Shown here: in pieces, positions 1 through 28,963 of the stretch
Layout of the letters: each line of letters opens with the position of its first letter
How positions within the stretch are numbered: the stretch's first letter is position 1
Origin: a virus
Reading direction: 5' to 3' (one strand)
DNA: 28,963 bases
IMG/VR virus record: IMGVR_UViG_3300013128_000025
Coordinates: 1 to 28,963 of that record
Notes under the pieces: generated by a model
Told to the model about the DNA's origin: nothing
Seen by the model: the letters and a program-made list of their open reading frames with translations, nothing else
Databases searched by the model: none
Position numbers and translations under genes: made by a program

Positions 1-231
1 GTAAATGAATATTTAATTTCTAAAGAAACGGATTTTACTCTCACATATCATTCATTTTTGTTACAAAAATATAATAATTTTTTTACAAAATTAATAACAT
101 GTCCATTTTGTCTTAACTTTTGGTTAATTTTTATAGGAAAATTTATTTTTAATTATTCATTGATTGAAATTCCTACTATTTATGTAACATCGTTGATTAT
201 ATACTTTATATTCAATAAGTTATCGCCATGA
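1..231 (+). CDS. Small membrane protein with CPFC motif (partial, DUF1360-like)
   Basis: The reading frame is open from the first base of the window and stops with TGA at 229-231, so the 5' end lies outside. The visible 76 residues contain the motif CPFCLNFW followed by two hydrophobic segments (about residues 44-56 and 60-72). A CPxCxxFW motif next to membrane segments is typical of the small DUF1360-type proteins found in many phages, whose function is unknown. The stop overlaps the next start as ATGA, which supports translation of both frames. I infer a small membrane-associated protein. The family assignment rests on the motif only. Confidence 0.55.
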   Translation, partial: VNEYLISKETDFTLTYHSFLLQKYNNFFTKLITCPFCLNFWLIFIGKFIFNYSLIEIPTIYVTSLIIYFIFNKLSP

Positions 232-518
232 AAATAAATAATATAAGTGAATTTTACAATTACATTAAATCAAAAGAAACATTGTCATCAAACTCAAATT
301 TGATACAAATATGTGCTTGTGTAGACCAATTCAAAAACATTTGCAGTTGTAAAGCAAAAGAAAAAGGTCAAAAATTGTTTGAATGTAATAACAAATATGC
401 TGATATTATTAGAAATTTAGACCAAGAATCTATCAACAAATTAATAGATTCTACCCAAGACAGAATTATAGAGTTTTATGACAACTCTTTATTCATAAGA
501 ACTATTTCAATAGAGTAG
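228..518 (+). CDS. Hypothetical 96-residue protein
   Basis: I do not recognise this protein. It starts at the ATG that overlaps the previous stop (ATGA) and is probably translationally coupled to it. It has five cysteines; four lie close together within about residues 29-42 (CAC, then CSC) and the fifth at about residue 53. This could be a small metal-binding or disulfide cluster. The rest is charged and probably helical. Its end overlaps the convergent dNMP kinase gene by 17 bases. Together with the upstream partial gene it forms a short rightward unit against the dominant leftward direction of the window. Confidence 0.6.
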   Translation: MKINNISEFYNYIKSKETLSSNSNLIQICACVDQFKNICSCKAKEKGQKLFECNNKYADIIRNLDQESINKLIDSTQDRIIEFYDNSLFIRTISIE

Positions 519-1152
519 TCAAACACTCTTCTACAATAGCATTTAATTTAGGATTATTAATCAATTGGTCTTTATTACCATCCGACATAATCTGTTCCCA
601 TTCTAATTTATAGTCAGCAATAAATCTAATCTTAGGGTCATTTAACGCTTCAGGTTGATTAGGAGCCTCATTATATATTTTCTTACTATTATCATTTACT
701 CTATAATGTCTACCATCAGTAGGAAATCCATAAGTATACTTACTTATATGCACTAATTTACCATTCAATTCTTTCTTCAACCAAAATACTTCATCTCCAG
801 AGTATTCTACATATCGAATATCACTGATAAAGTTTATATCATTAGTGTCTTTCTTCAACTCTTCATGCAAGAGTCCTGTCCAATATCTACCTTCAGTTTG
901 TTTTCTTTTAACACAACCATACCATACTAACATCTCTCTAAATAGATTTTTGTCTTCCGTTTTTTCACTAAAAACACTTAATCCTAACTTTTCTTGAATA
1001 AATGGGTCACAATCCTTTTTTAGGAAATACGCAAGAGCATATGTTTTTGATGTCAAATTAAACTTTTCCTTAAGAACCTTTTCTGCAATATCACAAAACA
1101 AGTTTTTACCACTTCTAGCAAATCCAGATACGCCTATATAAATTTTATTCAT
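502..1152 (-). CDS. Deoxynucleoside monophosphate kinase (T4 gp1-like)
   Basis: The 216-residue protein opens with a beta strand and a P-loop, GFARSGKN at residues 10-17, matching the GVKRSGKD type of loop in T4 gene 1 dNMP kinase. Such kinases phosphorylate dNMPs, including modified ones, for phage DNA synthesis. A segment with SDIRYVEY near residue 110 resembles the substrate-side strand of the family (inference). The usual Ser/Thr after the P-loop lysine is Asn here, as variation at this place is known in the phage family. The start overlaps the upstream clamp-loader-like gene by 8 bases. It fits with ribonucleotide reductase elsewhere in the window as part of dNTP supply. Family-level call is fairly sure; the exact substrate is not. 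Confidence 0.72.
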   Translation of the reverse strand: MNKIYIGVSGFARSGKNLFCDIAEKVLKEKFNLTSKTYALAYFLKKDCDPFIQEKLGLSVFSEKTEDKNLFREMLVWYGCVKRKQTEGRYWTGLLHEELKKDTNDINFISDIRYVEYSGDEVFWLKKELNGKLVHISKYTYGFPTDGRHYRVNDNSKKIYNEAPNQPEALNDPKIRFIADYKLEWEQIMSDGNKDQLINNPKLNAIVEECLTTLLK

Positions 1153-1672
1153 TTTCGATTAACCCTTCTATTTCTTTGTCTGATTTACCATATTGTTTAC
1201 ATATATCAATCAGATTGTTAATTCCTTCTTCCGTCTTGAAAAAAGTTACACAATAACTATAAGCTTCATCTTTACTAACCTCAAATTTATTTACAACCAG
1301 TTCAATTAACTCTTTATTAAACTTTACTTTATTAGGTTTAATCCATTTACAAAATCTACGTTCATGAGGTACCAAATCACACAATACTGTATAAAGATGT
1401 TTTTCTGGAAGAATATCAAAATACTTAGATACAAATGCAATCTCTTCAATAATTGATTTATCCATACTCAATCCCATTAATAGTGTATACTTATTAAAAG
1501 ACTTAATATCAGCAGAACTAAGTGTATCAAAATACTTAGGATTCTTAATTTCTCGTATTTGAGTTATATGGTCAAATAAAGATTTAGTCTTTGTTAAGGT
1601 TTGACTCTCGTCGTTCAATAGAACTGAGTCTTTCTTGGAAGGAGGGGATTTTTGCTTTTTGGGTCTTCCCAT
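1145..1672 (-). CDS. Probable clamp-loader small subunit (gp62-like)
   Basis: The 175-residue protein has a basic, disordered N-terminus (MGRPKKQK..., residues 1-30) followed by a helical body. The stretch VPHERRFCKWIK at about residues 101-112, preceded by LYTVLCDL, resembles the T4 gp62 segment with VPRGKRYGKWAK in the same relative place, and the length is close to the 187 residues of T4 gp62. In T4, gp62 is the single small subunit of the gp44/62 clamp loader that loads the gp45 sliding clamp. The large subunit and clamp are not in this window. The N-terminus overlaps the preceding membrane-protein gene by 89 bases in another frame. The call comes from local motif similarity, so it is moderate. 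Confidence 0.5.
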   Translation of the reverse strand: MGRPKKQKSPPSKKDSVLLNDESQTLTKTKSLFDHITQIREIKNPKYFDTLSSADIKSFNKYTLLMGLSMDKSIIEEIAFVSKYFDILPEKHLYTVLCDLVPHERRFCKWIKPNKVKFNKELIELVVNKFEVSKDEAYSYCVTFFKTEEGINNLIDICKQYGKSDKEIEGLIENE

Positions 1673-1964
1673 AAATATTATTAATTCTGGTTCTTAATGT
1701 ATTGATTACTGTAAGAATAGTCTGTTGATTATGATACACAGTATTTAAATCTTTTACAACCTTTTCTTTGTCTTCAATAGACTTTTTCTTATTGTTCTCT
1801 ATCAAAGTAAGAATTGTATTTTTATACTCTTCTACTTTAGTTGTCAAATAAAAAGAATATAACGCCAACCACAATACAGCGAATGGCGTTATATTCTGAA
1901 ACTTAATAGATAATGAAAATAATACTACACTAGTTATTAATGCAATTATTGATTTAATCTTCAT
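1584..1964 (-). CDS. Membrane protein with coiled coil, unknown function
   Basis: The 126-residue protein has two hydrophobic segments near the N-terminus (about residues 5-19 and 26-42) followed by a charged, probably coiled-coil region rich in Lys, Glu and Asn (45-120). No family was recognised. The start overlaps the stop of the 48-residue gene upstream by 11 bases. The last 29 codons overlap the start of the clamp-loader-like gene in a different frame; both frames have normal-looking composition there. Topology resembles small phage membrane proteins with one soluble arm. No lysis function is claimed. Confidence 0.6.
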   Translation of the reverse strand: MKIKSIIALITSVVLFSLSIKFQNITPFAVLWLALYSFYLTTKVEEYKNTILTLIENNKKKSIEDKEKVVKDLNTVYHNQQTILTVINTLRTRINNIYGKTQKAKIPSFQERLSSIERRESNLNKD

Positions 1965-2100
1965 TATCTATCTCATCCAAGTAATTTCTTACTTTTCCTC
2001 CTTTATTTAAATATGGATTATTTAATTTAGACAATTTTTTATTTTTAACCTTAGAACTTTTTTTCCTAAAGTCATTTTCTCTTCTAAATGTTTTTCCCAT
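1954..2100 (-). CDS. Small basic protein, 48 residues
   Basis: A short frame starts with ATG at 2100 and stops with TAA at 1954, giving a protein that begins MGKTFRRENDFRKKSS and ends in acidic YLDEIDNED. It is strongly basic over residues 5-28. It fills what would otherwise be a 150-base gap. Its stop overlaps the start of the next gene by 11 bases, as many real gene pairs in this window do. Small basic proteins with an MGKTFRR-like start occur in T4-like phages, but I cannot assign a function. Confidence 0.55.
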   Translation of the reverse strand: MGKTFRRENDFRKKSSKVKNKKLSKLNNPYLNKGGKVRNYLDEIDNED

Positions 2101-2114
2101 ATCTAATTATGTAA

Positions 2115-2324
2115 TTACTTTACACGGGAGGCAGTAGCAAGAACCTTGCGTAGTGCCTTAACTTGACGACCATTTAGGTCAATACGAGTCTTACCAGCAC
2201 GAAGAGTCAAACGAGTACCAGCTCGCTTGGTCCCAGCAAATGGGTAAGAGATGAATGTTTCTAGACTAGCAGCATTTTCATAAACGAAATTGGTCTGCTT
2301 TTTGTTGTTTTTACGAATAATCAT
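2115..2324 (-). CDS. Small basic protein, well expressed, unknown function
   Basis: The 69-residue protein is rich in Arg, Lys, Ala and Thr. Its second half, with the segments GTKRAGTRLTLRAGKTRIDL and GRQVKALRKVL, looks like a compact beta/helix nucleic-acid-binding fold, which is an inference. Base composition is visibly richer in G and C than the neighbours and codon choice is less AT-driven, a pattern shared with the gene at 5971-6348. It is first in a leftward unit behind a strong promoter at 2387-2415 and a leader hairpin. This suggests high expression. No known family is recognised. Confidence 0.65.
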   Translation of the reverse strand: MIIRKNNKKQTNFVYENAASLETFISYPFAGTKRAGTRLTLRAGKTRIDLNGRQVKALRKVLATASRVK

Positions 2325-2360
2325 AACTTTATTTTTATTTATTTCTTTCTTTTATATTTC

Positions 2361-2415
2361 GTTAGCTTCATTACTAACTTGAAGTAACTTTACACTATGT
2401 CAGTAGAAGTGTCAA
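2361..2415 (-). promoter_or_regulatory. Sigma-70-type promoter with leader hairpin
   Basis: Reading leftward, TTGACA (2410-2415) is followed after exactly 17 bases by TAAAGT (2387-2392). Eight bases further on, a GTTAG/CTAAC stem with an 8-base loop (2361-2378) would sit at the very 5' end of the transcript. The unit drives the small basic gene starting at 2324 with a leader of about 55 bases. The same design is found in front of the gene at 5971-6348. Confidence 0.6.
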
Positions 2416-2471
2416 AAACTTTATTAATTATATTTTGAATATTTAATCCAGTTTATGATAATTATTATTAT

Positions 2472-3149
2472 ATGAAAAATAAAAAAATTGGAATTTACTA
2501 TATTAAATCTAAAACAAAAAACAAGTATTACATTGGAAAAAGTGTAGACTTGAATCGTAGAAAAATAAGACACTATTCGGAACTTAGGACAAATTCACAC
2601 TTCAACCTCAAATTACAACGACATTATATAAAATATGGAGAATCGGATTTAGAATGGGGAATTTTAAAAGAAATACATATAAATTCAAATAATAGAGAAA
2701 ATGTAAAAATAGAATTAGGTGAATTAGAAAAAGAATATATAACCAAATACGATTCTTATCATAATGGGTTTAATTTTACAAAAGGAGGAGATGGATTAAA
2801 AGGATGTGGTAGAAAATTTTCATTACAAAACAAACATACTAATGTAATCAAAAAATTTAATAGTTTTGCCGAAGCAGCTGATTTTATAGGATGTTCAAGT
2901 GTAAGTTCAGTTCATGCACTTATTAGTAAAAAATGTAATTCCTGTAAAGGATGGTATAGAGTAAATGATATAAGAGAATCACATACCGGAAAATATAGTG
3001 TAAAGTTCACTCTATACCACGATTTACACGGGACTTATACAGGCAATAAAATATCAGAATTCAGAAGAAAATTTAATGTTAATTCGGATATTTCCTCGTT
3101 AATAAAAGGTAAATTAAAAACTTGCGGTGGATGGAGAACTACACCTTAA
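2472..3149 (+). CDS. Free-standing GIY-YIG homing endonuclease
   Basis: The 225-residue protein begins with the GIY-YIG nuclease core: GIYYI at residues 7-11 and YYIGKS at 19-24, then the catalytic-type arginine in LNRRKIRH, and later the conserved glycine-rich FTKGGDG. After residue 120 come two DNA-binding repeats of the NUMOD1/IENR1 type: one with FNSFAEAADFIGCS and CKGWYRV, and a second ending in CGGWRTT. It stands alone on the plus strand, opposite to its neighbours, and its last 11 bases overlap the end of the convergent UV endonuclease gene. No intron or intein is visible around it, so it is a free-standing mobile gene. Confidence 0.85.
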   Translation: MKNKKIGIYYIKSKTKNKYYIGKSVDLNRRKIRHYSELRTNSHFNLKLQRHYIKYGESDLEWGILKEIHINSNNRENVKIELGELEKEYITKYDSYHNGFNFTKGGDGLKGCGRKFSLQNKHTNVIKKFNSFAEAADFIGCSSVSSVHALISKKCNSCKGWYRVNDIRESHTGKYSVKFTLYHDLHGTYTGNKISEFRRKFNVNSDISSLIKGKLKTCGGWRTTP

Positions 3150-4050
3150 ATTCAGTTTGAAATTTTTCAATGGCATAGTCTTTTGCTTTAAATTCAAATT
3201 CTACATCAACATCATTTTCAAATAATTCTTTGTGTAAAGTATAAACATAATCTGAATGTGCTCTGTCTGTAACACTAGATTTTCCATTACTATAATGAAA
3301 TAACGGTTTATATTTACCCCAAGTTTCCATACACATTAAAATAGCTTTTTCAGGAGAAATATTTTCGGGATTATTCAATCTAAAATGATGTGAATCATAA
3401 GTAATAGGTATTCCTGTTTTCTGATAAATTAAGTCATAAAGTTTAATTAAACCCCAACTGTTGGGTTTATCTTCTAATTCAAGTACCAGTCGGTTCTTCA
3501 CATTGTGAGGAAGTGACTTATATACATCAATAAACCTAGATGCAATATCTTTAGTATTACCTTTATAACAGTTCATATGAATATTCATAGGAGCATCATA
3601 TGATTGTGGCAAACCGAATAAATCCATGATAGTAGCATGATTTTGTAATTCAACGATTGATTTTTCTACTACAGATTGTGTTGCACTCGCAGGTACAACA
3701 AATTGGTCAGGATGTGTACTACACCGTAAATTGTTTTTCTTGATGATTTCCGCACCTCGTTTGAACTCTGCATAGATTCGGTCTTTGTCAGGAAGAACAT
3801 CAAATGATAAATTTGCTTCGGGTAATGTAGCCAAAGGAAACAAATCACTACTAATACGATAGTTCCAACCTCGTTTGGAACAAAAATCAAAGGTATTTAC
3901 TGTAACATGGACATTATTCAATGTTCGTTGAGAAACATTAGATAAAGCATTTTTTCGTTCCAATGCCAAGAATCTAGTCTTGGTCATAGTATTTGCTTTG
4001 AAACCTTGTTCTTGAAGTTGGAGAGAGATGCAACACAATGATTTTTTCAT
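3139..4050 (-). CDS. UV-damage DNA endonuclease (UvdE/UvsE family)
   Basis: The 303-residue protein matches the TIM-barrel UV damage endonucleases, which nick DNA 5' of pyrimidine dimers with the help of divalent metals. Visible motifs are HPDQF (113-117), H138 in LQNHA, IHMN (157-160), LELEDK (190-195) and DSHHF (219-223). Spacing of these His, Glu and Asp residues fits the family's metal site, and the length is normal. A promoter lies so close upstream (4058-4086) that the transcript would have little or no leader. The gene is monocistronic and ends against the GIY-YIG gene. Its presence suggests a phage that carries its own dimer repair. Confidence 0.85.
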   Translation of the reverse strand: MKKSLCCISLQLQEQGFKANTMTKTRFLALERKNALSNVSQRTLNNVHVTVNTFDFCSKRGWNYRISSDLFPLATLPEANLSFDVLPDKDRIYAEFKRGAEIIKKNNLRCSTHPDQFVVPASATQSVVEKSIVELQNHATIMDLFGLPQSYDAPMNIHMNCYKGNTKDIASRFIDVYKSLPHNVKNRLVLELEDKPNSWGLIKLYDLIYQKTGIPITYDSHHFRLNNPENISPEKAILMCMETWGKYKPLFHYSNGKSSVTDRAHSDYVYTLHKELFENDVDVEFEFKAKDYAIEKFQTEFKV

Positions 4051-4057
4051 TGTTTAA

Positions 4058-4086
4058 ACTATACTATACAAATATAAAAATGTCAA
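4058..4086 (-). promoter_or_regulatory. Sigma-70-type promoter for the UV endonuclease gene
   Basis: On the minus strand TTGACA (4081-4086) and TATAGT (4058-4063) are separated by 17 bases. Only seven bases lie between the -10 box and the ATG at 4050, so a normal transcription start would fall at or next to the start codon and give a leaderless message. Confidence 0.6.
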
Positions 4087-4090
4087 GAAC

Positions 4091-4471
4091 TTAATAGTAA
4101 ACATATGGAATTGGACAAGGAGCGCATGTACTGTCAAACGGACAAGTATATCCTAAAAATTTCCAAGTTTTTTCTGTAGAACTACTGTTCTTAATCCAAG
4201 TAGCTTTTTTATTTATCCCACTGGTTAATAATCCACTTTTAGAATCTACAACCGATTTAAAATAACTAGACAGATTTGTAAATTCAGTATCGGTGTTTGT
4301 TTTATATAAAATATCTTTACCATCTTTAACTAAGATAGTACCAATGTCACCATCAAAAATTCCAGTAGGACTGTCATCGACATAAGTAGTATCAATTTGA
4401 TTCAATGAATTTGAAGCTAATTTATTGATAAACTTGGGAAATCTATTATCTTTTATAAAATTGACAGTCAT
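4091..4471 (-). CDS. Hypothetical 126-residue protein, possibly virion-associated
   Basis: I do not recognise this protein. It is rich in Thr, Ser, Asp and Asn with alternating hydrophobic residues, suggesting beta structure. The middle segment GIFDGDIGTILVKDGKDI looks like the short repeat-like strands found in phage fibre or neck proteins; that is an inference. The C-terminus is unusual, with three cysteines and prolines in CPFDSTCAPCPIPYVYY, which may be a disulfide-linked or metal-binding tail. It follows the DUF4338-like gene after 19 bases, in the same direction. Confidence 0.6.
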   Translation of the reverse strand: MTVNFIKDNRFPKFINKLASNSLNQIDTTYVDDSPTGIFDGDIGTILVKDGKDILYKTNTDTEFTNLSSYFKSVVDSKSGLLTSGINKKATWIKNSSSTEKTWKFLGYTCPFDSTCAPCPIPYVYY

Positions 4472-4490
4472 TTGTTATATAAATATATAA

Positions 4491-5672
4491 TTATCGTCCA
4501 ACTTCGTTAAAAAACTTTGATTTAGCTTCTTCATAAGTCATACCTATCATTTTGTTATAATACAGTATATCTGACTTTATATTACCCTCACCGTGAAGTT
4601 TTTTATATCTTTCTATAGCTTTTGGTTTCCACCAGTCCATAACACCACCAACATCTTTTTTAAACAATTCTTTTAACTTTAAATTCTTCTCAGTAATTTT
4701 GTTTTGTAAGAATTCTTTGGTATTTTCATAAAAACAACTATAATATACCCCACGTTCATATCCATGAGTATAATCACTAGCTTTAATTCCTAATGTCTGA
4801 AATATCATATTAATGACTCTGGTCTTGGCTCCTGTTACAGGTCCACTAACACCTTCCTTTTGAGTCATTGCTTTATTGTACTGGTCACTCTTATTATCTT
4901 TAATCCATTGATGCCATACATCATATACACTATCATCCGGTTTAATCATCATCTTACCAGTACTTGAACCACACTTATGCCACCACTTAAGACTATTATA
5001 CATACTATAACTACCATACAATGATGTAGTAGTCATACCAACCAATTCTTCGCCATATAAAGATTTCCATATTTCTCTGGTTTTGGCAGTAGTAATCAAC
5101 GCAGCTACTAACTTACCACCCAAGAAATTATATCCAAATGGTTGTGTACTCATAATACAACTACCAATAGCACTATGTACCAGTCTCTTATCCTTTAATT
5201 TATTATCAGCAGTCCACCCAATATAATTGTCTCTATCAGTAATAACAATTACATCACTAGATATACTTACTGCACCCAAATATCTAGGATTGTCTAAATT
5301 ACCATCTGTTATTAATAACTTAATGAATCTACCTGGCGTTTGAGCATACTCCATAGTATGACAAAATACTCGCAACATTAACCAATCTTGTTCATATAGA
5401 CTTCCTGGTTGTACATGTATAATTGTAGGATTCAATTGTTCTATTTCTTTAATAGTTAAATCCAAATTAGTTATATCCGTTGGTGTCCAAATCTTAGCTT
5501 TTACTACACTTGATTTATTTAGATAATTGGTATATGTCTGTACTTCAACCCATTTCTTATAAAAGGTTTGTTCTTCCGCAGACATACTTTTTAGATAATC
5601 TATATTCTTTATAAACTTAGATTTCTCTAAATCATATTCAAACTCACCAGCATCAAAAAATTCATTTCCCAT
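4491..5672 (-). CDS. DUF4338 / DruA-like protein
   Basis: The 393-residue protein has features of DUF4338, the family of DruA from the Druantia anti-phage locus: a segment reading RYLGAVSISSD, then RDNYIGWT (147-154), then an alpha/beta region containing WKSLYGEELVGM and TTSLYGSYSMY, then WWHKCGSSTGK. DruA's molecular activity is not established to my knowledge. The C-terminal 150 residues are charged and carry several aromatic residues (WHQWIKDN, GVYYSCFY, MDWWKP). The ATG at 5672 was chosen because an in-frame promoter-to-start distance from 5718-5746 is reasonable. A phage copy could be a decoy, an exclusion factor or a nucleic-acid enzyme; I cannot choose between them. Confidence 0.55.
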   Translation of the reverse strand: MGNEFFDAGEFEYDLEKSKFIKNIDYLKSMSAEEQTFYKKWVEVQTYTNYLNKSSVVKAKIWTPTDITNLDLTIKEIEQLNPTIIHVQPGSLYEQDWLMLRVFCHTMEYAQTPGRFIKLLITDGNLDNPRYLGAVSISSDVIVITDRDNYIGWTADNKLKDKRLVHSAIGSCIMSTQPFGYNFLGGKLVAALITTAKTREIWKSLYGEELVGMTTTSLYGSYSMYNSLKWWHKCGSSTGKMMIKPDDSVYDVWHQWIKDNKSDQYNKAMTQKEGVSGPVTGAKTRVINMIFQTLGIKASDYTHGYERGVYYSCFYENTKEFLQNKITEKNLKLKELFKKDVGGVMDWWKPKAIERYKKLHGEGNIKSDILYYNKMIGMTYEEAKSKFFNEVGR

Positions 5673-5685
5673 ATTTATATTTAGT

Positions 5686-5919
5686 ATGACATTTAAAAAA
5701 CCAGATCCAACCCAAAAAATATACCACTACATTGAAATAGATTCAACAACAATCGCTTTATATGATAGTTTAATGGATCAACCAATTTCATACGGAAGCA
5801 AAATTAAAATCCAAGTAGATATAAATAAATTACTTCCTAAAGACATAACTATCTATTATTATACCTTAAAACAATTAATAAAACTAAAACCAGTAAAACC
5901 ATATATAGGTAAAAAATAA
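5686..5919 (+). CDS. Hypothetical 77-residue protein
   Basis: This frame runs divergently from the DUF4338-like gene, with only 13 bases between the two starts. The protein is Lys-, Ile- and Tyr-rich and shows alternating hydrophobics that suggest a small beta-rich fold. No family is recognised. It ends exactly at the bidirectional terminator-like hairpin 5919-5952, which supports a real transcript end. Against it, a good minus-strand promoter lies inside the frame (5718-5746) and no promoter is evident in front of it. Confidence 0.45.
   Translation: MTFKKPDPTQKIYHYIEIDSTTIALYDSLMDQPISYGSKIKIQVDINKLLPKDITIYYYTLKQLIKLKPVKPYIGKK
5718..5746 (-). promoter_or_regulatory. Promoter for the DUF4338-like gene
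   Basis: On the minus strand TTGAAT (5741-5746) is followed after 17 bases by TATATT (5718-5723), with TG one base before the -10 box (extended -10). The leader to the ATG at 5672 would be about 40 bases. The site lies within the small plus-strand frame. Confidence 0.45.
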
Positions 5920-5952
5920 TGCCGTATGAATACATAAGTACCCATACAGCAT
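5911..5952 (-). terminator. Terminator between convergent genes
   Basis: The arms ATGCCGTATG (5919-5928) and CATACAGCAT (5943-5952) form a 10-base-pair stem, with one G-U pair when transcribed leftward. On the minus strand the stem is followed directly by a run ATTTTTT. It closes the leftward gene at 5971-6348; the stem would also form, without the T run, in the rightward transcript of 5686-5919. Confidence 0.65.
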
Positions 5953-5970
5953 TTAATGTATTATACTTAC

Positions 5971-6348
5971 TTAAGCAAGTACTTTGGTTGTAGTTGGTTC
6001 AACCTCAACATTTTCGTCAGTCTCAGTCTGAGCTTTTACATCAAGAACATTAACTGATTCATACTTGTCGTCAAGTACAACTCCAGCAGAACGAGCTGCG
6101 TAAATAGCTGCATCAGTTACAGGACTCATTGCAAAAGCAAGCTTTGGACGTCCTTTACCACCATGTACAGTTCCGATTTGAGTTATGATACCCTCATCAA
6201 GGGCATTCTTCAATCGAACCCGTAGAGTAATTGCAATAAAGTCTTTATTGAGATTAGTCAATTCACTTACACCAAAGTAAGTGTCATTTGATGGCCATGT
6301 TACGGTTAGGTTTGTCTTATTCTTACGGTCTGTCTTTTTGTTACTCAT
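5971..6348 (-). CDS. Probable winged-helix DNA-binding protein
   Basis: Of 125 residues, about 25-90 look like a winged helix: FGVSELTNL followed by a helix ALRVRLKNALDEG-like region, then strand IITQIGTV, a wing turn HGGKGRPKL and strand AFAMSP. Basic wing residues after GG are typical of DNA contact. The N-terminus is basic and the C-terminus (95-125) is acidic and probably disordered. GC content and codon choice are richer than most neighbours, as in the gene at 2115-2324, and the two share promoter design. It is a one-gene unit with its own promoter and terminator. I infer a strongly expressed regulator or DNA-binding protein; no family name is certain. Confidence 0.6.
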   Translation of the reverse strand: MSNKKTDRKNKTNLTVTWPSNDTYFGVSELTNLNKDFIAITLRVRLKNALDEGIITQIGTVHGGKGRPKLAFAMSPVTDAAIYAARSAGVVLDDKYESVNVLDVKAQTETDENVEVEPTTTKVLA

Positions 6349-6380
6349 ATATTTAGTTTTATGTTTTGTTTATGTTTACT

Positions 6381-6432
6381 GGTTGAACATCAACCTTGTA
6401 AATACTTTATATTATACCCTTTTAAATGTCAA
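6381..6432 (-). promoter_or_regulatory. Sigma-70-type promoter with leader hairpin
   Basis: TTGACA (6427-6432), a 17-base spacer and TAAAGT (6404-6409) read leftward. Eight bases later comes a perfect stem GGTTGA/TCAACC with a 3-base loop (6381-6395) at the predicted 5' end of the message for the winged-helix gene. The -35 box overlaps the stop codon of the VWA gene. Confidence 0.62.
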
Positions 6433-8462
6433 TGACTTTTTTCAAGAAACATTTTGTTCATTGTTTTAGCAACAGACAAAACATTATTAGTATTTATAAA
6501 TGATGCATCTTTTCCATACATTGTTTTAAAGAAATTTAAAGCTTTTGCATTATTAATGCCGTCACTCTTAATAAAATAACTCAATACAGAATATCCTTCA
6601 TTTCGAATCTTATTGACCTGTTTCTTGGTGTGTAATGTTGCACATTCATCATTATAACATACAGAAACACCAGTTGCGGTTGTATAATTCATTGCAGGTT
6701 CACCATCACTGAAATTCAAGAAATAATAATCAGTATCTTGTGAAGTCTTAGGCAAATGTTTCATAATTGCTTCAAATGTAAGTCCTTCTGGAGTACATCC
6801 ATTGGCATACAAATACGGAAACAATGTCTTTACCTTATTAATCTTATCAACCGCAGAATCATAAGCAATTACTACATAAGGATTACTTCCACTATGACCC
6901 TTACTAGAACTAAATGTAGTCCTAAATGATACAGATACTCTAAGATTATCAATCATAGAAGCCGCTTTACAAATAGCAACAACACTGGTCATTGTCTTTT
7001 GCCACTTATCACCTCGCATACTAGAACTAGCATCAACACTAATATGAATATAAGAGTTTTTATACTTAGATACATCCATAATATGGAATACATTCTCATT
7101 ATCAAAAGATAGTTCTGATAAAATCCTACGGTCAATTTTTCCAATAGGCTTACGCATATACTTGGTAGTATTTACTTCACTACGAATCTGTAGTTTACGG
7201 CCAAGAGCTGCACCCATAATCAATCCTGCATTTACTGCTTTTTGCACATCTGGATGAATTTGTACTTTGCTCGTGACGGAATAATAACTACTTCCATCAT
7301 AATTAAGAGGAAATAAATCAGTTTCAATTAACTCTCTTGTCAACTTAGTTACAAAAATAGTATCAATACTATAAAATCCATCAGATTTGATATAATCTGT
7401 ACCAGTCTTTACAAGTGTCATTCCACTTTGGTCAATAGCATCAAGAATCTTCTTGTCCTTTTTAGTAACTTTCTTTTTCTTAATGTTACCGTTTAAAAAA
7501 TCTTTCTGCTTTTGAACAGCCTTTTTAATCTGTTTAGACTTATTATAAGATACATTATTATCTGTTCCAATGTCATTCTTCGGGTCAGGCGAACCGTTTG
7601 AAGTGATTTCCTTTCCACCTACAGAATTTTCATCAGATTTATTAGATTCTTCAGTCTCGCCTTGTGGATTGCTAGAATCACTTTTTCCACATTGTGGATC
7701 ATCTGGTTTCTTAATATGTTCAATGACATTCTTAAGAATAATTTTAGCTACTTCTATGGCAACATTCAAACGATCTTTTGGTGTAGATAATCTTTTAATA
7801 TCTGAAAGATTAATTACTGTAGCAATTTCACGAAGTCCAGGCAATGCTTCTAGGTCAGTATTTTCATTTGTAAAATTAATAATACGAACTTCATAACTTT
7901 CAATAGAAGGTACACGATACAACTTACTTTTCAACATCGCATTAATTTTAGGACTGTTAAAGTACTTATTATACAATGATAGATAATATCCACGGTAACC
8001 TGGAGCATTGTTATATACATAATAATCAATATAACGATCTTCTACATAATTAAGACAGTTCTTGACTAAAGTAGCAACTTCATCTTTTGATATTTGAAGA
8101 GGAAATGATAAGTCATACAATTCCCGTGGAACTGTTTGCCATATGGTCTTAACCAAATTAAAATCAGACAATACTACATGACTACCTTCATGTAGGGCCA
8201 ATCCTACTGCGGGATCAAAGTCTTGTTTATCTAGAATATCTGCGGATAAATAAACAGATTTACCATCCGTACAATTAATATCACCGTCGTCAGTAAAATA
8301 AACAGGAACATTTTTGCCTGTCAAAATATTGACGAAATTGCTGACCGCACGTCGTGCTACAGCTAGCTTAATAAGATTGAAATTTACAGAAGATGATTCG
8401 TCAATATCGTCAAAATCATCTTGATATGCATCATCCAACCAATAATCACTATAGTTAGTCAT
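6429..8462 (-). CDS. Metallopeptidase-like VWA-domain protein (CobT/DUF2201-like)
   Basis: The 677-residue protein has two recognisable parts. Near the N-terminus, HEGSH (91-95) in GLALHEGSHVVLSDF is a zinc-peptidase HExxH motif, and NYVEDRYID (138-146) supplies the acidic residues expected downstream in VWA-linked peptidase-like domains. After an acidic Ser/Gly/Asp linker (about 250-310) and a lysine-rich stretch comes a C-terminal von Willebrand A domain with an intact MIDAS: DASSS (477-481), T557 in CTPEG and SDGEP (585-589). Proteins of this build are partners of MoxR/CobS AAA+ ATPases, and exactly such a gene lies 31 bases upstream. The pair probably acts as a chaperone- or remodelling-type complex. 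The target is unknown. Confidence 0.8.
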   Translation of the reverse strand: MTNYSDYWLDDAYQDDFDDIDESSSVNFNLIKLAVARRAVSNFVNILTGKNVPVYFTDDGDINCTDGKSVYLSADILDKQDFDPAVGLALHEGSHVVLSDFNLVKTIWQTVPRELYDLSFPLQISKDEVATLVKNCLNYVEDRYIDYYVYNNAPGYRGYYLSLYNKYFNSPKINAMLKSKLYRVPSIESYEVRIINFTNENTDLEALPGLREIATVINLSDIKRLSTPKDRLNVAIEVAKIILKNVIEHIKKPDDPQCGKSDSSNPQGETEESNKSDENSVGGKEITSNGSPDPKNDIGTDNNVSYNKSKQIKKAVQKQKDFLNGNIKKKKVTKKDKKILDAIDQSGMTLVKTGTDYIKSDGFYSIDTIFVTKLTRELIETDLFPLNYDGSSYYSVTSKVQIHPDVQKAVNAGLIMGAALGRKLQIRSEVNTTKYMRKPIGKIDRRILSELSFDNENVFHIMDVSKYKNSYIHISVDASSSMRGDKWQKTMTSVVAICKAASMIDNLRVSVSFRTTFSSSKGHSGSNPYVVIAYDSAVDKINKVKTLFPYLYANGCTPEGLTFEAIMKHLPKTSQDTDYYFLNFSDGEPAMNYTTATGVSVCYNDECATLHTKKQVNKIRNEGYSVLSYFIKSDGINNAKALNFFKTMYGKDASFINTNNVLSVAKTMNKMFLEKSH

Positions 8463-8493
8463 ATATTTTGACAGTCAATTTTTGTTTTATTTA

Positions 8494-9462
8494 TTAGAAT
8501 GGTGGCTGTTCAGACTTAGCTAGAGGATCTGAAAACAGTGTTTGTTTAGCTTCAACTTTGATGTACTTCTGTACCAACTGTTTTACATAGGTCCGTTCAC
8601 TGTCCATGCCACCTTCGACGGTGAAATTAGGATAAATGGCAGTCTCAGCAATTTCAAGTAAATTAAATCCATCCAAAATCAATTCTGAAATTTCAACAGT
8701 TGAACGAGTAGGAATAAAATTACTCAACTTACTGTCTTCACTCTTGACTTGTTCACGGGTATGACTGGCAATTTCTACCACAGCATTTAAAATTTCTAAA
8801 TGTCCTGCATCAGTGATATTGAACCGTTCTTTTAGATAGTTTATTTCAACTTCTTTGCTCAACGGACTCATTTCTAACTTGACAGGAAAACGACTCATCA
8901 AAGCACGGTCCATTACACGGGTAGAAGTATACTCATTACCAATATTAGCAGTACCAATGAAACATACACCTTCTGCTACTTGTACAACTTCACTATCCTT
9001 TTTTTCATCCAAACGAAGATATCGTTGTAGATCATCCAATACAGTCATTAGTACATTCCATGCATCATGATGAGCACGGCTAACTTCATCCATAAGAATT
9101 ACTGCATTTGGAGTCTTAATAGCTTTAACGAAAGCAGATTCATTAAAGTATGTACCAGTGTTCTTATCATAATGGGTATTACCAATAAGAGCACTACGAG
9201 CATCTTGAGTAGCACCAAGATTGAAATAGAAATAAGGACGTTCTAGAGCCTTAGCTACAGTTTGTGCAGCAAGAGTCTTACCACATCCAGTTGGTCCTAC
9301 AATGAGAATATTCTTGCCACGCATTACACTGCGTACAAGATACTTCCACTTGATTGAATCCATCACCAATGATGATGGTTTGAGTTTATCACAGTCCTTG
9401 ATGAAGGACTTAATATTGTCTGCGTCTACAGTTACAAGTTTCAATGATGATTTGTTCTTCAT
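8494..9462 (-). CDS. MoxR/CobS-family AAA+ ATPase
   Basis: The 322-residue protein has a full AAA+ core: Walker A GPTGCGKT (56-63), Walker B VILMDEVS (121-128), sensor 1 TANIGN (171-176) and arginines R186 and R191 in MDRALMSRF for the finger region. The order and spacing match MoxR/CobS ATPases, which work as hexamers with VWA-domain partners. The partner gene follows directly. The gene has its own promoter (9475-9503) and sits behind the terminator at 9517-9541, so it begins a new unit. CobS-like ATPases are known in T4-like phages of marine bacteria; the role here need not be cobalt insertion. Confidence 0.85.
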   Translation of the reverse strand: MKNKSSLKLVTVDADNIKSFIKDCDKLKPSSLVMDSIKWKYLVRSVMRGKNILIVGPTGCGKTLAAQTVAKALERPYFYFNLGATQDARSALIGNTHYDKNTGTYFNESAFVKAIKTPNAVILMDEVSRAHHDAWNVLMTVLDDLQRYLRLDEKKDSEVVQVAEGVCFIGTANIGNEYTSTRVMDRALMSRFPVKLEMSPLSKEVEINYLKERFNITDAGHLEILNAVVEIASHTREQVKSEDSKLSNFIPTRSTVEISELILDGFNLLEIAETAIYPNFTVEGGMDSERTYVKQLVQKYIKVEAKQTLFSDPLAKSEQPPF

Positions 9463-9474
9463 ATTACAGACACC

Positions 9475-9503
9475 ACCTTACCACAGGTTTTTGAAACCGT
9501 CAA
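9475..9503 (-). promoter_or_regulatory. Promoter for the MoxR-VWA unit
   Basis: On the minus strand TTGACG (9498-9503), 17 bases and TAAGGT (9475-9480) lie between the terminator and the ATG at 9462. The leader would be only about 5-7 bases. The -10 box is weaker than at the other sites, but the position between terminator and gene supports it. Confidence 0.45.
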
Positions 9504-9512
9504 CACAAAAAT

Positions 9513-9541
9513 AAAAAAACTGTTGGTTGACCCAACAGTTT
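9513..9541 (-). terminator. Rho-independent terminator
   Basis: The arms AAACTGTTGG (9517-9526) and CCAACAGTTT (9532-9541) pair perfectly over 10 bases with a 5-base loop. Read leftward the stem is followed by T-rich sequence, TTTTATTTTT. It ends the long leftward unit whose last gene is the secreted His/Pro-rich protein. Confidence 0.85.
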
Positions 9542-9560
9542 CTCGTTTAAACTCTAATTT

Positions 9561-9878
9561 TTAATGTCTGTGCCAGTGACCGTGATAATGTCCATGAAGA
9601 ACTACCACTGGTGCTGGTTGGTAATAAACAGGTTGTGAATAATATACAACTTGTGGTGGAGGAGTTGGTATATATTGTACAACTGGAGTAGATTGAACTA
9701 CTACTGGTTGTGTTACATATACTACTTGTGGTTGTGGAGGACATACAATGCGTTCCACAACATGTAGAGCAGCAACTCCAGTTAATACTTTACCTACAGT
9801 TGCCCATTCTCTATCACCTGCTTTTACATTGGTAAGTGCTACAAATGCAGCCAAACCCAATGCTATATTGTTTTTCAT
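9561..9878 (-). CDS. Secreted Pro/Val/Tyr-rich protein with His-rich tail
   Basis: The 105-residue protein starts with a clear signal peptide: MKNN, a hydrophobic core IALGLAAFVAL, and a likely cleavage site after NVKA at residue 20. The mature part begins with GDREWATVGKVLTGVAAL, then has a single cysteine (IVC, about 46) and imperfect repeats of VVYV/VVQ/VVYY with Gln and Pro (residues 49-90). It ends in HGHYHGHWHRH, a possible metal-binding tail. Such proline/tyrosine repeat proteins occur in bacterial envelopes, so this may be a host-derived gene acting in the periplasm or cell surface; that is an inference. It is the last gene before the terminator. Confidence 0.7.
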   Translation of the reverse strand: MKNNIALGLAAFVALTNVKAGDREWATVGKVLTGVAALHVVERIVCPPQPQVVYVTQPVVVQSTPVVQYIPTPPPQVVYYSQPVYYQPAPVVVLHGHYHGHWHRH

Positions 9879-9882
9879 ATGT

Positions 9883-10548
9883 TTATTTCTTTTTTGATTT
9901 ACCGCCTTTGAATGTCTTTTGTTTGACAGTCAATTTCTTATCAGTTTGTTTAGGATACTTATAAGAAGCTTTTTCACCTTTTACAGGAAAATCTGACAAT
10001 TTCTTAAATTTTTCAACAGTCTTTAATGGTTGATCAGGTTGATCTTCTTTAGCCTTTACTTGATATTCAGTTTTTACCTTTTCACCCAATTTATGAGTTG
10101 GAGCTTCTTCTTTTTTGCCTTCTTTATCTGTATTATGTACAGCAGTTTTATTAAAGGATTTTTGGACGTAATTTCCAACTGTTGATTTTAGTGTATCTAC
10201 AATGAAATCTTTAAGATTTTTAAATGTAAGATTAAATTTTTTGATTCTATCTGTATTATCTTTCATATATGTTACTGTGAAGTTATTATCAGTCATAGGG
10301 TAGATTTTGAAGTGATGAGGGTCACAAGAACAAACATTATAGTATCCTGCGTCATCCAAAGTTACTTCAGCATCTTTATATGCTTTTTTAACTTCTTCAG
10401 ACAATTGTTCCATTTTGTAATGAAGAGATTCACCCTTTTCAATTTTAACCTCTTCAATTGATTCTTTTACCAAATTCTTAAGGTTTCTCTTAATCTTTGT
10501 TTCAAGAATACATTCTTTTATTAGTTTCTTAAATTCTGTTATATTCAT
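9883..10548 (-). CDS. Lysine-rich hypothetical protein, possibly virion-associated
   Basis: I do not recognise this 221-residue protein. It begins MNITEFKKLIKECILE, an amphipathic helix of a kind common at the start of phage virion or internal proteins. A second helical stretch (25-65) is followed by a small domain with CSCDPHHFKIYP (about 93-104). From residue 135 to the end it is lysine-rich, low in hydrophobics and probably disordered. Only four bases separate it from the downstream secreted-protein gene. Role unknown; DNA binding by the basic tail is possible. Confidence 0.65.
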   Translation of the reverse strand: MNITEFKKLIKECILETKIKRNLKNLVKESIEEVKIEKGESLHYKMEQLSEEVKKAYKDAEVTLDDAGYYNVCSCDPHHFKIYPMTDNNFTVTYMKDNTDRIKKFNLTFKNLKDFIVDTLKSTVGNYVQKSFNKTAVHNTDKEGKKEEAPTHKLGEKVKTEYQVKAKEDQPDQPLKTVEKFKKLSDFPVKGEKASYKYPKQTDKKLTVKQKTFKGGKSKKK

Positions 10549-10566
10549 ATCTGTTAATAAATATCA

Positions 10567-11349
10567 TTAAAAAAAAGATTGTTCATTGGTATTTTCAACT
10601 TTTATCTCTTGTATATCTTCCTTATAACCACCAATAATAGGGTAGGGACGGGAGGGGTGCTTAAGAGACTTAAGCAATTTCTTGTTTTCAATTTTATTAG
10701 AAATAAACTTAATGTATCTGTGTTTACCGCTTTCACGTTTTCTCCAAAAAGTTTTACCAATTCTTTCTTTTAATTTATCAACATTATGAGTCTTCCATTT
10801 AGAGTATACCGTTCTACTATGTATCCAATTATAAGACGGAGGTCCATCTAAACTGACACTATAATTAGGCATCAACGCAATATCTACGTAATTATCACCT
10901 TGATAAATAAACCCAGTAGCTTGATAGATTTTACCAGTATGTCCCACTTCACTATCAGCATAACTCAAAATACACTTGATTTGAGGTAAATCATTACTTA
11001 ACTGTCTAAATGATTCGGCAATACAGTAACTCTCTATATTCTTACCATATCCATCTTCAATCCATAACCGTGTTAATTCTAATACATTACTATTATTAAG
11101 TAATTGTGATATACTTGTACTAGCATTTCTACCTACGGCATTTCCATATACTAATACACCAATTAATTTGCTATTGAAACCACCAAAGAATGTACTTTCT
11201 ATATATTGTTTATAATAAACACCATAAGCAATAGTACAAAGAGTCCATTTATGAGTATAATGGTTCTTAACAATTAAATTTTTTGCAATATTCTTATTTA
11301 ACGGTTTTAAATAAACCAAAGAAGTGTCACAGTAATTTTCGTCTATCAT
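10567..11349 (-). CDS. Mom-like DNA-modification protein
   Basis: The 260-residue protein carries the pattern of the phage Mu Mom family: NHYTHK (29-34), a Gly-rich strand LIGVLVYG (62-69), ELTRLWI (91-97) and SYADSEVGHTGKIYQAT (129-145). Mom proteins have a GNAT-like fold and convert adenine to N6-carbamoylmethyladenine, which protects phage DNA from restriction. The C-terminal 60 residues are basic and not part of the core. The start overlaps the stop of the SemiSWEET-like gene by 23 bases. I do not see Com, the Mu translational activator, near it. Family assignment is fairly good; the actual base made is not proven. Confidence 0.7.
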   Translation of the reverse strand: MIDENYCDTSLVYLKPLNKNIAKNLIVKNHYTHKWTLCTIAYGVYYKQYIESTFFGGFNSKLIGVLVYGNAVGRNASTSISQLLNNSNVLELTRLWIEDGYGKNIESYCIAESFRQLSNDLPQIKCILSYADSEVGHTGKIYQATGFIYQGDNYVDIALMPNYSVSLDGPPSYNWIHSRTVYSKWKTHNVDKLKERIGKTFWRKRESGKHRYIKFISNKIENKKLLKSLKHPSRPYPIIGGYKEDIQEIKVENTNEQSFF

Positions 11350-11599
11350 ATAACCAAATAAAAAATAATATAAAACAATTTAATATTATTGAACCTACAC
11401 TGTTAATATACACCCATAACCCAGAATGTGTCAAGTACGCATAACATAAAACACATATTTGTCCCATATTATTTAACCAAAAAGCAGTAGCACTTACTCC
11501 CCTACTATCTTTCGTAGATATCAACTTTCCTAATTGAAAACATGGCCCTAAGAGAAATAGGACCGTGAATGCAATACCCAAAACTATTTTTAATGCCAT
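11327..11599 (-). CDS. SemiSWEET / PQ-loop-like membrane protein
   Basis: The 90-residue protein has three hydrophobic helices (about 3-24, 38-57 and 62-85). The order and length match bacterial SemiSWEET or PQ-loop half transporters: a proline before FQLGKL (the PQ-like turn), a polar KDSRGVS loop and then FWLNNMGQ at the second helix. Family members work as dimers and move small sugars or similar solutes. It shares one base with the upstream coiled-coil gene (11599) and overlaps the Mom-like gene by 23 bases, so the three are probably one translation-coupled set. The transported solute cannot be told. Confidence 0.65.
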   Translation of the reverse strand: MALKIVLGIAFTVLFLLGPCFQLGKLISTKDSRGVSATAFWLNNMGQICVLCYAYLTHSGLWVYINSVGSIILNCFILFFIWLYDRRKLL

Positions 11600-11955
11600 T
11601 ATTTAATTTTTACAGTCTTTTTAGAGACTAACGTTTTTATAACTACATTTGCTGATTCTAATTTTGTTTCAAGTATATCAAGTTCTTTCTTTAAACTTTC
11701 ATTTTCTTTCTTGTATGAATCTAATTGTTTCTTATAATCATCCAATTCTTTTCTTAGATTTTCTCTGTCTTTTCTGCATTCATCCAATTCTTGTTTTAAT
11801 TCACTTCTAAGCTGTTCACTTAATTTATTAAATTGCGTTCTTACTTTACCTTCGTTATCAACTTGTAATTTTTTTGTTGCTAATGTGTAAGATACAACCG
11901 CTGATATTACAGCAGGTACAATACCGATGAGTGCTAAAAGAATTGGTTCGTTCAT
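11599..11955 (-). CDS. Membrane-anchored coiled-coil protein
   Basis: Residues 4-26 of this 118-residue protein form one hydrophobic helix, and residues 40-108 form a long charged coiled coil rich in Lys, Glu, Leu and Asp. An N-terminal anchor with a soluble coiled coil is the layout of inner-membrane spanins such as Rz, but no outer-membrane partner, holin or endolysin is seen nearby. It could equally be a structural or membrane-organising protein. It lies 34 bases after nrdB in the same direction. Confidence 0.6.
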   Translation of the reverse strand: MNEPILLALIGIVPAVISAVVSYTLATKKLQVDNEGKVRTQFNKLSEQLRSELKQELDECRKDRENLRKELDDYKKQLDSYKKENESLKKELDILETKLESANVVIKTLVSKKTVKIK

Positions 11956-11989
11956 AATACTGTTATAAATATATAATAATTAAACAAAA

Positions 11990-13048
11990 CTACAATTTAA
12001 AATCATCAAATGCATTATCACTAATAGTATTATCTATACCCTTAACATAACTACTCAATTCAGTTTCTTGAGGAGCTACTTGTAGTTTCTTACTATCATA
12101 GTAACTATCCAACCAACCAGCTAACGGATTGGTTTTAGTATTAGGATACAATTTCTTATAACCAAGACTAGTTAATCTATTATTAGCTAACCATTCAACA
12201 TAATTCTTAAGACTTTCAGAAGTTAACCCAATCAAATTACCTTTACTAAATAGATAATCAGCCCAATCTTTTTCTGCATTAACTGCCATTTCATAAGCAA
12301 CATATATCTTGTCTTCATTCTTCTTTACAATTTCTTGAAACCCTTCATCTGGATTATTAATCCAGTTTTTCATGATATTCTGAGTAATAGCTACGTGTAG
12401 ATTTTCATCTCTACTAATAAACTTAATAATCTTGCTGTTACCTTCCATCTTTCCACGATATCCAAAGTAGAAACTACAAGCAAAACTTACATAGAAGATT
12501 AATCCCTCAGTAATTTGAGTTGCTAATACTGCATCAAATAGTTGTTGTTTTACATCATCGCATGGTTTTAATAATTCATCATATTTCTTACTAATTTCAG
12601 TAGCTCTTCTTACAATTTCTTTATCATTCAAAATGCTATCAAAGAACTTGGTAGCATCTGGATAAACATTGTTCAAAATGTATGTATAACTATTACTGTG
12701 AATAGTTTCAAAGAAACTCCATGTATTCATACAAATCTCAAGTTCACTATTTGTGACATGTTTCATCAGTTCATGAATACTACGACTCAACATACTATCA
12801 GTCATAGTTTGAAATTTTAAATTACTATCAAAAACAAATCGTTCTTCATCAGATAAATTCTTATAATCGCTGATATCTTTAACTAGTGAAACCTCTTGAG
12901 GCCTCCAGAAGAAATTTAATTGTTGGTCATACAAATCATAAAACTTAGGATATTTGATCAAATCATATCTTTGGAGAGATAAATCTTCTCCTAAAAACAT
13001 TGGATTTCTTAATTGGTCTATATTTCTCTTATTTAATACTGTTTTCAT
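11990..13048 (-). CDS. nrdB: Ribonucleotide reductase class Ia, small subunit
   Basis: The 352-residue protein is a complete NrdB. The di-iron ligands and radical tyrosine are present with the spacing of the E. coli enzyme: D84 in TDSM, E114 and H117 in FFETIHSNSY, radical Y121, E181 in TEGLIFY, and E215 and H218 in RDENLH. The C-terminus ends in acidic and hydrophobic residues (FDDFKL), as needed to dock on NrdA. It supplies the tyrosyl radical for reduction of ribonucleotides. The gene starts 12 bases after nrdA-C ends, so the two subunits are made from one message. A weak AGGA lies upstream of the ATG. Confidence 0.95.
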   Translation of the reverse strand: MKTVLNKRNIDQLRNPMFLGEDLSLQRYDLIKYPKFYDLYDQQLNFFWRPQEVSLVKDISDYKNLSDEERFVFDSNLKFQTMTDSMLSRSIHELMKHVTNSELEICMNTWSFFETIHSNSYTYILNNVYPDATKFFDSILNDKEIVRRATEISKKYDELLKPCDDVKQQLFDAVLATQITEGLIFYVSFACSFYFGYRGKMEGNSKIIKFISRDENLHVAITQNIMKNWINNPDEGFQEIVKKNEDKIYVAYEMAVNAEKDWADYLFSKGNLIGLTSESLKNYVEWLANNRLTSLGYKKLYPNTKTNPLAGWLDSYYDSKKLQVAPQETELSSYVKGIDNTISDNAFDDFKL

Positions 13049-13060
13049 TTATTTATCCTA

Positions 13061-14146
13061 TTATAGAGCACAAGCACCGCTTTCACAACCGGATTCTTGT
13101 ACTACTTGTTGTTTTATTTCCTTCTTTTCATCCATAACGGTCTGTTTGTCACCGTCATCAGTATTAGCATAATACAAATTCTTTAGACCATATTTATAAG
13201 CCAATAACATATCCTTGATTACTTCTTGAACAGGAACTTTATTTTTTTCGTAACGAGATGGAATATAATAAGTATTTGTACTAATACTCATATCCGTAAA
13301 TTTTTGAATAGCCGCAGCTACTTTTAGATATCCTTCATTACTTGGCATATCAAAAGCAAAAGTATAATCATCTTTATACTTGTCAATATTTGGAACTACT
13401 ACAGGCAAAATATTACTCTTGCTACCCTTAAAACTAATAGCACTACGTGGTGGTTCAATACCATTGGTAGAACTTTGAATTACACTACTAGATTCAACAG
13501 GCATACAAGCAGTCAATGTACTATGACGCATTCCATATTTCTTGATTTCTTCACGAAGCGTTTCCCAATCACAATGTAGAGGTTCTGTGATAAATTCATC
13601 TACATCTCTCTTGTATGTATCAATTGGTAGAACTCCTTGACTAAATTTAGTACGGTCAAATTTTTCACACTTACCAACTTCTTTCGCCATTTCTACACTT
13701 GCCTTAATCAAGTAATAACTGGTTTTCTCCATCCATTTAGCAACAAAGTTTGGAGCTTTAGTATCCCAATACTTCAAACCTTCTTTAGCCAATAGAGCAG
13801 CCAAATTACTTACACCTACGCCAAGACTACGACGTTTCTTTGCAAAGTTTTCTGCAGCTGGTACGAAATAATCTTGATGTTCAATCAAAGCATCCAACAT
13901 TCTAACAATAATGTCACAAACACTTTCCATTTCTTCATCATCCTTAATTTCTAACCAATTCAAAGCAGCCAAGATGCAAACTCCAATTTCTCCATTTTTA
14001 TCATTAACATCAGTAATTGGAATTAATGGATGATTGACTTCAAGACAATTGTGAACTAATATGTTATTTGCATAAAAATTATTATTATCTTTTACGGTGA
14101 TGTCATATACATCTGATTTTTCTTTTATTTTTTTAATTTTTAACAT
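13061..14146 (-). CDS. nrdA: Split-intein C half fused to C-terminal half of ribonucleotide reductase large subunit
   Basis: The first 33 residues are an intein C-terminal piece (blocks F and G: VYDITVKDNNNFYANN, ending ILVHN). Residue 34 onward is the C-terminal half of NrdA, starting with CLEV, where the cysteine equals the catalytic thiyl-radical Cys439 of E. coli. The rest carries the redox-active partner cysteine in GVCILAA, the MPVESSS and TNGIEPPR loops, the tyrosine pair in LKNLYYANT and the C-terminal shuttle cysteines in GCESGACAL. The C-extein is 328 residues; with the N-extein of 433 the joined protein is 761, the length of E. coli NrdA. Its start overlaps the homing endonuclease stop by 14 bases, suggesting coupled translation. 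Confidence 0.92.
   Translation of the reverse strand: MLKIKKIKEKSDVYDITVKDNNNFYANNILVHNCLEVNHPLIPITDVNDKNGEIGVCILAALNWLEIKDDEEMESVCDIIVRMLDALIEHQDYFVPAAENFAKKRRSLGVGVSNLAALLAKEGLKYWDTKAPNFVAKWMEKTSYYLIKASVEMAKEVGKCEKFDRTKFSQGVLPIDTYKRDVDEFITEPLHCDWETLREEIKKYGMRHSTLTACMPVESSSVIQSSTNGIEPPRSAISFKGSKSNILPVVVPNIDKYKDDYTFAFDMPSNEGYLKVAAAIQKFTDMSISTNTYYIPSRYEKNKVPVQEVIKDMLLAYKYGLKNLYYANTDDGDKQTVMDEKKEIKQQVVQESGCESGACAL
14048..14146 (-). other. NrdA split intein, C-terminal part (IntC, 33 residues)
   Basis: This segment encodes the intein block F/G region. It ends in His-Asn at the splice junction, the residues needed for Asn cyclisation, and is followed by extein Cys as the +1 nucleophile. The junction lies directly before the active-site cysteine of the reductase. 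Confidence 0.9.
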
Positions 14147-14894
14147 ATTTCAAAAGTCCTTTTTTTAAGTTTAACATTGTTATTTTATTGTCATCTGAAT
14201 ACAACATATAATTATTTTTTCCATCATTATACCAATTTCTACCAATTATTGATTTAGATAAATTTTCACACCGTTGCTTATCTTTTTTATCATATACAAA
14301 ATCAGAATCATTAAAAGTTATATTTTTATTTTTTAATTCATTTTTTAATTGTTTTAAAAATCCAATTCTACCTTCACCATTAAATCTAAATTTTGTATAA
14401 TTAACAGGCATTTTTTTTGTTTTACAAAAATTAAACCAATGCCTAAATATTAATTTTTTATTAATTTTAAAATATTCTACTGCTTCTTCAATTATTTGTT
14501 CATCCGTATACCCAGAATAATTTGGATTTTTATTTCCCGATGAAAGTTTTTTTCTAATATTAATAAATTTATTATATTTTTCTTGATTTAATAAATTTAT
14601 TATATCACCACCATCCCCACCTTCTGTTGAATTTAATCCATTTTTAAATGTATTATACTGTTGAATATAATTTTTTTCTAATTGTTTAGCTTCAGATTCC
14701 TCATTACATTCAATTAATATTTTAGATATTATATTCTTAGGTCCATATTTTCTAATATCTCTATAAAATTTTGTATCAATTCCACTAATTGCATTTAAAA
14801 TATGTTTATGCAATCGTTCTTCTAGAGATTTAGAAGTATATCCAATATAAGATTTTTCAAAAATTGTATGCATATAGATTATATATTTTTCCAT
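14133..14894 (-). CDS. GIY-YIG homing endonuclease inside fractured nrdA
   Basis: The 253-residue protein has the GIY-YIG core at its start: YIIYMH (4-9) and SYIGYTS (15-21), with LEERLHKH carrying the conserved arginine, and the glycine-rich GGDGGD near residue 92. The region with RKKLSSGNKNPNYSGY is a NUMOD3-type DNA-binding element, and the end (GRNWYNDGKNNYML) is a common C-terminal motif of phage homing nucleases. It sits exactly between the two intein-bearing halves of nrdA. A 19-base-pair inverted repeat lies three bases upstream of its start, and its stop overlaps the nrdA-C start. It presumably cuts intein-free nrdA alleles to spread the whole cassette. Confidence 0.88.
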   Translation of the reverse strand: MEKYIIYMHTIFEKSYIGYTSKSLEERLHKHILNAISGIDTKFYRDIRKYGPKNIISKILIECNEESEAKQLEKNYIQQYNTFKNGLNSTEGGDGGDIINLLNQEKYNKFINIRKKLSSGNKNPNYSGYTDEQIIEEAVEYFKINKKLIFRHWFNFCKTKKMPVNYTKFRFNGEGRIGFLKQLKNELKNKNITFNDSDFVYDKKDKQRCENLSKSIIGRNWYNDGKNNYMLYSDDNKITMLNLKKGLLKYVKN

Positions 14895-14897
14895 AGT

Positions 14898-14949
14898 ATT
14901 GAGTGGTTTACTTCATATAAATATATCCCAATGAAGTAAACCACTCAAT
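14898..14949 (-). repeat. Perfect 19-base inverted repeat before the nrdA homing endonuclease
   Basis: Arms 14898-14916 and 14931-14949 are exact reverse complements (ATTGAGTGGTTTACTTCAT and its complement) around a 14-base AT-rich loop. In the leftward message the hairpin begins just after the nrdA-N stop and ends three bases before the endonuclease ATG, so it would cover the ribosome landing site. It has no following T run, so it looks like a translation block rather than a terminator. Confidence 0.88.
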
Positions 14950-14954
14950 TATTT

Positions 14955-16571
14955 TTATATAATATCTAAGATATCAGATTCATTTAAATCTTTAGCTTTT
15001 ACATATCCTCTGTTTTTAGTAAAAATTAAATGGTCTTCTGTGCATTTAATAGTATACCCAGTTTCTTCATCCGTAATTTCTAACAATTCTACATCAACTC
15101 CGGTGATATTTGAATTTAAAACTTCTTTGTAAGAAATTTCTTGATTATCTATATTTTTTGATAATACACTTATGTTTTTATTTTGTTTAAATAAATCATC
15201 CAATTCTTTGATTGATAATTTCATCGGAACATTGTCAATGATACTAGAAACTTTTGTATCCGGATGTAAACATAAATTACTTGTATCCACTTGATCTAAC
15301 CAACTACCATGTTCATTTGCATGATCTACAAACATTGTATAAATACGGCCAGTTTCAAGACGTTCCTTAGCAAGTAGTCCCATCAATTCACGAGCAGTAA
15401 CCTTCTTCTTGAACTTAATATTCTTGTTAGCTTCAGCCTTTTCATACGCTTCTCTAAATCCTTCCATACCAAACTTATTCCACAATGAAGCACATTCATG
15501 GTAACTAAACAATGTTACGTCTTGATTCTTCAAGAAACGTTCAAAGATTAGTTTATCTAAACCAATACAATAGTCTAGTTTACGAACACGGTTATCATCA
15601 GTTCCTTGATTGTTCTTCAATACAAGGATATCAAGTATATCATAATGAAACCAAGCAAAGTTGACAGTGGCACTACCCCCTCTAATACCATTTTGATGAC
15701 AACTCTTTACAGTAGACTCAAATGCTTTAGCAAATGGTATAGGGCCTGTGTGCATTACTTCGCCATTTCTAATAGGTGCATTAGTGGCACGTAGTCTTGA
15801 TAGATTCAATCCAATGCCATAACGACTAGCTGTAGCAAATCCAACTGCACTATTGTTACTGAAAATACTACGTAAATCATCGTCTACTGTAAAGAGAGAA
15901 CACGAAGCATAACTTTTCATAGGAGTTCTTACTCCAGCCATAATTGGTGTGGGTAAATTGATTTTATGCTTACTAAAATAGTTATAAGCTTTCTTTACAT
16001 ATTCAATACGGTTTTCTTTATAATCTTTAAAAAAAGTCATTGCAATCAACATATATGCAAATTGTGGAGTTTCATAAATAGTTTTAGTAACTCTATTTTG
16101 AACTAAATATTTATCACACAATTGTTTAATACCAGCATAAGTGAAGTTAAAATCACGGTCGTGTTTTAGATATTCATCCAATTTATCAAACTCTTGTTTA
16201 CTATACCAGTCTAGAATTTCTTCATCATAAACCAAAACATCAATATTAGCTCTAACTAAATCATGCAGTTTAGGAGGATTCTTCCCACCCCAAACATTTT
16301 TTCTTAATCTATAATTCAATAGTCTTGACGCAACATATTGATAGTTCGGTTTATTTTCACTTATCAAATTAGATGCAGCTTCAATTAACATTGTATGAAT
16401 GTCACCAGAAGACATCTTATCAAAGAATGATAGATGAGCATTCATAGCAACTTCTTCAAAACTTACATTTTTAATATCTTCAGTAGCCCATTGTAAAACC
16501 TTATTGATTTTATCAACACTAAATTTCTCCAAACTTCCGTTACGTTTCTTTATAAAAATTTCTTTATTCAT
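14955..16571 (-). CDS. nrdA: N-terminal half of ribonucleotide reductase large subunit fused to split-intein N half
   Basis: Residues 1-433 are the N-terminal half of class Ia NrdA: an ATP-cone allosteric domain (about 1-95, starting IKKRNGSLEKFSVDKI), the redox-active C224 in SYASCSLF (E. coli C225), and the conserved GIGLNLSRLRA and NGIRGGSATV segments. It stops after TSNL, one residue before the catalytic cysteine. Residues 434-538 are intein: block A CLHPDTKV and block B CTEDHLIFT with the TxxH motif. The N-terminal 90 residues are close to the E. coli type. A promoter with a very short leader may lie at 16586-16613. Splicing in trans with the 13061-14146 product is required for activity. 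Confidence 0.93.
   Translation of the reverse strand: MNKEIFIKKRNGSLEKFSVDKINKVLQWATEDIKNVSFEEVAMNAHLSFFDKMSSGDIHTMLIEAASNLISENKPNYQYVASRLLNYRLRKNVWGGKNPPKLHDLVRANIDVLVYDEEILDWYSKQEFDKLDEYLKHDRDFNFTYAGIKQLCDKYLVQNRVTKTIYETPQFAYMLIAMTFFKDYKENRIEYVKKAYNYFSKHKINLPTPIMAGVRTPMKSYASCSLFTVDDDLRSIFSNNSAVGFATASRYGIGLNLSRLRATNAPIRNGEVMHTGPIPFAKAFESTVKSCHQNGIRGGSATVNFAWFHYDILDILVLKNNQGTDDNRVRKLDYCIGLDKLIFERFLKNQDVTLFSYHECASLWNKFGMEGFREAYEKAEANKNIKFKKKVTARELMGLLAKERLETGRIYTMFVDHANEHGSWLDQVDTSNLCLHPDTKVSSIIDNVPMKLSIKELDDLFKQNKNISVLSKNIDNQEISYKEVLNSNITGVDVELLEITDEETGYTIKCTEDHLIFTKNRGYVKAKDLNESDILDII
14958..15272 (-). other. NrdA split intein, N-terminal part (IntN, 105 residues)
   Basis: The segment starts with the nucleophilic Cys of block A (CLHPDTKV) directly after extein TSNL, contains block B (CTEDH) at about residues 77-81 and ends ESDILDII. 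Its length is that of a classical split-intein N half, and no endonuclease domain is included. Confidence 0.88.
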
Positions 16572-16585
16572 ATGGGTAAAAAATA

Positions 16586-16613
16586 ATTATCCAAACAAAA
16601 AGAAAAAGTCCAA
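16586..16613 (-). promoter_or_regulatory. Possible promoter for nrdA
   Basis: On the minus strand TTGGAC (16608-16613), 16 bases and GATAAT (16586-16591) precede the ATG at 16571, giving a leader of about 8 bases. The match is moderate and the region is AT-rich. Confidence 0.35.
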
Positions 16614-16674
16614 AATATAATTTTAAAAAATCTTGTTTTATAGAAACTTTTTCTCCTCATTTTGATATATAGGT

Positions 16675-18057
16675 TTATTCAGCATCCTCTGAGTTATGAG
16701 CATTCCACTTGCTGCTCATCATTTTCTTGACTACATTTTCTTCTTGACTCATTTCGTTCAAGATACCAATACCTTCACGACTATTTTCAGCAAAGATTCT
16801 GATATCTCCACATCCAGCATTCATTCTAGCTGGGAATGTAATACCATCGGGACCGAATCTATTCTTAATTACATGGAAACGTGCAGTGTTAGCCTGTTTG
16901 TCTGACATCTTACGACTTAGTGACATAACAAAGTCAGCCGTCATAATCTTACGATAACTGTCTGAAATATTATTTGCTTGAATAATATCTTCATCCATAG
17001 CTGCACGATTGCTTTGTGAAGCACTCCAAATTGGAACCTGAAGTTCACCGGCAACACCACGAAGTTCTTCATAAATACCACCAGCTTCACTATAACTGTT
17101 ACTATTACGTTCACTTTGTGATGGACGTAGAATATCAGCATAGTCAACGATAATCATATCTACTTTAGTACCAAGAGTTTGAATTCTATCCGCATGAAGT
17201 TTCAAACTATGGGCAGATACAGTTTTTATTGGAAAATATTTGATGATTAATTTACCAGGTACTTCTGCAATCTTCTTTTTTACAATATCAATATTGTTTC
17301 TAATGTTTTGAAAATCAACACCAGTAAAACAACTGTCATACCTCAAACCAACATAATTTTCATTCAATTCTAAAGTATAATGTAATACATTCTTACCTTG
17401 TTTCATTGCTTCTGCACCCATTTTAGCCAAGACCCAACTCTTACCACTGCCTGCACAAGCAGTAATAATACCAAGTTCACCACCTGCTAAACCACCATCC
17501 ATAATACTATCTACTTCTGTCCAATTAGTCTTGACGGTTTTACGAGCCATTTGACTCATACGTTTTTCAATATCAACCATGTATTCATGTCCAATATTGC
17601 GTTCCATACCAGCTTTCATCGCAACATCAACTACATGTTTGATTTTATCGTATTGTCCACTTTTCAAGTGTTCAACGCTTTCAATGATTGCATTCTTAAT
17701 CTTTTGATTCTTACAGAACTCCAGAAACTGTTCTTTAATGAACTTTAAATCTGTATCTGTAATTTTTTGGTACACCAATCGTAGTTGATCAATTACCGAC
17801 TGTTTTAATATCTCATTAGAGATACCGTCTACTTTAACCTTGAAAACTGCTAATGTAGGTAAGTCTTTGTATGTTAAAAAGTAACTGACAGTTTCTTTAA
17901 CGATAAACTGATGAGCATCAGTTTCAAAACTTTCTGGTTCAAGAATATCGCTAATTCTTTCAATAAATGTTTTGTCTGAAACCAATGCGCTAATGCATTT
18001 GATTTGGAATTCAGCCCCGAATTTTTTTAGGTTATCTACAATATGTTTTTCTGACAT
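16675..18057 (-). CDS. Replicative DNA helicase (DnaB/gp41-like)
   Basis: The 460-residue protein has an N-terminal helical domain (1-150) and a RecA-like motor domain. Visible are TNWTEVDSIMDGGLAGGEL (a typical DnaB/gp41 lead-in), Walker A ACAGSGKS (200-207), the catalytic glutamate in TLELN (229-232), Walker B MIIVDYADIL (301-310) and a sensor-type Q in ASQSNR. The arginine-finger region is KNRFGPDG near residue 398. The Walker A loop starts with Ala instead of the usual Gly. It unwinds DNA at the fork as a hexamer and would act with a primase outside the window. No intein interrupts it, though this gene is a known intein host in other phages. An extended -10 promoter precedes it. Confidence 0.9.
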   Translation of the reverse strand: MSEKHIVDNLKKFGAEFQIKCISALVSDKTFIERISDILEPESFETDAHQFIVKETVSYFLTYKDLPTLAVFKVKVDGISNEILKQSVIDQLRLVYQKITDTDLKFIKEQFLEFCKNQKIKNAIIESVEHLKSGQYDKIKHVVDVAMKAGMERNIGHEYMVDIEKRMSQMARKTVKTNWTEVDSIMDGGLAGGELGIITACAGSGKSWVLAKMGAEAMKQGKNVLHYTLELNENYVGLRYDSCFTGVDFQNIRNNIDIVKKKIAEVPGKLIIKYFPIKTVSAHSLKLHADRIQTLGTKVDMIIVDYADILRPSQSERNSNSYSEAGGIYEELRGVAGELQVPIWSASQSNRAAMDEDIIQANNISDSYRKIMTADFVMSLSRKMSDKQANTARFHVIKNRFGPDGITFPARMNAGCGDIRIFAENSREGIGILNEMSQEENVVKKMMSSKWNAHNSEDAE

Positions 18058-18080
18058 AAATTTATAATTTACTTAACACC

Positions 18081-18108
18081 ACTATATCACACTTCTTCTG
18101 TAATCCAA
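18081..18108 (-). promoter_or_regulatory. Extended -10 promoter for the helicase gene
   Basis: TATAGT (18081-18086, minus strand) is preceded by TG and one base, the extended -10 form. TTGGAT (18103-18108) lies 16 bases further upstream. The leader to the ATG at 18057 would be about 17 bases. Confidence 0.5.
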
Positions 18109-18114
18109 GATTAT

Positions 18115-19182
18115 TTAAAGAACCATTGAATTTATTTTTCCAAATACTTCATTTAACCAAACCATACTATTTGGAAAATTGTTTTGCATACTATCTTCTA
18201 CCAATAACTTACTAAAACCAAATCTATCTAATTTACCGATTGGTTTTTCCATAATTTCATTGATTCTCAATTGCGAGAATGTTTGAATTTGTGTATCATG
18301 CAATTGCATTAGATCATAATTTCTTTGCATAATATCTTTATTTTGCAATACACTGTCATATAACTTAAGTTTACCTTTATGACTATCACTGTAGTTATAC
18401 AACTCTTGTAATGTGTAATGTTTATCTTCTTTCAGAATAGGATAACATTTCAAAATTGTTTTAAGTCCGGCACCTTTAATACCGTCAATGTTATCACTTT
18501 CATCACCTTCCATAATTCTGTAGTTAATGAAGTTACCGCAACTAATATTATACTCTAATAAGATTTCAGCACAACCATACAATTTCTTTTTGGTAGGACT
18601 CCAAATCTTAATTTTATCACTAGCCAACTGTAAGAAATCTTTGTCAGCACTCATTATAGTTACATTACTATTCTTAAAATGTTCTTTAGATAAATATGCA
18701 ATAGTATCATCTGCTTCAATATGGTCAATTGCTAATGTGGTAACAGGCAATTTATCCAAATATTGAACGGTTCTTAATAATTGTCTTTTTAGATTTTTAT
18801 CTTCAGAATCCGGAGTGCTTAAATCGTCATAAACTCTATTAAGCCTAATTTTAGTCTTTCTACCACTCTTATATTCTGGATATATTTTTCTTCTCTTAAG
18901 AGAACCACCTTGACCATCAGACACAATAATTACCTTTGTAGGATTGATTAACTTAACTGCATAACCAATACTCTTTAAACATCCTGCAATACCACCTGTA
19001 TGCTCACCGTTTGAATTAAGAGAAGGAGAGGCCATGAATGCTCTAATAAAAGTATTCATGAAATCAACAATTAACACTTCAGAATTAGGGGATCTATTCA
19101 ATCCCCCAACTCTGTCTTCTTGTTTTACATTATCAAATAAAGAAAACAACCTCTTCTTTTCGTTGTCAGATAGATTATTCAT
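18115..19182 (-). CDS. 5'-3' exonuclease / flap nuclease (T4 RNase H-like)
   Basis: The protein has the acidic motifs of the PIN/FEN family: VLIVDFMNTF with D40, the DGQGGSLKRR loop, IEADD (155-159), SADKD (178-182), and the helix-three-turn-helix GDESDNIDGIKGAGL (226-240). These nucleases remove RNA primers and 5' flaps during lagging-strand synthesis. I chose the ATG at 19182, giving 355 residues and an 8-base overlap with the uvsX-C stop; an in-frame ATG at 19236 exists but would add 18 residues lying inside uvsX and unlike the family. It sits in the replication block directly between uvsX and the helicase. Confidence 0.85.
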   Translation of the reverse strand: MNNLSDNEKKRLFSLFDNVKQEDRVGGLNRSPNSEVLIVDFMNTFIRAFMASPSLNSNGEHTGGIAGCLKSIGYAVKLINPTKVIIVSDGQGGSLKRRKIYPEYKSGRKTKIRLNRVYDDLSTPDSEDKNLKRQLLRTVQYLDKLPVTTLAIDHIEADDTIAYLSKEHFKNSNVTIMSADKDFLQLASDKIKIWSPTKKKLYGCAEILLEYNISCGNFINYRIMEGDESDNIDGIKGAGLKTILKCYPILKEDKHYTLQELYNYSDSHKGKLKLYDSVLQNKDIMQRNYDLMQLHDTQIQTFSQLRINEIMEKPIGKLDRFGFSKLLVEDSMQNNFPNSMVWLNEVFGKINSMVL

Positions 19183-20023
19183 TCTCAGAAGATATACCAG
19201 CTTCATCATCAGTGTCAACAACTGCGTCTTCAACAATGATACTATTTGGATCCTTGTATTTCATAATTATTTCATCACAAATTTTCAAATAAATTTCTTC
19301 ATTCAAAATTTTATCATTTTTCATTGTTTCTACAAAGTCTTTTGACTGGAACTTCCATTCAGAACCATCATCTTTCTTATAAGTGTAATAAGCACCACCT
19401 TGTTTGATAATGTTATTTTCTTTTAGTACTTTGATCCAACTACTATAGTCCGCAATACCACTGTCAAAGTAAATGTCAAAATTAGCTTGACGCTGAGGCG
19501 GTCCCATTCGATTTTTAATAACTACGGCTTTACACTCGTTACCAATAACTTCTTCACCTTTCTTAAGTTTACCAGTGTTGTTCAATCGGACTCTTACACT
19601 ACAATGATAAGCAAGTGCCTTACCACCACTAACAGTATTATGATTTAATCGTCCATTGGCATAATAATTATGCGTATTTTCGATATCAAAATCTACAACT
19701 TTTATTGGTTCGTTAACTTTTTTGAAATCGTTATGATCTTTTAAATGAATTTCAACTCCATTTTCAATAATTCGATGTAAATCCGTACCTTTTAATATAC
19801 CGTCACTGTAATGGTATTCCGATGGAGTTTTTATTATAAATTTATTAATTTTATTATAACAATCCTGACCCGATTTAAAATCCCGACCATATACTTCTAT
19901 ATCCATATCCGATATATCTATTTCTTCAACGTTTTCGGAGGAATAATTATTTATTCCTAAAAATCTTTCCGCAAACTCGGCAATCGTTAGTTCTTCTTCT
20001 ATGTATTTATCTTGTGTATTCAT
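19175..20023 (-). CDS. uvsX: Split-intein C half fused to C-terminal part of UvsX recombinase
   Basis: Residues 1-129 are intein and 130-282 are the C-terminal part of a RecA/UvsX recombinase. The intein part contains a block-B-like FIIKTPSEYHYSDG (62-75) and blocks F/G KVVDFDIENTHNYYANG ending RLNHN. The +1 extein residue is Thr, followed by VSGGKALAYHCSVRVRL, the strand after DNA-binding loop L2 in RecA. The rest (KNRMGPPQRQANFDIYF) matches the recombinase core. The acidic C-terminus suits gp32/UvsY contacts in such proteins (inference). Its start overlaps the endonuclease stop by 17 bases. Confidence 0.9.
   Translation of the reverse strand: MNTQDKYIEEELTIAEFAERFLGINNYSSENVEEIDISDMDIEVYGRDFKSGQDCYNKINKFIIKTPSEYHYSDGILKGTDLHRIIENGVEIHLKDHNDFKKVNEPIKVVDFDIENTHNYYANGRLNHNTVSGGKALAYHCSVRVRLNNTGKLKKGEEVIGNECKAVVIKNRMGPPQRQANFDIYFDSGIADYSSWIKVLKENNIIKQGGAYYTYKKDDGSEWKFQSKDFVETMKNDKILNEEIYLKICDEIIMKYKDPNSIIVEDAVVDTDDEAGISSENE
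19637..20023 (-). other. UvsX split intein, C-terminal part (IntC, 129 residues)
   Basis: This long IntC begins where a 15-residue IntN leaves off and contains nearly the whole Hint fold, including a block B region and the terminal His-Asn. The +1 residue is Thr. The size split (15 plus 129) is that of an atypical, N-short split intein. Confidence 0.85.
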
Positions 20024-21044
20024 ATATTGTTTTTTTTATACTGTCTATGTTATTTATAATATCATGTTCCCAGAAAAATAAATAAATAAATCCATTGTTT
20101 TCAAAAATTTCTTTTTTTCTAGAATCATAGGCCCATACATCTTTTACAGATCTATTTTTATGTGTAAAATCGTTTTCGTTTAAATATTTCGGATTAGCGT
20201 GCCAATAATCACCATAACATTCTACGATTAGATTTTTAGATCTTACATAAAAGTCAGGCAAATAACAAGTTTTTTTAAATTCAAAAATTTTTTCGTGTTC
20301 CCAATCTATGGAAAAATTATTTAATATACTACCCACTAAATATTCAATATTATTAAGTTTATATCCATTTAATTCAAAATTTTTATTTTTATGTGAATTT
20401 ATCATTCTACAAAACATCTTTTTATTAGATGATTTTGCATATTCCCACATTTTTTTAGAAGATAATGATATTTTTTTAATTCTCTCTGGAGAATTCATCA
20501 CACACTTTATGTAATCTTTATTTTCTTGATTTTTGTAGAAATCAGAAACTTTTTTTCCATGATTTTCATAAGAATAATCTTGGTTTGCTTTAATTTTGTT
20601 GACATACTCATCTTGTTTCCACAACTTTTTATTTCTAGATGAAATTTCTTTTGAATGTTTAAATCCCCAATCAGATTGTATTTTTCTAACTCTATCACCA
20701 TCTTTGGATAAATAAAAGTTTTTAATACCATTCACATTATTATTTTTTAACATTTTAAGATATTCATTCAATCTCTCAACATCTTTATTATACGTTTTAA
20801 TATAAAACGGTATAAGACTGTACATGCTATATAACTTTTTTCTCTCGTTATATACCTCTTCTCCTATTTCCCCCAAATAATGTATATAATATTCTTTGCC
20901 TGTTTTAGATATTTTTTTGTTATTTACAATACATTTGAGTGGAAATTCTTGAGTTTTTCTTTTTTCTTTTTTAATTATAAATTTAAAAATTGGTTTATTT
21001 TTCTTCCATTTTAAATTTATATCTAAATATTCTAGTAAAATCAT
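20007..21044 (-). CDS. Vsr-like (EDxHD) homing endonuclease inside fractured uvsX
   Basis: The 345-residue protein has a Vsr-like nuclease domain at its C-terminus: NIEYLVGSIL, a KTCYLPDFYV strand, VECYGDYWHANP (the D and H of EDxHD), then WAYDSRKKEIFENNG and WEHDI. The N-terminal two thirds are lysine-rich with repeated short DNA-binding elements of the kind in SPERIKKISLSSKKMW. It lies precisely between uvsX-N and uvsX-C. Vsr-like nucleases at split inteins are the type described for fractured genes. Its start has the only perfect Shine-Dalgarno in the window, TAGGAGG, locked in a hairpin (21049-21092). Its 3' end overlaps the uvsX-C start. Confidence 0.87.
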   Translation of the reverse strand: MILLEYLDINLKWKKNKPIFKFIIKKEKRKTQEFPLKCIVNNKKISKTGKEYYIHYLGEIGEEVYNERKKLYSMYSLIPFYIKTYNKDVERLNEYLKMLKNNNVNGIKNFYLSKDGDRVRKIQSDWGFKHSKEISSRNKKLWKQDEYVNKIKANQDYSYENHGKKVSDFYKNQENKDYIKCVMNSPERIKKISLSSKKMWEYAKSSNKKMFCRMINSHKNKNFELNGYKLNNIEYLVGSILNNFSIDWEHEKIFEFKKTCYLPDFYVRSKNLIVECYGDYWHANPKYLNENDFTHKNRSVKDVWAYDSRKKEIFENNGFIYLFFWEHDIINNIDSIKKTIYEYTR

Positions 21045-21048
21045 ATTA

Positions 21049-21092
21049 CCTCCTACTAAGGACTTATTTAAGTATAAGTATATAGTAGGAGG
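21049..21092 (-). promoter_or_regulatory. Hairpin sequestering the endonuclease ribosome binding site
   Basis: In the leftward message CCTCCTACTA (21083-21092) pairs perfectly with TAGTAGGAGG (21049-21058), whose last bases are the Shine-Dalgarno of the endonuclease gene, four bases before ATG. An inner stem ACTTAT/ATAAGT with a 6-base loop extends the structure. The hairpin would hide the site in read-through transcripts, as is known for the T4 I-TevI gene. Confidence 0.85.
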
Positions 21093-21100
21093 AGGAAAAA

Positions 21101-21832
21101 TTAAATTTTATATCTAATTTTTATTTTTGTTGTATACGGATCAACACAATATTTATCACCAAATGCCATAGCATTTATATTTTGACGCAGTTGATTGGTA
21201 AATACGGTAAGAACTTTTTGTTTACCAATCATATTAGTGATTTTGCGCATTGCCTTACTGATAATAATACTCTTACCCGTAGCAAATCCATCTTTACCAT
21301 GATCACTCTCTAGTTCTGCCTTTGTAGAAGCAGCAGCTACAGAGTCAACGATTAATGTTAAAATACGATTTTTGTTGCTCTTACGAACAATTCCAATCAT
21401 TCTTTCCATGTTTTCAAAAATATCTTCTACAGTATCTACTTGAACATATAGAAGATTTTTTAGATCTACACCAAGACTTTTCCAGAATGCTGGAGCAGCA
21501 GCATTTTCTGTATCTAATACTACAGCAATACCACCTTTTCTTTGCGTTTCTGCACAAATATGTGCGGATACTAGACTCTTACCAGTTCCTTCCAAACCGT
21601 TGAACTCAATCATTTTACCAATTGGTAATCCACCATGTGGACGATTACTAATGGCTAAGTCCAACATAGAAGATCCAGTACTAATCCAGTCACTAATATC
21701 TGCCGGATTTTCCTCTTCATCTAAAAAATAAGCAATCTTACCACCGTCTTTATTTGCTTTGTTTAATTCATTAGCCAATAACTCGGCTAATTCGTCTCTC
21801 TTCGTTGAATCTTTTTCTGTTTTCTTTTTCAT
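21101..21832 (-). CDS. uvsX: N-terminal part of UvsX recombinase fused to 15-residue split-intein N half
   Basis: Residues 1-228 are the ATPase core of a RecA/UvsX recombinase: Walker A GLEGTGKS (79-86), the catalytic glutamate in DTENA (107-111), Walker B LTLIVDSVAA (158-167) and the NQLRQNI strand leading into loop L2. The extein stops after FGDKY. Residues 229-243 (CVDPYTTKIKIRYKI) are an intein block A and nothing more, followed by TAA. Joined with the other part the recombinase is 381 residues, near T4 UvsX (391). It promotes strand exchange and recombination-dependent replication together with the gp32-like gene just upstream. A hairpin and a possible promoter precede it. Confidence 0.92.
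   Translation of the reverse strand: MKKKTEKDSTKRDELAELLANELNKANKDGGKIAYFLDEEENPADISDWISTGSSMLDLAISNRPHGGLPIGKMIEFNGLEGTGKSLVSAHICAETQRKGGIAVVLDTENAAAPAFWKSLGVDLKNLLYVQVDTVEDIFENMERMIGIVRKSNKNRILTLIVDSVAAASTKAELESDHGKDGFATGKSIIISKAMRKITNMIGKQKVLTVFTNQLRQNINAMAFGDKYCVDPYTTKIKIRYKI
21104..21148 (-). other. UvsX split intein, N-terminal part (IntN, 15 residues)
   Basis: The IntN starts with the nucleophilic Cys after FGDKY and ends CVDPYTTKIKIRYKI, stop. It covers only block A and the first strands. Very short natural IntN pieces are known from atypical split inteins such as AceL-TerL and VidaL. Confidence 0.85.
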
Positions 21833-21853
21833 AACTTTTAATAAAACTAAATA

Positions 21854-21910
21854 GGGGTGACAGTAATATATACTGCCACCCCATTATAAACAATTTATTT
21901 TAACTGTTAA
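21854..21910 (-). promoter_or_regulatory. Hairpin and possible promoter between gp32 and uvsX
   Basis: GGGGTGGCAGTA and TACTGTCACCCC (minus strand, 21882-21854) form a 12-base-pair stem with one G-U pair and a 5-base loop. It could be a weak terminator, an RNA-stability element or a processing site; the following sequence is AT-rich without a solid T run. Directly upstream are TTAACA (21905-21910), 16 bases and TATAAT (21883-21888), a plausible promoter. Its start point would fall within the stem. Confidence 0.5.
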
Positions 21911-22706
21911 ACAAATTATCAAAAGCAGCTGCTACATCATCTGTATTTGATTTTGATGTGGTAGCAGTTGGTGATTTAGGAGCAGCAGTTGCTTTTTGAT
22001 CAGGAACTGGTGATTCTTCATCAACAATAGTGTTTACACTACCTTCTGTTGGAACTGAACCATCTGGATTCAACCATGCGTTCATTACTTCCTTCAATTC
22101 GTCATAACTGAATTCTGGGAATAAATCCAGAATATTTGTTTGTTGTACCAAGATTTCCTTTTGTGAAGGATCAATTGCGACATTTGCATTTGGTTTGACA
22201 CGGATTGTAGTTTCTGGGAATGATTTACCAGAATCTTCTGCGGTACGAAACTCAACTACAATATCACGACCATTAACTAGATCGGTAATATCACCATAAT
22301 CAACATCGCTGATGATACTTAGAATTTCTTGGTAAACGTTCTTACCAAATCCCCAGAAACGAACACCTTCATTTTCCTCACCACGAACGAGGATAGGAGC
22401 ATAGGTACGCATCTTTGGTTCAAACTTACGACCCAAAATCCAATCTTCCTTATTTCCAGTCTTCTTCATACGATTCGACCACTCAACGATTGGGTCAGGA
22501 CGATTGAAACTATCAGGAGATAGATAAGTCTTGTTGTTGATGTTGTAATGGAACTTCAACTCAATAAAAGGATTATCAGGTTGATATTTGTAGGGAACGA
22601 TACGAACTACTTGTTTTCCAGGCTTTGGTTTCCAAATTAGGTTGGTTTTGTTGCCTTGGTTTGTTAGAGAGTTCAAACGACTCTTTAGTTTTGATATATC
22701 TAGCAT
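21900..22706 (-). CDS. Single-stranded DNA-binding protein (gp32-like)
   Basis: The 268-residue protein has the gp32 layout: a basic N-terminal segment (SKLKSRLNSL) for cooperativity, a core with GNKTNLIWKPKPGKQVVRIVPY and FRFWGF-type strands (VRFWGFGKNVYQEIL near 116-130), and an acidic disordered C-terminal tail ending DDVAAAFDNLFNS. In T4 gp32 the core binds zinc through Cys and His; the cysteines are absent here, so zinc is probably not used. It coats single-stranded DNA and organises UvsX, helicase and polymerase. It has its own promoter and a leader that looks like an autoregulatory operator (22709-22828). Confidence 0.88.
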   Translation of the reverse strand: MLDISKLKSRLNSLTNQGNKTNLIWKPKPGKQVVRIVPYKYQPDNPFIELKFHYNINNKTYLSPDSFNRPDPIVEWSNRMKKTGNKEDWILGRKFEPKMRTYAPILVRGEENEGVRFWGFGKNVYQEILSIISDVDYGDITDLVNGRDIVVEFRTAEDSGKSFPETTIRVKPNANVAIDPSQKEILVQQTNILDLFPEFSYDELKEVMNAWLNPDGSVPTEGSVNTIVDEESPVPDQKATAAPKSPTATTSKSNTDDVAAAFDNLFNS

Positions 22707-22708
22707 AT

Positions 22709-22740
22709 TTTAATTAGTTAATTGTTTAATTAGTTAATTG
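22709..22740 (-). repeat. Tandem 16-base AT repeat in the gp32 leader
   Basis: TTTAATTAGTTAATTG occurs twice in direct tandem on the plus strand (22709-22724 and 22725-22740), immediately before the gp32 ATG at 22706. In the message it gives an unstructured A/U-rich run, the kind of RNA that T4 gp32 binds cooperatively to block its own translation. Confidence 0.7.
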
Positions 22741-22777
22741 ATAATTTAATAATTAGATAACTCATTCGAATTATTAA

Positions 22778-22828
22778 GACAACCAATTAAGTTGTCATCA
22801 ATATATATGACACTCGAAAACTTTTCAA
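22778..22828 (-). promoter_or_regulatory. gp32 promoter with adjoining hairpin
   Basis: On the minus strand TTGAAA (22823-22828), 17 bases and TATATT (22800-22805) form a promoter that overlaps the preceding stop codon. A GACAAC/GTTGTC stem with a 7-base loop (22778-22796) lies three bases after the -10 box. A TGTCAT/ATGACA inverted repeat flanks the -10 region and could be an operator. Confidence 0.5.
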
Positions 22829-23211
22829 CTTATTATATCAAAAATTTTGACGGAAACAATTTTGACTGACACTTCACTGGTTAAAATAATACTGTTTTTG
22901 TAGAGATTCCAATCTAATTGAAAGGTTTTATCAAAAACTCCACCGTTTTCTTCAGCAATCAATTTGTTCATCGCATTCAAAGTATAAAGAGTATTGGTCT
23001 CTTTTTTTCTGTGTACACTAATAGTAGATTTGAATTTGGATTGATTACCGTCAAGTTCTACGTTGTATGTAACATATAATTCTTTTGGATTGTTATTATT
23101 ACATAAAACAAATATTTTACCATTGACAATATAAAAATTTTTTATTTCTTTTATAATATCATTATATTCTCTTGAGTTGGTAAATGTACACAGTAATTGT
23201 TTGTTTTTCAT
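22825..23211 (-). CDS. Hypothetical 128-residue protein
   Basis: I do not recognise this protein. It looks like a compact alpha/beta fold with several strands: LLCTFTNS, FYIVNGKIFVLCNN, KELYVTYNVEL and FKSTISVHR. A helix LYTLNAMNKLIAEENGG follows, then FQLDWNLYKNSIILT. This last segment (DWxxYxNxxxLT) is of a type seen in conserved proteins of T4-like phages, but I cannot name one. It overlaps the upstream gene by 4 bases (ATGA) and ends against the gp32 promoter. Position suggests a replication- or virion-linked protein. Confidence 0.65.
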   Translation of the reverse strand: MKNKQLLCTFTNSREYNDIIKEIKNFYIVNGKIFVLCNNNNPKELYVTYNVELDGNQSKFKSTISVHRKKETNTLYTLNAMNKLIAEENGGVFDKTFQLDWNLYKNSIILTSEVSVKIVSVKIFDIIS

Positions 23212-23816
23212 TTATTTATAATCAATTGTTCGCCGTTCACATTCCATAGTTTACCTATGAATTGCCCTGTTGTGTCATACCAATTATTTCTCTTATTATA
23301 AAAACCAAACTTTAATGCTTCTTCTAATGTATATTCCATCGTCAATGCTTTTTCTATGGCAACTGCATCTTGTTCTTTTTCTTCAGGAGTTCTTTCATCA
23401 CCTTTTGATTGTTTTACGGGTTCTGGTTGTTGAACTGGTGCAGTTTGTTGTGGTTCAAATTCAATATTTTGTTGAGGCTGTTCTGGTTGATTATCTCCAG
23501 TAAAAATATTAACTTGTCCTTTTTTAGGATTTTCTTCAAAGTGAGTACCACGAGCAATAGCTTTTTGTTTATATTCAGGAGTTGGAAATGTTACAAGAAT
23601 ACCATTTGAATTGTATGCTTGTCTTTCTGGGTATTTACCTTCAACCATTTTATTAAGGTATTGAGTAATAATTTTTACATCAACATTTGATTGCAACAAA
23701 TATTCTCGTAATACTTCGATATGTTCTTGTTTAGACATATCAAATATACCATTTTCTATAGCAATATCGGTACTTGCTTTTTTTAAAGATTCTAAAAATA
23801 TTTGTTTATTGTTCAT
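23208..23816 (-). CDS. Hypothetical 202-residue protein, probably virion-associated
   Basis: The protein starts with a helical region (1-55) and then has YPERQAYNSNGILVTFPTPE and YKQKAIARGTHFEENPKKGQ, patterns common in phage structural proteins with N-terminal handling or capsid/tail assembly roles. Residues 105-145 are a Gln/Pro/Glu-rich linker, followed by a second small domain with FGFYNKRNNWYDTTGQFIGKLW. No exact family is known to me. It is tightly packed: its start is 2 bases after the stop of the 612-residue gene upstream, and its stop overlaps the next start. Confidence 0.6.
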   Translation of the reverse strand: MNNKQIFLESLKKASTDIAIENGIFDMSKQEHIEVLREYLLQSNVDVKIITQYLNKMVEGKYPERQAYNSNGILVTFPTPEYKQKAIARGTHFEENPKKGQVNIFTGDNQPEQPQQNIEFEPQQTAPVQQPEPVKQSKGDERTPEEKEQDAVAIEKALTMEYTLEEALKFGFYNKRNNWYDTTGQFIGKLWNVNGEQLIINK

Positions 23817-23818
23817 AA

Positions 23819-25657
23819 TTAAAATACATCCTCTTCACTTAGATTGGAACGATGAATTTCTGTCTTAAAAGAAAACTTACTTCCTCTTTCATTTCTTAAT
23901 TCAATGGCAGAATAAAATGGTTTAACTTCTACTTTTCCACTTTCTTCTTCTCTTATATCGAAGATAATATATAAATATACAACGAAATATGTTCCCTCTT
24001 TATTTTTACTAACTTGAAACTTGCTTAATCTAAAATTCTTATTTTCATTTGCGTCAATCAACTTCTTACCACTAGAAAATTCATTCTTAGTTCCCATTCT
24101 GTTAATAGTCTTACCATTAAACACAATAATAGGAAGTGTATCATTGTTTCCGAAGATTGCTTCTGCTGATATTTGACTTGCAAATTGTATAAACTCTTTC
24201 TTAATTTGATCTTCATTACCAACATTTATAAATCTATCTATGAACTTTTCATAAAATGTAATAGCTGCAATATTTGAATTAAAAATATTCATCGGTCTAA
24301 AAGTACCTTTATTCAAAGGAATATCACCTTTAATTGACGTATTAAAATATTCATTGTAAACTTTTAATGATGCATCTCTTACTTGTTTTACATCATCTGG
24401 CCCAGTTCCAATCAATTCAACCATGAACAAATTCTTATTATCAATCAATCTGACCTTTTCATTTATAGTATTAAATAATGATTCTGGTTGAATACGATTG
24501 ATTTGTTGAACAAATATAGTTACATTCTTTTTAAGAGAATCAGTCATTTTTACCAATTCTTCATCTGATTCTCTAGCTTCTTGTAAAACACCAATTTCTT
24601 TTTCAATTGCATCCCATGAGTTAAACAAAGAAGAATATTTACTTCTTACGTAATTCATATCTTCTTGACATTTTTGTTCAATATTACCAAATATTTTTAC
24701 AATTGTGTTTTTTATTTTTTGAGTAAAATCAGTCCAACCTTTTATCAATTCATCAGATACATCACCAATTTTAGATGCAATTCTATTTAATGACGACTTT
24801 AATGATGAAATAAATTCAATTTCAGTTAGTAATGTTTTACCTACATATATTTCTTCAAATATTGGATTTATATTTTCATTTTGAGGAAATACAGGAGCAC
24901 CTCCACTAAATACTTTTCTTGGGTCTTCAATTTCTGGCGTTTCATCTTGTTTCAAAGATTGCAACCATTGATAGTATTTTTCTCTTTGTGCAGGTGTACC
25001 AGAAAAACTTTCTTTATCTGGAAGAATATCAAAAGCACCTTTCATTCTTCCAATACGATAAGAATCACCACCGGCTTTTAAAGAAACCATTGCGAATTTC
25101 TTTCCAGTACCAGTTATTTCACATAAACTATCATCCAAAGCAGATACATTTTTATCTTTTAACGCAGTTTCAATTTCCGAAATGCTGCAGTTATATAACA
25201 ATACTACATCTGCGGTATTTTCTTTTTTCTTATCTTTACTAGCATATCCACTCTTATTAAATGAATCGTAAAACTTTTTAATGTCTTGATGAATAAACCC
25301 ACTTGGCTTTGAAGTAGTAATATTAGCTAGAGTTACAGATGTACCAGATGCGAGTTCAATTCTTGATTTTATATCAGCATAATTTTGATATAATCTACTT
25401 TTTTCTATTAACTTATTTGCACCCGTATCATTTAAAGATTGAATGTTTTGTAAAAGTTTTTCAATCTCTTCTGATAATTTTATCCATTTTAATATAGTTT
25501 CTTTTTCTTTTGAATAATAATCTCCATTTTCACCGAAGATTCTATATAATGGAAAACTTTCTCTAAGAGGTTGACTAAACGGCAAAGGCATTACTGTCTC
25601 AACCTCTTGTAACTTAACTTGTAAGTCTTTTAATTTTAAATTCGTGTCAGTGCTCAT
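23819..25657 (-). CDS. Large hypothetical protein, probably a virion component
   Basis: This 612-residue protein is not recognised. It is mostly helical with charged coiled-coil stretches (about 60-125 and 275-400), and between them a small domain including NTADVVLLYNC and GGDSYRIGRMKGAFDILP. The C-terminal 130 residues look beta-rich (TLPIIVFNGKTINRMGT, EGTYFVVYLYIIFDI). Size and composition suit an internal virion, neck or ejected protein; an alternative is a DNA-binding scaffold. It lies in a group of unknown genes near the polymerase. A hairpin covers its 5' leader (25658-25687). Confidence 0.6.
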   Translation of the reverse strand: MSTDTNLKLKDLQVKLQEVETVMPLPFSQPLRESFPLYRIFGENGDYYSKEKETILKWIKLSEEIEKLLQNIQSLNDTGANKLIEKSRLYQNYADIKSRIELASGTSVTLANITTSKPSGFIHQDIKKFYDSFNKSGYASKDKKKENTADVVLLYNCSISEIETALKDKNVSALDDSLCEITGTGKKFAMVSLKAGGDSYRIGRMKGAFDILPDKESFSGTPAQREKYYQWLQSLKQDETPEIEDPRKVFSGGAPVFPQNENINPIFEEIYVGKTLLTEIEFISSLKSSLNRIASKIGDVSDELIKGWTDFTQKIKNTIVKIFGNIEQKCQEDMNYVRSKYSSLFNSWDAIEKEIGVLQEARESDEELVKMTDSLKKNVTIFVQQINRIQPESLFNTINEKVRLIDNKNLFMVELIGTGPDDVKQVRDASLKVYNEYFNTSIKGDIPLNKGTFRPMNIFNSNIAAITFYEKFIDRFINVGNEDQIKKEFIQFASQISAEAIFGNNDTLPIIVFNGKTINRMGTKNEFSSGKKLIDANENKNFRLSKFQVSKNKEGTYFVVYLYIIFDIREEESGKVEVKPFYSAIELRNERGSKFSFKTEIHRSNLSEEDVF

Positions 25658-25687
25658 TCGTATATATAAATATTGATATATACACGA
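25658..25687 (-). promoter_or_regulatory. AU-rich hairpin touching the start codon
   Basis: TCGTGTATATA and TATATATACGA (minus strand) form an 11-base-pair stem with one G-U pair and an 8-base loop, ending directly before the ATG at 25657. It could lower translation of the 612-residue gene. Confidence 0.45.
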
Positions 25688-25699
25688 AAATCAAAGTTT

Positions 25700-27052
25700 T
25701 TAAATATCTATCACCATCATATTATCATAATTCTTACCAATATAACATTTTACTGGAAATTGATTATTTGACATCAATCGCTTTAATTCAATAAGAGTAT
25801 CTTTTTTGTCTTCTTTATTACAATCAAACAAAACACTATCGTATGTGTATAATATAGCTTTAGTTTGTTTATTATTTAGATATTCATTTACTCTTACTAA
25901 AGATTCCATTCCAAATTCAGTTTCACTTGCTTGTAAAATATAATTAAATAACTTATTTGGACTTGGATCGTTAATGTGATTAGTAGTGATTCTTCGTTTA
26001 TAGATAGGAGTTTCTACATAACCATTTTCATTGAAAAAATTCCATCTATGAGCAATATAATCACTCATTTTCTTAAAATAAGGTATTTCCATCAATTCAG
26101 ATGGAATATTACCATACATACATTGAAATGTAAGATTCTTTGACGCTCTTATTTCATCAACCGTCAACGTTTCCTTACCATAATACAATTTACCAAGATA
26201 TTCATAAACATTATGAGGTAGATTGTAATTAATCAGTTTAGCAACTAGATGGGGGTGGTAGGCGCTATAATCAATCATAAACAACATGCCATCGTCACCA
26301 TATCTACTAATAAACGAAGTTCTACATTCATTTTCTTTATTTAAAGCACTATAGTTGACGTTACCGAACCTATTACTGGGTCTTCCTGTAGCAGTATATA
26401 TGTTATATTGTGTATAAACATATTCATTCTTATCTTTGACTGTTTTGTTCTCAAAATGCCTATTAAACAATTCTACGTCAACTTTTAACCCATTGTATTC
26501 AAGTATTCTAAGATTTTCAGTAACTGTGTCATTTATACTATAAAAACTTTCATCAATTTTAACGGATTTAAGTCTAATTAAGACTGCTTCGTACATACTT
26601 TCAAACTTTTCCAGATGTTTTACCATTGGAATTGCTTTATTTAATTCTCCATACTTTTGAAACTTAGTTTTAATTACATTGTGTGCAGTAGTATCAAATT
26701 CGACGTAATCATCAACTTTACCATCACTAATAAAGAAAATAATGTTAATATCAAATAGATTTTTGATTGGAAACAAATGTAAACACTTTTTCTTATCAAA
26801 GACCCATTTTTTACCTTTTAATTTGTTAAAATCATTAGTAAGTGTATCTTTATCTATAAAAAAGTTACAATCTGGATGCGTTAAATTTATAACATATGTA
26901 GTTTTAAACTTAATACTATAAACCAAAACCATACACAATTCATCTATACACGGATGAACTTTATCATCTGATTGAATACATTCTAAAATAACATCCGATG
27001 AATTGTGACTTTCTAAGAAATTAATATATGATTGTTTATCTAAACACACCAT
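25700..27052 (-). CDS. Family A DNA polymerase, divergent, with degenerate exonuclease-like domain
   Basis: The C-terminal half has the family A polymerase motifs: TATGRPSNRFG (220-230), motif A MIDYSAYHPHL (259-269) with catalytic D261, motif B RASKNLTFQCMYG (302-314) and motif C YTYDSVLFD (402-410) with catalytic D405. The two key aspartates remain. Motif A lacks the usual Glu of DYSQIE (His here) and motif C has YDS instead of HDE. The N-terminal 130 residues have a strand/helix order like a 3'-5' exonuclease domain (WVFDKKKCLHLF...FDINII) but no visible DxE active site, so proofreading is unlikely. At 450 residues it is short. It may be an accessory or repair polymerase. Confidence 0.8.
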   Translation of the reverse strand: MVCLDKQSYINFLESHNSSDVILECIQSDDKVHPCIDELCMVLVYSIKFKTTYVINLTHPDCNFFIDKDTLTNDFNKLKGKKWVFDKKKCLHLFPIKNLFDINIIFFISDGKVDDYVEFDTTAHNVIKTKFQKYGELNKAIPMVKHLEKFESMYEAVLIRLKSVKIDESFYSINDTVTENLRILEYNGLKVDVELFNRHFENKTVKDKNEYVYTQYNIYTATGRPSNRFGNVNYSALNKENECRTSFISRYGDDGMLFMIDYSAYHPHLVAKLINYNLPHNVYEYLGKLYYGKETLTVDEIRASKNLTFQCMYGNIPSELMEIPYFKKMSDYIAHRWNFFNENGYVETPIYKRRITTNHINDPSPNKLFNYILQASETEFGMESLVRVNEYLNNKQTKAILYTYDSVLFDCNKEDKKDTLIELKRLMSNNQFPVKCYIGKNYDNMMVIDI

Positions 27053-27086
27053 GTAACGAATATAACACTATAAAAAGTAAAGTCAA

Positions 27087-27467
27087 TTATTTACCGTTCC
27101 AAAATTCAAGAGGATTATTCAAATAATTCTTGATTCCTTTTATTCTTTTCTCAACATCATTTAGTGTTTGTGTATTTTGTTCTTGTACTCCATTTAATTC
27201 CAACACTTTATTTTTATATTGATTATTTTTAGGTCCAGTTATTATCCATTTAATATAAATTTTATTATAATATTGGGTATGTATATTGTCGTATTTATCT
27301 TTATTTACTTCCGTAATCATTAAATCATTTATTTTTTGAATAAAATAACGATAAATATATCCTTTTTTATAATTATTTGAATTAGGAATTGGTTTGAAAT
27401 AAGAAGGATATGTTTGATTGGACATATCTATTCCACCTATACTAATATACTTTGATGGTATTATCAT
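27087..27467 (-). CDS. Small hypothetical protein, probably virion-associated
   Basis: The 126-residue frame starts one base after the stop of the large baseplate-like gene. An in-frame ATG at 27425 (MSNQTYPSYFKPIPN) would give 112 residues and may be the true start, since PSYFKP-type N-termini are common in conserved phage virion proteins. The middle has strands YKKGYIYRYFIQKIN and NKIYIKWIITGPKNN, the end an amphipathic helix and LEFWNGK. No known function. Position next to a baseplate-type gene suggests assembly or tail role. Confidence 0.6.
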   Translation of the reverse strand: MIIPSKYISIGGIDMSNQTYPSYFKPIPNSNNYKKGYIYRYFIQKINDLMITEVNKDKYDNIHTQYYNKIYIKWIITGPKNNQYKNKVLELNGVQEQNTQTLNDVEKRIKGIKNYLNNPLEFWNGK

Positions 27468-27468
27468 A

Positions 27469-28963
27469 TCAATTTGGATTATTATTTATAGTATATTCAT
27501 TTACACCGTCAGTTGTAAATGTAATTGCTTTACCTCTTATAGAACGAATGCCTGCTTTAATTGTAGTTGTCCAATTTCCATTTTCAATTTTGTGCGTTAC
27601 ATCTACAATTTGACATAAAATTTCTCTTTCTGAATATGGACTTGGTAAATTTTTAAGACTAAACATCTGAAATGTTCTTAAACCAGAAATACCCTGCAAT
27701 GTCATTTCAACAGTAAAACCTGGCTGTTGTCCTCCGTATATATTACTATTGTTTTCAAAATCCATGTCGTTCATTATTGATATCAACAACGCTTCATTTG
27801 GTAATACTAAATTAACAATATTCCATCCAGTTTCTTTTCCGCCAGATGGTGTATTTGTAGAAGTAGTAGTTCTTGGTGCAGATGCTGCGGCTCTTGATGG
27901 AGGTGCTGGATTGTTTGGGTTTAATGGCCTTGTAACTCTAGGTCCAGCCTGAAGAGCGGCTGCTGCTCTTGTACCTGGTCTTGTAGGGTTTGCTGGAATA
28001 TTTGGAGTACCTCTTCCTCTAGAAGCTGCGTCAGCTCTTGATTGAGCAGGTGCACCTGCAGGTGCATAAGTCTTAAATGACATTATATAAGAACCATTTG
28101 TAGCAGAAGAATTTTGAGGAGTTTTTTGCAACTGTTTCATTACTTCAAGATTGTCATCAACCAATAATGATTTAGCTCTTTTTGAACCAGTAACTGGAGT
28201 AGGTGGGAGTAAATTAAATCTATCACCATATGGAAATAACAATGGTTGATTAGCAGATACAGTTCCATTTGGATTTTTTGTAGTTTTATTTGTAGATGCT
28301 GATGCTATAACTTGATTTGCAGCTACATTTGAAAGTTGAGCGGTAAAACTTATATTTTTAATAAATTTATTCGTTGCACCAACATCAAATTGATATATCT
28401 TTAATTTAGTATATTGAATAAACTTTTTATCAACTATTTTTAGCTTGTGATCATCTTCTATTACAGCAAGTTCCCAAATTTTACCTGCAGCATTATTAAT
28501 TTTACCTAATAATGAGTTATAAAAATTTTCAACCGTATCTGAAGATTTAGCACATTCAATTATAACTTTTGTATTAACATATAAATCATTTAAATTTCCC
28601 CAATAACCTGCTGGTTTTCCCGAAAAAGGTTCGGCCGAATCCCATCGTGGAAATGATTTCATACCACTTTGTTCTGTTTTTTTAATTGTACCAGAAATTG
28701 GTTTACTTTTATCTCCTAACTTATTTGAATATCTAAATCTATTAATAATACCATCCAAATTATCTCTAAATATTGCACCTCCTGTTCCAACTTCTATATC
28801 ACTGTCTACTTTTTGACTAAATGGACCTAAACTTTTAGGCACTTCAAATGAAAAAGTTTCCGATAGACCAAAACCAAAACTAACTACATTTTTTGATTTT
28901 GGTCTAACTTGTGTACCTGTTCTTAATATTTTAGCCACAGTTCTATCATACGGTTCTAATTTA
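27469..28963 (-). CDS. Baseplate/tail structural protein (5' partial)
   Basis: The frame stays open to the right edge of the window (KLEPYDRTVAKILRTGTQV...), so the start lies outside; a GTG at 28938 is not a convincing start. The last 110 residues carry a pattern frequent in phage baseplate or tail proteins: FTVEMTLQGISGLRTFQMF, NLPSPYSEREILCQIVDV and HKIENGNWTTTIKAGIRS. The N-terminal half looks beta-rich. Between them, about residues 293-368 counted from the 28938 codon form a low-complexity Ala/Pro/Arg/Thr linker that is far richer in G and C than the surroundings. I cannot assign a T4 gene number. Confidence 0.65.
   Translation of the reverse strand, partial: KLEPYDRTVAKILRTGTQVRPKSKNVVSFGFGLSETFSFEVPKSLGPFSQKVDSDIEVGTGGAIFRDNLDGIINRFRYSNKLGDKSKPISGTIKKTEQSGMKSFPRWDSAEPFSGKPAGYWGNLNDLYVNTKVIIECAKSSDTVENFYNSLLGKINNAAGKIWELAVIEDDHKLKIVDKKFIQYTKLKIYQFDVGATNKFIKNISFTAQLSNVAANQVIASASTNKTTKNPNGTVSANQPLLFPYGDRFNLLPPTPVTGSKRAKSLLVDDNLEVMKQLQKTPQNSSATNGSYIMSFKTYAPAGAPAQSRADAASRGRGTPNIPANPTRPGTRAAAALQAGPRVTRPLNPNNPAPPSRAAASAPRTTTSTNTPSGGKETGWNIVNLVLPNEALLISIMNDMDFENNSNIYGGQQPGFTVEMTLQGISGLRTFQMFSLKNLPSPYSEREILCQIVDVTHKIENGNWTTTIKAGIRSIRGKAITFTTDGVNEYTINNNPN

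Follow-up and report, generated by a model that had tools for sequence, protein, structure and literature searches.

The window analysed here, a viral DNA stretch of 28,963 nucleotides, raises the question of how the large subunit of ribonucleotide reductase (RNR) can be made when its gene, nrdA, is interrupted directly before the codon of the catalytic cysteine and a homing endonuclease gene lies in the gap. Our answer, to which we give a probability of roughly 87%, is that nrdA is occupied by a mobile "fractured gene" element that consists of a trans-splicing split intein and a separate GIY-YIG homing endonuclease, with expression probably controlled by a hairpin. The features of the locus are as follows.

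15273–16571, minus strand: NrdA N-extein, 433 residues, ending in ...DTSNL (Pfam ATP-cone and RNR domains; phmmer match to E. coli R1 residues 1–425)
14955–15272, minus strand: N half of the intein (IntN), CLHPDT...LDII, 105 residues and a stop codon (Pfam Intein_splicing; nearest solved relative NrdJ-1, 8ubs)
14898–14949, minus strand: perfect 19-bp inverted repeat, a predicted RNA hairpin, between the IntN stop codon and the endonuclease ATG (fold z = −7.6)
14900–14914, minus strand: operator-like hairpin arm GAAGTAAACCACTCA, resembling the nrdA target at 14027–14041 (12/16 over 16 nt, p = 0.003)
14133–14894, minus strand: GIY-YIG homing endonuclease gene, 253 residues (Pfam GIY-YIG, E = 1e-8)
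14048–14146, minus strand: C half of the intein (IntC), MLKIKK...NILVHN, 33 residues (Pfam Intein_splicing)
13061–14047, minus strand: NrdA C-extein, CLEV...CESGACAL, residue 1 corresponding to E. coli Cys439 (phmmer alignment)
14027–14041, minus strand: target-like stretch GAAGTCAATCATCCA, codons E441-V-N-H-P445, +6 to +20 after the insertion point (offset and profile tests)
11990–13048, minus strand: NrdB, the small subunit, directly downstream of nrdA (Pfam Ribonuc_red_sm, E = 3e-60)

The coding sequence of nrdA is divided between two genes on the minus strand, one (16571–14955) encoding 433 NrdA residues followed by the 105-residue IntN and the other (14146–13061) encoding the 33-residue IntC followed by 328 NrdA residues. 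The coding part of IntN spans 15272–14958, its stop codon occupies 14957–14955, and CLEV begins at 14047; the inserted block is 1,225 bp long, and the start of the IntC gene overlaps the 3' end of the endonuclease gene by 14 nt. The initial annotation had placed a split intein in nrdA at 14048–15272, and these coordinates are exact, with both halves and their Pfam domains recovered. A gene broken by a split intein, with a separate endonuclease gene, corresponds to the fractured genes that Dassa et al. reportedly described in 2009 (NAR 37:2560).

Both halves carry an Intein_splicing domain (Pfam, E = 1.1e-6 and 6.8e-7, below the cut-off that Pfam sets). The set of splicing residues is complete: Cys1, the TxxH motif at positions 78–81 (TEDH), the penultimate His-Asn (VHN), and the +1 Cys. 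These are the sequence features of a class-1-type split intein, with the residues spread over two separate genes. The closest solved relative of the window IntN is the NrdJ-1 split intein (PDB 8ubs, E = 7e-14). A scan of IMG/VR with the C-extein returned 80 nrdA loci, 77 of which are uninterrupted and pass from N-extein residue 433 to C-extein residue 1 without a gap, the join reading exactly SNL|C. The extein ends proposed earlier, TSNL and CLEV, match these 77 of 80 relatives, and the boundaries of the split intein in nrdA are not due to chance.

In E. coli, Cys439 is the thiyl-radical cysteine of RNR. Alignment to E. coli R1 (phmmer against PDB chains, E = 5e-103) places C-extein residue 1 at residue 439, and the N-extein is colinear with the E. 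coli protein up to residue 425, which leaves DTSNL as the counterpart of QSNL438. The catalytic cysteine is not placed elsewhere, and the proposal that the +1 residue is the Cys439 equivalent is borne out. Equivalents of the class Ia NrdA residues C225, C462, Y730/Y731, and C754/C759 are also present, and the motifs SYASCSLF, GVCIL, LYYANT, and CESGAC hold these further catalytic cysteines and the tyrosines of the radical path. In the proposed mechanism, each of the two nrdA gene products would bring half of a class-1-type intein, and the halves would associate and splice in trans. Splicing would join SNL to CLEV and so restore the active site of RNR around the equivalent of Cys439, a residue that would double as the +1 splicing nucleophile.

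The initial annotation also held that the host cannot change this codon, which is true of the amino acid but not of the DNA. Cysteine occupies the insertion site in 77/77 empty alleles, yet both of its codons are used, TGT 67 times and TGC 10 times, and third-position diversity near the insertion site (0.34–0.35) equals the mean of the region (0.34). Protection of the Cys codon at the DNA level was rejected on these grounds; as judged from the empty alleles, protection of the target acts at the amino-acid level. The general logic that conserved sites hinder escape and deletion has already been published (PMC2814812, PMC2988022).

The carriers of the element are the window, which the IMG/VR contig L002 matches identically over all compared parts, and the loci L001, L003, L004, and L005. 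These five carriers are isolated on a tree of 82 nrdA alleles, which gives five separate changes and no clustering. Between L001 and L005, the DNA of the element is about 98% identical (IntN 98.1%, endonuclease 97.8%) while the N-exteins are 91.8% identical, and fourfold sites are equal at 75/81 positions in the element versus 101/147 in the N-extein (Fisher p = 2.6e-5). The disparity in identity indicates that the element is transferred horizontally between phages, and together with the tree it supports the suggestion that the element is able to invade other nrdA alleles. IntC is 97–100% identical among the window-family carriers while the surrounding protein diverges. In L004, the endonuclease gene is gone except for a remnant and the hairpin is gone, and both intein halves are still open and separate.

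We propose that the GIY-YIG endonuclease cuts empty nrdA alleles near the insertion site and that repair would then copy the 1,225-bp block into the cut allele with short co-conversion of the flanks. Clear co-conversion was not seen in the window's own lineage, where the nearest empty relative is just 90% identical. Indirect signs of such homing come from cultured phages. Yersinia phage vB_YenM_TG1 carries a split intein and an HNH endonuclease in nrdA exactly at SNL|C (438|439). Compared with the empty allele of phiR1-RT, the TG1 sequence upstream is mostly 97–100% identical, falls to 57% in the last 30 nt, and has about 56 nt downstream of the insertion replaced too. Klebsiella phage KP13-7 is nearly identical upstream to the empty RaK2, but identity falls to 70% in the 30 nt that directly follow the insertion. 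In both TG1 and KP13-7, the flanks thus carry short co-conversion tracts.

These phages also reveal two insertion registers. In KP13-7 and in Campylobacter phages, the intein lies one codon later (SNLC|CEI or TNLC|CEI), the +1 residue being residue 440; the empty allele of Campylobacter phage CP21 has TNLCCEISVPSH, the sequence that splicing is predicted to produce. RaK2 reads SNLCQEIDLP with Gln at 440, so that KP13-7 apparently gained its +1 Cys in place of Gln440 together with the insertion, by co-conversion. We surveyed 68 IMG/VR RNR loci in which both junctions were readable, drawn from the best 80 loci of a profile search with the C half. The junction was SNL|C in 63 and SNLC|C in 5, proportions that, coming from the best 80 loci, do not stand for population frequencies, and 67/68 were fractured rather than one open frame. 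The 438|439 site is thus common to many RNR inteins of phages (63/68 of the loci surveyed). The double role of the cysteine as radical residue and splicing nucleophile, as first proposed, fits the window, but judging from homologous inteins one codon later (KP13-7 and 5/68 of the surveyed loci), in which residue 440 is +1, the double role of Cys439 is common but not required.

The catalytic residues R27, E73, and N88 are conserved in the window endonuclease, and its AlphaFold2 model, with a mean pLDDT of 81, resembles the catalytic domain of I-TevI (1mk0, TMt 0.81), so that the predicted fold and the Arg/Glu/Asn set are those of a GIY-YIG homing endonuclease. A C-terminal domain of about 100 residues (NP..SG.TD.E ... 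P.SFSK.RFNG) is common to the GIY-YIG and HNH endonucleases at this site, with blastp similarity down to 2e-17 and N123, P163, R170, F171, and G173 invariant. Because this domain is common to both types, it appears that different nuclease parts have been exchanged on a shared target-reading part. When one version of the domain was searched in 50,697 phage records, KP13-7 was the sole match.

The endonuclease start is marked by the inverted repeat, which L001 and L003 retain with paired changes and L004 lacks. A stable hairpin at this position, as in I-TevI-type control, is found in the window (z = −7.6) and, at z < −3, in 16/30 non-redundant loci; that of KP13-7 is similar to the window's. The sense strand carries TATAAATA in 12/30 non-redundant loci against 1.1 expected from shuffles, and the opposite strand in 1/30. 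TG1 has both the hairpin and TATAAATA ahead of its endonuclease, and in TG1 and others the Shine-Dalgarno sequence lies inside the stem. In I-TevI, the hairpin covers the ribosome-binding site (RBS) in early and middle transcripts and the site is freed in late transcripts (PMC2988022).

In many relatives, a hairpin thus covers the endonuclease start, frequently together with a T4-type late promoter, which suggests late expression and autorepression of the I-TevI type. The endonuclease would probably be held back by the start hairpin in read-through transcripts and expressed late. The case for late expression is weakest for the window's own member, in whose hairpin neither a clear Shine-Dalgarno sequence nor a sense-strand TATAAATA was found, leaving it without a clear RBS-in-hairpin and late-promoter arrangement of this kind. 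The motif occurs there only on the strand opposite the endonuclease (14916–14923) and was rejected as the window's late promoter.

The hairpin arm also resembles the nrdA target, a likeness that was seen in the data first and then tested over all offsets. A profile was built from nrdA target sites, with each cluster's own site left out, and scored on pre-endonuclease regions. The best match was at +6 to +20, codons 441–445 (E-I/V-x-L-P), with Stouffer Z = 9.4 for 23 clusters at 70% identity and Z = 5.2 for 9 clusters at 45% identity; E-values and shuffles leave some relatedness among loci in place. Individually, 9/23 of the clusters at 70% identity gave p < 0.05, and windows not overlapping +6 to +20 gave Z of about −2.1 to 2.1. 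The window arm GAAGTAAACCACTCA and its target GAAGTCAATCATCCA agree at 12/16 positions over a 16-nt stretch (p = 0.003), so that a candidate I-TevI-type operator resembling the homing site is present here at the sequence level; the corresponding pair in KP13-7 is the arm GAAATCACACTACCA and the target GAGATTGACTTACCA. The specific match between individual hairpins and the targets of their own hosts was marginal (permutation p = 0.06–0.09), as expected if the arm mimics the general nrdA consensus. General likeness of hairpin and cognate homing site at any offset was weak and was replaced by the leave-one-out consensus test. The window's uvsX element has a hairpin at its RBS, but no target mimicry was found there.

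The I-TevI operator is identical to the homing site at 15/20 positions, and I-TevI represses itself (PMC2988022), a precedent for control by late promoter, RBS hairpin, and operator together. By analogy, our best guess is putative autorepression: the endonuclease may repress its own gene by binding hairpin DNA that resembles codons 441–445. If this operator mechanism operates, it is these codons that the endonuclease reads and not the Cys codon; the likeness suggests a target that includes the codon of Glu441, itself a catalytic residue of NrdA.

We lean, by a little more than even chances, towards a broader model in which the split-intein endonucleases found at the radical-cysteine site of RNR belong to one modular family. 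A single C-terminal domain, in GIY-YIG and HNH enzymes alike, would read codons 441–445; the inverted repeat ahead of each gene would consist of two target copies around a late promoter and serve as both DNA operator and RNA hairpin; and the element might supply a +1 nucleophile of its own through co-conversion and so be able to occupy either of two adjacent registers. A rather unlikely alternative, though one that deserves weight, is that the hairpin serves to terminate transcription or as a processing site between nrdA and the endonuclease gene, its target likeness being an insertion leftover or chance. The strong symmetrical stem directly after the N-half stop would suit a terminator, but no T run follows it, the intein C half downstream is essential for NrdA, TATAAATA is enriched on the sense but not on the opposite strand (12 and 1 of 30 loci), and the hairpin was lost together with the endonuclease in L004. 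Marginal cognate pairing agrees with chance or a leftover, against which stands the single-offset peak of the leave-one-out test.

Trans-splicing itself could be dispensed with if the pieces of NrdA came together without a covalent bond and the intein halves were relics, as the nrdA of Aeromonas phage Aeh1 (mobE insertion) functions in two pieces (PMC2988022). We consider this improbable here, since the splicing residues are all intact, IntC stays nearly constant among carriers whose surrounding protein diverges, the halves remain open in L004 even after endonuclease loss, and the active site of unspliced NrdA would be burdened at Cys439 with an extra tail of 105 residues and a head of 33. Phage introns often contain GIY-YIG endonucleases, but a group I intron was rejected, as the window has no Rfam match and no ribozyme core was recognised; with the Pfam intein domain in both halves and the same arrangement recurring in cultured phages as well as dozens of independent contigs, we give an intron or assembly artefact practically no credence. 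Very little more can be said for an element kept for the benefit of the phage, with splicing at the radical cysteine acting as a switch, redox or regulatory: the insertion site does block the enzyme until splicing, and conditional inteins exist elsewhere (e.g., PMC6195587), but the element is absent from 77/80 relatives and its carriers are isolated single occurrences. The mobile, trans-splicing element thus remains our preferred reading.

Natural empty and filled alleles here show how a parasite lives at that residue of an essential enzyme which is under the strongest constraint. They also keep apart two notions that tend to be run together, that the protein site is conserved and that the DNA target cannot change. 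From the target-like hairpin comes a prediction, cheap to test, of the DNA that the endonucleases read and of the timing of split-intein element expression, and the site supplies many natural split inteins homologous to NrdJ-1. What our data suggest as new is the endonuclease-start hairpin with an arm resembling nrdA codons 441–445; in the accessible literature, we found no description of hairpin control and target mimicry for fractured split-intein genes.

Among known systems, the fractured genes of Dassa et al. reportedly follow the same plan of two split-intein gene halves with an endonuclease gene between them in phage nrdA, and GOS data contained 7 nrdA and 2 nrdJ intein interruptions, according to PMC3653736, which cites Dassa et al. 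2009. NrdJ-1 (8ubs) shares the RNR catalytic cysteine site, but it is inserted after the cysteine with Ser at +1 (native junctions NPC|SEI, PMC13123727), the later register in a class II RNR, as in SNLC|C, whereas in the window the cysteine itself is +1. The nrdA of KP13-7 (OP617745) has homologous IntN (43%), IntC (62%), and GIY-YIG (37%) and a similar hairpin, but its insertion is one codon later and the gene has further breaks; TG1 shares the identical 438|439 site and differs in having an HNH enzyme. The td intron of T4 encodes I-TevI (PMC2988022; 1mk0), which has the same GIY-YIG catalytic fold; its RBS hairpin and homing-site-like operator have counterparts in the window's hairpin and operator-like arm, and its late promoter has counterparts in many relatives, but it is intron-encoded, has no split intein, and differs in its DNA-binding part. 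The Aquifex aeolicus R2 intein (PMC8772380) likewise lies between RNR catalytic residues, there iron ligands, but in the small subunit, as a contiguous intein with a LAGLIDADG endonuclease.

The window holds a second split gene, a fractured uvsX recognised by its junctions and domain matches, and, apart from it, another endonuclease gene.

19175-21832, minus strand: fractured uvsX
21045-21100, minus strand: RBS-sequestering hairpin upstream of the endonuclease gene of the uvsX element (fold z -3.4)
2472-3149, plus strand: free-standing GIY-YIG endonuclease gene (domain match)

The N half of uvsX ends at the junction GDKY|CVDPYTTKIKIRYKI with an N-intein of just 15 residues, the C-intein comprises 129 residues and ends at the junction NHN|T, and a separate gene for a DUF559-type (Vsr-like) endonuclease sits between the two intein halves. 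This intein resembles the UvsX inteins with an atypical split position that serve as tools for labelling proteins. The 3' arm of the hairpin contains AGGAGG; a comparison of this hairpin with the uvsX insertion site revealed no likeness. The neighbours of the free-standing GIY-YIG gene lie on the opposite strand.

Further features were found in other loci, two of them IMG/VR relatives of the window's nrdA element (L004 and L005).

L005 6124-8780: second split intein, in the NrdA C-extein at MPVES|S
L011 1653-7183: nrdA of the cultured Klebsiella phage KP13-7, with three breaks
L004 5001-5487: element that has lost its endonuclease and hairpin
L133 2606-4099: class II-like RNR with an intein ahead of the catalytic cysteine (junctions TNP|C...VHN|CGEV)

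The MPVES|S intein comes with its own endonuclease gene, and inteins at a similar place also occur in KP13-7 and Campylobacter phages. The KP13-7 nrdA is broken by an HNH-like ORF near residue 294, at the Cys site, and by a second split intein further on. The L004 element is still split despite these losses.

A related C half is also present in a non-RNR gene of three further loci (L132, L137 and L146), with the junction VHN|CLGGI[FY]SNRILR. The L133 junction TNP|C, which places the intein before the catalytic cysteine, mirrors the NPC|SEI junction of NrdJ-1.
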